Below the pieces are notes generated by a model, which was not told where the DNA came from, did not search any database, and was given only the letters and a program-made list of their open reading frames with translations. A DNA stretch of 64,000 bases, from the NCBI RefSeq assembly GCF_003387615.1, contig NZ_QUNS01000002.1, positions 186,001 through 250,000 on the forward strand, written 5' to 3'. Every line of letters starts with the position of its first letter. Positions within the stretch are counted from its first letter, which is position 1. Source of the DNA: Tenacibaculum gallaicum. Its GTDB lineage: Bacteria > Bacteroidota > Bacteroidia > Flavobacteriales > Flavobacteriaceae. This document shows, piece after piece, positions 1 to 64,000 of this stretch. The position numbers were made by a program, and so were the translations under genes.

Positions 1-1
1 T

Positions 2-1552
2 TTAGCTAACGAAGGAAATATGCAGTTAGTTCTCAACGGTATACACCGAGGGCTATTTTCACAGTCTCAAACAATATTTCCTGGAGGAGATTCTGATAGA
101 TCTGGGAACCACTATTGGATACCATTAGGAGATAATTTATCGGGAGGACTAATTCATAGTGCTAATGCTAATAATTTACGTTGGAGAACAGAAATGCAAT
201 GGAACTCACATACCGTTCAAACCTCATTAACGAATGAATTATTATGGTATCATAGATACAATATTATCTTACATGCAAATTTGTTAATTAACGGAATAAA
301 CGAAGGAAATTTAACTGAGACTTCTAAACTGAACTCTATTTTAGGTCAAGCCTACACCTATAGAGCTTACGCATACCTCTCGTTAATTCAGCATTATGCG
401 AAAGGGTATTTAATAGGTAATCCAAGTACTGATCCTGGAGTACCTTTACTTTTTTCTTCAGAATCACCTTTTACTAGTCAACCGAGATCAACAGTAGAAG
501 AAATTTATGTTCAAATTGGTGACGATTTAGAAGAAGCTATCAAAGCTTTTGAAAAAGGTACTCCAAGACCTTCAGGAGGACCAGAAGTAAAATCTCAGTT
601 GAATATAGATGTAGCTTATGGACTGAAAGCTAGATGGGCTCTTTCTAAAGGAGATTGGCAAACAGCTGCAGATGGAGCAGCTGCTGCACGTCAAAATTAC
701 CCGTTGATGAATGAATCTGAATGGAAAGAAGGATTTAATACAAATGACCTTTCAGAAGTTATTTGGGGAAGTAATGTTATTCAAACTGAAACAGTATTTT
801 TTCGCTCTTACTTTTACCTAGCTAGTAATACATTTAATGGAGCTCAAATTAGGAACAATCCAAAAATAGCTGACAGAAGGTTGATTGATGCAATTCCTGA
901 TACAGATTATAGAAAAGATGTGTTTATCATAGATGCACCAAACACCAATTCATCAGCTTCAAATAATCAAGGGGGGCTTCACCCAGATACAGGGTTACCA
1001 AAAGACCCTAATTATGCAACTGATTTAGATGCCTATAATACTAGAAGAGCAGAAATAAATGCAGAGCATGGTATTACGAATAGCTTTAACCAACATCCTT
1101 ATATGCATTTTAAATTAAAGAATAAGAGCCCTGGATCTACAGATCCTGACGATATAATTTATATGCGTGCCTCAGAAATGTATTTAATTGAAGCTGAAGC
1201 AAAAGCAATGATGAACGATATTACAGGAGCACAAAATGCTTTAAAACCATTAGGTGAAGAACGTGATAGTGCTTATGATGTAACAGTTTATAATACACAA
1301 GAATCTTTAATGGATCATATAAAGTTTCAAAGAGGAGTAGAGTTATGGGGAGAAGGGTTTGGATACACAGATAAAATCCGCTGGGATGAAGGAATAGATC
1401 ATGGAGCTGATGGAGGTTCAGGAGCTTCAGCGGTACTTTATCAGGGAGCTTATCAGATAGAAAAACCTTCTTTAAATGACGATTGGATTTTTAAAATTCC
1501 TCAAGCAGAAATTAATGCCAATCCAAATATAACACCAAGTGATCAAAATTAA
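2..1552 (+). CDS. SusD/RagB family nutrient-binding outer-membrane lipoprotein, 5'-truncated
   Basis: The reading frame is open to the left edge of the window, so the signal peptide, lipobox and first part of the SusD N-terminal domain are missing; the ATG at 20 is internal. Visible family features are the alpha-helical TPR-like segment (LGQAYTYRAYAYLSLIQHY near residue 115), a central ligand-binding region, and the C-terminal segment with YMRASEMYLIEAEAKAM and FQRGVELWGEGFGYTDKIRW, typical of SusD C-termini. SusD proteins sit on the outer face of the outer membrane as a lid on a SusC TonB-dependent transporter, which would be expected just upstream. The ligand (glycan, peptide or other) cannot be told from this fragment. 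A 14-bp hairpin follows the stop. Confidence 0.9.
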   Translation, partial: LANEGNMQLVLNGIHRGLFSQSQTIFPGGDSDRSGNHYWIPLGDNLSGGLIHSANANNLRWRTEMQWNSHTVQTSLTNELLWYHRYNIILHANLLINGINEGNLTETSKLNSILGQAYTYRAYAYLSLIQHYAKGYLIGNPSTDPGVPLLFSSESPFTSQPRSTVEEIYVQIGDDLEEAIKAFEKGTPRPSGGPEVKSQLNIDVAYGLKARWALSKGDWQTAADGAAAARQNYPLMNESEWKEGFNTNDLSEVIWGSNVIQTETVFFRSYFYLASNTFNGAQIRNNPKIADRRLIDAIPDTDYRKDVFIIDAPNTNSSASNNQGGLHPDTGLPKDPNYATDLDAYNTRRAEINAEHGITNSFNQHPYMHFKLKNKSPGSTDPDDIIYMRASEMYLIEAEAKAMMNDITGAQNALKPLGEERDSAYDVTVYNTQESLMDHIKFQRGVELWGEGFGYTDKIRWDEGIDHGADGGSGASAVLYQGAYQIEKPSLNDDWIFKIPQAEINANPNITPSDQN

Positions 1553-1577
1553 AAGAGTTGTGAATAGAATAAGAAGC

Positions 1578-1615
1578 TAATTACATTAAATTTTTGTTTT
1601 CATTTAATGTAATTA
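1578..1615 (+). terminator. Hairpin after susD
   Basis: A 14-bp perfect stem (TAATTACATTAAAT with ATTTAATGTAATTA) around a 10-nt T-rich loop begins 25 nt after the susD stop. It lacks a strong downstream T-run, so it may act mainly as a 3' stabiliser, with the next hairpin (1630-1656) as terminator. Confidence 0.65.
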
Positions 1616-1629
1616 CTTGAATTGATTAT

Positions 1630-1660
1630 AAGCCAAGGAGTTATTAACCTTGGCTTTCTT
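1630..1660 (+). terminator. Terminator hairpin, copy 1 of a duplicated sequence
   Basis: Stem AAGCCAAGG / CCTTGGCTT with a 9-nt loop AGTTATTAA, followed by TCTTTTATTG. It is nearly identical, loop included, to the hairpin at 2024-2050; the two copies flank the small leader-peptide gene. Confidence 0.8.
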
Positions 1661-1736
1661 TTATTGTTTTTATTTAACGTTTTTGTTTATAACAAGATTT
1701 TTCTTTATTTTTAGAGATATTAACTCTAATTTTTTT

Positions 1737-1934
1737 ATTAAGTTAAAAAATATTTTAAACTTAGGTACTATTCTAAACAAAGAAGAGCAAAAATCTATTA
1801 ATGGAGGGTTTGCCTATACTTTTTGGGTTGAAGGATATAAATATTGTGTAGATTGTTCTAGGCCAATTACATCTGAAGATAATCCGACAGTAGATGAAAT
1901 GCTTAAGTCAGATTGTAGAGAAAGACGATGTTAA
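1737..1934 (+). CDS. Double-glycine leader peptide (bacteriocin or natural-product precursor), no standard start codon
   Basis: The residues KLKNILNLGTILNKEEQKSI followed by NGG match the double-glycine leaders of Bacteroidota secreted peptide precursors, which C39-peptidase ABC exporters cleave after GG. The predicted mature part is about 41 residues, with aromatic residues near its start and four cysteines (a CVDC pair, one in KSDC, one at the C-terminus), and would suit a disulfide-bonded peptide. At the place where such leaders begin with M-K there is ATT (1737). The only standard-type start in frame is TTG at 1650, which lies inside a terminator hairpin and would add an unlikely 29-residue hydrophobic extension. 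The gene therefore either uses the rare ATT start, has lost its start, or carries a sequencing error. No exporter gene is visible nearby. A 12-bp hairpin follows the stop. Confidence 0.6.
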   Translation: MKLKNILNLGTILNKEEQKSINGGFAYTFWVEGYKYCVDCSRPITSEDNPTVDEMLKSDCRERRC

Positions 1935-1963
1935 TCTGTCAGATTTCTCTCTTTTGGTTTCTT

Positions 1964-1990
1964 AAATAAGTGGACGAAGTCCACTTATTT
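1964..1990 (+). terminator. Terminator-like hairpin after the leader-peptide gene
   Basis: A perfect 12-bp stem, AAATAAGTGGAC / GTCCACTTATTT, with a GAA loop lies 30 nt after the stop codon. It separates the peptide gene from the second copy of the duplicated terminator. Confidence 0.7.
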
Positions 1991-2023
1991 AACTCTAGGG
2001 TGTATGAGGTAAATTATAAAAAA

Positions 2024-2053
2024 AAGCCAAGGAGTCATTAACCTTGGCTTTCT
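2024..2053. terminator. Terminator hairpin, copy 2, serving pyrF
   Basis: Stem AAGCCAAGG / CCTTGGCTT with loop AGTCATTAA, differing from copy 1 by one base in the loop. It lies at the 3' end of pyrF on the minus strand, with A-runs to its left that give a T-run in that direction. Confidence 0.8.
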
Positions 2054-2054
2054 A

Positions 2055-2867
2055 TTATTTTAAAATAGTTTCCATTTGCTTTTGTAGCTCCTCAGCTTTT
2101 GTAGCTGCGGCTTTAGCAAAATTATTTCCGTTAGAAGCATAAATAATTCCACGAGAAGAATTAATTAATAACCCAATGGTATTAGTCATTCCATATTTAC
2201 AAACTTCTTCTAAACTTCCTCCTTGAGCACCAACTCCAGGAACTAATAAAAAACTCTCAGGAATAATCTTTCTAATGTCAGCTAAATATTCAGCCTTAGT
2301 AGCACCAACTACATACATTAAGTTTTGTGAATTTATCCAAGATTTAGAAGCTTCAATAACTTGTTTGTATAATTCTTTCCCATCAACTGTTTTTGTCTGG
2401 AAATCGAAAGCACCTTGGTTAGAAGTTAAAGCAAGCATTATAGTATGTTTATCTTCAAAAGCTAAAAAAGGTTCTACAGAGTCCTTTCCCATATACGGAG
2501 CAACAGTTACCGAATCAAAAGCCAAATCTTCAAAAAAAGCTTTAGCGTACATAGTTGAGGTGTTACCAATATCACCACGTTTGGCATCAGCAATTGTGAA
2601 AATCTCAGGATGTTTTTCGTTTAAGTAGTTAATCGTTTTTTCAAGAGATTTCCAACCTTTAATACCGTAAGCTTCATAAAAAGCGGTGTTAGGCTTATAC
2701 GCTACACAAAGGTGATGTGTAGTATCAATAATAGCTTTGTTAAAGGAAAAAATAGGGTCTTCTTCTTGAAGTAAATGTGTTGGGATTTTGTTTAAATCAA
2801 CATCTAATCCAATACATAAAAACGATTTCTTTTTTCGAATTTCAGATACAAGTTGTTGTGTTGTCAT
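2055..2867 (-). CDS. pyrF: Orotidine 5'-phosphate decarboxylase
   Basis: PyrF decarboxylates OMP to UMP, the last step of de novo pyrimidine synthesis, in the cytoplasm. The 270-residue protein is of the longer subfamily found in Bacteroidota. The active-site signature is DAKRGD, with Asp94, Lys96 and Asp99; CIGLDVD near residue 18 holds the conserved Asp of the first strand, and VPGVGAQGG late in the protein fits the phosphate-binding loop. The start is ATG at 2867; a CAAAAGTA box at 2888-2895 (TACTTTTG on the coding strand) is a likely -7 element close to the start. The gene stands alone and convergent to susD, sharing the 2024-2053 terminator. Confidence 0.95.
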
Positions 2868-2916
2868 GTGTTGTTGTAAAAGTTAGGCAAAAGTACATAA
2901 ATTTAGCAGTTTCTGT

Positions 2917-2924
2917 TATCTTTG
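2917..2924 (+). promoter_or_regulatory. Bacteroidota -7 box TATCTTTG at the ABC permease start
   Basis: Matches the TAnnTTTG consensus of the Bacteroidota housekeeping sigma factor. It ends only 6 nt before the ATG at 2931, which predicts a leader of a few nucleotides at most. No good -33 TTTG is visible at 19-20 nt. Confidence 0.55.
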
Positions 2925-2930
2925 TTATAT

Positions 2931-4007
2931 ATGTTTCAATATGTCATCAACAAAATATTTTACGGCTTCTTAACACTGTTTGGGGTAGTTACTGTAATTT
3001 TTTTACTGTTTAATATCTTACCAGGCGATCCAGCCCGTATGATGTTAGACCAGAGAGAAGATACCGAGCAGTTACAAAATATTCGAAAGAAATACGGATT
3101 CGACAAACCTGTATTTACGCAGTATTTGTATTATTTGAATGATGTTTCTCCGTTGTCATTTCATAGTAAGAATAAAGACAATTATACTTTTTTATCTGAA
3201 GGGAAATACAACGCTCAATCCTTGTTTTCGGCAGGAAATACTGAAGTGGTTATAAAAACTCCGTATTTACGTCAATCCTTTCAAAAGAATGGTAAAAATG
3301 TTTCCGAAGTAATTAAAGAAACTTTACCAAACACTGCAATTTTAGCAATAGTAGCAATAACGATTGCACTTTTTTTAGGAATTATATTAGGGATATTCTC
3401 TGCGTTACTTAAAGATACTTTTTTTGATAGAATAATTGCTGTTGTTAGTACTTTAGGAATGAGTGTTCCATCATTCTTTTCAGCCATATTGTTTGCTTGG
3501 TTTTTCGGATTTGTATTACATAAATATACACATTTGGAAATGACAGGAAGCTTGTATGAAGTTGATGATTTTGGAGAAGAGACTTATATTCAATGGAAAA
3601 ATTTACTGCTACCTGCAATAGTGTTAGGTATTCGTCCGTTAGCTGTAGTAATCCAGTTAATGAGGAATTCATTGTTAGAAACCTTAAGTCAAGACTATAT
3701 TAGAACAGCAAAGGCAAAAGGTTTAACGATGTATCAAGTAATAAAAAAGCATGCGTTGAAAAACTCATTAAACCCAGTAATAACAGCAATATCAGGATGG
3801 TTTGCTTCGATGTTAGCTGGAGCAGTTTTTGTAGAGTATATTTTTAACTGGAACGGATTAGGAAAAGAAATAGTAAACTCTTTAAACACGCTCGATTTAC
3901 CAGTAATTATGGGTGCTGTTTTAGTAGTTGCTACACTATTTATAATCATAAATATATTAGTAGATATTTTATATAGTTGGTTAGATCCCCGAATAAGATT
4001 ACAATAG
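2931..4007 (+). CDS. ABC transporter permease (DppB/OppB type)
   Basis: An inner-membrane permease of the binding-protein-dependent dipeptide/oligopeptide class. The N-terminus has the family pattern of a first membrane helix followed by NILPGDPARMML and a periplasmic region. The C-terminal half has several membrane segments and the EAA-loop region (RNSLLETLSQDYIRTAKAKG near residue 250), where the ATPase docks; the end reads DILYSWLDPRIRLQ, a classic ending for the family. I chose ATG 2931 because it starts directly on MFQYVINK and a -7 box lies just before it. No ATPase, second permease or binding protein is adjacent, so partners must be elsewhere; orphan permeases at this locus are common in flavobacteria. 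Substrate unknown. Confidence 0.85.
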   Translation: MFQYVINKIFYGFLTLFGVVTVIFLLFNILPGDPARMMLDQREDTEQLQNIRKKYGFDKPVFTQYLYYLNDVSPLSFHSKNKDNYTFLSEGKYNAQSLFSAGNTEVVIKTPYLRQSFQKNGKNVSEVIKETLPNTAILAIVAITIALFLGIILGIFSALLKDTFFDRIIAVVSTLGMSVPSFFSAILFAWFFGFVLHKYTHLEMTGSLYEVDDFGEETYIQWKNLLLPAIVLGIRPLAVVIQLMRNSLLETLSQDYIRTAKAKGLTMYQVIKKHALKNSLNPVITAISGWFASMLAGAVFVEYIFNWNGLGKEIVNSLNTLDLPVIMGAVLVVATLFIIINILVDILYSWLDPRIRLQ

Positions 4008-4008
4008 A

Positions 4009-4491
4009 ATGAGAATATTTTTTATATTGATTACTGTAGCTTTTTTATCAAGCTGCGCTGTATTTCAACCAAAAGAATTTACCCCAGCATCTCTGAATGA
4101 AGAACTACTGAACTTAGAAAGAAAACCAATTTCACTTCAAGAAGTTTTAGAGAAAAATAAAGGTAAGAAAATGTTGATACAAATCTTTGCAACTTACTGT
4201 CCTTACAGCCAACGAAGTTTTGATGATGTGCTTTTATTTCAAAAGAAAAATCCAGAATTAGAATATGTTTTTTTATCAGTAGATCATTCATATCATGATT
4301 GGAAACGAGGTTTAGAAAGTGTTCCTGTAAAAGGTCAACACTATTACATTCAAAAAAAAGGAGAAGGAGCACTTGGTGAATTTTTAAAGCTAAAAACAAT
4401 TCCACGGTTTTTGATGGTTGATGAAGATGGAAAGATTACGGTGTATAAATCATCAAAAGTGTCAGACAAACTTCAAAACAAAGTACAATAA
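4009..4491 (+). CDS. Thioredoxin-like lipoprotein with CPYS instead of CXXC
   Basis: A 160-residue TlpA-like protein with a lipoprotein signal (lipobox LSSC, Cys16), so probably anchored in the cell envelope. The thioredoxin motif region is ATYCPYSQRS, with Cys64 but Ser67 in place of the resolving cysteine. A late cis-proline region (TIPRFLMVDEDGKI) is kept. It is a tandem paralogue of the next gene, which has an intact CPDC. Thioredoxin-fold proteins with CXXS can form mixed disulfides but cannot complete the normal reduction cycle, so a chaperone, isomerase-like or monothiol role is possible. It starts 1 nt after the permease stop and the following gene starts 1 nt after its own stop, so the three are probably cotranscribed. 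Confidence 0.85.
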   Translation: MRIFFILITVAFLSSCAVFQPKEFTPASLNEELLNLERKPISLQEVLEKNKGKKMLIQIFATYCPYSQRSFDDVLLFQKKNPELEYVFLSVDHSYHDWKRGLESVPVKGQHYYIQKKGEGALGEFLKLKTIPRFLMVDEDGKITVYKSSKVSDKLQNKVQ

Positions 4492-4492
4492 C

Positions 4493-4987
4493 ATGAAAAA
4501 AATAGTGATAGTAGTTTTTATCGGGATAACCCTTTTAGGTTGTTCAAAAGAAAACCCAAGTCAATTTTCAACTGAAGCTTTAAAAGATGTTCTTCTTTCT
4601 TTGGATGGAAAAGAAGTTCTGTTCAAAGATATTTTAGAAAAGCATAAAGGAAAAAAAATATTAATAGATATTTGGGCTTCGTGGTGTCCAGACTGTTTAA
4701 AAAGTATTCCAGAAGTACAAAAAATTCAGGGAGAACAACCTGAAGCAGCTTATGTTTTTTTATCCTTAGACAGAAATAAGACAGATTGGAAAAATGGTAT
4801 TGAACGTCTAAAAATAGAAGGAGATCATTATTTTATAGAATCAGGTTGGGAAGGAAAATTAGGTGAGTTTTTAGGTTTAGATTGGATTCCAAGATTTTTA
4901 GTAATTGATGAGAAAGGAAAAATACTTGTTTTTGATGCTACAAAAGCGACTGATAATTTAATTCGTCAAAGCCTAGAAAAAATGTAA
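4493..4987 (+). CDS. TlpA-like thioredoxin-domain lipoprotein
   Basis: 164 residues with a lipobox LLGC (Cys17) and an intact thioredoxin active site WASWCPDCLKS (Cys65, Cys68), plus the cis-proline segment WIPRFLVID. It probably acts as a periplasmic-face thiol-disulfide oxidoreductase (TlpA/ResA family). The start ATG at 4493 gives a proper signal peptide; an upstream in-frame start at 4418 lies within the preceding gene and would spoil it. It is closely related to the preceding CPYS protein in length, spacing and sequence (both carry EVL or DIL-EK-KGKK before the active site), which indicates tandem duplication. Confidence 0.88.
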   Translation: MKKIVIVVFIGITLLGCSKENPSQFSTEALKDVLLSLDGKEVLFKDILEKHKGKKILIDIWASWCPDCLKSIPEVQKIQGEQPEAAYVFLSLDRNKTDWKNGIERLKIEGDHYFIESGWEGKLGEFLGLDWIPRFLVIDEKGKILVFDATKATDNLIRQSLEKM

Positions 4988-5028
4988 TTTTGCAGACAGA
5001 AAATCAATAACCAGAAAAAACAATACAC

Positions 5029-5787
5029 GTGAGACAAAAAATAGTTGCAGGTAACTGGAAGATGAATAAAAACCTTGATGAAGCAAAAGAATTAATCGAG
5101 GGAATAAAGAAAGAAGTAAAAGCTGGTTTAGATGAAGGTACTAGAGTGATAATTGCTCCTAGTTTTGTAAACCTACAATCAGCAGTGAAAAATACCGAAG
5201 AATCGGTTGTAGAGGTTGCGGCACAAAATATGCATCAATCTAAAAGTGGAGCGTTCACAGGAGAGGTTTCTGCAGATATGTTAACAAATTTAGGTGTTAA
5301 CATAGTAATTTTAGGGCATTCTGAACGTAGAGAGTACTTTGGTGAAACAGATGAGTTATTAGCTGAAAAGGTAGATGCTGCTTTAGTAAATGGTTTAGAA
5401 GTTGTTTTTTGTTTTGGAGAATTGTTAGAAGATAGAAAGTCTGGAAATCATTTTAAAGTAGTAGAAAGCCAACTTCAAAAAGGATTGTTTCATCTTCAAA
5501 AAGCTAATTTTAAGAATATTATTTTAGCTTACGAACCTGTTTGGGCGATTGGAACAGGAGAAACAGCTTCACCAGAGCAAGCACAAGAAATGCACGCTTT
5601 TGTAAGAGAACTTTTTGCTAAAGAATTTGGAAAAGAAACAGCTGATGCTATTTCAATTTTATACGGAGGAAGTGTAAAACCAGCCAACGCAAAAGAGATT
5701 TTTTCAAAACCAGATGTTGATGGAGGGTTAATAGGTGGAGCAGCATTGAAAGCAGAAGATTTTGCAGCAATAATTAAATCAATTTAA
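5029..5787 (+). CDS. tpiA: Triosephosphate isomerase
   Basis: Interconverts dihydroxyacetone phosphate and glyceraldehyde 3-phosphate in glycolysis and gluconeogenesis. All catalytic features of the TIM barrel are present: AGNWKMN with Lys11, GHSERR with His97, YEPVWAIGTG with Glu169, and the phosphate-binding YGGSVKP and GGLIGGA loops. The length of 252 residues is normal. The start is GTG at 5029, fixed by the conserved N-terminus MRQKIVAGNWKMN. A -7 box TAATTTTG (4985-4992) overlaps the preceding stop, so the gene can be transcribed separately from the lipoproteins. The stop TAA overlaps the prmA ATG (TAATG), which implies coupled translation. Confidence 0.97.
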   Translation: MRQKIVAGNWKMNKNLDEAKELIEGIKKEVKAGLDEGTRVIIAPSFVNLQSAVKNTEESVVEVAAQNMHQSKSGAFTGEVSADMLTNLGVNIVILGHSERREYFGETDELLAEKVDAALVNGLEVVFCFGELLEDRKSGNHFKVVESQLQKGLFHLQKANFKNIILAYEPVWAIGTGETASPEQAQEMHAFVRELFAKEFGKETADAISILYGGSVKPANAKEIFSKPDVDGGLIGGAALKAEDFAAIIKSI

Positions 5788-6620
5788 TGGATAATATTTA
5801 TATAGAATATACTTTTGAAGTAACACCGAAAGAACCAACCACTGAAATTTTAATTGCTGAGTTAGGTGCTTTAGGATTTGAAAGTTTTGTAGAGAACGAA
5901 AATGGAGTTGTAGCGTATATTCAAAAAGATGATTGGACTGCTGATATTTTAGAAAGTGTATTTGTGTTAAGCTCGGAAGAGTTTTCAATTCAATACGAGC
6001 ATAAAGAAATAGAGCAAACCAATTGGAATGCAGAATGGGAAAAGAATTTTAATCCTATTCAGGTAGATGATTTGGTAAGTATTAGAGCTCCGTTTCATGA
6101 AAATCCTAATTTACAGTACGATATAGTAATTGAGCCAAAAATGAGTTTTGGTACAGGACATCATGAAACTACACATATGATGGTACAGCATTTGATTAAC
6201 CTAGATGTAACTGATAAAAAAGTACTAGATATGGGGTGCGGAACAGGGATTTTAGCAATTTTTTCTGAAATGAAAGGAGCACAACCTATTGATGCCATTG
6301 ATATTGATGCATGGTGTTATGAGAACTCGTTAGAAAATGTAGAAAGAAACAATTGCAAACATATTTCGGTTTATGAAGGGGAAGCCTCACTATTAGAAGG
6401 AAAAAAATACGATGTTATTATAGCAAATATTAACCGTAATATCTTGTTAAATGATATGCAAACCTATACAAATTGCTTAACTGAAAAAGGAGTTTTATTA
6501 TTAAGTGGATTTTACAGTGAAGATATTCCAGTAATTGATAATGAGGTGTCTAAGTGTGGTTTAACATTAAAAGATACGATAAAAAGAAATAATTGGGTAG
6601 CTTTGCAGTATCAAAAATAA
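5787..6620 (+). CDS. prmA: Ribosomal protein L11 methyltransferase
   Basis: An S-adenosylmethionine-dependent enzyme that methylates ribosomal protein L11. The N-terminal ferredoxin-like substrate-recognition domain (about residues 1-90) leads into the catalytic domain. That domain has the FGTGHHETT segment, the SAM motif I VLDMGCGTGILA and the ANINRNILL motif of the PrmA active site. At 277 residues it is the usual Bacteroidota length. The start codon shares one base with the tpiA stop codon. Next to clpS, as in other Flavobacteriaceae. Confidence 0.95.
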   Translation: MDNIYIEYTFEVTPKEPTTEILIAELGALGFESFVENENGVVAYIQKDDWTADILESVFVLSSEEFSIQYEHKEIEQTNWNAEWEKNFNPIQVDDLVSIRAPFHENPNLQYDIVIEPKMSFGTGHHETTHMMVQHLINLDVTDKKVLDMGCGTGILAIFSEMKGAQPIDAIDIDAWCYENSLENVERNNCKHISVYEGEASLLEGKKYDVIIANINRNILLNDMQTYTNCLTEKGVLLLSGFYSEDIPVIDNEVSKCGLTLKDTIKRNNWVALQYQK

Positions 6621-6625
6621 AACAA

Positions 6626-6901
6626 ATGAGTACGATAGAAAAAATTCAAGAAGAGCTTGATGTTTTATTAAATGAAACGAGAAAGCACGAAATTGTTTTG
6701 CACAATGATGAGGTAAATACCTTTGATTTTGTAATTGATAGTCTGGTAACTGTATGTGACCATACACTAGAGCAAGCAGAACAATGTACTATTTTGGTTC
6801 ATTATAAAGGTAAGTGTTCAGTTAAAACAGGAGAGTATAAAGATTTAGAACCACGATGCTCTAAATTATTAGAGTTAGGTTTATCAGCAGAGATAGTGTA
6901 A
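6626..6901 (+). CDS. clpS: ATP-dependent Clp protease adaptor ClpS
   Basis: ClpS binds the N-domain of ClpA/ClpC-type unfoldases and delivers N-degron substrates. The 91-residue protein shows the core pattern HEIVLHNDEVNTFDFVIDSL, where the VLHNDEVNTF segment forms the N-degron-binding pocket, and then HTLEQAEQCTILVHYKGKC. ATG 6626 is preferred to an in-frame start at 6593 inside prmA. It follows prmA by 5 nt and precedes a small unknown gene by 2 nt, so the group tpiA-prmA-clpS-6904 is probably one transcript. Confidence 0.92.
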   Translation: MSTIEKIQEELDVLLNETRKHEIVLHNDEVNTFDFVIDSLVTVCDHTLEQAEQCTILVHYKGKCSVKTGEYKDLEPRCSKLLELGLSAEIV

Positions 6902-6903
6902 GA

Positions 6904-7176
6904 ATGGAAAACGTTTTAAAGTATTACGAATTTTCAGAATTTTTTAAAGACAGCTCAGGTACGTTTAAAAAGAACGAAATAAGTTTCTCAGAACTAAACA
7001 AAGAGCATTTTTTAATTTTTGAAAAAAAGGAATCGCAATATAACCTCTACGTGTCAAAATACAGTTCTAAAAAAGGTGTTGGTAAAGAACCGCCAGAGAT
7101 ACTGGAGCTATTGGTAGAAAACTACGATAAGTCTATACCTGAACACAGAATAATACTTAGAAAATACTTGTATTAA
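6904..7176 (+). CDS. Small hypothetical protein
   Basis: A 90-residue protein I do not recognise. It has no signal peptide or membrane segment, is rich in Lys/Glu and aromatic residues, and starts 2 nt after clpS with an ATG, which indicates translation with the clpS operon. A strong terminator begins at its stop codon. Position suggests only that it is coexpressed with clpS. Confidence 0.7.
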   Translation: MENVLKYYEFSEFFKDSSGTFKKNEISFSELNKEHFLIFEKKESQYNLYVSKYSSKKGVGKEPPEILELLVENYDKSIPEHRIILRKYLY

Positions 7177-7207
7177 AAACTCAAAAATTTTTTTTTGAGT
7201 TTTTTTT
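7175..7207 (+). terminator. Terminator of the tpiA-clpS operon
   Basis: AAAAACTCAAAAA pairs with the TTTTTTTTTGAGTTTTTT that follows at once, giving a long A/T-rich hairpin and T-run that begins inside the stop codon of the preceding gene. Confidence 0.8.
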
Positions 7208-7299
7208 ATGCTTTTAGGTGACCAATTAAAAATTATAGTGTCATAATAGTGTAGATAAAAAGAAAAGAATTAAGTTGAAAATATGACCTCTTAAATATA

Positions 7300-7343
7300 A
7301 AACTTCTCTTTTTTGCTTAAAGCTTTACAAAGAGAAGTTTTTT
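7300..7343 (+). terminator. Orphan terminator-like hairpin
   Basis: AAACTTCTCTTT (7300-7311) pairs with AAAGAGAAGTTT (7329-7340), followed by TTT. No protein gene lies between it and the previous terminator. Confidence 0.6.
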
Positions 7344-7393
7344 AAGGTTTAAAAATAGTAGTAGTTAGTTTTTATACTAAGTTTGGTTAGACG

Positions 7394-7427
7394 AAAAGGC
7401 CTTAAGCGAAAGTTTAAGGTCTTTTTT
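7394..7427 (+). terminator. Orphan terminator-like hairpin
   Basis: AAAAGGCCTTAA (7394-7405) pairs, with one mismatch, with TTAAGGTCTTTT followed by a T-run ending at 7427. Third stacked hairpin after the clpS operon. Confidence 0.6.
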
Positions 7428-7650
7428 ATTTCTCTATTTTAATTAAAAAATAAATAAAAAGGTCTTTAAAAAAGAGTGAAAAATAATGTATCTTTATATA
7501 GATGAAACAGTAATAATAAAAGCCTATGTAACATCATTTTCTTTGTATACCACGAGCATAACTAAAAGCTAGTTTGTGCTAAAAGAAACTTGGACTTGTT
7601 GTGGTAAATATCCAAGATATAAATTTTGTTAATTAAAAATTTTAAAGAAA

Positions 7651-7980
7651 ATGAAACATGCAATCATAACAACAGTATTTATAGTATTTATTGGGGTAAG
7701 TTTGGCTTTAACAACTAAACAAAAAGAGCTTACAGATCCCATAAAAATAGCAGCAATTTTTCAAGGCTATGATGAATACGGTTATACTTTTTCATTTGTA
7801 AATGAAGAAGGAGATGACGATGTAATTACTTTTGAAGGGATATCAGAGAAAATATTGAAACTTTATAACTTAAAAGACACTAAATTTGTAGAGCAGGAAT
7901 TTGAAATCACCTATGATTATGAAGTATCAGACGATGAGGTTGAAACTCCTGTGTTACAGTCAATAAAAAAAATAGAATAA
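7651..7980 (+). CDS. Small exported hypothetical protein, paralogue of 8447-8707
   Basis: 109 residues with an N-terminal hydrophobic segment (ITTVFIVFIGVSLAL) that is either a signal peptide or a single membrane anchor. The rest is acidic, with the pattern IFQGYDEYGYTFSF, an acidic turn, IxFExI, a LKxLxLK segment and FEITYDYEVSDDEVE. The same order of motifs occurs in the 86-residue protein encoded convergently at 8447-8707, so the two are paralogues. I do not recognise the family. It is followed after 2 nt by a TerB-domain gene. Confidence 0.75.
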   Translation: MKHAIITTVFIVFIGVSLALTTKQKELTDPIKIAAIFQGYDEYGYTFSFVNEEGDDDVITFEGISEKILKLYNLKDTKFVEQEFEITYDYEVSDDEVETPVLQSIKKIE

Positions 7981-7982
7981 TT

Positions 7983-8408
7983 ATGAGTATTGTAGATTTA
8001 TACGAGTCAAGTAAGCATAGAAATAATGTAGCACACTTTAGTGCTATTTTTAATCTTGCTATCATTGATGGTGATTTAAATGAAGATGAAGAGAAATTAG
8101 TGAATCGTTTTGCTAGAAAATTAGATATAACTGAGGCAGAGTATGAAGAAATAGTAGAAAACTCTAAGAAATACCCAGTAGTGCCACAAGCAAAAACTGA
8201 TGACAGACTAGAGCGTTTGCTAGATTTATTCAAAATAATTTATTCAGATCATCAAATAGATGAGGCTGAGTTAAAATTAATTTTGAGATATGCTATTCAG
8301 CTTGGTTTTTCACAAGAAAAAGCAGAGGTAATTATCTCTAAAACTACGAAAATTTTTAGCGGTAAAATTGATTTAGATCAGTATAAGTCGATACTAAATA
8401 TCTTATAA
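7983..8408 (+). CDS. TerB-domain protein
   Basis: 141 residues of mostly alpha-helical TerB type. Two acidic helix-loop units are visible, LAIIDGDLNEDEEKLVNRFA and KIIYSDHQIDEAELKLILRY, matching the paired metal-binding repeats of the tellurite-resistance TerB family. Most family members are cytoplasmic and of unknown function, often linked to stress response or membrane complexes. It starts 2 nt after the exported small protein and ends before a bidirectional terminator. Confidence 0.8.
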   Translation: MSIVDLYESSKHRNNVAHFSAIFNLAIIDGDLNEDEEKLVNRFARKLDITEAEYEEIVENSKKYPVVPQAKTDDRLERLLDLFKIIYSDHQIDEAELKLILRYAIQLGFSQEKAEVIISKTTKIFSGKIDLDQYKSILNIL

Positions 8409-8414
8409 AAAGTA

Positions 8415-8447
8415 AAATCCCATTCTAAACAGAATGGGATTTGTTTT
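8415..8447. terminator. Bidirectional terminator
   Basis: A perfect 12-bp stem AAATCCCATTCT / AGAATGGGATTT with an AAAC loop and T-rich flanks on the right and A-rich on the left. Serves the converging genes 7983-8408 and 8447-8707. Confidence 0.88.
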
Positions 8448-8707
8448 TAAAGTAATTGTAGATTTTCTAACTTAAAAATTACGATATCTTCATCATCTAG
8501 GTCGTCAAAAATTTCTTTATACGTAATTTCAAAACTTTTATTTTTTAGAGATGAAGACTTTAAATCTAAATGTTCAAGATTCTTTTTGTTGATTTGGTCA
8601 AAATCAATAATATCTCCGTTTTCTAATTCAAAAATATAATAGCCGTTTGTGTATCCTTGATAAACACCGACTAATGTAACTGTTTGTCGTGAGTTGTAAA
8701 AAGCCAT
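8447..8707 (-). CDS. Small hypothetical protein, paralogue of 7651-7980
   Basis: 86 residues, cytoplasmic by appearance (no signal). It shares the order VYQGYTNGYYIFEL, acidic turn, IDFDQI, HLDLKSSSLKNKSFEITYKE and a late acidic patch DDLDDED with the exported 7651-7980 protein. It is the last gene of the minus-strand group that starts at speA, 12 nt after a VOC gene. Function unknown. Confidence 0.75.
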   Translation of the reverse strand: MAFYNSRQTVTLVGVYQGYTNGYYIFELENGDIIDFDQINKKNLEHLDLKSSSLKNKSFEITYKEIFDDLDDEDIVIFKLENLQLL

Positions 8708-8719
8708 GGCTGCCTATAT

Positions 8720-9133
8720 TTACATCATAAACATATCATCTTCTTCAATAAAAGTTTTAAATTCTAAAGTATATCCGTTAGGGTCTTTTATAAAAAACGA
8801 CACGTGCTCTCCGTGCTTATCTTTTAAAAAAGTTTTTTTCACACTATAATCAGATAACCAGTAGTTAACTCTGTCGTACATTTCTTCCCACATATCACTA
8901 TTTACAATAACACCAAAGTGAAAGGTGGGCAAAGTATGTTGTTCAAATTGATAGTCTGGAAAACCTAAATTAAATTGATCAACTAAAACAAAAGTTAGCT
9001 GGTTGTTAAATAGATTAATATCTACCCATTTTTCAGTTACTCTTCCAGCATGAAATCCTAGTTCATCGGTGTAAAATTTTATTGTTTCTCCTATGTTTAA
9101 ACATGGAAGTGACATGTGAAAAGTTGGATTCAT
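8720..9133 (-). CDS. VOC (glyoxalase/bleomycin-resistance) family protein
   Basis: 137 residues with the vicinal-oxygen-chelate fold pattern: an N-terminal strand MNPTFHMSLPCLNIGETIKFYTDELGF and a C-terminal strand with HVSFFIKDPNGYTLEFKTF. In metal-dependent members the metal ligands are His/Glu in these strands; His6 and the late Glu of YTLEF are candidates. The substrate cannot be read from the sequence. It sits downstream of the polyamine operon on the same strand, with a 10-nt gap to the gene upstream. Confidence 0.85.
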   Translation of the reverse strand: MNPTFHMSLPCLNIGETIKFYTDELGFHAGRVTEKWVDINLFNNQLTFVLVDQFNLGFPDYQFEQHTLPTFHFGVIVNSDMWEEMYDRVNYWLSDYSVKKTFLKDKHGEHVSFFIKDPNGYTLEFKTFIEEDDMFMM

Positions 9134-9143
9134 AATTTACTAT

Positions 9144-9422
9144 TTATTCATTATCAAAATCGTTAGTTATCTCAATTTCATCAAAAGTATCACTGCTATC
9201 ATCATCAACTTCATGATCTTCCATTGTTTGTTGCAATTGTGAACTTATTTTTACTAAATACAACGTATCATCAGTGTTTACTTCTACAGCTTTTACTGTT
9301 TCTCCTTTACTGTTTTTAAAGGAGATAATGTCAGAATGATCGTATCCGTAAGGATATCTTTCTACTAATAAATCTAAAATATCAGTAGTTAACTTAGCAT
9401 AGTCTACAATAACTCTTTTCAT
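9144..9422 (-). CDS. Small acidic hypothetical protein
   Basis: 92 residues with no signal peptide. It begins MKRVIVDYAKLTTDILDLL, has a central VKAVEVNTDDTLYLVKIS strand pattern, and ends in a very acidic tail from about residue 68 (MEDHEVDDDSSDTFDEIEI). It lies 4 nt after the deoxyhypusine-synthase-like gene, hence probably in the polyamine operon. I do not recognise the family. Confidence 0.7.
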   Translation of the reverse strand: MKRVIVDYAKLTTDILDLLVERYPYGYDHSDIISFKNSKGETVKAVEVNTDDTLYLVKISSQLQQTMEDHEVDDDSSDTFDEIEITNDFDNE

Positions 9423-9426
9423 AAGG

Positions 9427-10395
9427 TTACATTTTTAATAAATAAGCGAATATTAATGGAGCAACAATTGTTGCATCACTTTCTATAATAAACTTAGGAG
9501 TATCAATGTCTAATTTTCCCCACGTAATTTTTTCATTAGGAACTGCTCCTGAATAAGATCCGTAACTTGTGGTTGAATCTGAAATTTGACAGAAATAACT
9601 CCAGAAAGGAGTATCTTCTCTTTCTAAATCTTGATACAACATCGGTACTACACAAATAGGAAAATCTCCTGCAATTCCTCCTCCAATTTGAAAGAAACCG
9701 ATTCCATCCTTTGAATTTTCAGTATACCAATGAGCTAAGAAAGTCATATATTCAATTCCTGATTTCATAGTAGAAGCTTTTAATTCTCCTTTTACTACGT
9801 AGGAAGCAAAAATATTTCCCATTGTGCTATCTTCCCATCCAGGAACAACAATAGGTAAGTTCTTTTCTGCTGCTGCATACATCCAAGAGTCTTTTAAATC
9901 GATTTCGTAATACTCTTCTAAAACTCCTGATAATAATAACTTGTACATAAATTCATGTGGAAGATAACGCTCACCAGCTCCTTCTGCGTCTTTCCAAATT
10001 TTGAAAATATGCTTCTGTAAACGCCTAAAAGCTTCCTCTTCAGGAATACATGTATCGGTAACTCGGTTTAACCCTTTTAATAATAAATCCCACTCTTCTT
10101 GTGGAGTTAAATCACGATAGTTTGGTACTCTTTTATAATGAGAGTGAGCAACTAGGTTCATGATATCTTCTTCAAGGTTGGCACCGGTACAAGAAATGAT
10201 ATGTACTTTATCTTGACGAATCATTTCAGCAAAAATTTTTCCTAATTCAGCAGTACTCATAGCACCTGCTAATGATACTAACATTTTAGATCCTTGTTCT
10301 AATTGTGCCTCATACCCTTTTGCAGCATCTACTAATGCAGCAGCGTTGAAGTGCAGGAAGTATTTTTCTATAAAATTGGTTATAGGTTTGTTCAT
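9427..10395 (-). CDS. Deoxyhypusine-synthase-like enzyme, probable homospermidine synthase
   Basis: 322 residues of the DHS family. The NAD-binding and active-site signatures are present: SCTGANLEEDIMNLVAHSHY, GGGIAGDFPICVVPML, TTSYGSYSGA, and near the C-terminus ITWGKLD with Lys294 at the position of the imine-forming lysine of DHS, then ESDATIVAPL. Bacteria lack the eIF5A substrate. In several bacteria DHS homologues transfer an aminobutyl group to putrescine to make sym-homospermidine, the main polyamine of many flavobacteria. The gene lies in one operon with speA and speB, which supply putrescine, so homospermidine synthesis is the best inference. Confidence 0.85.
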   Translation of the reverse strand: MNKPITNFIEKYFLHFNAAALVDAAKGYEAQLEQGSKMLVSLAGAMSTAELGKIFAEMIRQDKVHIISCTGANLEEDIMNLVAHSHYKRVPNYRDLTPQEEWDLLLKGLNRVTDTCIPEEEAFRRLQKHIFKIWKDAEGAGERYLPHEFMYKLLLSGVLEEYYEIDLKDSWMYAAAEKNLPIVVPGWEDSTMGNIFASYVVKGELKASTMKSGIEYMTFLAHWYTENSKDGIGFFQIGGGIAGDFPICVVPMLYQDLEREDTPFWSYFCQISDSTTSYGSYSGAVPNEKITWGKLDIDTPKFIIESDATIVAPLIFAYLLKM

Positions 10396-10406
10396 TTTTT
10401 ATTTTG

Positions 10407-11186
10407 TTAAATGATTTTTTCAACAATTACCTGTACTACTTCAAAAAGGATTAAAAGAATGATAATCCACTCTAGCATGCTGCTGTATTTATGCTGTAGT
10501 ATATCGTTGAATAAATCTAAATTTTCTTTAATTACGTTTAAACTATTTTCAATTCCTTGATGACGTTTTAAAATGTCTAACTCATCTTTTAGTTTATAAT
10601 CTAAATCAGACAAGTCTTTGTTATTCCAAGCTACATCTGGTGAGTCAAAAACGAATAGATTTTCAGCAATGTTGTTTTTTAAATTTAAGGTTTTACCAAT
10701 AAATTTTCGCATTTGAATTTTAGAAAGTTTAAAACTTCCTGTTTTTTCTAATTGTTTTGAATACACTAATGTTTTATCGTGTAAATCAGATGTTTTGTTT
10801 ACATAATTCATTAATGCTACCGATTGTGCTAGGTTAAGCATGATAATATGTGCCACATCATCGTTTAATTCTTTAATTTGAATAGTTCCAAAATCAACTT
10901 CTATCGAATTAGAAAAAGTTAAGTTGTATTTTTCTGAAGGCAAGTTATTGATAGCTGACCTTTCTTTGTTGATTAAAAAACTAACAATTTGACTCGTTAA
11001 ATCATCTGCACAGTTAATAAAAACGACACTTCCATATTCTTTTATATAGAGGTATGAATCGTTTGTAATTTTATATAATAAAAAAGAATGTTCTCTTTTT
11101 ATTAAATCATACGATTCAAACTGTGAACGAACATCACTAAGTGCTATTCGTTTTTCAAGATGATATGCAAATGCTTTTAAGTGCAT
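10407..11186 (-). CDS. RMD1/DUF155 family membrane-anchored protein
   Basis: 259 residues with the layout of the RMD1/YagE (DUF155) family. A mixed alpha/beta N-terminal region is followed by a helical segment with KLKDELDILKRHQGIENS and LDLFNDILQHKYSS, and by one C-terminal membrane helix (EWIIILLILFEVVQVIV). Eukaryotic RMD proteins are mitochondrial inner-membrane proteins linked to translation or sporulation; the bacterial ones are uncharacterised. It lies 1 nt after speB and 11 nt before the DHS-like gene, inside the polyamine operon, an unexpected place for such a protein. Confidence 0.82.
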   Translation of the reverse strand: MHLKAFAYHLEKRIALSDVRSQFESYDLIKREHSFLLYKITNDSYLYIKEYGSVVFINCADDLTSQIVSFLINKERSAINNLPSEKYNLTFSNSIEVDFGTIQIKELNDDVAHIIMLNLAQSVALMNYVNKTSDLHDKTLVYSKQLEKTGSFKLSKIQMRKFIGKTLNLKNNIAENLFVFDSPDVAWNNKDLSDLDYKLKDELDILKRHQGIENSLNVIKENLDLFNDILQHKYSSMLEWIIILLILFEVVQVIVEKII

Positions 11187-11187
11187 C

Positions 11188-12126
11188 TTAATAATCGTTG
11201 TCGTCGTTTTTAAACTTCGCTAATTTGTTAAATGGCGAACTATCTTCTTCATCGTAAACTTCTTCATCTTCCATTTTAGAAGAGAATTTATAGCTTAACA
11301 TTTTATAGTACAATTTAGCCGCTAAAAAGTCTGATGACTTTTCACTTTTATTAGGACATAATTCTACAATATCAAAACCAACCACATTTCTTTCAGTAAA
11401 TACTTTCTTTAAAAACTCTAAAGTTTCGTAGTAAAACAATCCTCCTGGTTCAGGGGTTCCTGTACTTGGTAATAATGATGGATCGATTGCATCTAAATCA
11501 AAGGTTATAAAAACATTGCCTGTTAATTGGTCAATTACTTCATCTATCCAGTATTCATTCATTGCCATATCGTGTGCAAAAAAAACTTTATCCATGTTCA
11601 TAGAAGACTTTTCTGATATGTCCATGCTACGAATACCTACTTGTACTAAGTTAGTTGTTTGATTTGCTTCATATACCGCACAAGCATGATTGTAAGAGCT
11701 ACCTTCGTATTCTTTTCGTAAATCTGCATGTGCGTCAATATGTAATACTGTTAAGTTGTTAAAACATTCATTAAAAGCACGGATTGTTCCTATTGAAATT
11801 GAATGTTCTCCACCAAAAAGAGTTACAAACTTATTTTTATTGATGAATTTTTTAGTGGTTGCATGTACAGCTTCTACCATAGCTTCAGGAGAAGAATTTT
11901 CCGTAACAGCATCAGCTAAATAAACACCTTCTTTGTATACTTCACTATCAGTTTCTATATCGTATAACTCCATGTTTTCAGAAGCATTTAAAAATGCTTC
12001 AGGACCTTTGTCTGCTCCTTTCTGCCAAGTGCTAGTCCCGTCATAAGGAACAGGGATTAGTACTACTTTAGCATTTTCTAATTTTGCGTATTGGTCAGGG
12101 ATTCCTGCGTAATTTCTTTTTTTCAT
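11188..12126 (-). CDS. speB: Agmatinase / ureohydrolase
   Basis: Hydrolyses agmatine to putrescine and urea in the cytoplasm. The manganese-binding motifs of the arginase family are complete: GGEHSIS, HIDAHADLR (two Asp and His ligands) and FDLDAIDPSLLPSTGTPEPGG. At 312 residues it is of normal size, with a short acidic C-terminal tail. The gene stands between speA (15 nt upstream) and the RMD1-like gene, which supports agmatine rather than arginine or formiminoglutamate as substrate. Confidence 0.93.
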   Translation of the reverse strand: MKKRNYAGIPDQYAKLENAKVVLIPVPYDGTSTWQKGADKGPEAFLNASENMELYDIETDSEVYKEGVYLADAVTENSSPEAMVEAVHATTKKFINKNKFVTLFGGEHSISIGTIRAFNECFNNLTVLHIDAHADLRKEYEGSSYNHACAVYEANQTTNLVQVGIRSMDISEKSSMNMDKVFFAHDMAMNEYWIDEVIDQLTGNVFITFDLDAIDPSLLPSTGTPEPGGLFYYETLEFLKKVFTERNVVGFDIVELCPNKSEKSSDFLAAKLYYKMLSYKFSSKMEDEEVYDEEDSSPFNKLAKFKNDDNDY

Positions 12127-12141
12127 GTTGATATTTTTTTA

Positions 12142-13533
12142 CTAGTATCCTAAAATTGATAATAGTTCTTCGCTTTTTTGTTGTTCTTTAAATAATTTGG
12201 TGGTTAAATCACCATTTTCGTTTTTTTCAATTAGTATATGTTTGGGCGTTGGTATTAAACAGTGTTGTAATCCGCCAAAGCCACCAATAGTTTCTTGGTA
12301 AGCTCCTGTATTGAAAAAACCGACATATAACGGCCTCTCTTTTTCATATACAGGCAAATAAATTCCGTTTACATGCTGTTCAGAATTGTAATAATCATCG
12401 CTATCACAGGTCAATCCACCTAATAAAACACGTTCATACCTATGATTCCATTTATTAATAGGAAGCATAATAAAGCGTTTGTTTATAGCCCAAGAATCAG
12501 GTAACGTAGTGATGAAAGATGAGTTAATCATATTCCATTTTTCACGGTCGTTTTGTTTTTTTTGATATAATACTTCATATACAGCTCCTCCAGCTTCACC
12601 AACGGTAAAACTTCCAAATTCAGTAAAAATATTAGGTACTGATACACCAGCTTCTTTACAAGAAAGGTTTATTTGGTTTATAATTTCATCTACCATGTAT
12701 TCATAATCGTAATCAAATGCTAATGAGTTTTTAATAGGGAAACCTCCACCAATATTTAAGCTATCTAGGCATGGACATACTTTTTTTAGCTTGGTATATA
12801 CTCGTAAACATTTTACTAATTCGTTCCAATAATAGGCGTTATCTCTAATTCCTGTATTGATAAAGAAGTGTAGCATCTTTAGCTCTACTTGTGGGTTATT
12901 AGCGATTTCACGTTCGTAAAACGATACAATATTTTTGTAACCAATTCCTAAACGGCTAGTGTAAAACTCAAACTTAGGCTCTTCTTCTGAAGCAATACGA
13001 ATTCCTACGTTAAATTTACTTCTAGTTTCGTCTAACAATAAGTTTAACTCCTCGTAATTGTCAATTATTGGTATGCAATTTGTATGCCCACCATCAATTA
13101 AACTTATAATATTGGCAATGTATTGGTCGCGTTTAAAACCGTTACACAATACATAAGCATCATCACTTAATTTTCCTTCTTTTTTTAGTGATTTTACAAT
13201 ATCAATATCAAAAGCAGATGAGGTCTCAATGTGTATATCGTTTTTTAAAGCTTCGTCTAGCACATATTTAAAATGAGAGCTTTTAGTACAATAACTGTAG
13301 TTGTAAGTACCTTGGTAATTGTGTTTTTCAATAGCTGTATGAAACCAGTTTTTAGCTTTGTTTATGTTTTCTGATATTTTGGGTAAATAGGTGAATTTTA
13401 ACGGTGCTCCGTATTGTTTCACTAATTCCAGCATATCAATGTTGTGAAAAAATAAATTGTTGTTTTCTGTATGAAATTCCGCTTGCGGAAAATCAAATGT
13501 TTGTTCTATTAAGTCTTTATATTTAGTATTCAT
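12142..13533 (-). CDS. speA: Arginine decarboxylase, PLP-dependent (alanine racemase fold)
   Basis: 463 residues from the ATG at 13533; a further in-frame ATG at 13575 adds 14 poorly conserved residues. It is the shorter Bacteroidota form of biosynthetic arginine decarboxylase, which makes agmatine. The PLP-binding lysine lies in YSYCTKSSHFKYV, the glycine-rich phosphate loop is LNIGGGFP, and the C-terminal catalytic cysteine motif is CDSDDYY. First gene of the minus-strand polyamine operon speA-speB-RMD1-DHS. A CAAAAATA box at 13578-13585 (TATTTTTG on the coding strand) is a probable -7 element. Confidence 0.9.
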   Translation of the reverse strand: MNTKYKDLIEQTFDFPQAEFHTENNNLFFHNIDMLELVKQYGAPLKFTYLPKISENINKAKNWFHTAIEKHNYQGTYNYSYCTKSSHFKYVLDEALKNDIHIETSSAFDIDIVKSLKKEGKLSDDAYVLCNGFKRDQYIANIISLIDGGHTNCIPIIDNYEELNLLLDETRSKFNVGIRIASEEEPKFEFYTSRLGIGYKNIVSFYEREIANNPQVELKMLHFFINTGIRDNAYYWNELVKCLRVYTKLKKVCPCLDSLNIGGGFPIKNSLAFDYDYEYMVDEIINQINLSCKEAGVSVPNIFTEFGSFTVGEAGGAVYEVLYQKKQNDREKWNMINSSFITTLPDSWAINKRFIMLPINKWNHRYERVLLGGLTCDSDDYYNSEQHVNGIYLPVYEKERPLYVGFFNTGAYQETIGGFGGLQHCLIPTPKHILIEKNENGDLTTKLFKEQQKSEELLSILGY

Positions 13534-13680
13534 TGTTATTTTAGTTGTATCTGTATGTTGGGTACAGACAATCATTCCAAAAATAGTTAAGGCATAGACC
13601 CGAAACTTTTTTAAATAAAATGTATAACAGATTTTGTTGTTGTGTTACAACAAGCTGTTAAACCAAAATAAATTAAATAG

Positions 13681-13845
13681 TTAGACTCTTAAAGCTAAGC
13701 AATCACCACACTGTTTATAAAAATTCAGTGGTAGAGAGTATTGAAAGTTGGAAGAAACCTTAATTTTTCGGTTGTGTTTCTCAAACACTAAGTAATCAAC
13801 TATCTTCCCATAGAAGTTATTGCCGAAATAAGTAAAACGTAACAT
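13681..13845 (-). CDS. Possible 54-aa small protein
   Basis: An open frame of 54 codons with ATG and TAA lies in the otherwise empty gap between speA and mscS. The predicted product starts MLRFTYFGNNFYGKIVDYLV and ends with YKQCGDCLALRV; it is rich in aromatic residues and has a CXXC-like CGDC. There is no clear ribosome-binding site, as is usual in this phylum. The amino-acid composition is plausible, but I recognise no family, and it may be a remnant or chance frame. Confidence 0.35.
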   Translation of the reverse strand: MLRFTYFGNNFYGKIVDYLVFEKHNRKIKVSSNFQYSLPLNFYKQCGDCLALRV

Positions 13846-13938
13846 TTTGACTTATATAATAAGATGCGGTAAATGTAAACTATTTTTTAATACAACAAAC
13901 TTTTTTTTATTTTTTTTAATGGATTGATTTGTAGTTTT

Positions 13939-14466
13939 TTAGTCTTTTTTTTGATTCCTTATTAACTCTATTCCTTTGTATAGAATAGTTGTATTGGGTA
14001 TCGTAATTTCTCTTTTTTCTTCTGGCATGTATAAAAGAACATAAAAACCAGTAATGTTTTTAACAACTCCTTGTAAATCGAAGTCTTTGTCTATAATTTT
14101 TATAGTATCGCCAATGCGCATAGGATGATAAAAAAACAAAATAATACTAGCTGTTAGGTTTGATAAAATAGACCATTGAGCAAAAAAACCAACTCCAAGT
14201 ACCGCAAGTATTGAAGAAGCAAAAACGATAACTTCTTTAAAGTTAATACCAAAAATTATCAACGAGATAAAGAAAGCTAAGGTATAATATAGAAAATAAC
14301 TTAGGTTTAATATCAATTTTCTTCTATGAGGTTCAATAGCATTTTTTACGATATAAGATCGGGTGAGTTTTTTAGTAAGATGAATCAAAAAAAATAACGT
14401 TGCTATTAAAAACAAGAACTGTAAAAACGGACTGAAGAGAGACAGTTCTAAAAAACGATTTTTCAT
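13939..14466 (-). CDS. Small-conductance mechanosensitive channel (MscS family), minimal form
   Basis: 175 residues with about three membrane segments. The third contains a glycine/alanine-rich pore helix (FASSILAVLGVGFFAQWSIL), and a beta domain follows (FFYHPMRIGDTIKI, LQGVVKNITGFYVLL, ITIPNTTIL), as in MscS. The large C-terminal vestibule domain is missing, so this is a short variant. It gates under membrane tension in hypo-osmotic shock. Divergent from the universal stress protein gene; a CAAATATA box (14485-14492, TATATTTG on the coding strand) lies 19 nt before its start. Confidence 0.88.
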   Translation of the reverse strand: MKNRFLELSLFSPFLQFLFLIATLFFLIHLTKKLTRSYIVKNAIEPHRRKLILNLSYFLYYTLAFFISLIIFGINFKEVIVFASSILAVLGVGFFAQWSILSNLTASIILFFYHPMRIGDTIKIIDKDFDLQGVVKNITGFYVLLYMPEEKREITIPNTTILYKGIELIRNQKKD

Positions 14467-14529
14467 TATTGAGTATTTTTATTACAAATATACTTCTGGT
14501 TTTGTAAATACAATCTCGAAATAAAAAAT

Positions 14530-14537
14530 TATATTTG
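14530..14537 (+). promoter_or_regulatory. -7 box TATATTTG of the universal stress protein gene
   Basis: Perfect TAnnTTTG box 26 nt before the ATG at 14564. Together with the box for mscS on the other strand (14485-14492) it forms a divergent promoter region. Confidence 0.6.
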
Positions 14538-14563
14538 ATTGGAAATCATAATTCTATATCGTT

Positions 14564-15397
14564 ATGAAAAACATTTTAATACCATATAATTTTTCAGAGG
14601 TGGCAATTAATGCACTGAATTATACAAAACAATTGTTTAAAGATGTTGAGGCAACTATTTATTTATTAGATGTGTACATAAGTCAACCTTCAGAACTTTT
14701 AAGTGATGAAGAAAATGAAAAATGGTTTAATGAAATGGATAATGAAATTGAAGACGAATTAAAGTATCTGATTGATGTTTTAAGAAGAGAAGATACTAGT
14801 TTTAAATACGATTATATTGTAGCATCTAATTCATTAACCAAAGCAGTAACGAACACAATTAAAGAAAAGGATATTGATGTTGTAATTACAGGTACAAAAG
14901 GAGCAAAAAGCTTAACTGAAATATTTATTGGTACCAATACCATGAAAATAATTAATGCGGTTAATGAATGCCCAATATTGGTAGTACCAATGAATTATAA
15001 GTATAAAGCATTACATCAGATAGTATTTTCAACAAATTATAAAAGGACGTTTACAGTAAGAGAGCTACAATTTTTAGTGAATTTAACGACAATTAAAAAA
15101 AGTTTAATTGAAGTTGTGAATCTTTCAGAAGAAAGTTTTCTGTCTGAAAATCAGCAGAGAAATAAAGTTAAATTAAGAGAATTACTACAAGAGCTAAATG
15201 TTGTGTATAAAAAGTTAGATTGGAAAGATTCTGAAACATTAACTTTAGAAAATCATATAGAAGAAACAGAAAGCGAACTGTTGGTTTTAATAAATCATAA
15301 ATACAACTTCTTTAATCGTTTGTTAGATGAAAACGTAATTAAAAAATCGGCATTTAATAGTAAAATACCTTTATTAATATTACCAGAAATAGTGTAA
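14564..15397 (+). CDS. Universal stress protein (two tandem Usp domains)
   Basis: 277 residues. The first UspA domain (1-145) starts MKNILIPYNFSEVAINALNY and ends with VITGTKGAKSLTEIFIGTNTMKI followed by CPILVVPM, close to the ATP-binding G2xG9xGS pattern of Usp. The second domain (about 150-277) is more divergent and ends KIPLLILPEIV. Cytoplasmic stress-response protein. The next gene starts 2 nt after its stop. Confidence 0.9.
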   Translation: MKNILIPYNFSEVAINALNYTKQLFKDVEATIYLLDVYISQPSELLSDEENEKWFNEMDNEIEDELKYLIDVLRREDTSFKYDYIVASNSLTKAVTNTIKEKDIDVVITGTKGAKSLTEIFIGTNTMKIINAVNECPILVVPMNYKYKALHQIVFSTNYKRTFTVRELQFLVNLTTIKKSLIEVVNLSEESFLSENQQRNKVKLRELLQELNVVYKKLDWKDSETLTLENHIEETESELLVLINHKYNFFNRLLDENVIKKSAFNSKIPLLILPEIV

Positions 15398-15399
15398 TT

Positions 15400-15777
15400 A
15401 TGAAGTTTACTGAAGAGTTCTATAAAAGTATAGCTAACTTGTTTTATGCAGTTTCTATGGTTGATAAAAAGATGACGATAGAAGAAAAAAAGAGTATTGT
15501 TAAAAGGGTGGAAAAAAATTGGTCTACTTCAGAAAACAAATCGGATAGTGAATTGATTTATGAAACCTTAAGAAGGTTGATTAAAGAAAAAGTTACTTCA
15601 GAAGAAGCCTATGAAAGCTTTAAAAAATATTATTTAGCAGATAAAGAGAAATTCTCAAAAAAAGTAATTCATGATTTATTAGCTGCATCACATGAAATTT
15701 CTAGTTCTTATGCCGGAAAAAATAAGTCAGAACTCATAATTTTGGCAAAGTTGCATAAACTATTCAAACTTGTTTAA
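15400..15777 (+). CDS. Small helical protein, TerB-like
   Basis: 125 residues, all-helical by appearance. The N-terminal helix pair IANLFYAVSMVDKKMTIEEKKSIVKRVE resembles the acidic helix-loop of TerB proteins (compare the one at 7983), but the second unit is weak. It is translated 2 nt after the universal stress protein and overlaps no true coding sequence. Function unknown; a stress-linked role is inferred from context only. Confidence 0.65.
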   Translation: MKFTEEFYKSIANLFYAVSMVDKKMTIEEKKSIVKRVEKNWSTSENKSDSELIYETLRRLIKEKVTSEEAYESFKKYYLADKEKFSKKVIHDLLAASHEISSSYAGKNKSELIILAKLHKLFKLV

Positions 15778-15784
15778 AAACAAC

Positions 15785-16849
15785 ATGACTCGATTTATAA
15801 TAAAACAAAAAAACACAAAACATGTAATTCCTGGAAGCCCAGTTTTTGTAGGCAATCAAAAAGAAGAAAATACTAGAATACGATTAATAGGTTATGATGA
15901 AAACGAACTTGTAGAAGTTGAGCTTAAAGCTATAAGTGAGCTTAATAGTTATTTAAGTAAATACAAAAAACTTTGGATTAATATAGATGGTTTACATGAT
16001 GTTGAGTTGGTGGGAGAAATAGGAAAATTGTTTGATATTCATACGCTTGTTCTTGAAGATATTGTAAATACAGATCAAAGACCTAGGGTAGATATTGAAG
16101 AGCACTATATTTTTACCAGTATTAAGATGATGTTTTTAAATAAAGATAGACATCAACTTGAAGCTGAACAAGTTTCTATGTATTTGTTAAAAAATGTACT
16201 TATTACTTTTCAAGAAAGAAAAGGAGATGTTTTTGAACCAGTAAGGGAAAGATTACGTAACAAAAAAGGAAGAGTTCGAAACTATAATATAACCTACTTG
16301 AAATACTGTTTATTAGATGTTATTGTAGATAATTATAATTTCTTAATGGAAACCTTTGGAGAAAAAGTAGAAGATTTAGAAGATAAAATTCTACTCCAGC
16401 CCAATAAAAATATATTACAAGAAATTAATAAATATAAAATAGAACTTAATTATTTTAGAAAAGCAATAAGACCAACTCGTGAAGCAATAAATAGTTTTAA
16501 AGCTTTAAAAACTGAATTAATAACTAAAAAGGAACAACCTTTCTTTAATGATTTACACGATTTAGTTCAACGAAGTTATGATTCAGTTGAAAACTATAAA
16601 AATATGTTAAGTGAACAACTTACTGTATATTCTACGAATGTAAATAACCGCCTAAACGATATTATGAAAATACTAACGATATTTTCAGTAATCTTTATTC
16701 CTATTACTTTTATAGCGGGTATTTATGGTACAAATTTCGAATATATTCCAGAGCTTAGGTATCGTAGCGGGTACTTTGTCATGTGGGGAGTTATTCTGTT
16801 TATAGTGATGATTATGCTAGGGTACTTTAAATATAAAAAATGGTTTTAA
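15785..16849 (+). CDS. corA: CorA family divalent cation transporter with GTN in place of GMN
   Basis: 354 residues. A large N-terminal cytoplasmic alpha/beta and coiled-coil region leads to two C-terminal membrane helices (about 292-313 and 329-348). Between them the family signature reads YGTNFE (Gly315-Thr316-Asn317) instead of the near-universal YGMN, followed by the usual periplasmic acidic loop. CorA pentamers carry Mg2+, Co2+ or Ni2+ across the inner membrane; variants of the GMN motif can change selectivity. I use ATG 15785; a TTG at 15770 overlaps the previous gene. It follows that gene by 7 nt. Confidence 0.87.
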   Translation: MTRFIIKQKNTKHVIPGSPVFVGNQKEENTRIRLIGYDENELVEVELKAISELNSYLSKYKKLWINIDGLHDVELVGEIGKLFDIHTLVLEDIVNTDQRPRVDIEEHYIFTSIKMMFLNKDRHQLEAEQVSMYLLKNVLITFQERKGDVFEPVRERLRNKKGRVRNYNITYLKYCLLDVIVDNYNFLMETFGEKVEDLEDKILLQPNKNILQEINKYKIELNYFRKAIRPTREAINSFKALKTELITKKEQPFFNDLHDLVQRSYDSVENYKNMLSEQLTVYSTNVNNRLNDIMKILTIFSVIFIPITFIAGIYGTNFEYIPELRYRSGYFVMWGVILFIVMIMLGYFKYKKWF

Positions 16850-16882
16850 GGATTGTTTAAGTATTTGAAATTTAAAATTTTG

Positions 16883-16890
16883 TACTTTTG
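16883..16890 (+). promoter_or_regulatory. -7 box TACTTTTG of the copper efflux operon
   Basis: TAnnTTTG match ending 9 nt before the ATG at 16900; marks the likely promoter of the HYC_CC_PP-cusA-TolC-cusB-HMA operon. Confidence 0.55.
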
Positions 16891-16899
16891 TAATGTAAA

Positions 16900-17319
16900 A
16901 TGAAAAAAGCATTTCATAAAATAGCGTCTATTTTAATGGCTTTTGTAGTGTTGTTATCTACAATGTCGTTTACTGTTAACAGTCACTTTTGTGGAGACAT
17001 GCTAGTAGGTACAAGCTATTTTGTAAAAGCTGAATCTTGCGGAATGGATATGAAGCAAGAAACAAAATCTAAAGACTGTTCAGTAAAGAAAAAGAACTGT
17101 TGTCAAGATGTGGCTTCAGTAGTTGAAGGTCAAGATACGTTAAAAATTACTTCTTTTGATCAATTATCTTTCGATCAACAAGTTTTTATAGCTTCATTTT
17201 ACTACAGCTATAATATTTTATTTGAAGGAATTCACGATAAAGTGGTCCCTTTTAAAAATTATGTGCCTCCACTGGTCATCAAGGATATTCATGTGCTTGA
17301 TGAAGTATATTTAATTTGA
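16900..17319 (+). CDS. HYC_CC_PP family small exported protein
   Basis: 139 residues with a signal peptide (IASILMAFVVLLSTMSFTV). The three hallmarks of the family are here: HFC after the signal (NSHFCGDM), a CC pair (KKNCCQD) and PP near the end (YVPPLVI). Several Cys and Met residues suggest metal binding in the periplasm, but the role is not known. These genes typically precede RND metal efflux genes in flavobacteria, as here; it is the first gene of the operon. Confidence 0.82.
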   Translation: MKKAFHKIASILMAFVVLLSTMSFTVNSHFCGDMLVGTSYFVKAESCGMDMKQETKSKDCSVKKKNCCQDVASVVEGQDTLKITSFDQLSFDQQVFIASFYYSYNILFEGIHDKVVPFKNYVPPLVIKDIHVLDEVYLI

Positions 17320-17425
17320 TTTTTTAAACAATAACTATTTGTCCTTTTGAGAAATTCAATATGATGATTTGTCGTATTCGATGTTTTTTAAAACATCAAT
17401 GTTTAATTGTTTAAAATCATTTTTT

Positions 17426-20400
17426 ATGCTGAATAAAAGCATTAAATTTTTAATAGAAAACAAACTGGTAGCAGTTATATTACTCGTTTTATTTGTAGGA
17501 TGGGGAACTGTAAATACACCATTTAATTTTAATACAGGATTTTTACCAAACGATCCTGTAGCGGTTGATGCAATACCTGATATTGGTGAAAATCAACAAA
17601 TTGTTTTTACAAAGTGGGACGGACAATCCCCACAAGATATAGAAGATCAAATAACGTACCCGTTAACCACTTCTTTGCTTGGAATTTCAGGGGTGAAAAC
17701 TATTCGTAGTTCCTCTATGTTTGGACTTTCAAGCATCTATGTAATTTTTGATGAAGATGTTGACTTTTATTGGAGTCGCTCTAGAATTCTTGAAAAATTA
17801 AATTCATTACCAAGTAACTTATTACCAGAAGGAGTAAGTCCGTCATTAGGACCCGATGCAACAGGTTTAGGTCAAATTTTTTGGTACACACTTGAAGGGC
17901 GTGATGAAGATGGAAATGTAACCGGAGGTTGGGACTTAAATGAGTTACGTAGTGTACAAGATTATTATGTGAAATACGCCTTGTCATCTTCAAATGGCGT
18001 GTCAGAAGTAAGTTCTATTGGTGGTTATGTACAAGAATATCAAATTGATGTAAAACCAGAGTTGATGCGTCAATACAATATCAGTTTACAACAAATTGTA
18101 ACAGCTGTAAAGCAAAGTAATCAAGATATTGGAGCGCAAACGATAGAAATAAATCAAGCAGAGTATTTAGTCCGTGGCTTAGGATATGTAAAGTCAATAG
18201 CAGATATTGAGAACGCTGTAGTTACAGCTAAAAACTATACTTCAATACGAGTAAAAGATATCGCAAAAGTATCATTAGGAGCTGAGCCTCGTAGAGGAAT
18301 TTTAGATAAAGAGGGTGCTGAGGTAGTAGGAGGTGTGGTTGTATCACGCTACGGAGCGAATCCTTTAGAGGTAATTACCAATGTAAAAGCGAAGATTAAA
18401 GAATTAAGTGCAGGTTTACCAAGTAAGGAGTTAAAAGACGGTAGAACTTCTCAATTAACAATAGTTCCGTTTTATGATCGTACTGAGTTAATCCATGAAA
18501 CTTTAGATACGTTGAACGAAGCACTTACGTTAGAAATACTCATTACCATATTAGTAATTGTTGTGATGGTCTTCAATTTACGAGCTTCTATATTAATATC
18601 AGGACTGTTACCAGTGGCAGTATTGATGGTTTTTATTGCGATGAAAGCCTTTGGAGTTGATGCAAACATCGTAGCTTTATCAGGAATTGCAATTGCTATT
18701 GGAACCATGGTAGATGTCGGGGTCATACTCTCCGAAAATATTATTAGCCATTTAGAGAAAAGAGAGAATAGAAAAGAGAGAATAGAAGGAAAAGAAGTCA
18801 TTCCGACAGAACGAGGTACGAATGACAAGGAATCTCTATCCATCAATCAAATAGTATATAATGCAACAGCTGAAGTTTCAGGAGCAATTGTAACTGCAGT
18901 AATGACAACGATTATCAGTTTTATTCCGGTGTTTACGATGATTGGTGCTGAAGGAAAATTATTCCGTCCACTAGCATTTACCAAAACGTTCGCATTAATA
19001 GCGGCGATTGTAGTAGCATTGTTTTTAATACCACCATTCGCAGCTATTTTATTCAGAAAAAAAGAGCTAACGAAAAACTTTAAGTACATGTTAAATGGAG
19101 TTTTAATTGTGTTGGGTATTATCGCTATGTTTTACGGAAACTGGCTAGGAATTGCATTAACAGCTTTCGGAGTTGTACAGTTCTGGAGTAATTACTCAGG
19201 AAAAACAACAACTCATTTTTCGTTTTCCAAGTATAGCTTTACACTGTCAGTAAACACTATCAATATTATTATTTCAGCACTAGCAATTGTTGGTTTGTTA
19301 GCAGAGTATTGGAGACCTTTAGGAGTTGATAAAAGTATTGTTACCAATCTTTTATTTGTAGCACTTATTTGTTTTGGATTGTTAGGCTTTTTCAGTTTAC
19401 TTCAAAAACAGTACAATCAGATATTACAATGGGCATTGAATAATAAAGGACTGTTTTTAACCATTCCATTAACAGTGTTAATTTGCGGATTCCTTATTTT
19501 TAAGAACACAGGAAAAGAGTTTATGCCTTCGTTAAATGAAGGGTCATTTTTATTGATGCCAACTTCTATGCCGCACTCAGGTGTAGAAGAAAATAAGCGG
19601 GTATTACAACAACTAGATATGGCAGTCGCTAATATTCCGGAAATAGCAACGGTAGTTGGTAAGGCAGGAAGAACAGATTCTGCATTAGACCCCGCACCTT
19701 TATCGATGTATGAAAACGTAATTAATTACAAGCCAGAATATGCTTTAAATGCTGAAGGAGAACGTCAACGATTTAAGGTCGATGAAAATGGTGATTTTGT
19801 ATTGAAAAACGGAACGTCATTACAAGTGAAAGAAGGTGAAGCGAGGCAAACTGTTAATGCAAAAGAGGAACTTATTCCTGATGAAGATGGAGAGTTCTTC
19901 CGAAACTGGCGTCCGCATATCAAATCACCCAATGATATTTGGAATGAAATTGTAAAAGCAACGAAGCTGCCAGGAGTAACATCTGCACCAAAACTGCAAC
20001 CTATCGAAACTCGATTGGTTATGTTACAAACAGGAATGCGTGCACCGATGGGAATCAAAGTAAAAGGACAAGATTTAAAACAAATTGAAGCTTTTGGTGT
20101 AAAGCTTGAAGGAGTTTTAAAGAAAGTAGAAGGTGTTAAAAAAGAAGCTGTTTTTGCTGATAGAATTGTAGGAAAACCTTACCTGCTAATTGATATTGAT
20201 AGAGAGAAATTAGCTCGCTACGGAATTGCCGTTCAAACCGTACAAGATGTGTTGAAAGGAGCTGTAGGAGGTATGCAATTATCGCAAACGGTAGAAGGGA
20301 GAGAACGCTATGGAATTCGAGTTCGCTATCCAAGAGAGTTACGATCTAATCCAACCGATTTAGAAAATATTTACGTACCAGTAGCCAAAGGAACTCCAGT

Positions 20401-21235
20401 TCCGCTAAGTGAATTAGCAACGATTCGTTACGAACAAGGACCTCAAATGATTAAAAGTGAAGACACGTTTTTAATAGGATATGTATTGTTTGATAAATTA
20501 GATGGTTTTGCTGAGGTAAATGTAGTAGAGGCTGCTCAAAAAGCAATTCAACAAAAGGTAGATTCAGGAGAACTAGTCGTTCCTAAAGGAATATCATATC
20601 AGTTTACAGGAACCTATGAAAATCAATTAAGAGCAGAAAAAACATTGTCAGTAGTAGTACCATTGGCATTGATGATTATCTTTTTAATACTGTATTTTCA
20701 ATTCCGTTCAGTAGCTACTTCGTTAATGGTGTTTACAGGAATTACAGTCGCTTTTGCAGGAGGATTTATCATGATGTGGTTATACGGGCAAGATTGGTTC
20801 TTGAATTTTAGTGTATTTGGAGAAAACTTGCGAGAGTTATTTCAAATGCATCCAATTAATTTAAGTGTTGCTGTTTGGGTAGGGTTTATAGCATTGTTTG
20901 GAATTGCAACTGATGATGGTGTAGTAATGGCAACCTACTTAAAACAGACGTTTACTAAAGATAAACCTCAAACTATTGAAGCTATTCGAGCTTCTGCATT
21001 ACACGGAGGAAACAAACGTATTAGAGCTTGTTTAATGACAACAGCAACAACAATTTTAGCCTTGTTGCCAGTATTAACTTCTACAGGAAGAGGTAGTGAT
21101 ATTATGATTCCGATGGCGATTCCTGCTTTTGGAGGAATGATTATAGATGTTACTTCGTATTTTATAGTACCAGTACTGTATAGTTGGAGAGAAGAGTTTT
21201 TATTAAAACGAAAAATAAAAGGAGATGAGTTTTAA
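17426..21235 (+). CDS. cusA: Heavy-metal efflux RND transporter, CusA/CzcA type
   Basis: 1269 residues from ATG 17426; earlier in-frame starts add a poorly conserved stretch before MLNKSIKFLIENKL. It is an inner-membrane proton-driven pump that exports monovalent copper/silver (CusA) or divalent cations. Family features include the first helix followed by a long periplasmic porter domain, SGIAIAIGTMVDVGVILSEN in the proton-relay helix, a second half starting near GLFLTIPLTVL, PMGIKVKGQDL in the porter domain, and FGIATDDGVVMATYL. Copper rather than zinc is inferred from the partners (a CusB with Cys/Met metal site and an HMA protein). A stretch of about 20 residues (near residue 455, GKEVIPTERGTNDKES) looks like an inserted repeat. 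Confidence 0.9.
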   Translation: MLNKSIKFLIENKLVAVILLVLFVGWGTVNTPFNFNTGFLPNDPVAVDAIPDIGENQQIVFTKWDGQSPQDIEDQITYPLTTSLLGISGVKTIRSSSMFGLSSIYVIFDEDVDFYWSRSRILEKLNSLPSNLLPEGVSPSLGPDATGLGQIFWYTLEGRDEDGNVTGGWDLNELRSVQDYYVKYALSSSNGVSEVSSIGGYVQEYQIDVKPELMRQYNISLQQIVTAVKQSNQDIGAQTIEINQAEYLVRGLGYVKSIADIENAVVTAKNYTSIRVKDIAKVSLGAEPRRGILDKEGAEVVGGVVVSRYGANPLEVITNVKAKIKELSAGLPSKELKDGRTSQLTIVPFYDRTELIHETLDTLNEALTLEILITILVIVVMVFNLRASILISGLLPVAVLMVFIAMKAFGVDANIVALSGIAIAIGTMVDVGVILSENIISHLEKRENRKERIEGKEVIPTERGTNDKESLSINQIVYNATAEVSGAIVTAVMTTIISFIPVFTMIGAEGKLFRPLAFTKTFALIAAIVVALFLIPPFAAILFRKKELTKNFKYMLNGVLIVLGIIAMFYGNWLGIALTAFGVVQFWSNYSGKTTTHFSFSKYSFTLSVNTINIIISALAIVGLLAEYWRPLGVDKSIVTNLLFVALICFGLLGFFSLLQKQYNQILQWALNNKGLFLTIPLTVLICGFLIFKNTGKEFMPSLNEGSFLLMPTSMPHSGVEENKRVLQQLDMAVANIPEIATVVGKAGRTDSALDPAPLSMYENVINYKPEYALNAEGERQRFKVDENGDFVLKNGTSLQVKEGEARQTVNAKEELIPDEDGEFFRNWRPHIKSPNDIWNEIVKATKLPGVTSAPKLQPIETRLVMLQTGMRAPMGIKVKGQDLKQIEAFGVKLEGVLKKVEGVKKEAVFADRIVGKPYLLIDIDREKLARYGIAVQTVQDVLKGAVGGMQLSQTVEGRERYGIRVRYPRELRSNPTDLENIYVPVAKGTPVPLSELATIRYEQGPQMIKSEDTFLIGYVLFDKLDGFAEVNVVEAAQKAIQQKVDSGELVVPKGISYQFTGTYENQLRAEKTLSVVVPLALMIIFLILYFQFRSVATSLMVFTGITVAFAGGFIMMWLYGQDWFLNFSVFGENLRELFQMHPINLSVAVWVGFIALFGIATDDGVVMATYLKQTFTKDKPQTIEAIRASALHGGNKRIRACLMTTATTILALLPVLTSTGRGSDIMIPMAIPAFGGMIIDVTSYFIVPVLYSWREEFLLKRKIKGDEF
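18797..18836. repeat. Intragenic repeat-like palindrome inside cusA
   Basis: The segment starts GTCATTC and reaches GAATGAC (18797-18803 with 18820-18826, 7-bp arms), followed by AAGGAATCTC. This resembles the GTCATTCCGA...GGAATCTC repeats scattered between genes in many Flavobacteriaceae genomes (recollection, not checked). Here it is in frame and translated. Confidence 0.5.
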
Positions 21236-22460
21236 AATAGAAAATAAAAAGATAGTCTTGTTTCTTGTTTCGATAATCTTTGTTTTTAAGATGCAAGGAC
21301 AAGACTTACAGGAATACATAAACATAGCCTTAGAAAATAACCCTGAAGTACAGCAGTTTGATACACAGTACAAGCGTATTTCAGAGAAAAAAACGGAGGT
21401 AAATACACTGCCCAATACAGAGTTTGGAGCAGGATACTTTGTTAGCACACCAGAAACACGTACAGGTCCACAACGATTTAAGTTGTCTGTAAAACAAATG
21501 ATTCCTTTCTTCGGAACCATAACTGCACGAGAAAACTATGTGTCTTCATTAGCAGATGCTGCTTATCAAGATATTGTAGTAGTGAAACGTAAACTAGCAA
21601 CATCAGTAACGCAATCGTATTACAAGCTTTATGAAGTTAAAGCAAAACAAAAAGTGTTAAAGGAGAATATAGCATTACTAGAAACCTATGAAAAGTTAGC
21701 ATTAACTTCAGTTGAAGTAGGAAAAGCATCTGCAGTAGATGTGTTAAGGTTACAAATAAGACAAAACGAGTTAGCACAACAAAAAGAAGTATTGCAAGAA
21801 ACTTTTTTAGGAATGCAGAAAGCATTTAATAAATTATTGAATCAAGATGTTAACACACCAGTTTCAGTAGTTGATAATGTACAAATTCCGACAAAAGTAG
21901 CTAAAATACAGCCAGGTACTTTAAAGTTACATCCAGAGTTGATGAAGTTTGATAAGTTGTACACCTCCGTAGAAAAATCAGAGTTCTTAAACCAAAAAGA
22001 AAAACAACCTATGATAGGTTTTGGACTTGATTATGTAAATGTTGAAAAACGTACAGACATGGATATGGCAGATAATGGCAAGGATATTATAATGCCAATG
22101 GTGTCGTTGTCAATTCCTATTTTCAATAAGAAAAATAAATCTCTGAGTAAACAGAATAAGTTACAACAAGAGGAAATTCTTTCACAAAAGGAACAACGGT
22201 ATAATACTTTAGAGTCTGTGTTGTACAGAGCGGTTTCAGATAGAAAATCATCTGTAATAAGTTATCGAACACAACTTAAAAATTTAGAGCAAGCAAAAAA
22301 TGCAGAACAAATCTTAGTAAAAAGTTACGAGACAGGAACAATAGATTTTAACGATGTGTTAGATATTCAGGAATTACAATTGAAATTTCAAATGAATATG
22401 ATTACATCAGAAGTAAATTACTACACAGAAAGTACCATAATTAATTATTTAATTAAATAA
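21225..22460 (+). CDS. TolC-family outer-membrane efflux protein
   Basis: 411 residues with a signal peptide (IVLFLVSIIFVFKMQGQ). Two long helical repeats follow the OEP family pattern (LAEY/LENNPEVQQF start, DVLRLQIRQNEL region, and a second repeat ending FNDVLDIQELQLKFQMN). It forms the outer-membrane channel of the tripartite pump (CusC role). Its ATG lies 11 nt inside the end of cusA, so the two are translationally coupled. Confidence 0.88.
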   Translation: MSFKIENKKIVLFLVSIIFVFKMQGQDLQEYINIALENNPEVQQFDTQYKRISEKKTEVNTLPNTEFGAGYFVSTPETRTGPQRFKLSVKQMIPFFGTITARENYVSSLADAAYQDIVVVKRKLATSVTQSYYKLYEVKAKQKVLKENIALLETYEKLALTSVEVGKASAVDVLRLQIRQNELAQQKEVLQETFLGMQKAFNKLLNQDVNTPVSVVDNVQIPTKVAKIQPGTLKLHPELMKFDKLYTSVEKSEFLNQKEKQPMIGFGLDYVNVEKRTDMDMADNGKDIIMPMVSLSIPIFNKKNKSLSKQNKLQQEEILSQKEQRYNTLESVLYRAVSDRKSSVISYRTQLKNLEQAKNAEQILVKSYETGTIDFNDVLDIQELQLKFQMNMITSEVNYYTESTIINYLIK

Positions 22461-22461
22461 G

Positions 22462-24162
22462 ATGAAAAAATATATAGTTTATATAGCAATTTTAATCGCT
22501 GGACTGTTCTTAGGATGGCTGCTTTTTGGAGGTTCTTCAAATAATGAAGCAGCACACGATCATAATACAGTAGAGAAGAATAAAATGTGGACTTGTTCTA
22601 TGCATCCACAAATTATGCAACCAGAACCAGGAGATTGCCCTATTTGTGGGATGGATTTAATTCCTGCGGAAGCTAGTGCAGATGGATTGGCGGCAAATCA
22701 GTTTAAATTAACTAAAAATGCATTGGCGTTGGCGAACGTACAAACTACTGTGATTGGTGATGCTATCAATGCTGATAATACAATTACACTATCAGGAAAA
22801 ATAGCAGAAAACGAAAAGTCGAATGCAGTACAGGTAAGCTATTTTGCAGGAAGAATAGAACGTTTGAATGTGAATTTTACAGGAGAGAAAATAAACAAAG
22901 GTCAGTTATTAGCAACGGTATACTCTCCAGAATTGGTAAAAGCGCAGCAAGAATTGTTAACAGCAGCTTCTGTAAAAGAAAATCAACCCGCATTGTACAA
23001 AGCAGTTAGGAATAAACTGAAATTATGGAAGCTATCAGAGAAACAAATCAATCAGATAGAGAAAACAGGAAAAGTCAAAGAAAATTTTCCTGTATATGCT
23101 ACGGTTTCCGGTACGGTGTCAGAAAAATTAGTAGAACAAGGAGATTATGTAAGTCAAGGACAAGCTTTATTGAAAATAGCTAATTTGAATTCGGTATGGG
23201 CAAATTTTGATGTATATGAAAATCAAATCAGTAATTTTAAAGTAGGGCAAAGTATAGCAATTACTACAAATGCGTATCCCAATGAAACATTTAATGCAAA
23301 AGTTTCATTTATCGACCCTGTGTTAAATCCAGAAACTCGTACAGTAACCATGCGTGCTGTATTGAATAACAGTAAAGGAAAGTTTAAACCAGCAATGTTT
23401 GTTACGGGGAAAGTGGAAGCTGGAGAAAAACAAACTGAACAACAATTAAGTATTCCTGCAACAGCAGTATTGTGGACAGGAAAGCGTTCAGTTGTATATG
23501 TAAAACCAGATGCAAGCCAACCAATTTTTGAGATGCGTGAGATTGTGTTAGGAGGAAGAGTAGGTGAGAATTATCAAATAAAAAAAGGATTAGAGTCAGG
23601 AGAGGAGATTGTGACGAATGGAGTATTTACAATAGATGCTTCAGCACAATTACAAGGAAAGAAATCAATGATGAATCATACTAAAGAAATTACAGAATCT
23701 TTTAACACGCCTAAAAAGTTTAAAGAGCAGCTTCAAAATGCTTATGAAGGTTATATAGAGTTAAAAGATGCTTTAGTAAAAACGGATGCTGACGCTGCAA
23801 AAACCAGTGCTGAAAACCTGCAAAAAGACTTAATATCGATAGACATGAAGTTGCTAACTAACAAAAAAGCACATCAACAATGGATGCAATTAATTCCTGC
23901 ATTAAAATCAAGTAATGAGGAAATAGCAAAAACAGCTGATGTTGCTATACAACGAAAGTATTTTAAAATAGTATCTGATAATTTTATTAAAGCAGTTCAG
24001 TCTTTCGGAATTAATGAAGTCACTTATAAACAATACTGTCCTATGGCAGATAGTGATAAAGGAGCTTATTGGTTAAGTAAAGAAAAACAAGTGTTAAATC
24101 CGTATTTTGGTGATATGATGCTAAAATGTGGTGAAGTAAAAGAAACAATAAATAATAATTAA
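22462..24162 (+). CDS. cusB: Efflux RND periplasmic adaptor with heavy-metal-binding and DUF3347 domains
   Basis: 566 residues. After one membrane anchor (IAILIAGLFLGWLLFGG) comes a heavy-metal-binding domain, MWTCSMHPQIMQPEPGDCPI then CGMDLIP, with Cys and Met ligands. The membrane-fusion core follows (lipoyl and barrel domains, VSYFAGRIERLNVNFTGEKI and GDYVSQGQALLKIANL). The C-terminal third (about 410-566) is a DUF3347-type helical domain ending with a second Cys site (QYCPMADSDKGAYW and MMLKCG). This combination is typical of copper/silver adaptors in Bacteroidota. The gene starts 1 nt after the TolC-like gene. Confidence 0.9.
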   Translation: MKKYIVYIAILIAGLFLGWLLFGGSSNNEAAHDHNTVEKNKMWTCSMHPQIMQPEPGDCPICGMDLIPAEASADGLAANQFKLTKNALALANVQTTVIGDAINADNTITLSGKIAENEKSNAVQVSYFAGRIERLNVNFTGEKINKGQLLATVYSPELVKAQQELLTAASVKENQPALYKAVRNKLKLWKLSEKQINQIEKTGKVKENFPVYATVSGTVSEKLVEQGDYVSQGQALLKIANLNSVWANFDVYENQISNFKVGQSIAITTNAYPNETFNAKVSFIDPVLNPETRTVTMRAVLNNSKGKFKPAMFVTGKVEAGEKQTEQQLSIPATAVLWTGKRSVVYVKPDASQPIFEMREIVLGGRVGENYQIKKGLESGEEIVTNGVFTIDASAQLQGKKSMMNHTKEITESFNTPKKFKEQLQNAYEGYIELKDALVKTDADAAKTSAENLQKDLISIDMKLLTNKKAHQQWMQLIPALKSSNEEIAKTADVAIQRKYFKIVSDNFIKAVQSFGINEVTYKQYCPMADSDKGAYWLSKEKQVLNPYFGDMMLKCGEVKETINNN

Positions 24163-24175
24163 ATTTCAATTCAAA

Positions 24176-24622
24176 ATGAGAAAAGTAATCTTAGGAGTGG
24201 CTATGTTGGCTACTATTGGTTTAGCAAGTTGTAAAAATGAAGCTAAAAAAGAAACAGAAACAAAAGAAGTACAAACAGAGCAAACTTCAGCTAAAGAAGT
24301 AGCAATGACTACAGCAATTTTTGGAGTAAGAGGTAATTGTGGAATGTGTGAAAGCACAATTGAAAAAGCAGTAAATGATGTTGATGGAGTAGCATCGGCA
24401 GATTGGGACAAATTAAAAAAACAAATAAATGTATCGTTTGATGATTCAAAAACGAATTTAGATGCTATTCACAATGCAGTTGCAGCATCTGGTTACGATA
24501 CTGATAAAGTTTCAGGAAGTGATGAAGCTTATGGTGATTTACCAGGTTGTTGTCAATACGATCACAATATGGAAATGAGCTTAAAAGGTGATGTAAAAGC
24601 AGATGAAATGTCTAATCACTAA
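24176..24622 (+). CDS. Heavy-metal-associated (HMA) domain lipoprotein
   Basis: 148 residues with a lipobox GLASC (Cys20) and a Lys/Glu/Thr linker. An HMA domain follows, its metal site GNCGMCESTIEKAV giving a CXXC motif. The C-terminal tail has CCQYDHNMEM with further Cys, His and Met. It probably captures Cu(I) at the envelope and passes it to the CusB/CusA pump. It ends the operon 13 nt after cusB; a bidirectional terminator follows. Confidence 0.87.
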   Translation: MRKVILGVAMLATIGLASCKNEAKKETETKEVQTEQTSAKEVAMTTAIFGVRGNCGMCESTIEKAVNDVDGVASADWDKLKKQINVSFDDSKTNLDAIHNAVAASGYDTDKVSGSDEAYGDLPGCCQYDHNMEMSLKGDVKADEMSNH

Positions 24623-24638
24623 TTTTTGACACTATTCT

Positions 24639-24677
24639 AAAAAGTGTAACGAACTTAAAACGTCGTTACACTTTTTT
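24639..24677. terminator. Bidirectional terminator of the copper operon
   Basis: AAAAAGTGTAACGA pairs with TCGTTACACTTTTTT across a 10-nt loop; it also covers the 3' end of the convergent VOC gene. Confidence 0.87.
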
Positions 24678-25086
24678 CTTTCTTACTACAACTAAATAAC
24701 CAACGTATTCCGTATTTATCGGTTATACTTCCAAATAAATGGCCCCAATGGTTTCTCTTTAATGGCAAAGCCATTGTTTTCTTTTCGGCTAAACTTGAAT
24801 AGTATTGTCTTATCTCAGTTTCATTGTTGCTTTTTAGAAGGATAGAGATAGTGTTTCCTTGTAATAATTTATCTTCATCAAATAAATCAGTACCCATTAA
24901 TAACATATTTTCTTTTTTAAGAAAAGCCTGTATAATATATTTTTTATAATTGTTAGGAAGATTCTCAGTTTTAGGTGAGTCTTCTAAGGTTTGAAAATAT
25001 AATTCACCACCCAAGCAATTTTGGTAAAAAAGCATTGCTTCTCTGCAATTACCATTAAACGTAAGATAAGTTATTAATTGGCTCAT
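24655..25086 (-). CDS. VOC family protein, PhnB-like
   Basis: 143 residues with the PhnB/3-demethylubiquinone-like VOC pattern: N-terminal ITYLTFNGNCREAMLFYQNC with GGEL, central NMLLMGTDLF, and C-terminal WGHLFGSITDKYGIRWLF. Function in this subfamily is unknown. Third gene of a minus-strand set SRPBCC-DoxX-VOC, 17 nt after DoxX. Its stop codon lies in the loop of the shared terminator. Confidence 0.85.
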   Translation of the reverse strand: MSQLITYLTFNGNCREAMLFYQNCLGGELYFQTLEDSPKTENLPNNYKKYIIQAFLKKENMLLMGTDLFDEDKLLQGNTISILLKSNNETEIRQYYSSLAEKKTMALPLKRNHWGHLFGSITDKYGIRWLFSCSKKEKSVTTF

Positions 25087-25103
25087 TATTTAAAGTTAGT
25101 GAA

Positions 25104-25475
25104 TCAATTGGTTATAGTATTTATTTTATGATAATTGATATAAGACAAGACTAAAATACCAAGTGCTATAATTGGTAAAAAGGAATTAAGAGTAAGTCCA
25201 TCAATAGCAGCATGACTTATAGCAGCAAATAAAAAAACAAAGCTAAAACCAGCATATGCCCATTCCTTTATTGTTTTATGTAGTTTAGGAATTATTAAAA
25301 CGAGAGCTCCTAATATTTTAAAAACAACTAAAGCATTCCCGAAATATTGTGGATACCCTAAGTGTTTAATTCCTTCTTTTGCCAGTTCCGTTTGAGAAAA
25401 TAATGCAGGCATAAGACCTTCAAATAGAACGATGATAATAGTAGTTATCCAAAATATAGTTTTTTTAGTTTTCAT
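25104..25475 (-). CDS. DoxX family integral membrane protein
   Basis: 123 residues with four predicted membrane helices (IFWITTIIIVLFEGLMPALF; ALVVFKILGALVLIIPKL; KEWAYAGFSFVFLFAAISHA; ILPIIALGILVLSYI in approximate form). It is of the DoxX-like type whose helix 2-3 loop has KxxKEWAYAGF. Substrate unknown; members are linked to oxidative or sulfur stress. It has a close relative at 27904 (also LKEWAYAGFFFA), again directly downstream of an SRPBCC gene. Confidence 0.85.
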   Translation of the reverse strand: MKTKKTIFWITTIIIVLFEGLMPALFSQTELAKEGIKHLGYPQYFGNALVVFKILGALVLIIPKLHKTIKEWAYAGFSFVFLFAAISHAAIDGLTLNSFLPIIALGILVLSYINYHKINTITN

Positions 25476-25503
25476 AATAATAAGTTTTTATACTTAGTTA
25501 ACC

Positions 25504-25914
25504 TTATTGGTTTTCTACATACTTTTTAAAATTATCTAAAATAGCTTGCCATCCTCCTTTTTGTACATCAATAGAGTTTTGAGTTTCTGCATCAAAAACT
25601 GTTATAACTTCAGTATAGTCTTCTTTTGATGTAAAGTTTGTTTTTGCCTTTCTACCATCATCCATGGTGTATGCAATACACTCAAGAGGGCTTACTTCAT
25701 CGTAAGTACCGGTAAAATCGAAACTAAAGCTTCCATCTTTAGCTTCCATTCTTGATAAGAATTTTCCTCCAACTTTTAAATCGTTTTCAGCACGAGTAGT
25801 ATGCCAATCTTCAGAAGCTGTATTCCATGTTTTTATATGCTTTGGAGTTGTCCATATATCCCATACTTTGTTAGGAGTTCCTTTAATTGTTGTTTTAACT
25901 GTTATTTGTTCCAT
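25504..25914 (-). CDS. SRPBCC (AHSA1-like) domain protein
   Basis: 136 residues of the START/SRPBCC superfamily, AHSA1 subgroup. The first strand and helix, ITVKTTIKGTPNKVWDIWTT with WNTAS, and the late GWQAILDNFKKYVEN helix are typical. These small proteins have a hydrophobic cavity, and most bacterial ones are uncharacterised. It heads the minus-strand trio SRPBCC-DoxX-VOC and is divergent from the GlxA regulator at 26028. Confidence 0.87.
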   Translation of the reverse strand: MEQITVKTTIKGTPNKVWDIWTTPKHIKTWNTASEDWHTTRAENDLKVGGKFLSRMEAKDGSFSFDFTGTYDEVSPLECIAYTMDDGRKAKTNFTSKEDYTEVITVFDAETQNSIDVQKGGWQAILDNFKKYVENQ

Positions 25915-26015
25915 GATTTTAAGGTGTTAATGTTAATACTACAAAGATGAAATTAATTTAAAGCTTTCTTTGGGTGGTATAACGGCATTTTTAAGGGCTA
26001 ATTACGCCAATTTCT

Positions 26016-26023
26016 TATATTTG
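26016..26023 (+). promoter_or_regulatory. -7 box TATATTTG directly before the GlxA start
   Basis: Perfect TAnnTTTG box with only TTTT between it and the ATG at 26028. Predicted transcription would start at or within a base or two of the start codon. Confidence 0.6.
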
Positions 26024-26027
26024 TTTT

Positions 26028-26999
26028 ATGAAAAACGTTTCTATCCTTGTTCCAGAGTCCGCTGTAATAGAATCTGTTGCTGATCCGCAATACATGTTTT
26101 CTGCAGCAAATGATTTTTTAAGATCTAATAATCGAGAACCCCTTTTTAAGGTAAACCTTGTAGGGAGTAAAAAAGAAATTAGTTTTAATAATGGGATGTT
26201 TTCTGTCCATACAAATAAGTTATTACAAGAAGTTACTCAAACAGATCTTATTATAATACCGGCGCTTTTTGGAGATATGAAAACAGCGGTTAAACTTAAT
26301 GAAGAAGCCATTCCTTGGATTGTAAAACATTATAAAAAAGGAACTGAAGTGGCCTCATTATGTGTTGGTGCGTTTTTATTAGCTTCAACAGGAATTTTGA
26401 ATGGGAAGAAATGTTCTACACATTGGGCTTTTTACAACGAGTTTCAAGAAACTTTTCCAGATGTTGAGGTGAGAGACGGTAGTATTATTACCGAAGAAAA
26501 TGGTATTTATTCTAGTGGAGGAGCAAACTCTTATTGGAACTTATTATTATATCTTTTAGAAAAGTATACTGATAGAGATACGGCTATTTTAGCTTCCAAA
26601 TACTTTGCAATTGATATCGATAGAGACAGTCAGTCTGCATTTACAATGTTTACAGGGCAAAAAAACCATAATGACTTGGAGGTTATAAAAGTGCAAGAGT
26701 ATATAGAAGCAAATTATAAAGATAAAATTACTGTAGATGACATGGCTAGTTTAGTAGCGGTTAGTAGAAGAAGTTTTGAAAGACGTTTTAAACAAGCTAC
26801 TAATAATACCATTATCCAGTATCATCAACGTGTAAAAATTGAAGCAGCCAAAAGACATTTTGAAAGTACTAGAAAAAATATTACAGAGGTAATGTATGAA
26901 GTAGGGTATTCGGATACCAAAGCTTTTAGAAATGTTTTTAAAAAGATTACAGGACTCACACCTATTGAGTATAGAAACAAGTATAGTAAAGGAAGTTAA
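26028..26999 (+). CDS. GlxA family transcriptional regulator (DJ-1/PfpI plus AraC)
   Basis: 323 residues. The N-terminal DJ-1/PfpI-like amidase domain (1-190) carries VASLCVGAFLLASTG with the nucleophile-position cysteine and CSTHWAFY. The C-terminal AraC/XylS DNA-binding domain (about 220-323) has two helix-turn-helix motifs (VDDMASLVAVSRRSFERRFK; ITEVMYEVGYSDTKAFRNVF). Likely a ligand-sensing regulator of adjacent genes, being divergent from SRPBCC-DoxX-VOC and upstream of an ArsR-SRPBCC-DoxX set. A clear paralogue lies at 30863. Confidence 0.9.
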   Translation: MKNVSILVPESAVIESVADPQYMFSAANDFLRSNNREPLFKVNLVGSKKEISFNNGMFSVHTNKLLQEVTQTDLIIIPALFGDMKTAVKLNEEAIPWIVKHYKKGTEVASLCVGAFLLASTGILNGKKCSTHWAFYNEFQETFPDVEVRDGSIITEENGIYSSGGANSYWNLLLYLLEKYTDRDTAILASKYFAIDIDRDSQSAFTMFTGQKNHNDLEVIKVQEYIEANYKDKITVDDMASLVAVSRRSFERRFKQATNNTIIQYHQRVKIEAAKRHFESTRKNITEVMYEVGYSDTKAFRNVFKKITGLTPIEYRNKYSKGS

Positions 27000-27112
27000 T
27001 CTTTTAATAAGTGTTTTGAAGTTTATAGTTTTGAATATTAGTTGATTACTTTTTTTAAAAAAATTGCGCAGTCAAATAACTTCTTTTATTTTAGCAGTTA
27101 AATAACTGTGTA

Positions 27113-27433
27113 ATGAAGTTAAGAAGAGATGTATTTCAAGCTATAGCAGACCCAACTCGTAGAACTATTATTTCTTTAGTAGCGCTTCAAGCAATGACAC
27201 CATCTGCAATAGCTAATAATTTTGAGTATTCAAGGCAAACAATTTCTAAGCATATACAAATACTATCTGAATGTGATATTCTGAAACAGGAGCATAAAGG
27301 TAGAGAGATATATTATCATTTAAATCCAGAGGGAATGAAAGAAATAGCAGCTTTTATTGAGCCTTTTAGAGAGTTTTGGGATGAACGGTATAATAAGTTA
27401 GAGTCTGTTATGAAAAACTATAAAAAAAAATAA
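27113..27433 (+). CDS. ArsR family winged-helix regulator
   Basis: 106 residues of ArsR/SmtB type: RRDVFQAIADPTRRTIISLV, then NFEYSRQTISKHIQILSECD as the recognition helix, and a beta wing EHKGREIYYHLNPE. No metal-binding cysteine pair is present in the recognition helix, so it is of the non-metal group often paired with SRPBCC genes. The SRPBCC gene follows after 3 nt. Confidence 0.9.
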   Translation: MKLRRDVFQAIADPTRRTIISLVALQAMTPSAIANNFEYSRQTISKHIQILSECDILKQEHKGREIYYHLNPEGMKEIAAFIEPFREFWDERYNKLESVMKNYKKK

Positions 27434-27436
27434 AAT

Positions 27437-27907
27437 ATGGAGCAGAAGACCAAAGTTACAGCTGAAGCTGGGAAACAAGAGATTTTAATAAATAGAATAT
27501 TTGACTTGCCTATAGAACACTTATTTATGGCGTACGTTGATCCTGAAATCATTGAACAATGGATGGGGACCAAGGTGCTAAAACTTGAAAGTAAAGCAAA
27601 TGGAAGCTATCAGTTTGAAACGACTGATGGAGCAGGAAATAAACATTTGATAAAAGGAGTTATTCACGAGTTTATTCCTCAGAAAAAAATTATTAGAACT
27701 TTTGAGATGGATAGTATGCCTTTTGGTGTGCAGTTAGAAGTTTTTACGTTCGAAAAATTAACGGATAGTAAGAGTAAGCTTATTAAGAAAGTAATTTACC
27801 AATCGGTTAAATATAGAGATGAAAATTTAAAACTTCCATTTAAAATGGGCATTAATTGGGCACATCAACGATTAGAAGAAGTTGTAAATAAATTATCTAA
27901 AGTATGA
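27437..27907 (+). CDS. SRPBCC (AHSA1-like) domain protein
   Basis: 156 residues: ILINRIFDLPIEHLFMAYVD with PEIIEQWMG, central GNKHLIKGVIHEFIPQKKII, and a C-terminal helix INWAHQRLEEVVNKLS, all typical of the AHSA1 group paired with ArsR regulators. The stop overlaps the ATG of the DoxX gene by 4 nt, so ArsR-SRPBCC-DoxX form one tightly coupled unit. Confidence 0.88.
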   Translation: MEQKTKVTAEAGKQEILINRIFDLPIEHLFMAYVDPEIIEQWMGTKVLKLESKANGSYQFETTDGAGNKHLIKGVIHEFIPQKKIIRTFEMDSMPFGVQLEVFTFEKLTDSKSKLIKKVIYQSVKYRDENLKLPFKMGINWAHQRLEEVVNKLSKV

Positions 27908-28284
27908 AAGTAAAAAACATTACGTATTGGGTATTGACAATATTTCTATCAATAGGAATGCTCGCAGGAGGTATTCAACAGATGTTACAAATTGGAGGAT
28001 ACAATGAAATTGTTAAAGCGTTAGGATACCCGTTATATTTATTGAGCATTTTAGGTGTGTGGAAAATATTAGGAGTAATTGTTATTCTAGCTCCTAAATT
28101 AACTCTATTAAAAGAATGGGCGTATGCAGGCTTTTTCTTTGCTATGTCTGGAGCTGCAGTTTCTCATATAGCCGTAGGGCAAACTTTTACTGAAGCAATA
28201 CCATCTTTAATATTGTTAGTAATAACTGTTTTATCTTGGTATTTAAGACCAGATAGTAGAAAAATAAAAAGAATTATAAAGTAA
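27904..28284 (+). CDS. DoxX family integral membrane protein
   Basis: 126 residues with four predicted membrane helices, including ILGVWKILGVIVILAPKL and LKEWAYAGFFFAMSGAAVSH, the latter shared with the DoxX at 25104. The ATG lies 4 nt inside the preceding SRPBCC gene. Function unknown; the repeated SRPBCC-DoxX pairing suggests that the two work together. Confidence 0.87.
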   Translation: MKVKNITYWVLTIFLSIGMLAGGIQQMLQIGGYNEIVKALGYPLYLLSILGVWKILGVIVILAPKLTLLKEWAYAGFFFAMSGAAVSHIAVGQTFTEAIPSLILLVITVLSWYLRPDSRKIKRIIK

Positions 28285-28291
28285 GTTTGAA

Positions 28292-28870
28292 ATGGAAAAA
28301 GTAGATAAGTATATAGAAAACATAAAAAAATGGCAAGAAGAAACAAAATTGTTACGACAAATTTGTTTGGATTGTGGTCTTGAAGAAGATTTTAAATGGA
28401 TGCACCCTTGTTATACCTTTCAAGGAAAAAACATAGTGTTAATTCATGGTTTTAAAGATTATTGTGCATTACTTTTTCATAAAGGAGCATTATTAAAAGA
28501 CACAGGTAATATTTTAATTCAACAAACAGAAAATGTACAATCGGCTCGTCAAATTAGGTTTACAAAGCCAGAAGAAATTATAAATTTAATATCAACTATC
28601 AAAGCATATATCTTCGAAGCTATAGAGGTTGAAAAAGCAGGCTTAAAAGTAAAAACTAAGAAAACTTCAGAATTCGAAATGGTAAATGAGTTTAAAGAAG
28701 TACTGCAAGAAAATCCAGATATACAAACAATTTTTGAAGAACTAACCCCAGGAAGACAAAGAAGTTACTTGTTGTATTTTTCTCAAGCTAAACAATCAAA
28801 AACACGCTTGTCAAGAATAGAGAAGTCTATCCCAAAAATGATTGAAGGAAAAGGGTACAACGAAAGGTAA
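28292..28870 (+). CDS. YdeI/OmpD-associated family protein
   Basis: 192 residues. The DUF1801 part (1-115) has CLDCGLEEDFKWMHPCYTFQ and FHKGALLKDTGNIL, and a C-terminal OmdA-like helix region (about 130-190) has LTPGRQRSYLLYFSQAKQSK and TRLSRIEKSIPKM. Members are small cytoplasmic or periplasmic proteins of unknown role, linked to peptide or polymyxin resistance in enterobacteria. It follows the DoxX gene by 7 nt on the same strand. Confidence 0.82.
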   Translation: MEKVDKYIENIKKWQEETKLLRQICLDCGLEEDFKWMHPCYTFQGKNIVLIHGFKDYCALLFHKGALLKDTGNILIQQTENVQSARQIRFTKPEEIINLISTIKAYIFEAIEVEKAGLKVKTKKTSEFEMVNEFKEVLQENPDIQTIFEELTPGRQRSYLLYFSQAKQSKTRLSRIEKSIPKMIEGKGYNER

Positions 28871-28873
28871 GAA

Positions 28874-28901
28874 ATAGAGCTACCTAAAAAAGTAGCTCTA
28901 T
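28874..28901. terminator. Hairpin between converging genes
   Basis: A perfect 10-bp stem ATAGAGCTAC / GTAGCTCTAT with an 8-nt A-rich loop, just after the YdeI-like gene. The T-run is poor, so efficiency is uncertain. Confidence 0.55.
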
Positions 28902-28957
28902 AGAAAACTTAGATAAAAACTTGATAAATTAATATTGTTACGAAGTCTTATAATAGA

Positions 28958-29410
28958 CTATAAAACGTTAGAAGTTGTGTGAAACATCTGTGTAGATACT
29001 GCGATACGGTTCCAAATATTAATTTCCCCTATTTGTATAATAATTTGAGCTATTTCATTAGCGTTAAAGTACTCCTTAAGTTTCTGAAAGGTGTCTTCTG
29101 TTAATCCGTTGTTGCTTATTAGTGTTACTTCATCAGTAGCAGCCAATAAAGCTTTTTCTTTCTCAGAAAACAAAGGAGATTCTCTCCAAGCACTTAAAGC
29201 AAAAATTCTGTTTTGCGATTCTCCGTTTTTTAAAGCCTCCGTAGTATGCATTTCTATACAATAAGCACATGTGTTAATTTGTGAAGCTCTTATTTTTATA
29301 AGGTTTTTACTCTTTTTTGAAAGAGTTGTTGTTTCAAGGTATTTGTAAATTTCTAAGATTGCATTATAAGCATTAGGCTCTAATTCTTGAATGTTTAGTC
29401 TTTGTTTCAT
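28958..29410 (-). CDS. Carboxymuconolactone decarboxylase (AhpD-like) family protein
   Basis: 150 residues with the AhpD-type redox motif in CAYCIEMHT (CXXC followed by H three residues on), preceded by KIRASQINT. Proteins with this motif act as alkylhydroperoxidases or thiol-disulfide partners; decarboxylase activity is not implied. A CAAAGGTA box upstream (TACCTTTG on the coding strand) is a probable -7 element. It stands among VOC/SRPBCC/DoxX genes, consistent with reactive small-molecule stress. Confidence 0.87.
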   Translation of the reverse strand: MKQRLNIQELEPNAYNAILEIYKYLETTTLSKKSKNLIKIRASQINTCAYCIEMHTTEALKNGESQNRIFALSAWRESPLFSEKEKALLAATDEVTLISNNGLTEDTFQKLKEYFNANEIAQIIIQIGEINIWNRIAVSTQMFHTTSNVL

Positions 29411-29512
29411 AATTTTTAATTTTATAAACCAAAGGTATTATTCCCAGTAATATTAAAACTTAAGCCAATTTAAGAAACGTAATACTGTATGTTAAAGCTA
29501 TAAAGAAGCATT

Positions 29513-29965
29513 TTATTTTTTTTCGGGTTTAGAATAAGTAACAATATCAATTCCTATTCCGTTGGGATCAATAATTGCAAAATGCCTATCACCCCAAGGT
29601 TCATCTCTTAACTCAATTTCAATAGGTGTTCCTTTTTCTTTTAGCTGTTTGTAGTAACTGTCTACATTTTCTACTTCAATAGTTAAATATACTCCTTTAC
29701 CGTTAAATGCCGATTGAAAAATAGGTTTTTGACTAGGATGATTTGGAAGTAAGAAACTAATTTCTGAAGATTTATTAGGTGAATGTAATAGAAGGTAAAA
29801 ATCATTTTCAAAAGTAACTCCAAAACCTAATGTTTGAGTATAAAATTTTTTAGTTTCTTGTAGTTTTTCGGTTATAATTCCTGCGTTTAGTTTCATTTTT
29901 TTGAATGTTTGTGCGTTGATAGATACAACAGTTAGTATCAACCCGATTATTATTAATTTTTTCAT
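29513..29965 (-). CDS. Exported VOC family protein
   Basis: 150 residues with an N-terminal signal peptide (LIIIGLILTVVSINAQ), unusual for a VOC protein, followed by the VOC repeats MKLNAGIITEKLQETKKFYT with LGF and FAIIDPNGIGIDIVTY. An export-dependent VOC enzyme could act on a periplasmic compound. The CAAATTTA box upstream (TAAATTTG on the coding strand) fits a -7 element. Confidence 0.82.
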   Translation of the reverse strand: MKKLIIIGLILTVVSINAQTFKKMKLNAGIITEKLQETKKFYTQTLGFGVTFENDFYLLLHSPNKSSEISFLLPNHPSQKPIFQSAFNGKGVYLTIEVENVDSYYKQLKEKGTPIEIELRDEPWGDRHFAIIDPNGIGIDIVTYSKPEKK

Positions 29966-30034
29966 GTGCTACATTTTTGTTGAAACAAATTTAGTGTCAA
30001 GAGTTTTAGCTTGATTGTATAAATCGGACAGATT

Positions 30035-30847
30035 TTAAAAAAGAGCTTTAGAGGGGGGTACACCATAAAATGTTTTAAAGTGTTTAATAAAGTGAGCTTG
30101 ATCAAAAAAACCTAGGTCTAAATAAAGTTTGTTGTTCTTCAAACTTTGTGTAGATGTGGTTTCGTTTAAAACTTGTTGAAACCGAACAACATTACTAAAA
30201 GCTTTAGGAGTTGTGCCAATGTAATAATTAAAAACTCTTTGTAATTGACGAGTACTTAAACCAGTATTCAAATCTTTTTCAATATCTAAATAACCTTTAT
30301 GATGAAAAATAAGAGATAAAGCTTTAAAAAAACGAGAATCGTTTTGTATAGATTGACTTTGAGTTAGGTTTATAAACCTAAAATTAAGGAGTTTCACAAT
30401 GCTTTCTAACGAGCTTCTCGAACTTATAGTTGTTTGTATCCATTCGGATAAGTGAGGTAAAAAAAGTTTTAGTTCTTGTGATTGATTACTTAGCTCTTTA
30501 GCATTAATTTTAAATAATAAAGGAAAAACTGAAGGAAAAAAACGAATTCCTATATAATCAAAATCATTCCCGATAGGAAACTCAACATATTTTCTGCAAA
30601 AACCCATTATAAAGCTTTCAGAAATATGCTTTTTGTTAAAGAAAATATCAATACAACCGTCAGAAACAACTCGATAAGAGAAAGGATTTTGTAATGGTTC
30701 TTTAGTTTTTAATTGCCAAAAACAATAAATATAGTTCTCTAACCTGATATCAGGTTTTAACTCAATATATGAGATGTTATTAGTTTTAGAATTAACCGAT
30801 GGTTGTATGGGTTTATAGAAGTTTTTTATGGATTGAAAAGATGTCAA
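30035..30847 (-). CDS. AraC family transcriptional regulator
   Basis: 270 residues. An N-terminal sensing domain of the DUF6597 type (PDIRLENYIYCFWQLKT, DGCIDIFFNK, GIRFFPSVFPLLF) precedes an AraC DNA-binding domain (170-270) with GLSTRQLQRVFNYYIGTTPK and LDLGFFDQAHFIKHFKTFYG. It follows the second GlxA gene by 15 nt on the same strand, so the two regulators are probably cotranscribed. Confidence 0.88.
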   Translation of the reverse strand: MTSFQSIKNFYKPIQPSVNSKTNNISYIELKPDIRLENYIYCFWQLKTKEPLQNPFSYRVVSDGCIDIFFNKKHISESFIMGFCRKYVEFPIGNDFDYIGIRFFPSVFPLLFKINAKELSNQSQELKLFLPHLSEWIQTTISSRSSLESIVKLLNFRFINLTQSQSIQNDSRFFKALSLIFHHKGYLDIEKDLNTGLSTRQLQRVFNYYIGTTPKAFSNVVRFQQVLNETTSTQSLKNNKLYLDLGFFDQAHFIKHFKTFYGVPPSKALF

Positions 30848-30862
30848 ATGTATTATTTAAAA

Positions 30863-31843
30863 TTAAACATAAACTGCTTTGCGATATTTGTTAGCATATT
30901 CAGAAGGAGTCATGTTTGTAACCTTCTTAAAAACTTCTCTAAAGCCTTTAGGGTCATTATAACCAACTTCGTACATTATTTCGTTAACCGTTTTATTACC
31001 TCTTTCAAACTCTTTTTTAGCAGCTTCTATTTTAACACGTTGTACATATTCCATTACAGTATTGGCAGTTGCTTTTTTAAAACGTCTTTCAAAAGTTCTA
31101 CGACTTACAGCTATTTTTTCAGAAAGCTCATCAACAGTTATTTTTTGCTGATAATTTTGTTCAATATGTTCCTGAATTTTTAAAATATCTTTATCGTTAT
31201 GAGATTTCTGACCTTTAAAGATAATAAAAGGAGACTGACTATTTCGATTAATATCTATTTCGAAAATTTTAGAAGAAAGAACAGCCATTTCACGTCCTGC
31301 AAACTTTTCTACCAAATAAATGTTTAAATTTAAAGAAGAATAAGCTCCACCGCTTGTGTATAAGCCGTTTTCATCAGTAATAATCCTATTATCAACAAGA
31401 TTAACATCAGGAAACATTTTTCTAAATTCATCAGCAGCCAACCAATGTGTTGCACAGTCTTGACCGTTAAGCAACCCTGTGCTGGCTAATAAAAAAGCAC
31501 CTATACAAAGACTCGCAACTTCAGCACCATTAGCATATTGTTTTTTTATCCAAGGAATAAAAGCACTGTTTTTTGAAACTACTTGAGCATAATCTCCATG
31601 AATAGCAGGAATAATAATTAAATCTGTTTTTTGTACATCAGCAATTGTTGTGTTAGGAATAATGCTAAATACCCCATTGCTCAACCTTGCTTTTTTGTGG
31701 GTGCCAACAAGGTATGTTGCAAACAAAGATTGTTTACCGGCTTTTAATAAGGCATCATTAGCCATGGTAAACATCTTATAAGTAGCTTCTAAATTACTTA
31801 AGCTAGAGTCGCCTTCTGGCACAAGAATAGAAATATGTTTCAT
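30863..31843 (-). CDS. GlxA family transcriptional regulator, second copy
   Basis: 326 residues with the same plan as the 26028 gene: a DJ-1/PfpI domain with VASLCIGAFLLASTG and CATHW, then an AraC domain (VDELSEKIAVSRRTFERRFK; VNEIMYEVGYNDPKGFREVF). The two GlxA proteins agree at about half their positions by eye, so they are paralogues and face each other across the accessory cluster. A CAAATATA box at 31873-31880 (TATATTTG on the coding strand) lies 29 nt before the start. Divergent from the DinB operon. Confidence 0.9.
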   Translation of the reverse strand: MKHISILVPEGDSSLSNLEATYKMFTMANDALLKAGKQSLFATYLVGTHKKARLSNGVFSIIPNTTIADVQKTDLIIIPAIHGDYAQVVSKNSAFIPWIKKQYANGAEVASLCIGAFLLASTGLLNGQDCATHWLAADEFRKMFPDVNLVDNRIITDENGLYTSGGAYSSLNLNIYLVEKFAGREMAVLSSKIFEIDINRNSQSPFIIFKGQKSHNDKDILKIQEHIEQNYQQKITVDELSEKIAVSRRTFERRFKKATANTVMEYVQRVKIEAAKKEFERGNKTVNEIMYEVGYNDPKGFREVFKKVTNMTPSEYANKYRKAVYV

Positions 31844-31923
31844 GAGTTGTGTTTCAGGGAGTTAAACTATGTCAAATATAAGATAAGCATTTGTCGCAAT
31901 CAACCCTTGGTATTGTCGGGAAC

Positions 31924-31959
31924 ATACCTTTGAAGTACGGATAAGACCTTTTATCTTTG
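31924..31959 (+). promoter_or_regulatory. Two tandem -7 boxes before the DinB operon
   Basis: TACCTTTG (31924-31931) and TATCTTTG (31952-31959) both match TAnnTTTG; one or both may drive the DinB-VOC-SRPBCC-PhnB genes. Confidence 0.45.
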
Positions 31960-32030
31960 GTAATCAAATAATTAAGGAATGAATAGAGAAATTGTTTTGT
32001 CTATGTTACTCACCTACAAATCAAGAAAAA

Positions 32031-32537
32031 ATGAATGATAAAGACGTTTTAAATGAATATAACACTGCAACTATGGAATTGTTAAGGTTGATTTCATCGT
32101 TAACTGAAAAACAACTAAATAAAAAAACAAAAGAAAGGGGTTGGACAGTAGCACAGGTAGGAGAACACCTTAAGAAATCGTATGAGGTATCAGGTGTTTT
32201 AAACGGAAAAGTAAAAGATATACAGCGTAGTCCGTATGAAAAATTATCAGAAATACAACGCTTGTTTTTGAATTTCGATATAAAAATGAATTCACCTAAA
32301 GAAATTATACCAACCGAAGAGTTCATTAACAAAGAAATTTTGTTGACGGAGTTAAAAAATAAAATACAATGGGTGAATGATTTCTCAAAGAAGACGGATT
32401 TATCAAAACTCTGCTTAGATTTTGAAATTCCTGAATATGGACCATTTACACGAATTGAGTGGATAGGATTTAACACAGCACACACGCAGCGTCACATTTA
32501 TCAAGTAAAACAAATTATAAGAAACATAAAATTATAA
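32031..32537 (+). CDS. DinB-like four-helix-bundle protein
   Basis: 168 residues from ATG 32031; an upstream in-frame ATG at 31992 would add an unconvincing leader. DinB/YfiT pattern: helix LRLISSLTEKQLNKK, WTVAQVGEHLKKSYE with the first metal His, and late FNTAHTQRHIYQVKQI with the His pair (three-His metal site). Members include thiol S-transferases and uncharacterised stress proteins. First gene of a plus-strand set of four. Confidence 0.85.
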   Translation: MNDKDVLNEYNTATMELLRLISSLTEKQLNKKTKERGWTVAQVGEHLKKSYEVSGVLNGKVKDIQRSPYEKLSEIQRLFLNFDIKMNSPKEIIPTEEFINKEILLTELKNKIQWVNDFSKKTDLSKLCLDFEIPEYGPFTRIEWIGFNTAHTQRHIYQVKQIIRNIKL

Positions 32538-32542
32538 AAACA

Positions 32543-32947
32543 ATGAAAATATGGGCAAATTTAGGAGTAAAGGATATAGAGCGTACACAAAAATTCTATC
32601 AGACATTAGGCTTTAAACTTAATGGAGTTCCGACAAATGAAATAGTAAGTTTTTTATTTGGTGAAGAAGAGTTTATAATCCACTTTTTTAAAAAGGAAAA
32701 GTTAAAAGAAAGCTTTGAAGGTGAGATAGCAAATCTGAATAATAGTAATGAAGTAATGTTTACACTTTTGGCTAAAAGTAAAGAGGAACTTAATGCATTG
32801 ATAGAAAAAATAATAAAAGCAGGAGGATATATCCGTTTTGACCCTAGAAAAGATAAGAAAAAGTTTTATGATGATAACGGTTACTACGTTTGTGTGTTTG
32901 AAGATTTAGATGGGCATTTATTTAATCTGTTTTACAATTTAAATTAA
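32543..32947 (+). CDS. VOC family protein
   Basis: 134 residues: KIWANLGVKDIERTQKFYQT with LGFKL at the start, and GYYVCVFEDLDGHLFNLFYN at the end, the usual C-terminal VOC strand with a DxDGH turn. Resembles the glyoxalase/bleomycin-resistance subgroup; substrate unknown. Only 5 nt after the DinB gene. Confidence 0.87.
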   Translation: MKIWANLGVKDIERTQKFYQTLGFKLNGVPTNEIVSFLFGEEEFIIHFFKKEKLKESFEGEIANLNNSNEVMFTLLAKSKEELNALIEKIIKAGGYIRFDPRKDKKKFYDDNGYYVCVFEDLDGHLFNLFYNLN

Positions 32948-32960
32948 AGGTACTATTATT

Positions 32961-33410
32961 ATGAAAGCGCAACAAGAATTTACAGTAACTATAAATACTA
33001 GCCCTGAAAAGGTGTGGAAGGTTCTTTGGGACGATAAAATTTATTCTCTATGGACAGCTATTTTCTCACAAGGATCTTATGCAAAAACAGATTGGAAAGA
33101 AGGGAGTAAAGTGCTATTTCTTACACCTGACGGTAGAGGAATGGTAAGTAAAATAAAACAAAAGATGCCAAATAAGTATATGCTCTTTGAGCATTTGGGA
33201 GTTGTTAAAAACAATATAGAAAACTTAGAAAGTAAGGAAGCAAAAGAATGGGCTGGAGCTACGGAAACATATATGTTAGAGTCTGTTGATAGTGGCAAAA
33301 CACATTTAACAGTAAAAATGGATGTAGTTGAAGAGTATAAAAATTTCTTTTTAGATACATGGCCAAAAGCAATGGATAAAATAAAAGAATTAGCAGAAAA
33401 GAAAAATTAG
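32961..33410 (+). CDS. SRPBCC domain protein
   Basis: 149 residues with FTVTINTSPEKVWKVLWDDK near the N-terminus, WTAIFSQGSYAKTDWKEGSK, and a C-terminal helix FFLDTWPKAMDKIKELAEK. The third SRPBCC gene in the cluster, 13 nt after the VOC gene. Confidence 0.87.
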   Translation: MKAQQEFTVTINTSPEKVWKVLWDDKIYSLWTAIFSQGSYAKTDWKEGSKVLFLTPDGRGMVSKIKQKMPNKYMLFEHLGVVKNNIENLESKEAKEWAGATETYMLESVDSGKTHLTVKMDVVEEYKNFFLDTWPKAMDKIKELAEKKN

Positions 33411-33437
33411 AATAAACATAACTTAAAAACAAGAAAA

Positions 33438-33860
33438 ATGAAAGTAAATCCTTATTTAAATTTTGACGGAGATGCAGAACAAGCATTCAATTTTTACAAA
33501 TCGGTATTTGGTGGTGAATTCATTGCAAATATGAAAATGAGCGACGCTCCTGATGTAGAAAAGTTACCAAAAAATGAGAGAAAACGTACGATGCATATTT
33601 CGTTACCATTATCAAACGATACTATTTTAATGGCGTCAGATACCGTACCTTCAATGGGACATAATCTTAACAAAGGAAACAACAACTATATTTCACTGCA
33701 TCCAAAAAGCCGTGAAGAAGCTGATCGTTTGTTTAATGGTTTATCTGTTGGTGGAAAAATTGAAATGCCTATGGAAGACCAGTTTTGGGGAGATTATTAT
33801 GGAAGCTTTGTAGATAAGTTTGGTGTTTACTGGATGATTAATTACAACGAAGCGGTATAA
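33438..33860 (+). CDS. VOC family protein, PhnB-like
   Basis: 140 residues of the PhnB type: VNPYLNFDGDAEQAFNFYKS, FGGEF, NDTILMASDTVP and WGDYYGSFVDKFGVYWMINY. It is closely related in plan to the VOC gene at 24655 at the other end of the cluster. 27 nt after the SRPBCC gene. Confidence 0.88.
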   Translation: MKVNPYLNFDGDAEQAFNFYKSVFGGEFIANMKMSDAPDVEKLPKNERKRTMHISLPLSNDTILMASDTVPSMGHNLNKGNNNYISLHPKSREEADRLFNGLSVGGKIEMPMEDQFWGDYYGSFVDKFGVYWMINYNEAV

Positions 33861-33875
33861 TTAACTTTTAATTTA

Positions 33876-34127
33876 ATGGTAGAAGTCTTTAGAACATCTG
33901 TACAATCAGTTGAAGAGGAAACACTCCTTTTGGATAAGCTCCAAAAGGAGTTTTCTTACTATAAAATAAATTTTGACTTAGAAGGTTGTGATAATATACT
34001 TCGTATAGAGTCTATAGATAACATAATTGATCCTAACCCAACTATCAAATTAGTAAGATATTATGGATTTGACATTGAAGTACTGGAAGATGTGGTTGTA
34101 AAAGACAAAACAGTAGTAGAAAGTTAG
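33876..34127 (+). CDS. Small conserved-type hypothetical protein
   Basis: 83 residues, cytoplasmic. The order EVFRTSVQSVEEETLLLDKL, YKINFDLEGCDNILRIES and YGFDIEVLED gives a beta-alpha-beta-beta pattern like a ferredoxin-fold (HMA-like) domain without a metal-binding CXXC. I believe such proteins occur in other Flavobacteriaceae but do not know a function. Followed by a strong palindromic terminator. Confidence 0.75.
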   Translation: MVEVFRTSVQSVEEETLLLDKLQKEFSYYKINFDLEGCDNILRIESIDNIIDPNPTIKLVRYYGFDIEVLEDVVVKDKTVVES

Positions 34128-34149
34128 TGTGTAAATTTATGGAAAAGCA

Positions 34150-34178
34150 AAACCCTGTTAGATATCTAACAGGGTTTT
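34150..34178. terminator. Palindromic terminator
   Basis: A perfect palindrome centred on GATATC (AAACCCTGTTAGAT with ATCTAACAGGGTTT), followed by TTTT. It serves the small gene at 33876 and, read on the other strand, the tRNA-Arg. Confidence 0.88.
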
Positions 34179-34180
34179 TG

Positions 34181-34254
34181 TGACCTCGGCAGGATTCAAA
34201 CCTGCAACCTCTTGAGCCGTAATCAAGTGCACTATTCAGTTATGCTACGAGGCC
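34181..34254 (-). tRNA. tRNA-Arg (anticodon ACG)
   Basis: On the minus strand the 74 nt fold as a full cloverleaf. The acceptor stem is GGCCTCG/CGAGGTC (one G-U) with discriminator A, the D stem GCAT/GTGC, the anticodon stem CTTGA/TCAAG around loop TTACGGC (anticodon ACG), and the T stem GCAGG/CCTGC. CCA is not encoded. The D loop has G18-A19 instead of G18-G19 and the T loop is TTTGAAT, with U56 instead of C56, so the conserved 19:56 tertiary pair appears as A-U. The ACG anticodon implies modification to ICG by a TadA deaminase. Confidence 0.93.
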
Positions 34255-34266
34255 TTTTTGCGGGTG

Positions 34267-34274
34267 CAAATATA
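34267..34274 (-). promoter_or_regulatory. -7 box of tRNA-Arg
   Basis: CAAATATA on the plus strand is TATATTTG on the coding strand, 12 nt before the 5' end of the tRNA; a CAAA (TTTG) lies 23 nt further upstream. Confidence 0.55.
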
Positions 34275-34328
34275 AGAATGTTTTTTAAAATATAAAGCAA
34301 AAAAATATTTTTTTTCTAGATTTTCAAC

Positions 34329-34562
34329 CTATTTGCCCGCTTCTATTTGATGCTTAAAATCGTCGATAGTGCTTTGAGCTTTTTCAAGGTCTGATTCATA
34401 GATAAATACGTCAACTGAATTACCTAAAGTTCCAAAACCAGCCACTCTTCCAGCTTCTTTATTATCTTTTACTAAATACGGAACTTCAATTTCATTAAGT
34501 AATTGACTTAACCTATTCACAAAGATTTGAGATCCTGAGAAAATTTTAATATGCTTGTTCAT
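34329..34562 (-). CDS. DUF2007-type putative signal-transducing protein
   Basis: 77 residues from ATG 34562; an in-frame ATG at 34610 would add 16 residues. MNKHIKIFSGSQIFVNRLSQ with LLNEIEVPYLVKDN and FGTLGNSVDVFIYESDLEKA fits the small DUF2007 fold, whose members bind small ligands through a PII-like surface; function unknown. It lies 11 nt downstream of the 50-aa gene on the same strand. Confidence 0.8.
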   Translation of the reverse strand: MNKHIKIFSGSQIFVNRLSQLLNEIEVPYLVKDNKEAGRVAGFGTLGNSVDVFIYESDLEKAQSTIDDFKHQIEAGK

Positions 34563-34573
34563 AATGGTAAATT

Positions 34574-34726
34574 TTAATTCAACGAATTTATTGTAACATA
34601 AGCACGCCATCCAATAATAGCCAATTGAAATTTTGATGCTTTCGATATATCCAATTCCTTCTTAGTAAAGGAAGGTAGTAGAGCCTTGTTTAGTTTGGCT
34701 AAAAACTTAAAAAAACTTTTTCTCAT
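34574..34726 (-). CDS. Small conserved-type protein, 50 aa
   Basis: A 50-residue frame that starts MRKSFFKFLAKLNKALLPSF and continues TKKELDISKASKFQLAIIGW, ending YVTINSLN. This resembles a small protein found in many Flavobacteriaceae, sometimes auto-named SsrA-binding protein without real evidence (from memory, unchecked). It has a basic amphipathic N-terminal part and a hydrophobic LAIIGW segment. It is in an apparent operon with the DUF2007 gene (11-nt gap). Function unknown. Confidence 0.72.
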   Translation of the reverse strand: MRKSFFKFLAKLNKALLPSFTKKELDISKASKFQLAIIGWRAYVTINSLN

Positions 34727-35315
34727 TAGTAGTTGATTCTATTATCAAAAATAACGAAAAATAATTTGTTATGATGAGAAAAACCAAACTTTACTAAGTT
34801 TAAAATGAAAAGTATAGGTTTTAATTAGTTTAATCTTTTAAAAGATAAATTCCAGTAATAAGCTAGCAATTTTAATAGTTATAAGAATTAGTTTTAACGC
34901 AAGTATAATCATGTTAGATTCAAGTGTTTTAGTTAGTAAATAATGATGAATTCCGGAATTGTTTTTTCAATATATGAGAAAGGAAATATTACAACCAAAT
35001 TTTTGAATATGATTTAATTAGATTGAATTTTGATTAAAATCAAAAAAAACATTTTTTATTTTAAATATTAATGTAATAGTCTACAATTATGTTATAAAAT
35101 GAAAGTGTAAAATGTGTTTTATGTTTGTTTTAATAAGGTTTTAAAGGGCTTTTTTTGATAGGATTGTAAAAGCAAAGGAAAAAGTGTCTTTTAAACCAGT
35201 CTTTTTTGGTGTTTCATTTCTTCTAAAATAAAAAAATAAGTTTTTCTTAATAAATGTTTGCCACTATTTTGATAGAAGATATATTTGCAATTTAAAGTAA
35301 ATCTAAATAAATATA
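34727..35315. other. AT-rich intergenic region upstream of the TonB receptor
   Basis: About 590 nt with no convincing gene on either strand. It contains a TTTGATTAAAATCAAA palindrome near 35033-35048 and, at its right end, the promoter of the TonB receptor. Confidence 0.6.
35257..35287 (+). promoter_or_regulatory. Full-consensus Bacteroidota promoter of the TonB receptor
   Basis: TTTG (35257-35260), a 19-nt spacer and TATATTTG (35280-35287) match the TTTG-N19-TAnnTTTG consensus exactly. The ATG follows at 35316, giving a short leader of about 25 nt. Confidence 0.8.
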
Positions 35316-37700
35316 ATGAAATTTTACATAATAATAGCAGCTTTATTTTTAACTTATGGAGTATCAGCTCAGTCTAGTTTAAAAGGGCAAATAAAGGATG
35401 AAAAAGGAGAACCAATTTATGGAGTAAATGTTCTTATTTCTGAACTTCAAAAAGGCACAACTTCTGATGAAAAAGGTGAATTTATCCTAACTAATATAAA
35501 AGAAGGAACCTTAAAGGTCACTTTTAGCATGGTAGGATTCCAGACAGAAACAAAAGAAATAATAGTTACTGAAAACAGTACTGTAGAGGTTTTACAAATA
35601 TTAAAAGAAGATATAGAAAATTTAAGTGAAGTAGTTATTTCAGCTAGTAGACGTTCAGAATATCTTTCAGAGATACCAGCATCAATAACTGTTGTTAACC
35701 AAAAACAATTAGTAGAGTTATCAAATGCTACCACCAATATTAGTGAAATATTAGAGTTTACGGTACCTGGTTTAGCAGTAACTACAGGAACGTTTTCTAA
35801 CTGGGGGCAAACATTACGTGGGCGTTCTCTTTTGGTAATGATTGATGGTGTTCCGCAATCTACACCTTTACGTAATGGTCAATTAGGAATTAAATCTGTA
35901 AGTCCGAATGATATTAGTCGTGTAGAAGTGATAAAAGGAGCAACTTCTATTTTTGGAAATGGAGGAAATGGAGGATTTATTAATTATATTACTAAAAAGC
36001 CAAATGCAACTGAAAAAATTGAAGGTACTACCAATATTTGGGGAACTTCTAACTTGGCAAAAACTAAAGATGCTCTTGGGTTTGGAGCGTATCAGTCACT
36101 ACGTGGAAGCATAGACAAGTTTAACTATTACGTGAGTGGAAGTTATGAAAAAACAGGAAACAAGTATGATGCTGATGGTAAAGTTATACTACCTACTTAT
36201 GGATTAGACAATACAAGGATTTATACTGCTTTGGCTAAATTAGAATATCAAATATCTGATAGACAAAAAATAAGTATTGGAGGGAACTTATACAATTCTT
36301 TACAAGATACGCCATTTATACCAGTTCCAGGATCTTTTGAAGTGTATAACGAAAATGGAGATTATACGTTGACTCCTGGTTATGGGGTTGAAGGATCTAT
36401 TGAAGGACAAGAACCTACAGGGTCTAAACTGTATAACGGAAACTTAAAATATGATTTAAATACTATTTTTGATGGTACAACAGATTTTACTGCCGATATA
36501 TATTATCAAAAAACCAAAAACGTATTCTTCTATTCAGATAAGTTTGAAAACGGAGGTCAGTCAGTTATTAATGCAGAGAAATATGGATTAAGACCTAACT
36601 TTAATACAACTCTAACCCCAAATGAATCAACAGAGGTTTCGTTAACGTATGGTTTAGATTTATTGAAAGACAAAACCAATCAAGGGTTGTTAGATGGTAG
36701 ATTATGGGTGCCAAATATTGATATGTTTAGTTGGGCACAGTACATACAATCTACTGTGAAATTTAATGATGAATGGGTTTTAAAAGCAGGATTGAGGTAT
36801 GATGATATGAACCTCAGAATAGATGATTATAATACGTTACCATATTCACCTTTAGGTGATGGTAATTTTAATCCTTCAGTAGCTGTAGAAGGAGGGAAGT
36901 TAGGATTTGATAACTTGGCTTTTAATGCAGGAGTTAGATATATTAAATACAAAGAGTTTATTCCTTATGTAAGTTACTCTCAAGGTTTTTCAATCGCTGA
37001 TTTAGGGTCTGTTTTACGTTCTGCAAAAGCAGATAGTGTTGAGGATATTCAATTAGAGCCAGCAGTAACCAAAAATTATGAGTTTGGTTTTTTATCAAAA
37101 TTCAATAATTTTAGATTAGAAGCCGTAGGGTATTATAGTGTTTCTAATTTAGGTACAGGGGTTGCATTTGATGAAAATACCAACTCTTTTGTACCATCTA
37201 AAAAACCACAGAATATTTATGGAGGAGAAGTAGCAATTGACTATACTGCTTTTGATAATAAATTAAAAGTAGGAACCTCATATTCTTATGTTGAAGGTGT
37301 AACTCATAATGTAGGAGATGAAAATAACCTAACTTATTTAGGGGGTGATGTAATTGCAGCACCAAAATTAACAGCATATGTAACTTGGGTTCCAACAGAA
37401 AAAATTAGCACCTCTTTACGAATGACTAATTTAGGAGATAGAAATCGTTTTAATCCATATTTAGATGCAAACGATAAGTATACTTTTAGGCATACGCAGT
37501 TTCCAGTAGAAGGCTATACTTTACTTAACTGGTCAATGAATTATAAATTACAAGAAAATATATCAGTTTCATTAGCGGTAAATAATTTATTAAACGAATA
37601 CTATTTGCCTGCAAGATCACAATGGGCAGCACCTTTGAGAACTTTTACAGGAACAGGTGAAGGAACAAATGCTAAATTAAGTGTGCTGTATAATTTCTAA
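35316..37700 (+). CDS. TonB-dependent siderophore-type receptor
   Basis: 794 residues: a signal peptide (MKFYIIIAALFLTYGVSAQ), a CarboxypepD_reg-like domain (about 22-105, GEPIYGVNVLI, GTTSDEKGEFIL), a plug domain (about 110-225, with SLLVMIDGVPQSTPLRNG, SRVEVIKGATSIFGNGGNGG) and a 22-strand barrel to the C-terminal NAKLSVLYNF. The plug motif and the PepSY reductase-like gene downstream point to ferric-siderophore uptake; the exact siderophore is unknown. Iron regulation is likely, but I see no clear Fur box. Confidence 0.9.
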   Translation: MKFYIIIAALFLTYGVSAQSSLKGQIKDEKGEPIYGVNVLISELQKGTTSDEKGEFILTNIKEGTLKVTFSMVGFQTETKEIIVTENSTVEVLQILKEDIENLSEVVISASRRSEYLSEIPASITVVNQKQLVELSNATTNISEILEFTVPGLAVTTGTFSNWGQTLRGRSLLVMIDGVPQSTPLRNGQLGIKSVSPNDISRVEVIKGATSIFGNGGNGGFINYITKKPNATEKIEGTTNIWGTSNLAKTKDALGFGAYQSLRGSIDKFNYYVSGSYEKTGNKYDADGKVILPTYGLDNTRIYTALAKLEYQISDRQKISIGGNLYNSLQDTPFIPVPGSFEVYNENGDYTLTPGYGVEGSIEGQEPTGSKLYNGNLKYDLNTIFDGTTDFTADIYYQKTKNVFFYSDKFENGGQSVINAEKYGLRPNFNTTLTPNESTEVSLTYGLDLLKDKTNQGLLDGRLWVPNIDMFSWAQYIQSTVKFNDEWVLKAGLRYDDMNLRIDDYNTLPYSPLGDGNFNPSVAVEGGKLGFDNLAFNAGVRYIKYKEFIPYVSYSQGFSIADLGSVLRSAKADSVEDIQLEPAVTKNYEFGFLSKFNNFRLEAVGYYSVSNLGTGVAFDENTNSFVPSKKPQNIYGGEVAIDYTAFDNKLKVGTSYSYVEGVTHNVGDENNLTYLGGDVIAAPKLTAYVTWVPTEKISTSLRMTNLGDRNRFNPYLDANDKYTFRHTQFPVEGYTLLNWSMNYKLQENISVSLAVNNLLNEYYLPARSQWAAPLRTFTGTGEGTNAKLSVLYNF

Positions 37701-37733
37701 AGTATAAAAGAGCAACTTACATTTGCAAAAATT

Positions 37734-37766
37734 AAAACCCAGAATCTATAAATAGGTTCTGGGTTT
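37734..37766 (+). terminator. Terminator after the TonB receptor
   Basis: AAAACCCAGAA pairs with TTCTGGGTTT, and the inner CTAT/ATAG extends the stem. It lies between the receptor and the PepSY gene, so readthrough or a separate promoter would be needed for the latter. Confidence 0.75.
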
Positions 37767-37785
37767 CAAAAATTTAATATACTAA

Positions 37786-38862
37786 TTGCAACAAATACAT
37801 AAAATAGTTTGGAAAATACATCTATGGCTAGGACTTAGCTGTGGAATTATAGCTTCTTTTTCAGGACTTACAGGAGCGCTATATGTTTGGCAGCCAGAAA
37901 TAACTACATTATTTAATCCTGAGCTATTAGAGGTTGAAGGTTTTTCAAGTATACCTCAAGAAGAACTTTTAAATTCAGCTTATTCTTTAATAGAACAAAG
38001 CAAAGAAAAAATACATAGAATTTATTTTCCATATCGAGAACAGCAAACTATTGCAATAGAATATATTAATGGAAAAACATTTTATTACCACCCAAAGACG
38101 AAAGCTTTTTTAGGAGGAAAATCTACATCCATAATTTTTTTTGATTTACTTTTGAGTTTACATCGAACCTTAGGGATTCCTAAAATTGGCAAATATATTA
38201 TAGGAACAAGCTCCTTGTTGTTCTGCTTCTTTTTATTAACAACAGGTTTTTATATTTGGTGGAAAGCTTATAAAAATAATTTATCAAAAGGGTTTACAAT
38301 GAAGTGGAAGCCCAAGAAAAAAAGATTTAATTTCAACCTACATAAAGTGTTTGGAATTTATTTTTTAGTTCCGCTTTTTATAATGGCATTTACTGGGGCT
38401 TACTTTACCTATTATAAAACATATAAATCATTTTTGTCAATATTCGATGATTCTAATAAAATAGAAGCTAATAAGCAGAATGAAGAATTTGAAGATACTT
38501 TTTCATTAAAAAAAGCAATGCTGGAGCCTGATAATTCATATGCTTTAAGAGCTGTTTACTTTCCAAAAGACAGTACCGGTGTTTATAGACTTAGATATAT
38601 AAAAGATCGATTTATTAAAGCTGGATTTAGAAAAACAAAAGAAATGGAAAAGGATCAACAAGGTCAATTAAGAACCTTGTCAAAATTTGAAACAGACACA
38701 AATAGTAATCGAATTTCAGCACAGTTTTATCCAATACATATTGGAGAAATAGCGGGAGTATTTGGTAGAGTTTTGGTATTTGTTTCTGGTCTTGTTCCTT
38801 TAGTTTTATTAATAACAGGTTTTAGAATCTATAGTTCAAAACGTAAGAGGTTAAAGAGGTAA
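37786..38862 (+). CDS. PepSY-associated transmembrane protein (iron-uptake reductase type)
   Basis: 358 residues with four membrane helices: HLWLGLSCGIIASFSGLTGA, SSLLFCFFLLTTGFYIWW, FGIYFLVPLFIMAFTGAYFT and VLVFVSGLVPLVLLITGF. Between them are PepSY-type periplasmic regions, with histidines near the helices (HLWLG, LHRTLG, LHKVFG) that are heme-ligand candidates. Such proteins often accompany siderophore receptors and may reduce ferric-siderophores. The start is TTG at 37786: a stop lies just upstream in frame, and MQQIHKIVWKIHLWLGL fits the family N-terminus. Confidence 0.85.
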   Translation: MQQIHKIVWKIHLWLGLSCGIIASFSGLTGALYVWQPEITTLFNPELLEVEGFSSIPQEELLNSAYSLIEQSKEKIHRIYFPYREQQTIAIEYINGKTFYYHPKTKAFLGGKSTSIIFFDLLLSLHRTLGIPKIGKYIIGTSSLLFCFFLLTTGFYIWWKAYKNNLSKGFTMKWKPKKKRFNFNLHKVFGIYFLVPLFIMAFTGAYFTYYKTYKSFLSIFDDSNKIEANKQNEEFEDTFSLKKAMLEPDNSYALRAVYFPKDSTGVYRLRYIKDRFIKAGFRKTKEMEKDQQGQLRTLSKFETDTNSNRISAQFYPIHIGEIAGVFGRVLVFVSGLVPLVLLITGFRIYSSKRKRLKR

Positions 38863-38948
38863 ACTTGTTAAAAAATATAGAGTCTAGTACTTGAATTTGT
38901 TTTAATTTTTGCTTCGTAAAAATCTTATCTTCGCCAAAAAAATATTTT

Positions 38949-39890
38949 ATGAGCATTCTGTACATTATTATTGGTTTAGCGTTGTTAGTTTTAGGTGGAA
39001 ATTGGTTGTTAAAAGCAGCGGTAGGTTTATCACTTAAACTACATATACCAAAAATAGTAATAGGTATGACAGTGGTGTCGTTTGCTACATCAGCACCAGA
39101 GTTAATAGTAAGTATAAAATCAGCTTTAGACGGAGCAACAGGTTTAGCGGTAGGTAATGTTATTGGTTCTAATATTGCAAACCTAGCTCTAGTATTAGGT
39201 ATAACAGTAATACTATCATCAATTGATGTAGAAAAAAGTTTTTATAAAACAGATTGGCCAGTAATGATGATTGCTTCCATAATACTGTATTTTTTTATAG
39301 CAAATGATAAAATAATTCAATTTTATGAAGGAGCTATTTTGTTTGGAATGTTAGTAGTGTTTTTGATTTATTTACTGCGTTTTCAAAAACAAGCGGTTGT
39401 TGATGAGGTGCCTGAAGATGATGAAGAGTTACCACTATATAAAATAGCACTATTTTTAGCAATAGGAGGTGTAGGTTTATGGGGTGGTTCAGAGTTGTTA
39501 ATTAATGGCTCGGTAACTTTAGCAGCAAATTTAGGGGTTAGTGATGCAATAATAGGAGTAACGGTAGTGTCGGTAGGAACAAGCGTTCCTGAGTTAGCAG
39601 CATCAATTATTGCAGTATTAAAGAAAGAAAAAGCAATTTCATTAGGAAACTTAATAGGCTCTAACGTATTTAATATTTTAGCTGTTCTGGGTATTACTGC
39701 AATGATTACTCCTGTAGAAGTGAAGCCAGATGCATATAGCTTAATCAACAACGATATTTATTGGATGTTAGGTATTTCATTTGCTATACTACCGTTAGTT
39801 TTCTTTCCAAAAGGAATGCGCCTTGGGTGGAGAGATGGAATTATCTTGTTAGCAACGTATGTAACTTTCATCTATTTAACAATTTCGTAA
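38949..39890 (+). CDS. Calcium/sodium antiporter (CaCA family, YrbG-like)
   Basis: 313 residues with about ten membrane helices in two inverted repeats. Each repeat has the alpha motif: VVSFATSAPELIVSI with GNVIGSNIANLALVLG in the first, and VVSVGTSVPELAASI with GNLIGSNVFNILAVLG in the second. The acidic loop between repeats (VDEVPEDDEELPLYK) is typical. It exchanges Na+ or H+ for Ca2+ across the inner membrane. A TATCTTCG box shortly upstream is a near-consensus -7 element. Confidence 0.92.
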   Translation: MSILYIIIGLALLVLGGNWLLKAAVGLSLKLHIPKIVIGMTVVSFATSAPELIVSIKSALDGATGLAVGNVIGSNIANLALVLGITVILSSIDVEKSFYKTDWPVMMIASIILYFFIANDKIIQFYEGAILFGMLVVFLIYLLRFQKQAVVDEVPEDDEELPLYKIALFLAIGGVGLWGGSELLINGSVTLAANLGVSDAIIGVTVVSVGTSVPELAASIIAVLKKEKAISLGNLIGSNVFNILAVLGITAMITPVEVKPDAYSLINNDIYWMLGISFAILPLVFFPKGMRLGWRDGIILLATYVTFIYLTIS

Positions 39891-39910
39891 AAACGAATTA
39901 GTCCTAAACT

Positions 39911-39938
39911 AAAAAAAGCCGCTAATAGCGGCTTTTTT
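39911..39938. terminator. Bidirectional terminator
   Basis: AAAAAAAGCCGCT pairs with AGCGGCTTTTTTT across a 3-nt loop; shared by the converging antiporter and glutamine synthetase genes. Confidence 0.9.
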
Positions 39939-39958
39939 TAGTTGTGTTGTTATGTTAA

Positions 39959-40969
39959 TTATATGTTGGCACCCTTTACAGTTTCTATAATTCTGCCAGC
40001 TACTTTATAAGGATCAGCGTTTGAAGCAGGTCTTCTGTCTTCTAACCAGCCTTTCCATCCTTTTTCTACAGTAATAATAGGAATACGGATTGAAGCCCCT
40101 CTATCAGAAACACCATAACTAAAGTCAGATACATGAGCAGTTTCGTGTAAACCAGTTAAGCGCTCATCATTATTAGCTCCGTATACATCCATGTGTTCCT
40201 CGGTAACAGGCCTAAATGCTTCACAAATCTTCTCGTAAGTTTCTTGAGAACCACAAGTTCTTAAAGTAGTGTTAGAGAAGTTTGCGTGCATACCAGAACC
40301 ATTCCAATCTCCTTTTACTGGTTTTGGATGGTACTCAATATAGTAGCCATGCTTTTCAGTTAAACGATCTAATAAGTAACGAGCAACCCAAATTTCATCA
40401 CCTGCTTTTTTGGCACCCTGTGCAAACAATTGAAATTCCCATTGTCCTGGAGCAACCTCTTGGTTAATTCCTTCAAAGTTTAAACCAGCCTCAATACATA
40501 AATCAGCATGTTCTTCAACGAAATCTCTTCCCCAAGTGTATCTTCCACCTACAGAACAGTAGTATTTTCCTTGAGGTCCAGGGAATCCACCACGTGGGAA
40601 CCCTAAAGGTAAATCAGTTTTGGTATCCATTAAGAAATACTCTTGCTCAAAACCAAACCAAAAATCATTATCGTTATCATCAATTTTAGCACGTGCATTA
40701 GATGCGTGAGGAGTACCGTCAGCGTTTAAAACTTCAGACATTACTAAGAATCCATTTTTTCTAGTAGGGTCAGGATAAATAGCAACAGGCTTTAGTAAAC
40801 AGTCAGAAGCACCTCCAGAAGCTTGTTCTGTAGAACTTCCATCAAAAGACCAAACTGGGCAATCTTCTAATTTACCACTAAAGTCGTCTTCAACCTTAGT
40901 CTTACTACGCATGTTTTGAGTTGGTTCATGACCATCTAACCAAATGTATTCTAATTTTGATTTACTCAT
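39959..40969 (-). CDS. Glutamine synthetase, class II (eukaryote-like)
   Basis: 336 residues; makes glutamine from glutamate, ammonia and ATP. Class II features: short length, WSFDGSSTEQA near residue 41, WFGFEQEYFLMD, GRDFVEEHADLCIEAGLNFE, GQWEFQLF, NGSGMHANFS, and DRGASIRIPI. GSII occurs in flavobacteria next to GSIII; here the two are divergent with 184 nt between them. Not adenylylated in the usual way (no class I adenylylation loop). Confidence 0.93.
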   Translation of the reverse strand: MSKSKLEYIWLDGHEPTQNMRSKTKVEDDFSGKLEDCPVWSFDGSSTEQASGGASDCLLKPVAIYPDPTRKNGFLVMSEVLNADGTPHASNARAKIDDNDNDFWFGFEQEYFLMDTKTDLPLGFPRGGFPGPQGKYYCSVGGRYTWGRDFVEEHADLCIEAGLNFEGINQEVAPGQWEFQLFAQGAKKAGDEIWVARYLLDRLTEKHGYYIEYHPKPVKGDWNGSGMHANFSNTTLRTCGSQETYEKICEAFRPVTEEHMDVYGANNDERLTGLHETAHVSDFSYGVSDRGASIRIPIITVEKGWKGWLEDRRPASNADPYKVAGRIIETVKGANI

Positions 40970-41085
40970 GATTTTTGTTTTTGTGTTGTTTTAGAGTTAA
41001 TTATGGGGCAAAATTGAGTATTTTTTGTTAAAGGGCAAAATTTTTAAGGGTATTTTTGTTTAAAATTAACTTTAAATTAATTTAA

Positions 41086-41128
41086 CCCCTATTTTTTAGG
41101 GGGTATTTGTTTTTAAAATGTATTTTTG
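41086..41128 (+). promoter_or_regulatory. GSIII promoter with an overlapping palindrome
   Basis: TATTTTTG (41121-41128) fits the -7 box of the GSIII gene. Where the -33 element is expected (about 41098-41101) lies the arm of a palindrome CCCCTATTTTTTAGGGG (41086-41102). This could be an operator for a nitrogen regulator or an RNA hairpin if transcribed from further upstream. Confidence 0.5.
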
Positions 41129-41153
41129 AATATCTAATTTAATACTTTATTAT

Positions 41154-43337
41154 ATGTCAACTTTAAGATTCAATGCTTTACAAGAGGTTTTAAATAGAAA
41201 AACTGTTGTAGTAGAAGAGAATGAACGTCGTTCAGAATTGTTTGGTAAAAATGTATTTAATGAACAAGCAATGCGTCAATACATGACCAAAGAAGCATAC
41301 CAAAGTGTAATGGATGCTATTGAGTTTGGAACTAAGATTGATAGAAAAACTGCCGATCAGATTGCAGTAAGTATGAAAGATTGGGCACTGTCTAAAGGAG
41401 CAACACATTACACACACTGGTTTCAACCTTTAACGGGGTCTACAGCAGAAAAACACGATGCTTTTTTTGAAACAGTTGAAGGAGGAGGAGCAATGGAGAA
41501 ATTTGACGGAGGTCAATTAGTACAGCAAGAGCCAGATGCTTCTAGTTTTCCTAACGGAGGAATTCGAAATACTTTTGAAGCACGTGGCTATACCGCTTGG
41601 GATCCAACATCGCCAGCATTTATTTATGGTACTACCTTATGTATTCCCACAGTTTTTGTGGCGTATACAGGTGAAGCATTAGATAATAAGGCTCCATTAT
41701 TAAGAGCTTTACAAGCTGTTGATACTTCAGCTACAGCGGTTTGTAAATATTTTGATAAGAATGTAAGTAAAGTAAATGCAACTTTAGGTTGGGAGCAAGA
41801 ATACTTTTTGATTGATACAGCATTGGCAGCCGCACGTCCTGACATTATGATGACAGGAAGAGCCTTGTTAGGGCATGCTCCAGCAAAGGGGCAGCAGTTA
41901 GATGATCATTATTTTGGCTCAATACCCACACGAGTATTGAATTTTATGCGCGATTTGGAACATGAATGTATGTTGTTAGGGGTGCCGGTAAAAACACGAC
42001 ATAATGAGGTAGCGCCAAATCAGTTTGAATTAGCACCAATTTTTGAAGAAGCTAACTTAGCGGTAGACCACAATTCCTTACTAATGGATGTGATGGAAAA
42101 AGTATCGCAACGTCATAAATTTAAAGTGTTATTTCATGAAAAGCCATTTGCAGGAATTAATGGTTCTGGAAAACATAATAACTGGAGTTTATCTACCAAT
42201 ACAGGAGTTAATTTATTAAGCCCAGGTAAAACTCCGATGAAGAACTTACAGTTTTTAACCTTTTTTGTGAATACTATTAAAGCGGTTCATGATTACGAAG
42301 AGTTAATCAGAGCATCAATAGCAAGTGCAAGTAACGATCACCGTTTAGGAGCTAATGAAGCACCACCAGCTATTATATCGGTTTTTATAGGTTCACAATT
42401 ATCATCAGTATTAGATGAGCTAGAAAATGTAACAAAAGGAAAGTTATCACCAGAAGAAAAAACAGATTTAAAATTAAATATTGTAGGTAAAATTCCTGAA
42501 ATATTACTAGATAATACAGATAGAAACAGAACTTCACCTTTTGCTTTTACAGGAAATAAGTTTGAGTTACGTGCAGTAGGTTCATGGTCTAACTGTGCAG
42601 GACCTATGACGGTTTTGAATACAATTATAGCAAGACAGTTAAATGAGTTTAAAGAGGAGGTTGACAAATTAATTGATACCAAAAAACTAAAAAAAGACGA
42701 AGCTATATTTAATGTATTAAGAGAATATATTAAAGCATCAAAAAGTATTCGATTTGAAGGAGATGGGTATGGAGAAGCATGGGAAAAAGAAGCAAAGAAA
42801 AGAGGTTTATCGAATAACAAAACAACTCCTGAAGCATTAAAAGCAAAAATTTCTAAAAAAGCAATTTCTCTTTTTGAAGAAATGGGAGTGATGAATAAGG
42901 TTGAGGTAGAAGCACGTCATGAAATTGAACTAGAAGAATATTCAAAGAAAATACAAATTGAAAGTAGAGTATTAGGTGACATTGCAAGAAACCATATTAT
43001 ACCTATTGCTATTCAATACCAAAATACCTTGATAGAGAATGTAAGAGGACTGAAAGAAATTTTTGGAAATAATTTTGAAAGGTATGCAAATGAACAAATC
43101 GATTTAATTCAAAAAATATCAAATCATATTGCTGAAATTAACTCTAAAGTAGAAGATATGATTGAAGAGCGTAAAAAAGCCAATAAGTTAGAAGGACAAA
43201 AAAATGCTGATGCGTATTGTAATAAAGTAAAACCTTATTTTGATGATATTCGTTATCACTGTGATAAATTAGAGTTGATGGTAGATGATAATTTATGGCC
43301 ACTAACTAAATATAGAGAGCTTTTATTTACTAGATAA
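41154..43337 (+). CDS. glnN: Glutamine synthetase, class III
   Basis: 727 residues, the length of GSIII dodecamers. Features: GKNVFNEQAMRQYM at the N-terminus, HYTHWFQPLTGSTAEKHDAF (GSIII signature), WEQEYFLID, HNEVAPNQFELAPIFEEANL, GSGKHNNWSLST and SNDHRLGANEAPPAIISVF. The C-terminal extension (about 570-727) is coiled-coil-like. Paired divergently with GSII; having both classes gives two routes of ammonia assimilation under different regulation. Confidence 0.95.
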   Translation: MSTLRFNALQEVLNRKTVVVEENERRSELFGKNVFNEQAMRQYMTKEAYQSVMDAIEFGTKIDRKTADQIAVSMKDWALSKGATHYTHWFQPLTGSTAEKHDAFFETVEGGGAMEKFDGGQLVQQEPDASSFPNGGIRNTFEARGYTAWDPTSPAFIYGTTLCIPTVFVAYTGEALDNKAPLLRALQAVDTSATAVCKYFDKNVSKVNATLGWEQEYFLIDTALAAARPDIMMTGRALLGHAPAKGQQLDDHYFGSIPTRVLNFMRDLEHECMLLGVPVKTRHNEVAPNQFELAPIFEEANLAVDHNSLLMDVMEKVSQRHKFKVLFHEKPFAGINGSGKHNNWSLSTNTGVNLLSPGKTPMKNLQFLTFFVNTIKAVHDYEELIRASIASASNDHRLGANEAPPAIISVFIGSQLSSVLDELENVTKGKLSPEEKTDLKLNIVGKIPEILLDNTDRNRTSPFAFTGNKFELRAVGSWSNCAGPMTVLNTIIARQLNEFKEEVDKLIDTKKLKKDEAIFNVLREYIKASKSIRFEGDGYGEAWEKEAKKRGLSNNKTTPEALKAKISKKAISLFEEMGVMNKVEVEARHEIELEEYSKKIQIESRVLGDIARNHIIPIAIQYQNTLIENVRGLKEIFGNNFERYANEQIDLIQKISNHIAEINSKVEDMIEERKKANKLEGQKNADAYCNKVKPYFDDIRYHCDKLELMVDDNLWPLTKYRELLFTR

Positions 43338-43371
43338 AGTAACTTATTTTAAAGAAGAAAATTCATTTTTT

Positions 43372-43399
43372 AAAAAAGGGGTTTTTCCCCTTTTTTTTT
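43372..43399 (+). terminator. Terminator of glnN
   Basis: AAAAAAGGGG pairs with CCCCTTTTTT across TTTTT, with a T-run after the stem. Confidence 0.85.
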
Positions 43400-43418
43400 A
43401 ATAAGTATAAAGAAATAC

Positions 43419-43458
43419 AAAGCCAAAGGCTACGTTTATAGCGTGTTTTTGGCTTTTC
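43419..43458 (+). terminator. Second terminator-like hairpin after glnN
   Basis: AAAGCCAAA (43419-43427) pairs with TTTGGCTTT (in 43446-43457) followed by T-rich sequence. It resembles the AAGCCAAGG hairpins near pyrF in its AAGCCAA stem only. Confidence 0.55.
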
Positions 43459-43649
43459 TTATTTGTCTTTTTTTTAAGTAAAGAAATTTTGATTGGTTTT
43501 TGAAGCTAAAAAAATCGTATATTAGCTATGTTTAAACAGACAATCTATATATAGTTTCTTACAGTTTTATTTTAAACTGATGGATGTAATCACGGTTATC
43601 AAACTAACCTTTACATTTTACCCCATAATTTTATCTTACCCTTATTTAC

Positions 43650-43713
43650 TTAGCATTCTCCCACAATAAGCATCATTACTATTTGTATGCTTGTCGTAGA
43701 TAGAGTATGCTAA
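43650..43713 (+). promoter_or_regulatory. Nested hairpin in the curli leader
   Basis: An outer stem TTAGCAT-T-CTC / GAG-T-ATGCTAA (43650-43660 with 43703-43713, one mismatch) encloses an inner stem ATAAGCAT / ATGCTTGT (43666-43673 with 43687-43694, one G-U), with a 13-nt loop. The structure ends 32 nt before the curlin ATG and probably lies in the mRNA leader. Confidence 0.6.
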
Positions 43714-43745
43714 AAATTAATTAACGTATTTTAAAATTATCTATT

Positions 43746-44654
43746 ATGAAAAATTTTTTATTAGCGGCTATTTTTTTAGCTTCAGGAACAGTTTTCGCAC
43801 AGTTCGCAAACCCATTACCAACACCAAAAGCTAATTGTTTAGGGTGTTCAGTGCCACAAGTAGGACCTTCTTATGGGGCAAGAGGAGCGATAATTAACAC
43901 TAGTTACGTAGATCAAACTGGAGTTATGAATGACGCAAGTGTAGTTCAAACTGGAGTAGGTAACTTATCTAACATCGATCAAGATGGTCAAAACCAAGGA
44001 TTTTCTGGAGGTTTAGGAAACGAAGCTACTGTATACCAAAGAGGAAGAAAAAATGAGACCGATATTAAGCAACATGGTGACTATAACACTGGTTTTGTAA
44101 ATCAAGTAGGATATAAAAACTATGCACAACAAGATGTAGGTGTAGGTTGGGCAGAAAATAACAGAGCATATGCTTACCAAACAGGACGTCAGAATACTTC
44201 TATTCAGAAACAACGTTATGATAATAATGTAGCTATTGTAGCACAATCTGGTAGAAGAAATTTAGCTCACCAAGATCAAAGTACAGGAACTAATGGGGCG
44301 CCAGGTAGTGTAGCAGGTATTTTACAACTCGGTAACTATAATAAAGCTAAACAAGTACAAAGAGGTAGCTTTAATATAGATGGAATTGCTCAATTTGGAA
44401 ACGCAAATATGGCTTCTACTACTCAAACATCAACTGGAGGTATAAACATTTCTGGTATAGCACAAACAGGTTATGGTAATGAAGCTTGTGTTGATCAAAA
44501 TGCTGATGTTGGTATTAACTTAAGTTTAATTGGTCAGTTTGGTGTAGAAAACCATGCCTCTGTTATTCAAGACGCGCAAGGTTCAGGTAATGCTAGTTTT
44601 ATTGGTCAAGCAGGTTATATGAATAAAGCCTGTGTTGAACAAACAGGACTATAA
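43746..44654 (+). CDS. csgA: Curlin-repeat protein, major curli subunit (CsgA-like)
   Basis: 302 residues with a signal peptide (MKNFLLAAIFLASGTVFA). Around ten curlin-type repeats follow the pattern N-A-x-x-x-Q-x-G (ASVVQTGVGNLSNIDQDG, ATVYQRGRKNETDIKQHG, AIVAQSGRRNLAHQDQS, ISGIAQTGYGNEACVDQ, ASFIGQAGYMNKACVEQ). It is about twice the size of E. coli CsgA. Unlike enteric curlins it has cysteines: a CLGC pair just after the signal (Cys31, Cys34), and Cys248 and Cys296 at the same position of two repeats. It should be exported through CsgG and polymerise into amyloid on the cell surface. First gene of the operon. Confidence 0.92.
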   Translation: MKNFLLAAIFLASGTVFAQFANPLPTPKANCLGCSVPQVGPSYGARGAIINTSYVDQTGVMNDASVVQTGVGNLSNIDQDGQNQGFSGGLGNEATVYQRGRKNETDIKQHGDYNTGFVNQVGYKNYAQQDVGVGWAENNRAYAYQTGRQNTSIQKQRYDNNVAIVAQSGRRNLAHQDQSTGTNGAPGSVAGILQLGNYNKAKQVQRGSFNIDGIAQFGNANMASTTQTSTGGINISGIAQTGYGNEACVDQNADVGINLSLIGQFGVENHASVIQDAQGSGNASFIGQAGYMNKACVEQTGL

Positions 44655-44723
44655 TAATTTATTAACTAATAAAGTTAAGGGAAGAGAGAAAAACTCTTTC
44701 CTTAACTTACTAAAGTAAAGATA

Positions 44724-45179
44724 ATGAAAGAGGTGAAAACAATATTGTTTGTAATGTTGGTTACTATTAATCTGGCTATTATGTCACAGCAAAAGACATC
44801 TACATATTTTGTGTCTGTGCCTCAAATAGGAAATGATGTTTCTTTTATAGTACTAGAGAAAAATATTAATTCATTAAATGGTTTACAAGATTTTAGTAAT
44901 GTAACTGCTAATCAAAATTATTTATCAATAAATCAAATAGGAATAAATAATGTAGCGGAATTAAAAAGTGGAGCGAGAGATGTGCAATTAGTAGGGCAAA
45001 AGGGTAAAAATAACTATTATAGTTTTATAGATTATTACAACACTTCTCCCACAAAAATGGATATCCTTCAGCAAGGAAATGCAAATTCATTACAGGTGTA
45101 TGGAACAAACTCTTTAATGGAAAATGTAAAAATAATTCAAAAATCTAATTATAAAACAATTATAGTTAGGAACTATTAA
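44724..45179 (+). CDS. Minor curlin-like protein, probable nucleator (CsgB-like)
   Basis: 151 residues with a signal peptide (TILFVMLVTINLAIM). Degenerate curlin repeats follow: YLSINQIGINNVAELKSG, VQLVGQKGKNNYYSFI, MDILQQGNANSLQVYG, ENVKIIQKSNYKTIIV. Fewer and more hydrophobic repeats than the first gene, with a basic C-terminus, resemble nucleating subunits. It is between csgA and csgE; the CsgB role is inferred from position and repeat type. Confidence 0.75.
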   Translation: MKEVKTILFVMLVTINLAIMSQQKTSTYFVSVPQIGNDVSFIVLEKNINSLNGLQDFSNVTANQNYLSINQIGINNVAELKSGARDVQLVGQKGKNNYYSFIDYYNTSPTKMDILQQGNANSLQVYGTNSLMENVKIIQKSNYKTIIVRNY

Positions 45180-45182
45180 AAG

Positions 45183-45920
45183 ATGTTAAGGTTTATTTTT
45201 TTTAGAAGCGCTTTAAAATATATTACTCTGTTGTCACTTTGTGTAGCAACAAGTTATGCTCAAGAAATAAACGATGTGAAAGCCAAAATACTTGTTCTTA
45301 AAAAAGATAATTTTATATCGGTAAAAGCACAAGCTGAAAATGAAGGGGTGTTGTTTAAAGATGAGCTTAACTACAACTTATTAGTACTAAAAAAAAATAA
45401 AGAAGGAAACTATTCTAACAATAAACAATCAGGAGAATTTTCGTTAAAACCTAATGAGAAAAAAGAGCTTTCATTAATAAGGTTAAGTTTAAATCCTGAT
45501 GAAGAATTAAAAGCTTATTTATTTGTAAAGTACAGGGAGACATTGATAGATAAAGATACGCTAGTAATAGTACCCAAAAAGGTAGGTGTAATAAAAAAAG
45601 AAAAAATAGACGAATCTAATTTTGTATTAAAAGGATTGGTTATTGAAGAAGCAATAACAAAAATAGGGAAAGACTTTTATGATTTTTTTTACCAAGAGTA
45701 CTTGCTCTCTGGCTTAAAATATCCTTTTATTATAAAAATAAAAGAGAAACCAGGATTAAGAAGAACTACAGTTTTAATTATTGAAGCTGATGATAAAAAG
45801 ATTTTTGAGTTCATGACAATGCCAGGAGAAGATTTTCTTAAACGAGCTGTTAAAGCATCTTTAGTAAGATTAAGCAGTTACTCAAAACAGAGAAATACAT
45901 TATTAAGTTATAAAATTTAA
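45183..45920 (+). CDS. csgE: Curli assembly factor CsgE with an N-terminal CsgH-like domain
   Basis: 245 residues with a signal peptide ending near CVATSYAQ. The C-terminal part (about 147-245) has the CsgE pattern: LKGLVIEEAITKIGKDFYDF, KIKEKPGLRRTTVLIIEADD, and RAVKASLVRLSSYSKQ. The N-terminal part (about 25-145) is a predicted beta-sandwich with LNYNLLVLKKNKEGNYSNNK, then QSGEFSLKPNEKKEL, very like the CsgH curli chaperone of alphaproteobacteria. CsgE caps the CsgG pore on the periplasmic side and delivers substrates; CsgH restrains curlin polymerisation. A fusion would combine both. Starts 3 nt after the preceding gene. Confidence 0.82.
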   Translation: MLRFIFFRSALKYITLLSLCVATSYAQEINDVKAKILVLKKDNFISVKAQAENEGVLFKDELNYNLLVLKKNKEGNYSNNKQSGEFSLKPNEKKELSLIRLSLNPDEELKAYLFVKYRETLIDKDTLVIVPKKVGVIKKEKIDESNFVLKGLVIEEAITKIGKDFYDFFYQEYLLSGLKYPFIIKIKEKPGLRRTTVLIIEADDKKIFEFMTMPGEDFLKRAVKASLVRLSSYSKQRNTLLSYKI

Positions 45921-45932
45921 ATAAAGTAAGTT

Positions 45933-46349
45933 ATGAAAATAGCAACCAAACTTATAACAATTGTTTTATTTTTAATAAGTTCATTTACTTTTTCACAAGA
46001 ACTAGTTTATAAACCAATTAATCCATTTTTTGGAGGAAATAATCCATTCGGATATCAGCAAATTTTGGCATCAGCAAATGCACAAAACGATTTTCAAGAA
46101 GAAGCACAAGATCCTTTTCAGCAACCTTCAGACTTAGAAAATTTTACCAATAGTTTAAACAGGCAACTGTTAAACTCATTATCTCAAGATTTATTTCAAG
46201 AACAATTTGGAGATCAAGGATTAACTGTTGGAACTTATGTGTTTGGATCTTTAGTAGTTGAAGTAACACCTACTAGCGGAGGTTTATCTGTAAATATTTT
46301 AAATACTCAAACAGGTGAACAAACACAAATTATAATACCAAACAATTAA
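45933..46349 (+). CDS. csgF: Curli assembly protein CsgF
   Basis: 138 residues. A signal peptide is followed by the CsgF N-terminal signature ELVYKPINPFFGGNNPFGYQ, the segment that plugs into the CsgG pore, then a Gln-rich linker and a C-terminal beta domain (LTVGTYVFGSLVVEVTPTSG, VNILNTQTGEQTQIIIPN). CsgF is exposed on the outer face of CsgG and couples nucleation to the surface. It follows csgE by 12 nt. Confidence 0.93.
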   Translation: MKIATKLITIVLFLISSFTFSQELVYKPINPFFGGNNPFGYQQILASANAQNDFQEEAQDPFQQPSDLENFTNSLNRQLLNSLSQDLFQEQFGDQGLTVGTYVFGSLVVEVTPTSGGLSVNILNTQTGEQTQIIIPNN

Positions 46350-46380
46350 CAACAAAACGACTAACCATAACTTAAATTTT

Positions 46381-47727
46381 ATGAGAAAATTACTATTCAA
46401 ATTACTATTCTCTTTAAGTTTTATCTTGTTTTCTAGTTGTGGAGCATACCTAAATCAGCCATTCCAAACAACGAATGCTAGAATAGGAGAAAACACCTCT
46501 TTACAAAACGATTTAATTAAAAATATTCTACCTGTCGAAAAAGTAATCGTAGGAGTTTATAAATTTAGAGATCAAACAGGACAATATAAGCCGACTGAAA
46601 ACGGCTCTACATTTAGTACCGCGGTAACGCAAGGAGGTACATCAATTCTATTAAAATCATTAGAAGAATCAAAATGGTTTACTCCAATAGAAAGAGAAAA
46701 TATCGCTAACTTATTAAATGAACGACAAATAATAAGGTCGACAAGGCAAGAATATCAGGGAGTTAATTCCACAAAAATGCCACCATTACTTTTTGCTGGG
46801 ATTATTTTAGAAGGAGGTGTGGTTTCTTATGATTCTAATATTATTACAGGAGGTTCAGGAGTTCGATATTTTGGAGCGGGAGCATCTAATCAATATAGAG
46901 AGGACAGAATAACAGTGTACTTAAGAGCTGTATCTACATCAAACGGACAAATCTTAAAAAATATTTATGTGTCAAAAACAATACTCTCTCAAGGTATTTC
47001 AGCAAATTTATATAGGTATGTTTCTTTAAGAAGATTGTTAGAAGTAGAAACAGGGGTAACCAAAAATGAACCTATGCAATTAGCTGTAAAAGAAGCTATA
47101 GATAAAGCAGTTGAACAGTTGATTATAGAAGGTGTTGTAGATGGTTTATGGGCTCCTAAAGGAGGAGAACCAGTTGTCAGCCTTTTTAAAAAGGAATATC
47201 TGAAAGAAAAAAATGAAGCAGATAATACTTTACTTTTTAATAGAAAGCAAGAAACAAGAAGAGAGAGAAACTCAATGAGTGTAATGGCTGGAACTTCGAT
47301 AATTTCAGGAGACTATTCGAACCCAGTTGCAAGATTTGGGTTTGATTTAAAATACAGATATTTCTTTGAGAACCCACGATTTAGTTTTGGAGGAAGTGTA
47401 GGACGGTTTTCATTAGAAAACGAACGATCTTTTAAAAATACATTTCTTACCTCTAGTATATTCTTAGAATATAACTTACTTCCTTATGATAAGTTAACAC
47501 CTTACGTGTATGTTGGTGTAGGTTCAGTTTTAGAGGAGAATCTTGATAATCCTATGTTTAAATTTCAATACGGAATAGGATTAGAATATTTAATAACCAA
47601 TAAAATAGGGTTAACTTTTTATGGAGAAAATTACCTTTTAGGTTCAGATAATCTAGATAAGTTGGTTAGGGGGAAAAGGAATGACTTTATTTGGAGAGTA
47701 GGAGTAGGTTTAAACGTTTATTTTTAA
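46381..47727 (+). CDS. csgG: Curli secretion channel CsgG with an extra C-terminal domain
   Basis: 448 residues, against about 277 for E. coli CsgG. The lipobox is FSSC (Cys20). The CsgG core (about 21-260) has VEKVIVGVYKFRDQTGQYKP, the constriction-loop region GSTFSTAV, WFTPIERENIANLLNERQII and GVVDGLWAPK at its end. The added C-terminal part (about 298-448) has alternating hydrophobic strands (FGFDLKYRYFFENPRFSFGG, FLTSSIFLEYNLLPYDKLTP, and a last strand WRVGVGLNVYF ending in Phe), like a small outer-membrane beta-barrel or surface domain. The core forms the nonameric outer-membrane export pore for curlins. Confidence 0.92.
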   Translation: MRKLLFKLLFSLSFILFSSCGAYLNQPFQTTNARIGENTSLQNDLIKNILPVEKVIVGVYKFRDQTGQYKPTENGSTFSTAVTQGGTSILLKSLEESKWFTPIERENIANLLNERQIIRSTRQEYQGVNSTKMPPLLFAGIILEGGVVSYDSNIITGGSGVRYFGAGASNQYREDRITVYLRAVSTSNGQILKNIYVSKTILSQGISANLYRYVSLRRLLEVETGVTKNEPMQLAVKEAIDKAVEQLIIEGVVDGLWAPKGGEPVVSLFKKEYLKEKNEADNTLLFNRKQETRRERNSMSVMAGTSIISGDYSNPVARFGFDLKYRYFFENPRFSFGGSVGRFSLENERSFKNTFLTSSIFLEYNLLPYDKLTPYVYVGVGSVLEENLDNPMFKFQYGIGLEYLITNKIGLTFYGENYLLGSDNLDKLVRGKRNDFIWRVGVGLNVYF

Positions 47728-47738
47728 GAAGCAAAGCA

Positions 47739-49238
47739 ATGAAAAATATAATAAAAATAACAATACTTTTAATTTGTGTAACCTTATTTAACTGTAGTGA
47801 AGATACTGTAGGTTTTGTGGAATTTGGTACAATTAAAGGACGTGTGGTAAAAAAGAGAAGTTTTGAACCTATAGCAAACGCAAAAATAGCACTATCGCCA
47901 ACCAATAATACAGCTTTTACTGATGAAGAAGGTTACTTTTTAATGGAAGATGTACCTGCGCAAGAATATTCGGTAAGTGCAACTAAAGAAGGGTTTTTAA
48001 CAAACTTTCAACCAGTAGGATTGAATGCAGGAAGTGAGATTAATGTAGTTTTTGAGATGGATATAGAAACTGCTTTAAACGATCCGCCAACCACACCAGA
48101 ACTTAGAGCTCCAGCTAATGGCGTAGAAGATTTAAATAATATGGTAGAACTAAGTTTTAAATCGACTGACCCTGATGAAGATGAAATAACATACAGGATA
48201 GAAATTAAAAACGACTTTAATAATGATGTTATATCTTTTGAAAATGTAAAAGACACTTTATATACAGTTTCCGATTTAAAATTTGGAGTAAAATATTTTT
48301 GGCAAATAGGAGCATCAGATGGCATTAATGCAGAAGTATTAAGTTCAGTAAGTACATTTAAAGTTACATCAACGCCTAATAATAGGTATTTTTATACACG
48401 ACAAGAAGAGGGGAATAATGTAATATATTCTGGAGATTTTATCAATGAAGCTTCTGTAAATGAATTACTATTAACATTACCAACAACAAATTCTTGGAGA
48501 CCAAGAAAAAACTCAGCAGCAGGTTTAGTAGCTTTTTTACGAACAGACAATAACGAAACTCATATTTATACAATGAATACAGATGGTTCAGATGTTAAAA
48601 AAGTTACTTCTAATGTCCCTGTAGTTGCATTTGATTTAAACGAAGTTGATTTCTCATGGTCTTCAAACGGAGATCGAATTATATATCCGCATTACGATAA
48701 ATTATATTTGATAAATAAAGATGGAAGCGGGTTACAGCAAATATACCAAACAACTGATGGTAGTTACATTACTGAATGTGATTGGAGTAATGATGAGTCA
48801 AAAATAGCATTGAAAACAAATAATACAAGTGGGTATAATGTACAAATCTATACGATTGATATGGTAGGAAATATGATTGATACTGTTTTAACAGGAGAAC
48901 AAGGAGCTGCAGGAGGAATTAATTTTACAATAGATGGAAGCTCGCTGTTATACACAAGAGATGTTTCTGGATATGAATCAAGTAATTATAGGCAACTAAA
49001 CAGTCATATGTTTTTATATGAATTTGCAACGACAGAAGTTACTGATTTATCGGAAGGAAAAGCTGATGGAACAAATGATTTAGACCCGCGTTTGTCACCA
49101 AATGAAGCTGAAATAATTTTTGTAAATACATCAAATGATGGAATTTCTGAAAAAACAATTTATAAAGTGCCTTTTAGTGAAGGTACTACCACAAGAACAG
49201 CGTTATTTATAAACGCCACAATGCCAGATTGGGAATAA
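47739..49238 (+). CDS. Curli-operon lipoprotein: CarboxypepD_reg, FnIII-like and TolB-type propeller
   Basis: 499 residues from ATG 47739, which gives a proper lipobox (LFNC, Cys16). Domains in order: a carboxypeptidase regulatory-like domain (GRVVKKRSFEPIANAKIALS, about 30-100), a fibronectin III-like domain (PPTTPELRAPANG to FWQIGASDG, about 112-205), and a TolB/WD40-like propeller with repeats such as DVKKVTSNVPV, SWSSNGDRIIYPHYDKLYLI, SPNEAEIIFVN. It is the last gene of the curli operon, starting 11 nt after csgG. Its place suggests a surface-exposed accessory or anchoring factor; no function is known to me. Confidence 0.8.
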   Translation: MKNIIKITILLICVTLFNCSEDTVGFVEFGTIKGRVVKKRSFEPIANAKIALSPTNNTAFTDEEGYFLMEDVPAQEYSVSATKEGFLTNFQPVGLNAGSEINVVFEMDIETALNDPPTTPELRAPANGVEDLNNMVELSFKSTDPDEDEITYRIEIKNDFNNDVISFENVKDTLYTVSDLKFGVKYFWQIGASDGINAEVLSSVSTFKVTSTPNNRYFYTRQEEGNNVIYSGDFINEASVNELLLTLPTTNSWRPRKNSAAGLVAFLRTDNNETHIYTMNTDGSDVKKVTSNVPVVAFDLNEVDFSWSSNGDRIIYPHYDKLYLINKDGSGLQQIYQTTDGSYITECDWSNDESKIALKTNNTSGYNVQIYTIDMVGNMIDTVLTGEQGAAGGINFTIDGSSLLYTRDVSGYESSNYRQLNSHMFLYEFATTEVTDLSEGKADGTNDLDPRLSPNEAEIIFVNTSNDGISEKTIYKVPFSEGTTTRTALFINATMPDWE

Positions 49239-49261
49239 AGGAAAACTAACCATTATTAAAG

Positions 49262-49290
49262 AGCGAGCGTGTAAAAAACGTTCGCTTTTT
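49262..49290 (+). terminator. Terminator of the curli operon
   Basis: AGCGAGCGT pairs with ACGTTCGCT (one G-U) around GTAAAAA, followed by TTTTT. Confidence 0.82.
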
Positions 49291-49314
49291 TCTTGGTAAA
49301 AGCGTAATATAAAC

Positions 49315-49322
49315 TAAATTTG
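49315..49322 (+). promoter_or_regulatory. -7 box TAAATTTG of purM
   Basis: TAnnTTTG match 21 nt before the purM ATG at 49344; the predicted transcript start lies just after it. Confidence 0.6.
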
Positions 49323-49343
49323 CACCCAACAACAACACAACAC

Positions 49344-50522
49344 ATGAGTAACGAAGTATCTAAACGCTACGCACAACGCGGAGTATCGGCATCTAAAGAA
49401 GATGTACATAACGCTATCAAGAACATTGATAAAGGATTATTTCCAAAAGCTTTCTGTAAAATTGTTCCAGATTATTTAACAAATGATGATGATTATTGTT
49501 TAATCATGCATGCAGATGGAGCAGGAACAAAAAGTTCTTTAGCATATATGTACTGGAAAGAAACAGGAGATATTTCTGTATGGAAAGGAATTGCCCAAGA
49601 TGCTTTAATTATGAATATAGATGATTTATTATGTGTAGGAGCTACTGATAATATCATGTTGTCATCAACTATCGGACGTAATAAAAGTAATATTTCAGGA
49701 GAAGTTTTATCGGCGATTATTAATGGGACAGAAGAATTAATTGCTGAGTTGAAAGAGTTTGGAGTTACCATCCATTCAACAGGAGGAGAAACTGCTGATG
49801 TAGGAGATTTAGTACGTACAATTATTGTGGACTCTACAGTAACTGCTCGTATGAAACGTACCGATGTAATTGATAATGCAAATATTAAAGCAGGAGATGT
49901 TATTGTTGGTTTAGAATCGTTTGGACAAGCAACGTATGAAAAAGAATACAACGGAGGAATGGGGAGTAACGGATTAACTTCTGCACGTCATGATGTATTC
50001 CATAAATACTTAGCAGAAAAATACCCAGAAAGTTTTGATGCTTCTGTACCATCTGATTTAGTGTATTCAGGAAACACAAAGTTAACAGATAAAGTAGCAG
50101 ACTCTCCAATTGATGCAGGTAAATTAGTGTTGTCGCCAACAAGAACTTACGCACCAATTATCAAAGAAATCTTATCAAAATATACCTCTGATGATGTACA
50201 CGGAATGATTCACTGTTCAGGTGGAGCACAAACCAAAATTTTACATTTTGTAGATGATTTACATATTGTAAAAGACAACATGTTTCCAATTCCGCCATTA
50301 TTCAAATTGATACAAGAGCAGTCAAAAACCGATTGGAAAGAAATGTATCAAGTATTCAATTGTGGGCATAGAATGGAGCTGTATGTGTCTCCTGCAATAG
50401 CAGAAGATATCATTACTATTTCAAAATCGTTTAATGTAAATGCACAAGTTGTGGGTAGTGTAGAGGTTTCTGATAAAAAGCAGTTAACTATCAAAAGTGA
50501 CTATGGAACTTTTGAATATTAA
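49344..50522 (+). CDS. purM: AIR synthase (phosphoribosylformylglycinamidine cyclo-ligase)
   Basis: 392 residues from ATG 49344 (MSNEVSKRYAQRGVSASKED); an earlier in-frame codon at 49320 lies within the promoter. Converts FGAM to AIR in purine synthesis, with ATP. Family motifs: MHADGAGTKSSLAY (ATP/substrate loop), DALIMNIDDLLCVGA, IHSTGGETADVGDLV and MIHCSGGAQTKIL. This is the longer form usual in Bacteroidota. Single gene with its own promoter and terminator. Confidence 0.94.
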   Translation: MSNEVSKRYAQRGVSASKEDVHNAIKNIDKGLFPKAFCKIVPDYLTNDDDYCLIMHADGAGTKSSLAYMYWKETGDISVWKGIAQDALIMNIDDLLCVGATDNIMLSSTIGRNKSNISGEVLSAIINGTEELIAELKEFGVTIHSTGGETADVGDLVRTIIVDSTVTARMKRTDVIDNANIKAGDVIVGLESFGQATYEKEYNGGMGSNGLTSARHDVFHKYLAEKYPESFDASVPSDLVYSGNTKLTDKVADSPIDAGKLVLSPTRTYAPIIKEILSKYTSDDVHGMIHCSGGAQTKILHFVDDLHIVKDNMFPIPPLFKLIQEQSKTDWKEMYQVFNCGHRMELYVSPAIAEDIITISKSFNVNAQVVGSVEVSDKKQLTIKSDYGTFEY

Positions 50523-50541
50523 TACGAGAAAGATATAAAGT

Positions 50542-50572
50542 AAAATCCTCAGAGAAATCTGAGGATTTTTTA
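50542..50572. terminator. Bidirectional terminator
   Basis: AAAATCCTCAGA pairs with TCTGAGGATTTT across GAAA; it serves purM and the convergent gene at 50574. Confidence 0.9.
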
Positions 50573-50573
50573 T

Positions 50574-51146
50574 TTAGTTACAATTTTTTCTGTTTAACTC
50601 AAATCCATTTAAGTCTTTCCAAATATTATGCTGAAAACTTTTAGGAGATACTCGAAAAACAATAATAGCTTTATGTTGCTTTCTACACAAATATTGTTCT
50701 ATTAATATGTTTACAGTTATTGTTTTTCCTGTGTGAAATCCATCAAAAAACTTCATTTGTCCCGTAAACTTATTGTTAGAGTTGCTTATTAAATGAATTT
50801 TTGGGTTTGGAAAACTGACGGCCCAATGATTCGGTTTCATTAATCCATCAAAATAGTTTTTCAGGTTATATTTAATTTCTTTTAAAGTTAAAAAGGATTC
50901 CGCGTTTATCTTCCAGCCAATAACTAGTGACCAAAATTGATTGTTTTTTGGGGTTGACCATTCTGGAGAAAAAAGAAGTTCTTCAAAACCGATAACCTTT
51001 AAACCTGGAGCCCAATCTATAGGGAACTTAATGATTTCTCTTTTCCAGTTCTTAGTATTTTTGAAAATTGATAATTCTTCTTTTTGTTGACAGAAAGAAA
51101 ATGTTAGTTGAAAAAATAGAACGAATATCAGTATTACTTTTTCCAT
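50574..51146 (-). CDS. Exported hypothetical protein
   Basis: 190 residues with a signal peptide (VILIFVLFFQLTFSFCQQ). The rest includes REIIKFPIDWAPGLKVIGFE and FWSLVIGWKINAESFLTLKE, and ends with HNIWKDLNGFELNRK. I do not recognise a family. It follows the YceI gene by 2 nt on the same strand, so the two probably act in the same envelope process. Confidence 0.72.
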   Translation of the reverse strand: MEKVILIFVLFFQLTFSFCQQKEELSIFKNTKNWKREIIKFPIDWAPGLKVIGFEELLFSPEWSTPKNNQFWSLVIGWKINAESFLTLKEIKYNLKNYFDGLMKPNHWAVSFPNPKIHLISNSNNKFTGQMKFFDGFHTGKTITVNILIEQYLCRKQHKAIIVFRVSPKSFQHNIWKDLNGFELNRKNCN

Positions 51147-51148
51147 CT

Positions 51149-51721
51149 CTATAGTTTTACGATAACTTCAAATCCAATAGCGTCCGAAATAGCACCATCT
51201 CTAAAATTACTTTTATAATTAACACCCCATGCTCTTCTGTCAATTTTAAATCGAGTGGTCATTTTTCTTTCTTCATAGTTAAGTTCAGCTCTAAAATTAA
51301 TAGGTTTAGTGATGCCTTTTAAAGTTAAATCAGCTTCTATTTTTGCGTGTGTTTTATCAAAATATTCAACTTTAGTAATTATCAGTTTTGCCAATGGGTG
51401 TTTTTCAACATTAAAAAAGTCAGGGTCTTTTAAGTGGTTTACTAAATTTGTCTTTCCTTCTAATTTTTTAATATCAGTATTTGTTATTGAATTCATATCA
51501 ATAATAAACTCTCCACCAGAAATAGCATCATTACTTTTAATAAAATAACCATCTTTAAAGTTAACAAAACCATCATGACCTCCAAAATAAAAAGTATACT
51601 CCCCAATCCATTTAATGGTGCTTTTTTGAATATTGATGTTTAATTTTTTTTGAGTTGATTGAGTTTGATTAGTAATAGAAAAACAAGTAATACAAATTAG
51701 TGTAATAATAATTTTTTTCAT
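51149..51721 (-). CDS. YceI family protein
   Basis: 190 residues from ATG 51721 (a further ATG at 51766 is before the signal peptide). Signal peptide, then the YceI lipocalin-like beta-barrel: STIKWIGEYTFYFGGHDGFV, GGEFIIDMNSITNTDIKKLE, KGITKPINFRAEL and FKIDRRAWGVNYKSNFRDGA. YceI proteins bind isoprenoid-like lipids in the periplasm, often in stress responses. Confidence 0.9.
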   Translation of the reverse strand: MKKIIITLICITCFSITNQTQSTQKKLNINIQKSTIKWIGEYTFYFGGHDGFVNFKDGYFIKSNDAISGGEFIIDMNSITNTDIKKLEGKTNLVNHLKDPDFFNVEKHPLAKLIITKVEYFDKTHAKIEADLTLKGITKPINFRAELNYEERKMTTRFKIDRRAWGVNYKSNFRDGAISDAIGFEVIVKL

Positions 51722-51845
51722 CTGATTGATTTTTAAAATGTCAGATAAAATTATTTCAGTATTCAAAGAGAAGTGTCAAAAAAAAGTAAAAAAAGAGTCA
51801 AGAGATGTGAAAAAGTATCAATCTAAGGTAAATTACTTTAGCTTT

Positions 51846-52280
51846 TTACTCATTTAGCCTTTCAAATACAAAATCAATAGAAAATTCATCGTTAGCAACG
51901 GTAGCTTTTAGCTGATTTTTTTCTTTCCAATAATGGAGGGAAGTAGGGAATTCGTTTTGCTTGTTTTCGGCAATAAAAGAAGAGTCTGTTTGTTGAGTAA
52001 AAGCAAATAAGGTAGGGTTTTTATTTACACCGGTTACTTGTAAAAAAAGCGAGTCGTTTTTAGTAATGATGTGCAATATTTCTTTAAAAATCGTATCCTT
52101 TTCTTTCATAGTAAAGCCAGTTCCAGAAAAATCATTTTCCCAAAACTCATAAGTCTTTTTATCAGGTTCGTTATGAAGGCGTTCCCATTTACCAAACAAC
52201 CAAGTTGGTTTTTTAATTTTCTTTTCTTGCTGACAAGAAAAAAGTAGTGTACAAGTAAAAAATAAGATTAAAATTCGCAT
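51846..52280 (-). CDS. DUF6265-like lipoprotein
   Basis: 144 residues with a lipobox (LFSC, Cys16) and a lipocalin-like pattern, LFGKWERLHNEPDKKTYEFW and SFIAENKQNEFPTSLHYW, close to the DUF6265 family. Unknown function. It is on the minus strand upstream of the YceI gene with 124 nt between them, so a separate transcript is possible. Confidence 0.7.
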   Translation of the reverse strand: MRILILFFTCTLLFSCQQEKKIKKPTWLFGKWERLHNEPDKKTYEFWENDFSGTGFTMKEKDTIFKEILHIITKNDSLFLQVTGVNKNPTLFAFTQQTDSSFIAENKQNEFPTSLHYWKEKNQLKATVANDEFSIDFVFERLNE

Positions 52281-52358
52281 AACAAAAGCCTTAATGAACT
52301 AAAGATATGAATAAAATTCGATAAAAAATCGTAAATTCGCACCCCAAGAAAAGATACT

Positions 52359-53435
52359 ATGCTAGATAAATTACAGATAGTTAAACAACGTTATGATGAG
52401 GTTTCAGACTTAATCATACAGCCAGATGTTATTTCTGATCAAAAACGTTATGTACAATTAAATAAGGAATATAAAGATTTAGGAAAGGTTGTAAAAAAAG
52501 CAGACGAGTACGAAACTTTATTAAATACTATAGAAGAGGCTAAAGAAATCATTGCTGACGGATCAGATGCAGAAATGGTAGAAATGGCGAAAATGGAAAT
52601 GGACGAAGCAAAAACTCGTATTCCTGAATTGGAAGATGAAATTAAGTTTTTACTAATTCCAAAAGATCCAGAAGATGCAAAAAATGCAGTAGTTGAATTA
52701 CGTGCAGGAACAGGAGGAGATGAAGCAAGTATTTTTGCAGGTGACTTATTTAGAATGTATACTAAGTATTGCGAAAGTAAGGGGTGGAAAGTATCTACAG
52801 TAGATTTTTCTGAAGGAACGAATGGTGGATTTAAAGAAATTCAGTTTGAAGTTTCTGGAGAAGATGTGTATGGAACGTTAAAGTTTGAAGCAGGAGTACA
52901 TCGTGTACAGCGTGTACCACAAACAGAAACACAAGGGCGTGTACATACATCGGCAGCAACCTGTATGGTATTTCCAGAAGCAGAAGAGTTTGATGTAGAA
53001 ATCAATCCAAAAGATGTACGTATCGATTTTTTCTGTTCATCAGGACCAGGAGGACAGTCGGTAAACACAACATATTCTGCAGTACGTTTAACACACATCC
53101 CTACAGGATTGGTAGCGCAATGCCAAGATCAAAAATCGCAGCATAAAAACAAAGAAAAAGCATTTAAAGTGTTACGTTCTCGTTTATATGATATGGAGTT
53201 AGCGAAGAAGCAAGAAGCTGATGCTGCAAAACGTGGTTCGATGGTAACCTCAGGAGACCGTTCAGCAAAAATTAGAACATACAATTATCCGCAAGGACGT
53301 GTAACAGATCACAGAATAGGATTAACCTTATACGATTTATCAAATATTGTAAACGGAGATATTCAAAAAATTATAGATGAGTTAATGCTCGCAGAAAACA
53401 CTTCTAAGTTAAAAGAATTAGGAGAAACTATTTAA
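52359..53435 (+). CDS. prfA: Peptide chain release factor 1
   Basis: 358 residues. Recognises UAA and UAG and hydrolyses peptidyl-tRNA. The GGQ catalytic motif is in [20 protein letters not shown]; the stop-codon-reading region is that of RF1. Start ATG 52359; a TAAATTCG box (52332-52339) is a near-consensus -7 element. In Bacteroidota RF1 and RF2 are both normal. Ends with a strong terminator. Confidence 0.96.
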
Positions 53436-53437
53436 TT

Positions 53438-53470
53438 AAAAGGCGTTACTATCGTAGTAACGCCTTTTTT
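53438..53470 (+). terminator. Terminator of prfA
   Basis: AAAAGGCGTTACTA pairs with TAGTAACGCCTTTTTT across TCG. Confidence 0.9.
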
Positions 53471-53735
53471 AATGTCTCAAATTCTTGTAGAGCCGATAAA
53501 TAAAACATACCTTTGCAGAATATTAATGTTCTGTCCTTTTTGGAGAAAATCTACAAGTCTTTATACTATTTTTCTGTTACCGTCAGATACTATAGTCTTC
53601 AGTTGCTTTACAAAGCGTTTTCAATAGAATTTTTAATCTAAAATAAATATCATGTAAATCATAGTTCATACTATGTGTAGTATTGCGCTGTAATTTATAT
53701 GACTTAAAGTATGTCTAATAATAAAACCTTATAGT
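53471..53735 (+). promoter_or_regulatory. Promoter and long leader of rpsU
   Basis: TACCTTTG (53508-53515) with CTTG 20 nt upstream is a likely promoter, which leaves a leader of about 210 nt. Just after it is the near-palindrome AGAATATTAATGTTCT. A perfect ATACTA-TGTG-TAGTAT hairpin lies at 53668-53683, about 50 nt before the ATG. No Shine-Dalgarno is seen within 20 nt of the start; the only GGAG is at 53542-53545. Confidence 0.55.
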
Positions 53736-53924
53736 ATGTTAAGAATAGTTGTAAAAGAAGGTGAAAATATCGATAGAGCCTTAAAACGTTACAAGCGTAA
53801 GTTTAGAAATGTAAAAGTTTTACAAGAATTAAGAGAAAGAAAGCAATACACGAAGCCTTCTGTAACTAGAAGAGCACAAGTTCAAAAAGCGGCTTATAAA
53901 GAGCAGTTATTTAAAGAAGAATAG
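53736..53924 (+). CDS. rpsU: 30S ribosomal protein S21
   Basis: 62 residues, starting MLRIVVKEGENIDRALKRYK, with basic helices RKFRNVKVLQELRERKQYTK and VTRRAQVQKAAYKEQ typical of bS21. In the Flavobacterium johnsoniae ribosome bS21, with bS18 and bS6, holds the 16S rRNA anti-Shine-Dalgarno in a pocket, so this protein bears on start selection across the genome. It has a long leader and a terminator right after it. Confidence 0.93.
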   Translation: MLRIVVKEGENIDRALKRYKRKFRNVKVLQELRERKQYTKPSVTRRAQVQKAAYKEQLFKEE

Positions 53925-53945
53925 TAGTATAGCTATATAAAATAC

Positions 53946-53977
53946 AAAAGCGCAACCAATTTGGTTGCGCTTTTTTG
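53946..53977. terminator. Terminator after rpsU, copy 1 of a duplicated hairpin
   Basis: AAGCGCAACCAA pairs with TTGGTTGCGCTT around one T, then a T-run. It is very like the hairpin at 54583-54613; the two flank the hydrolase gene. Confidence 0.87.
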
Positions 53978-53981
53978 TTTT

Positions 53982-54545
53982 TTACAATTCTTGTAAGTTT
54001 CTTTTTATCTCTTTTATTAAAAAAGGAAATTCAGTAACCCCATCTCTGTCTATAAAATGTTTTCCTTCTTTAAGAAGGGTAAATTTAGCTTCTAATTTCT
54101 CTGCCATAGTTTTAGAGTATTCGAAAGGAATAATATCATCATCAGTGGCAGATATCGCAATTCTTATTTTGGTTATTTCTTTTAAGTAACTATAATTTAG
54201 CTTGGGTTTTACAAATTCAATTAATTCAGGAATGGGAGTAGATTCAACGAATCCTGAAATTAGAAATAAGCCTTTAATTTTAGTTATGTTTAACTTATTT
54301 AAAAAGTTTAAAATAGTTACACACCCTAAGCTATGACCAACAAAAATTGTTTTTTCATTTATTTCTTTTACATGATTTTCTAGAAACTCAACCCATTCAC
54401 TTAGTTTAGGGTTTTGAGAGTTAGGCATTTTTAAAATAGAAACTTCAATAGAGTCATTTTTTAAATTCTTTTTAAAATCCTGAAACCAGTTAGAATAAGG
54501 AGATGCTGTATATCCATGAATTACATAGATTTTATATTTGTCCAT
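53982..54545 (-). CDS. RBBP9/YdeN family alpha/beta hydrolase
   Basis: 187 residues; KIYVIHGYTASPYSNWFQDF at the start, the nucleophile elbow FVGHSLGCVTILNFL with the catalytic Ser, ISATDDDIIPFEYSKTM with the Asp, and KEGKHFIDRDGVTEFP with the His. These are small serine hydrolases of uncertain substrate. It is alone between rpsU and the S46 peptidase and is flanked by two similar terminators, which suggests later insertion. Confidence 0.87.
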   Translation of the reverse strand: MDKYKIYVIHGYTASPYSNWFQDFKKNLKNDSIEVSILKMPNSQNPKLSEWVEFLENHVKEINEKTIFVGHSLGCVTILNFLNKLNITKIKGLFLISGFVESTPIPELIEFVKPKLNYSYLKEITKIRIAISATDDDIIPFEYSKTMAEKLEAKFTLLKEGKHFIDRDGVTEFPFLIKEIKRNLQEL

Positions 54546-54582
54546 AGTTATTAATTTGTTTCGGTGTGTCTTCTTAAAATAA

Positions 54583-54613
54583 AAAAACGCAACCCAATTG
54601 GTTACGCTTTTTT
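54583..54613. terminator. Terminator-like hairpin, copy 2, degenerate
   Basis: The 31 nt match copy 1 (53946) at 27 positions. Two G-to-A differences fall in the stem and weaken it. Lies at the 3' side of the S46 peptidase gene. Confidence 0.65.
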
Positions 54614-54636
54614 AGGACGACACATATTAATTTAGA

Positions 54637-56769
54637 TTACTCTATAACAGTTAATTCGTCTACAATACGTTTAGCACCAGCATACTTGTCAATTAACCAA
54701 AGTACATATCGAATGTCTACATTAATAGTTCGTTGTAAGTTTTTGTCAAAAATAACATCACCAGCCATCGCTTCAATATTACCATCAAAAGCTAGTCCTA
54801 TTAGTTCACCTTTTCCGTTTAAAACAGGTGAACCAGAATTTCCTCCTGTAATATCGTTATCAGATAAGAAGTTTACAGGTAATTCACCTTTACTGTTAGC
54901 ATATTTTCCATAATTTTTTTTCTCATAGATATTTAACATGTCTTTAGATAAATCAAACTCGCTATCGTTTGGTTTGTATTTTTTAACCATTCCTTTTAAC
55001 GTTGTGTAATTATTAATACTGGCATCGTTTCTAGGGTCTTTTGGTAAAGCTCTTACTTTTCCGTAGGTTAAACGTAAAGTGGAGTTAGCATCTGGATATT
55101 TAATATTGCTTAGACCAGATTTACGTAAACCATCCACTAATAATCTAAATGATTTTTGGTAATCGTTTAAAGGTTGTACTAAGTTTTCAGGTTGCTCTCT
55201 GTATTTGCCTAGTAATTGAGATGATAAGATATATAGTGGATCATTAGCTAATAACTCTTTGTTTGGGTACTTTAAGAAAGCCATAACACGCTCTTTAGAT
55301 GTAAAAATACTTAACTCAAAAATAGCATCGATATAATCAGTAAAGTCACTGTTTTTAGCTATGATTTCAGGTAATTCATAATTTGCTTTAGCAGCATATA
55401 ATTTAAGTTGCTCAGCTAAAACCTCTTTTTCTAAAGGTAGATGATAGTTTGTATAATTACTTTCTATAAAGGCATTTAATCTAGGCATTAAATTCTTACG
55501 AGCAGCTTCATTAGCATCAATATAAGACTCAAATCCTTTACCTATTCGATATGGTAAAACTGCAAATTTACTAGAACGTAATAATAACATTAAGTAGTTA
55601 TCATGTTTTGCTTTATTGTTGGTTAAGTTGTAATAATTGTTGATGTTAGTAACAACATTTCCGTAAGTAGCTTTGTTAGACTTTTTGTTAGCCCATTTGT
55701 CAAATTTTTTTTCAACTTTACGTTTAGCCTCAGCAGTTTTATGAGCTGTTAAAGCATCAATCATACCTTGTCTATTTTTCCAGTAATTGGCTATACCAGC
55801 ATATTGAGATGCATACATCAAGTTTATTGAAGCATCTTTATCCATGTATTTTTTCATTACATCCATGCTAAGTTTAGATCCTTCTACCCAAGCAGGATAT
55901 GCATAGTTTACGTTTTGTTCAATTCCTTCTGCAGGCATCCAACGATTTGTTCTACCAGGATAACCTAAAATCATTGCAAAATCATTTTCTTTTACACCTT
56001 TAATATTAACAGGTAAATGGTATTTTGCTTTTAGCGGTACGTTATTTTCAGAATATTCAGCAGGGTTTCCTTCTGCATCCGCATATACTCTAAATAAAGA
56101 AAAATCTCCTGTATGACGTGGCCATTCCCAGTTATCAGTGTCTCCACCGTATTTACCAACTTTATCAGAAGGTGTACCTACTAATCGTACATCTTTATAA
56201 TCTTCGTATACAAAATAGTAATATTCATTTCCTTGGAAAAAAGAACGTACAGAAACAGTGTATTTACCACCTTCGTTGTTTTCTTGTTCTATTTTTGCGA
56301 TTTCTTTGTTAATAGCAGCTTCACGTTCTTTTTCTGTCATAGAATCGTTTACATTAGATAAAATACGTTTAGAAACGTCATCCATTCTAACAAAGAATCG
56401 AACAAAAAGGCTTTCTGGTTTAAGCTCGTCTTTTAATGTTTTAGCCCAGTACCCATTTTTAAGGTGATTTTGCTCTTCTGAAGATAATTCTGCAATAGCA
56501 TTATAACCACAATGGTGATTTGTAAGTACTAATCCATTATCAGAAATAATACTAGCTGTACAACCACCGTTAAATTGAACGATAGCATCTTTAAGGCTTT
56601 GATTGTTGATACTGTAAATTTCTTCTGCGGTTAGTTGAAGTCCCATTTTTTGCATATCACGTTCGTTTAAACGCTTAATATGCATTAAAAACCACATTCC
56701 TTCATTGGCGAACAATGAAGCAGGTAGTAAGATTAAAAAAGCAATTAAAAAAAGGCTTGTTTTTTTCAT
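54637..56769 (-). CDS. S46 family dipeptidyl-peptidase (DPP7-like)
   Basis: 710 residues with a signal peptide (ending near SLFA). The S46 catalytic triad is visible: GLVLTNHHCGY (His85), GDTDNWEWPRHTGDFSLFRV (Asp region) and GGNSGSPVLNG (Ser645 by analogy with GDSGGP proteases). These envelope enzymes release dipeptides. The residue 18 after the serine, which is Gly in DPP7 and Arg in DPP11, is Gly663 (AFDGN), so a hydrophobic-P1 DPP7-type specificity is inferred. Minus strand, single gene. Confidence 0.9.
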   Translation of the reverse strand: MKKTSLFLIAFLILLPASLFANEGMWFLMHIKRLNERDMQKMGLQLTAEEIYSINNQSLKDAIVQFNGGCTASIISDNGLVLTNHHCGYNAIAELSSEEQNHLKNGYWAKTLKDELKPESLFVRFFVRMDDVSKRILSNVNDSMTEKEREAAINKEIAKIEQENNEGGKYTVSVRSFFQGNEYYYFVYEDYKDVRLVGTPSDKVGKYGGDTDNWEWPRHTGDFSLFRVYADAEGNPAEYSENNVPLKAKYHLPVNIKGVKENDFAMILGYPGRTNRWMPAEGIEQNVNYAYPAWVEGSKLSMDVMKKYMDKDASINLMYASQYAGIANYWKNRQGMIDALTAHKTAEAKRKVEKKFDKWANKKSNKATYGNVVTNINNYYNLTNNKAKHDNYLMLLLRSSKFAVLPYRIGKGFESYIDANEAARKNLMPRLNAFIESNYTNYHLPLEKEVLAEQLKLYAAKANYELPEIIAKNSDFTDYIDAIFELSIFTSKERVMAFLKYPNKELLANDPLYILSSQLLGKYREQPENLVQPLNDYQKSFRLLVDGLRKSGLSNIKYPDANSTLRLTYGKVRALPKDPRNDASINNYTTLKGMVKKYKPNDSEFDLSKDMLNIYEKKNYGKYANSKGELPVNFLSDNDITGGNSGSPVLNGKGELIGLAFDGNIEAMAGDVIFDKNLQRTINVDIRYVLWLIDKYAGAKRIVDELTVIE

Positions 56770-56995
56770 AATATAGTTTGAATAATAAAAAATTAGGTTG
56801 ATTTTGTTTTTTAGTTTAGAATATCATCTTTTAAAAAACATTAAGTTCTTTAATCAATTAAAGAATCAGCTCGTAAAAATACTCAATAATTTATTTTGTA
56901 TAAGGAAGTAAACGTTAAAAAAATATAAGGATACGTATGTTAATTTTAACACAATAGATAGCGAAGAAACGAGCTTTATAATTTTTTAAAAAATA

Positions 56996-57024
56996 TCCCT
57001 TACAAAATTAGGCTTGTAAGGGAT
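56996..57024 (-). terminator. Terminator-like hairpin next to the attachment site
   Basis: ATCCC and TACAA pair with TTGTA and GGGAT around an AATTAGGC-type loop; on the minus strand the stem is followed by a T-run (plus-strand AATTTTTTAAAAAATAT). It fits the terminator of an RNA gene whose 3' end is at 57030. Confidence 0.65.
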
Positions 57025-57029
57025 TATTG

Positions 57030-57045
57030 TGGAGACGCCGAGAAT
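57030..57045 (-). other. ssrA: Putative attachment site (tmRNA or tRNA 3' end fragment)
   Basis: On the minus strand the fragment reads ATTCTCGGCGTCTCCA, the T-stem and acceptor 3' end of a tRNA-like molecule, closest in my recollection to a Bacteroidota tmRNA. The rest of the gene is not present in either direction. The recombinase begins 144 nt away, so this is the likely crossover side of an integrated element. The intact gene should be at the other end, beyond the window. Confidence 0.6.
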
Positions 57046-57188
57046 AGACCTTCTTTTATCTTGTTATAGCTAAACCTTTACTGTGTCTACTGAAAACAAT
57101 GGGTTTATGAAATTTTTATAATTTATTTTATGGTAAATTATATATCAAATACTACCTTTACTGACACCTAAATTGACACCCATTTGCT

Positions 57189-58433
57189 ATGACATGTACA
57201 TTTAACCTTAAGGATAAAAAGAAAGATGGATTAACCTTAATTTATTTAAAAGCTTATTTTAAAAAAGAAGGAAAAAGATTTGTTTACTCAACAGGTGAGT
57301 CTATTCATCCAAAGGAATGGGATTTTAAAAATAGACAGCCTAGTAATTTAACAGGAAGAACTTCGCAAGCAGATAGTCATAGGACTATAAAAAGACAATT
57401 AGATAGGTATTCTAATTTGTTTTTGCTCATTACGGAAACTTATAAGAATACAAATCAAGAGTTAACCGTTGAGAAAATTAGACAAGAATTTGATAAAGAA
57501 TTTAAAAGAGTTACTGCTGGAAAAAATAAATTTTATGAAGCCTATGAAGAGTTCATGTCTTTTAAGCAAAAAAATCAAGAATGGTCTAAAGCAACGATAA
57601 AAAGATATAATAATATCAAAGCTTTACTAGAAGATTTTGAAAAAACAAAAAAGTACAAAATCACATTTGACACGATTAACCAAAAATTTTATACTGAGTT
57701 TACCGATTTTTGTATGGTAAACAGAGGGCATATTAATAATACATTTACCAGAAACGTTGGGTTGGTTAAAACTTTTCTTTTTTGGGCTTTGAAAAATGGT
57801 TATACCTATAAAGCAGATTTTATAAGTTTTAAGAAGAAGCCTAAAGTTATTACAAATCAGATAGCTCTTAGAAAAGAAGATTTAGAGATTTTGTTAAAAT
57901 CTGAGATGCCTTCTAAGAAATTAGAACGTGTGAAGGATGTTTTTATCTTTTCATGTGTTACAGGTATGAGGTTTGGTGAATTAAAGTTTGTTTCTAAAAA
58001 TATTATAGACGGGAAAACATTATTACTTAAAGAAGAAAAAGGGTCAGGTAAAAAGAGTAGAGAGATTCCTTTGAGTAGTATTGCCTTACATGTTTTAGAT
58101 AAATATGATTATACTTTGCCAATAATTGCTAATCAGAAATACAATGATTATATAAAAGATGTTTTTGAAGAAGCGGGCTATACTCATAATGTTATGAAAA
58201 CTTCTACTAGAGGTAAAGAAGTAATACGAGAAGAAATGCCTTTTTACAAGAGAATAAGTTCTCATACAGCTAGAAGAACCTTTATTACTATGATGAAAAG
58301 AAATGGTAAGAGTGATAAACTAATAGCGGAAATTTCTGGACATAATGATATGAAAACACTAAATCAATATTACCAAGTTTCAAATGAAGATGTTAAAGAT
58401 GCTGTAAATGAAACTTTTGATATAAAATTTTAA
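57189..58433 (+). CDS. Tyrosine recombinase / integrase
   Basis: 414 residues. An N-terminal arm-binding domain (YSTGESIHPKEWDFKNRQ), a SAM-like core-binding domain (about 112-205) and a catalytic domain with Arg261 in CVTGMRFGEL, His359-x-x-Arg362 in SSHTARRTFI, His385 in ISGHND and Tyr394 as the probable nucleophile in NQYYQV. It catalyses integration and excision. Its closeness to the putative attachment site and outward position mark the left end of the element. Confidence 0.93.
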   Translation: MTCTFNLKDKKKDGLTLIYLKAYFKKEGKRFVYSTGESIHPKEWDFKNRQPSNLTGRTSQADSHRTIKRQLDRYSNLFLLITETYKNTNQELTVEKIRQEFDKEFKRVTAGKNKFYEAYEEFMSFKQKNQEWSKATIKRYNNIKALLEDFEKTKKYKITFDTINQKFYTEFTDFCMVNRGHINNTFTRNVGLVKTFLFWALKNGYTYKADFISFKKKPKVITNQIALRKEDLEILLKSEMPSKKLERVKDVFIFSCVTGMRFGELKFVSKNIIDGKTLLLKEEKGSGKKSREIPLSSIALHVLDKYDYTLPIIANQKYNDYIKDVFEEAGYTHNVMKTSTRGKEVIREEMPFYKRISSHTARRTFITMMKRNGKSDKLIAEISGHNDMKTLNQYYQVSNEDVKDAVNETFDIKF

Positions 58434-58447
58434 AAGAATAGTAAATA

Positions 58448-59359
58448 ATGAATTACGGAAAAGAGTTTATAAAACTATACAATGAAGAACTTTCTGCTTT
58501 TAAAAAAGTTATTACAGAAAGAATTGAAAAAGACTATGGATCTCCTGAAATGGCAAATGATTTATACTCTAAGTATAACAGCGAAATTCAAAGAAGGGTT
58601 AATGATCTTAAAGAAAAGGATAATATAGGTATGAAGGAATCATCTTTAACTGGTATATCCTTAGGTTATATGTATGGTAAAGAGTATAAATTTAATAGAG
58701 TAGAAAATATAATAAACAGAGATGTGTATCAATATTTTTTAAGTAATGGAAAATGTTCTCAGTATAAAAACTTTAGTCATTTCATTCAGTGTTTTTCAAA
58801 GTCCTTAACTCTTCATAGTTATAGAAGCTTTTTGAACGAAAATAGAAAGCTTTTTTATTCTTTATTAGATGAAGAAAAAGCAAATGAATTTTTTAATATA
58901 AAGTATATTAAAGATGATTTAAATGTATTGACTATAAGTAAAAAGCATTTAGAAACTTCTGAAAATAAAAATAAAGAAAACTTTACTTCACAAGAAGTTG
59001 ATAAAAAAGCAGAAACAAAGAATGTTAACTTGAATAAAGAAAAACATGAAAATCCTTTTACCGAAGAGGAAAAATTTATTTTAATACATTATTTGTTTAA
59101 ACATGAAAGATCACAAGAAAAGAAGTTATCAGTTTATGAATTAACTCTAATTTTAAAAATTTCTTGTGGGGTATTTACAGATAAAAGACTCGAAAAAGTT
59201 AAAGATACTGTTTATGAAAAATATCATAAAGGGTATGATTACTATAGTGTCTCGAAGAAAGAAAAGAGAAATAAATTAAATATTTTAATAGATAAATGTG
59301 AAGCCTATGAACTGAAAGTATTCTCACAATATTTATACAATCAGCTTTCAAAAATATAA
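58448..59359 (+). CDS. Hypothetical protein of the element
   Basis: 303 residues, highly charged (Lys/Glu) and helical, with no signal or membrane segment. The N-terminal part has FKKVITERIEKDYGSPEMAN, the middle a polar linker (about 172-205), and the C-terminal part FILIHYLFKHERSQEK and VYELTLILKISCGVFTD, a possible winged-helix region. Lies 14 nt after the recombinase. I do not recognise it. Confidence 0.75.
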   Translation: MNYGKEFIKLYNEELSAFKKVITERIEKDYGSPEMANDLYSKYNSEIQRRVNDLKEKDNIGMKESSLTGISLGYMYGKEYKFNRVENIINRDVYQYFLSNGKCSQYKNFSHFIQCFSKSLTLHSYRSFLNENRKLFYSLLDEEKANEFFNIKYIKDDLNVLTISKKHLETSENKNKENFTSQEVDKKAETKNVNLNKEKHENPFTEEEKFILIHYLFKHERSQEKKLSVYELTLILKISCGVFTDKRLEKVKDTVYEKYHKGYDYYSVSKKEKRNKLNILIDKCEAYELKVFSQYLYNQLSKI

Positions 59360-59588
59360 TTTTTTACTCCAAAAGTTACTGATTTTATTAATTAAATATT
59401 GTTTAAGTTATTGAAATTTAATTTGTTGTTTTACTCCAAGCTTCCCCCGAGCTTACTCCATCTTCTTTAATTTTACCATTAAACCAATAATCTTTGCGGT
59501 AATAAAACATAAATATTCAATCCATGGATATTAGTAATTACTGAATATGATATGTTTTTAAATATTAATTAAAATAAAAAAACATATT

Positions 59589-59882
59589 ATGAAAAATATA
59601 ATAGTAACAACACCCGAAGAACTTATAGGTATAATTGATACAGCTGTATCAACAAGAATCAATCCATTAGAAGATTTAATCAACAGTAAGTTAAATCCAA
59701 AAAAAGAAAATGTAACGGTTAAAGAAGCAGCAAAAAGGTTAAACGTTACAGAACTTACGATAAGAAACTACATTAAAAAAGGAGTGATTGATGCCTCAAA
59801 AATTGGAAGAAGAATTGTTATAAACCTTGAAGCTTTGGAGAATACATTAAAGGAGGTTAAATCTTTAAAATATCGTAGATAG
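59589..59882 (+). CDS. Helix-turn-helix (excisionase/MerR-like) DNA-binding protein
   Basis: 97 residues. The C-terminal half has VKEAAKRLNVTELTIRNYIK with GVIDASKIGRRIVIN, the HTH plus wing pattern of the excisionase family (HTH_17). The N-terminal half is a helical segment. Probably an excisionase or regulator for replication genes that follow after 1 nt. Confidence 0.87.
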   Translation: MKNIIVTTPEELIGIIDTAVSTRINPLEDLINSKLNPKKENVTVKEAAKRLNVTELTIRNYIKKGVIDASKIGRRIVINLEALENTLKEVKSLKYRR

Positions 59883-59883
59883 T

Positions 59884-60204
59884 ATGGAAGATTTTAATAT
59901 GCAAAGTGAGTTCTTTAACACTAATTTGATTCTTATAGCTGATAATCTTCAGTCAGAAATGTACAAATTGAAAGTCAACAGAGTATCAGATTTTCTGTTA
60001 AGTAAACATTTAGAATTTTATACTAATGAAATAGATAAGATTAAAGGTTTGATAGGAAATAATCCGAGGTTTAAATGGCAACTTTTAGAACAAGAAATTG
60101 ACTCTAATTTTAAAAAAGATAAGTCATTAACAGGAGCAAATATCTTTTTCGATTGGAAACATGATGTAAGTCCTAATAGAGTAGTGCTAAACTTTAAACT
60201 ATAG
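59884..60204 (+). CDS. Hypothetical protein of the element
   Basis: 106 residues, starting 1 nt after the HTH gene. Helical (FFNTNLILIADNLQSEMYKL, FLLSKHLEFYTNEIDKIKGL) and ending DWKHDVSPNRVVLNFKL. It precedes the primase-helicase by 6 nt, so a part in replication is inferred from position only. Confidence 0.65.
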   Translation: MEDFNMQSEFFNTNLILIADNLQSEMYKLKVNRVSDFLLSKHLEFYTNEIDKIKGLIGNNPRFKWQLLEQEIDSNFKKDKSLTGANIFFDWKHDVSPNRVVLNFKL

Positions 60205-60210
60205 GTTGTT

Positions 60211-61419
60211 ATGGATTATGTTAGAATAGGTACAGATTATTACAAGATCTGTAGTGTACCGCTTTATAGTGGAGACGCAAATAGAACATTGCTTAAATGG
60301 TCAAAAGGTGAAATAATTACAGATAAAGGCAAAGACTTTTTGCAATCAATCAAGAAGTATGATGGCTTTATTACTATCCCAGATCATCAAAATTATAAAC
60401 AAGAGATAAATTCTTTTTATAATCAATATGAAAAGTTAGAATATAATTTAGAGGAAGGTAAGTTTGATAAAACAAAGGAGTTTTTGAAACATATTTTTGG
60501 AGAACAATATGAGTTAGGTTTAGATTATCTTACAATATTATGGCAAATTCCAACGCAAATTTTACCTATTTTATGTTTGGTTAGCAATTCTCGGAACACA
60601 GGGAAAACTTCATTTTTAAAATGGTTGAAACTTATATTTCAAGGTAATATGACTATTAATAAAAATGAGGATTTTAGAAGTCGATTTAATAGCGACTGGG
60701 CATCTAAACTAATTATTTCAGTCGATGAAGTTCTTTTAGATAGAAGAGAAGATAGTGAACGAATTAAAAACCTTTCTACTGCGGGCACGTATAAAATTGA
60801 ATCTAAAGGAAAAGACAAATTAGAAACCAATTTCTTTGGTAAGTTTATATTGTGTTCTAATAATGAAGAAAATTTTATTCAAATAGATGAAAACGAAATT
60901 CGCTATTGGATAATTAAAGTAAACTCTTTTCAAGTTGAAGATGTAGATATGTTGGAGAAGTTAAAAAAAGAAATTCCTCATTTTTTGCATTTCTTGAATA
61001 AACGAAAAATTGTTTCAGAAAGAAAAACAAGAATGTGGTTTACAAAACAACAGATTTATACGCCTGCGTTAGATAAAGTTGTAAAAGGAAACAAAACATA
61101 TTTAAGTCAGGAAATAAAAGAAATTATAACAGATGATTTCATTGCGTTTGAAGTTGATGTTTTGCGTTACACCGCAACAGATTTATTTGAAAAGTTAAGT
61201 AAAGGATTAAGAACCACTCGGTCAAAAATTTCAAAAAGCTTGAAAGACGATTATAAGTTAGAACCTTTTAATGGAAGTTATAAAAAATTCTATTTTACTC
61301 TAAATACTTCACAAAAAACAATAGTTGATTTTGAAATAAAAAAAGGGAGGTACTATGAGTTTTTAAAAAGTGATTTCATAGACAGCTCGTTGACTGTTGA
61401 CAAAGTAACCCATTCGTGA
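60211..61419 (+). CDS. Primase-helicase (DUF5906/SF3-like ATPase) of the element
   Basis: 402 residues. The ATPase core has a Walker A in LVSNSRNTGKTSFLKWL (Lys132, Thr133), a Walker B-like IISVDEVLLD and a sensor CSNNEENFIQIDENEIRYW, as in the VirE/DUF5906 and SF3-like primase-helicases of Bacteroidota mobile elements. A winged C-terminal region follows. No separate primase is next to it. Probably initiates element replication at the repeat-rich region just downstream. Confidence 0.82.
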   Translation: MDYVRIGTDYYKICSVPLYSGDANRTLLKWSKGEIITDKGKDFLQSIKKYDGFITIPDHQNYKQEINSFYNQYEKLEYNLEEGKFDKTKEFLKHIFGEQYELGLDYLTILWQIPTQILPILCLVSNSRNTGKTSFLKWLKLIFQGNMTINKNEDFRSRFNSDWASKLIISVDEVLLDRREDSERIKNLSTAGTYKIESKGKDKLETNFFGKFILCSNNEENFIQIDENEIRYWIIKVNSFQVEDVDMLEKLKKEIPHFLHFLNKRKIVSERKTRMWFTKQQIYTPALDKVVKGNKTYLSQEIKEIITDDFIAFEVDVLRYTATDLFEKLSKGLRTTRSKISKSLKDDYKLEPFNGSYKKFYFTLNTSQKTIVDFEIKKGRYYEFLKSDFIDSSLTVDKVTHS

Positions 61420-62174
61420 GTAAAATAGCAACATTCAGAGGTAAACAAGAGTTCAACAGTTAGTCAACACAAAACGCAAAAAATGCATGTTGACCAACTG
61501 TTGATTTTTTGTTGAATCTGTAACCCTTCTCTTATATAGGGTTATAGTTATTGTTCAACACAGCAACAAAAATTTAATTATTAGTTTCTTTCTTAATTAA
61601 GTTAATTATTACGTTTTGCGTTAATTGCGCAAATTGAATAAAAAACGCAAGAAAGTGCAAAGTCACCTGTCAAAAGAAAATTACAACGGCTACCAAGAAA
61701 TATAAAAAGGATAATTATGCTACAGGAACTATACACCTATGTACAAACTGACTTACTATTGCATTAACTGTTATGATACATCATAATAATTAAAACAGAG
61801 CTTTAAATGCAAGAGAAAACCAATCAATGAGGAAACCTTAAAAAAGGAAGAATTAAATAATGCGGTAAATGTATTTCAGGATTAAGCAAAAAGAGCAACG
61901 ATAAACGCAAAATTGTAAATTATGTTTTTAAAACATATGTAATGTGTTTGTTTATAGCTTTTTAAATGGTATTAGCTATACTTTTGATGGTTTTTAGAGC
62001 AACACAAAAGAGCATACACGCAAAAAGCGCAAGAAAACATAAAAGTTATATTCTCTCATATGTAAACCAACTTACGGAATAGTTTCTATGATAAATGATA
62101 TTAATATGTTTAACGTAAGAGTATAAATAAAATGATGCAATCCTAAGAGAAAAAAAGATTTTTAAGAGACGCAA
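61389..62174. repeat. GTTGA-type and ACGCAA repeats with inverted repeat
   Basis: An inverted repeat CAACAGTTAGTCAACA (61454-61469) / TGTTGACCAACTGTTG (61488-61503), one mismatch. Further GTTGA/TCAAC copies occur at 61389, 61396, 61451, 61511 and 61553, and a TAACCCT/AGGGTTA hairpin at 61521-61544. ACGCAA (or reverse) occurs at 61474, 61616, 61645, 61905, 62018 and 62169, and GCGCAA at 61627 and 62027. Confidence 0.7.
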
Positions 62175-62304
62175 TGAAACGTAAAAAGGAGCAATAACTA
62201 ATTCCTGTGATAAGAATGGCACTATTATACACAATATTTAATATATAATTAATGAGCATAATTTACAGTAAAAAGAAACAAAATAAAATCTTATTTTTGT
62301 TTTT
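61420..62304. other. Origin-like noncoding region of the element
   Basis: About 885 nt without a convincing gene. It holds most of the repeats above and a short translatable stretch near 61797-61886 (FKCKRKPINEETLKKEEL), which may be the remains of a recombinase-like gene. AT-rich, following a primase-helicase, so an origin of replication or transfer is possible. Confidence 0.55.
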
Positions 62305-62928
62305 ATGGATATAAAATTGACAGAACAAGAAAAGATAAAAATCTTAAATTCCGATGATATTTACGGAATAATGCAAAAAATATTACTTCGTGAAAGTAAG
62401 ATAGACCAAAACCGTGAACACTTTTGGGTTGTAGGGCTAGAAAACAACAACCGTATTCTTTTTATTGAGTTAATAAGCTTAGGTACTATCAATGCTACTT
62501 TGGTAGAACCTATGGAAGTTTTTAGTCTTGCATTGCAAAAAAGAGCTGTAAAAATTATGTTATGTCATAACCACCCAAGTGGTGAATTAACTCCGTCAGA
62601 CAATGACAAAAACCTAACAGATAGATTAATACAAGTAGGTATTATAGTAAATACACGTGTAATAGATCATTTAATTATTTCTGATAAAAGCTATTTGAGT
62701 TTTGCTAATACTGGTCTTTTACAAGAGTTAGAGAAAAGTACTAAATACGTACCTAAATATGTACTAGAGCAACGTCTTAAAAAAGAGGCTGCTGAAATTG
62801 CTAAACGTAATGAAAAAATAGAAATAGCTAAAAACTTGAAAAGGAAAGGTATTGATACAGGTACCATTGCAGACTCCACAGGTCTTACTATCGAAGAGGT
62901 GGAGAAGTTGCGTGTTAAAAAGAAGTAA
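62305..62928 (+). CDS. radC: RadC-like JAB domain protein
   Basis: 207 residues. JAB/MPN domain with the metal motif CHNHPSGELTPSDNDK (His88, His90, Asp101). A C-terminal extension (about 150-207) has a charged helix and KGIDTGTIADSTGLTIEEVE, a small HTH-like motif also seen in Rpn nucleases. RadC-like proteins are common on Bacteroidota mobile elements; the role is unproven, and the classic DNA-repair RadC role is not implied. Confidence 0.88.
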   Translation: MDIKLTEQEKIKILNSDDIYGIMQKILLRESKIDQNREHFWVVGLENNNRILFIELISLGTINATLVEPMEVFSLALQKRAVKIMLCHNHPSGELTPSDNDKNLTDRLIQVGIIVNTRVIDHLIISDKSYLSFANTGLLQELEKSTKYVPKYVLEQRLKKEAAEIAKRNEKIEIAKNLKRKGIDTGTIADSTGLTIEEVEKLRVKKK

Positions 62929-63185
62929 CAAATTACTTCAATGAGTTAAAAATTATCTTTTAAGAGTTATACTACAATTTAATATACCTTCCTTTACTGT
63001 AACGTTAAAAACATCTCTATTTGGTTTAAAATAGTAGATGTAGCTAAAAATATGAATCTCTTTGTTTTTCATGATTACAAATGCCTTTATAGTGTATCTT
63101 GTTAGTAAGTTGCTGTTTATCATGAAAATAAGTTTGTTTTTTTTGAAAATAAGATTACATTTATACGATTTTTAAAAAAAATTCT

Positions 63186-64000
63186 ATGAAAACAAGACTA
63201 CCTTATGTGGTTATACTCTGTTGTATAACTTTTTTTACTGCAAATTCTCAAAATTTACTGAATACTAGTTCGTGGACAGTTGGTACAGGTTCTGTATCTG
63301 GTTTTAGTCAGAATGGTACTACTTCAGAAAATAGTAGAGAATATGGAATTGGACCTGAAGGAGCAAGTGTATTACTATGGAAAGCTACCCCTGATGCTTC
63401 TAGTAATGCTGACGGTGGCTGGAACTCTTCTTATTCAAACATAGATCATACAAAAACCTATCGCTTAGTTGTTTGGTTAAAAAAGACAAACTCAAATGAT
63501 GGGAGTAGTTATTTTGGTTGTCAAGAGTGGCAAAGTAGCTCAGATATGAGTCTACACAATTATACCATTTTAAAGTTAAATGGAGACATAAGGCAGAATC
63601 CTTATTTTTGGGCAGGAGATTTACCCCAACTCAATAAATGGTATATGTTAGTAGGGTATGTTCATGGAAGCAATTATAATTCAGGTTTAAACTACGGTGG
63701 AATTTATGATCCTCTCACAGGAAATAAAGTTGTGAATATTACTGATTATAAATTTTCTTCCTCTACAACAAAGTTAAGGCATCGAACATATTTATATTAT
63801 GACACAAACACCTCTGATAGTCAGTATTTCTACGCACCAAGAATGGAGTTAGTAGATGGAAATGAACCATCTGTTCAAGAATTGTTAGGGCTAAATAAAA
63901 GTAATGATCCATCAAATATGTTAGATTATTCTACTTGGGCTGTAGGAACAGGTAGTACTACAGGGTTTACTAGAAATGGAGCTGAAAATGAAAATGTAAG
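63186..64000 (+). CDS. Large secreted repeat protein, 3'-truncated by the window
   Basis: The frame is open for 271 codons to the window edge. A signal peptide (VVILCCITFFTANSQ) is followed by a predicted beta-rich domain NLLNTSSWTVGTGSVSGFSQ to FYAPRMELVDGNEPSVQELL (about 23-245), with Trp/Tyr-rich strands like a carbohydrate-binding jelly roll. A second copy begins at LDYSTWAVGTGSTTGFTRNG. Repeated domains of this kind occur at the N-termini of RHS-type, adhesin or other large surface proteins in flavobacteria. As cargo of the element it may mediate attachment or competition. No T9SS signal can be judged without the C-terminus. Confidence 0.82.
   Translation, partial: MKTRLPYVVILCCITFFTANSQNLLNTSSWTVGTGSVSGFSQNGTTSENSREYGIGPEGASVLLWKATPDASSNADGGWNSSYSNIDHTKTYRLVVWLKKTNSNDGSSYFGCQEWQSSSDMSLHNYTILKLNGDIRQNPYFWAGDLPQLNKWYMLVGYVHGSNYNSGLNYGGIYDPLTGNKVVNITDYKFSSSTTKLRHRTYLYYDTNTSDSQYFYAPRMELVDGNEPSVQELLGLNKSNDPSNMLDYSTWAVGTGSTTGFTRNGAENENV

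Follow-up and report, generated by a model that had tools for sequence, protein, structure and literature searches.

The csgE gene of Tenacibaculum gallaicum raises the question of how a curli system without a separate amyloid-blocking gene may guard against early amyloid, and whether the secretion factor itself could carry the guard. In Escherichia coli, secretion requires CsgE, which assembles into a ring on CsgG, according to the portion of PMC5135000 available to us. The stretch of DNA analyzed here, the window, comprises 64,000 nucleotides of the T. gallaicum genome (assembly GCF_003387615.1, contig NZ_QUNS01000002.1, positions 186,001 to 250,000 of the forward strand). A first-pass annotation, made from the letters alone, had read the gene as CsgE fused to a CsgH-like N-terminal domain and had proposed that one polypeptide couples the activities of the two; the fusion is supported by our analyses, while the coupling of activities has not been demonstrated.

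The Fused Gene and Its Operon

The csgE gene (45183..45920; like all features given here, on the + strand) encodes 245 aa in a single open frame, in which the motifs quoted by the first-pass annotation are indeed present. Its hydrophobic N terminus, ending in SYA before Q27, suggests a signal peptide of residues 1–26 (45183..45260), a region that the AlphaFold2 model folds as one helix (residues 2–24). There follow a CsgC/CsgH-like Ig domain (residues 27–131; 45261..45575), delimited by family-model matches, the predicted structure and fold matches; a Lys-rich linker (residues 132–148; 45576..45626), with pLDDT below 50 at residues 133–149; and the CsgE domain (residues 149–245; 45627..45917). 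We consider this arrangement of signal peptide, CsgC/CsgH-like Ig domain, loose linker and CsgE firm as to the fusion and the fold, within the limits of a reading from sequence and a predicted model.

The presence of CsgE behind the N-terminal domain in the same polypeptide is borne out by Pfam PF10627, which matches residues 149–239 with 50.3 bits against a cut-off of 25 (E 3.2e-13), so that the curated cut-off for membership in CsgE is met. This C-terminal domain is what the window protein shares with E. coli CsgE (PDB 2NA4, PF10627), which has no such N-terminal domain; the E. coli-type CsgE model, 129 positions long, matches only residues 145–231. In the N-terminal part, the NCBIfam CsgH model NF041112 matches residues 62–116 (E 2.2e-7) with 30.8 bits and does not reach its cut-off of 35, the NCBIfam CsgC model NF007507 matches residues 67–115 (E 0.0028) with 17.7 of 75 bits, and Pfam Tafi-CsgC (PF10610) matches residues 66–115 (E 0.0032) with 18 bits and does not reach its cut-off of 25. 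With the N-domain cut out alone, the scores are 33.2 of 35 bits for NF041112 and 20 of 25 bits for PF10610, so neither curated cut-off for membership in CsgC/CsgH is met by the window domain.

The csg operon around the gene is intact. A curlin-repeat subunit of the CsgA/B type (43746..44654; PF07012, 2.8e-21) is followed by a second curlin-like subunit (44724..45179), whose assignment is weak, with no Pfam match and only 24 of 160 bits for the CsgA model NF007470 (3e-05). The csgE gene begins 3 nt past this second ORF, which satisfies the expectation that a CsgC/CsgH domain is encoded beside curli subunit genes. Downstream lie csgF (45933..46349; PF10614, 2.6e-33) and csgG (46381..47727; PF03783, 6.8e-65), the latter with a possible C-terminal extension resembling an outer-membrane barrel (PF13505, 2.1e-05, below cut-off). 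The window CsgG is 448 aa long, the barrel-like extension coming after the CsgG domain and matching a PorG model at 2e-05, far below cut-off; the CsgG copy of a Flavobacterium genome, G526, has 454 aa. Directly behind csgG, at 47739–49238, lies a predicted lipoprotein with a CarboxypepD_reg-like domain and DPPIV_N/WD40-like repeats, and G526 has a similar lipoprotein-type ORF in the same place (L387, 12932–14416); this ORF is possibly a curli accessory gene.

The first-pass annotation had also remarked that the operon contains no separate CsgC or CsgH gene, and the observation extends further than that: with the CsgH and CsgC models, none was found in the whole window genome (99.96% complete, 22 contigs). 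The CsgH model matched csgE itself and, with 14.9 bits, part of a 779-codon frame, with no other matches, and the CsgC model matched csgE only, under its cut-off.

Fold and Kinship of the N-Terminal Domain

The first-pass annotation had named structure prediction as the test that could refute it, and the N-domain passed. The full-length AlphaFold2 model, built from 50 sequences (the window protein and 49 of 80 named loci), has a mean pLDDT of 87 and shows seven strands within residues 32–129, followed by a low-confidence linker at 133–149 and the elements of CsgE; with a pTM of 0.49, the mutual arrangement of the two domains is not known. Modeled alone from 53 sequences (the window and 52 of the 80 named loci), the N-domain gives pLDDT 92.7, pTM 0.84 and again seven strands, and the model thus has the seven-stranded Ig-like beta sandwich expected of CsgC and CsgH. 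Foldseek with the N-domain alone ranks CsgH (2N59) first, at E 5.0e-06 and a TM score of 0.69 by target, and CsgC (2XSK) second, at E 1.4e-05, TM 0.80 and rmsd 2.5; with the full-length model, they come at ranks 1 and 5. What did not stand is the extent of the CsgH-like part, which had been put at 120 residues and is about 105 (27–131).

Ig-like folds are common, however, and fold alone is not decisive: VIA-align gives the N-domain Z 12.0 with CsgC (rmsd 2.2 over 94 residues) and Z 10.9 with CsgH, and unrelated Ig domains reach Z 11.8. It is the sequence evidence that tips the balance toward CsgC/CsgH. The N-domain profile finds CsgC as its best match among PDB sequences (E 0.0064), and NCBIfam CsgH matches 52 of 53 N-domains (the window and 52 of the 80 named loci) at E<=0.01, with a best value of 8e-11; because nearly all relatives match and the fold agrees, we take the CsgH match to be more than chance. 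The other models are less sensitive, with NCBIfam CsgC matching 30 and Pfam Tafi-CsgC 13 of the 53 N-domains, and Pfam CsgH (PF21112) only two at E<=0.01, the window not among them. Matches of another kind were set aside. A streptococcal pilin chain, first in the PDB sequence search with the window protein (8e-06), rests on two weak repeats, each with an i-Evalue of 0.25, and is at odds with the model; we put it down to chance, as we did the HIV Env chains that the N-domain profile picked up in the PDB at E >1.

On the other hand, the N-domain fails the disulphide criterion of Taylor 2016, by which CsgC is recognized by a CxC motif and CsgH by two distant cysteines. No cysteine pair was found in the N-domains: the window domain has no cysteine at all, and of 188 N-domains only four contain any, one cysteine in each case. 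We therefore call the domain CsgC/CsgH-like and not a strict member. With the CsgH of R. palustris (PDB 2N59, NF041112), it shares the seven-strand Ig sandwich, the sequence match over residues 62–116 and the coding site beside curli subunits, and it differs in being fused to CsgE, in lacking a cysteine pair and in staying under the model cut-off. With E. coli CsgC (PDB 2XSK/2Y2T, PF10610), it has in common the fold and the best PDB sequence match of its profile; it lacks the CxC motif, and E. coli CsgC is a separate gene, in a csgBAC operon according to the available part of PMC3521004.

Spread of the Fusion in Bacteroidota

The first-pass annotation had suggested a survey of CsgE domains in Bacteroidota, and the result makes the fusion a family-wide norm and not a peculiarity of the window genome. 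In a phylum sample, CsgE occurs in 41 of 395 genomes. All 16 of those belonging to the same order, Flavobacteriales, have the N-domain, in frame in 14 and split in two, a count that rests on our own CsgH-like profile; with the same profile, the remaining 25 genomes, with 27 CsgE loci between them, yielded no such domain. The curated model NF041112 matches 15 of the 16 same-order genomes at E<=10 and exceeds its cut-off in the fused or split gene of seven; the N-domain of the remaining genome, G130, is not detected by it even at E 10. Six of the 25 other genomes have a separate csgH over cut-off, on the same strand and ~4–7 kb from csgE. Within the family Flavobacteriaceae, 86 of 397 genomes have CsgE, none of the listed ones being of the genus Flavobacterium, and all 88 csgE loci of this survey (84 retrieved and four further) are in-frame fusions, which makes the window gene the normal family design. 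One of the family loci (L159) is cut by a contig end, and in another (L181) a stop interrupts the part matched by Pfam CsgE.

CsgE carries other additions elsewhere. In two loci (L206 and L216), the CsgE frames reach ~400 codons, and their long linker reads, by eye and without a model scan, like a second CsgH-like domain. In other Bacteroidota, a peptidoglycan-binding LysM domain stands in front of CsgE in nine of 16 scanned proteins over cut-off (L001, L004, L005, L007, L013, L014, L015, L017 and L043), with L008 just under, and would offer another means of keeping something at the mouth of the pore. Two loci of another Bacteroidota family (L018 and L038) have CsgE with long N-terminal regions of alternating hydrophobic residues and no family match over cut-off; these are possibly diverged Ig domains, but comparison with the CsgH-like profile gave no support (probability 0.1 and 7.6), and they were not counted as CsgH-like.

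Bacteroidetes are reported to lack csgC (PMC3521004, in the portion available), and one sentence in the accessible part of PMC4838910 names CsgH sub-families for Bacteroidetes; the words "fused" and "fusion" are absent from that text. Among the titles and abstract beginnings listed for the open-licence literature, none concerned a CsgH–CsgE fusion or a frameshift in csgE.

A Conserved Frame Change in Flavobacterium

Part of the genus Flavobacterium departs from the family design. CsgE was found in 93 of 398 genomes, and with three loci from the phylum sample, this gave 96 csgE loci, all of which were examined. The N-domain and CsgE are in one frame in 54 and in different frames in 42 (~44%). 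The junction is exactly A10-G in 41 of the 42 split genes, the zero frame reading NAA AAA AAA AAG; a zero-frame stop follows 0–10 codons past the site (median 2), and CsgE continues in the −1 frame. The sole exception, L113, has A12; its csgE is closely related to that of L116, which has A10, and the difference could be genuine or could stem from the assembly. Among the 80 named loci, three are split, all at A10-G: F. frigoris PS1, F. macacae YIM 102600 and a MAG, the two named strains overlapping with the 96-locus set and not being extra cases. The genome G526 is split too, into ORFs of 136 and 99 aa, with neighbors of the same kinds as in the window operon. Stops interrupt both other frames in all 42 split genes, each split genome has one CsgE match, and each split gene is followed by an ORF of 132–141 aa, which we take for csgF by position and look, without a CsgF-model scan.

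Mapped on the tree of the 41 A10-G split genes, the 11 positions of the site have undergone zero changes, compared with 1–14 at each flanking position from −45 to +45, and the G after the run is invariant although it opens −1 codons for four different amino acids (D, E, A and V). Runs of at least nine A are concentrated in the linker, with 51 in 6,425 nt against six in 58,158 nt of both domains; outside Flavobacterium, only two of 84 linkers have such a run. The two frames are also maintained as protein: in split genes, the N-domain has a median pairwise dN/dS of 0.088 (0.097 in in-frame genes) and CsgE, translated in the −1 frame, one of 0.062 (0.112 in in-frame genes). Pairs were limited to dS 0.15–1.2 and are not independent. 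The CsgE of split genes is under purifying selection. A conserved slippery sequence at the frame change and protein-level selection on both frames, both expected of a recoding gene, are thus present, and the invariance of A10-G together with the selection on CsgE fits programmed ribosomal frameshifting or transcriptional slippage. We regard a programmed slip in Flavobacterium csgE as strongly supported; the slippage itself is inferred from sequences, without a transcript, a peptide or an experiment behind it.

The window gene has no A10 site, and the frameshift part therefore concerns its relatives. In the linker region where Flavobacterium genes have A10-G, it has an A7 run (45593..45599; zero frame A AAA AAA), for the use of which there is no evidence. 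A slip there is possible, with the −1 frame closing after a few codons, but such closure comes easily in A-rich linkers, and we do not claim a slip site here.

Alternative Explanations

Long A runs are error-prone on some platforms, and the split genes could be pseudogenes or homopolymer sequencing errors. We find this extremely improbable: a site identical in place and length recurs in 41 of the 42 genes across different assemblies, one-contig genomes included, CsgE has a dN/dS of 0.06, and none of the 84 retrieved family loci outside Flavobacterium is split, the stop of L181 lying inside the CsgE match. It is scarcely more than conceivable that the CsgH-like part and CsgE are two independent proteins in these genomes, as the two ORFs seen by a gene finder would have it; 22 of the 42 genes do have an ATG, GTG or TTG that lies in the CsgE frame where the domain begins or close by, but the other 20 have none up to three codons into the domain, no signal peptide was seen in the CsgE frame of split genes, and the 11-base site is fixed. 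Phase variation at the DNA level, with A10 as the off and A11 as the on state of CsgE, would account for the in-frame genes with A11 (L233 and L031) and perhaps for the A12 of L113. A switching tract should, however, be on in a good share of genomes, and the near-universal A10 of split genes, kept while the flanks change freely, makes such switching very unlikely. The function of the N-domain is a separate matter: it could be a mere Ig-like spacer or a module anchoring the ring, and not an amyloid inhibitor, as its missing cysteine pair and the similar Z of other Ig domains would allow. Against this, CsgH and CsgC are its best matches by sequence as well as by Foldseek, and six genomes whose CsgE is without the domain have csgH as a gene of its own close to csgE; we consider the spacer unlikely, though worth keeping in mind, and amyloid blocking at the pore by the N-domain likely, its function being inferred without an assay.

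If the split genes are bridged by a programmed slip, the slipping machine could be the ribosome or RNA polymerase, and this remains unresolved. Programmed −1 frameshifting at A AAA AAG, as in E. coli dnaX and IS3 elements, is a candidate that we hold only tentatively. It would explain why the G after the run stays fixed in 41 genes while the amino acid of the −1 codon varies, and G526 appears to meet a condition that the available part of PMC4066793 names for shift-prone A_AA.R motifs, a tRNA-Lys with UUU only: three tRNA-Lys genes are UUU and none CUU among 47 tRNAs called with the Rfam tRNA model and ARAGORN. That list is incomplete, with 150 of 543 candidates scored, and a tRNA-Lys pattern search found mostly other sites, none of eight scanned loci having a tRNA by ARAGORN. 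Stimulators are a further difficulty. RNA downstream of the run (+5 to +75) in split genes folds with a mean z of −1.51, with 12 of 41 under −2, against −0.07 and 0 of 41 at 120 nt further on; at the same place, however, the values are nearly equal in in-frame genes (−1.08 and 9 of 46 without a run, −1.85 and 3 of 8 with one, against −1.42 and 12 of 41 in the split genes of that comparison), and we do not count downstream structure as specific evidence. An SD-like GGTGA occurs in 24 of the 41 A10-G split genes, within Gly-Glu codons, and is a doubtful stimulator since F. johnsoniae ribosomes hide their anti-SD (PMC8710568, in the portion at hand). The stimulatory hairpin or SD element of a recoding gene is thus lacking, an aid that is absent in some known cases too, and recoding as such is known in F. 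johnsoniae, whose prfB has a +1 frameshift site despite the hidden anti-SD, according to the same portion of PMC8710568. The four A's before the heptamer, including the wobble base at −9, are unchanged as well, and the A12 of L113 would not be served by a −1 ribosomal slip. Polymerase slippage on A10, with a share of the transcripts put in frame as for Thermus dnaX, would suit the preservation of exactly 10 A's, more than the heptamer includes, and the absence of specific stimulators; L113 could be served by losing one A, and homopolymers of eight or longer are frequent slippage substrates, according to the available text of PMC3711429, in whose main text "Csg" and "curli" do not occur. It has no need for an invariant following G, and we see it as a reasonable possibility, short of a probable one. 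The parallel with dnaX of E. coli and Thermus (the accessible text of PMC3711429) lies in a stop close to an A run or A AAA AAG and in two products sharing an N terminus. Split csgE differs in that no specific stimulators were found, that the shared domain is periplasmic and chaperone-like, and that the slip would yield the long product, not the short one.

A Proposed Chaperone at the Pore, Free or Tethered

We propose that the window gene yields one periplasmic protein in which a cysteine-free CsgC/CsgH-like Ig domain is joined by a flexible linker of ~17 residues to CsgE. By inference from E. coli, the CsgE ring would sit at the periplasmic mouth of CsgG and bring up to nine amyloid-delaying domains to the entrance, where, tethered, they may keep CsgA-like subunits disordered until export. 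In the split Flavobacterium genes, decoding without a slip would give a free CsgC/CsgH-like chaperone, whereas the fusion would arise when RNA polymerase slips on A10 or the ribosome slips by −1 on A AAA AAG, such that one split gene could determine how much chaperone is free and how much is tethered. The explanation as a whole, with the window fusion holding an amyloid-delaying domain at CsgG and the Flavobacterium slip site making free and fused forms, we judge to be probable. Its Flavobacterium part, a two-product recoding gene in which the A10-G slip leads to a free blocker and a blocker–CsgE fusion, with a site apparently gained more than once and an A run in the reverse layout in some lineages, seems to us very probable.

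If true, the Bacteroidota curli systems reported to be without csgC (PMC3521004, as far as its available text goes) could still be guarded against early amyloid, and the likely blocker in this family would be the front half of CsgE. The slip site would act as a simple genetic control over how much chaperone is free and how much is tethered to the pore, and would be a case of a recoding site outside mobile elements, in the gene of a periplasmic amyloid chaperone. A gene finder would read a split csgE as an unknown protein and a CsgE without signal peptide, missing the fusion.

Origin of the Site and a Possible Reverse Layout

The csgE tree was inferred quickly, with SH-aLRT support only and with long-branch warnings. 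One clade of 46 genes (support 99) unites 41 split genes with four in-frame genes that have A10 or A11 (L031, L067, L083 and L089) and with L112, which has no run and yet lies inside the slip clade. One split gene with A10-G, L118, falls outside the main clade, beside the in-frame L132 (support 99). The tree requires at least five changes of state, and a single clade of all split genes is rejected (AU p 0.0006), the group having been chosen after the first tree was seen. From the sequences, the A10-G site appears to have more than one origin; gain of the site by gene transfer is not excluded.

The run may also work the other way around. In Flavobacterium genes that are in frame and have at least nine A in the linker, both other frames close within six codons in 8 of 8, whereas in genes without a run this holds for 17% of control positions. 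The six-codon limit was chosen after the values were seen, and as some of the eight genes are close relatives, the independent cases are fewer. A reverse, dnaX-like layout is possible in some lineages, in which the fusion would be made by default and the free blocker on a slip.
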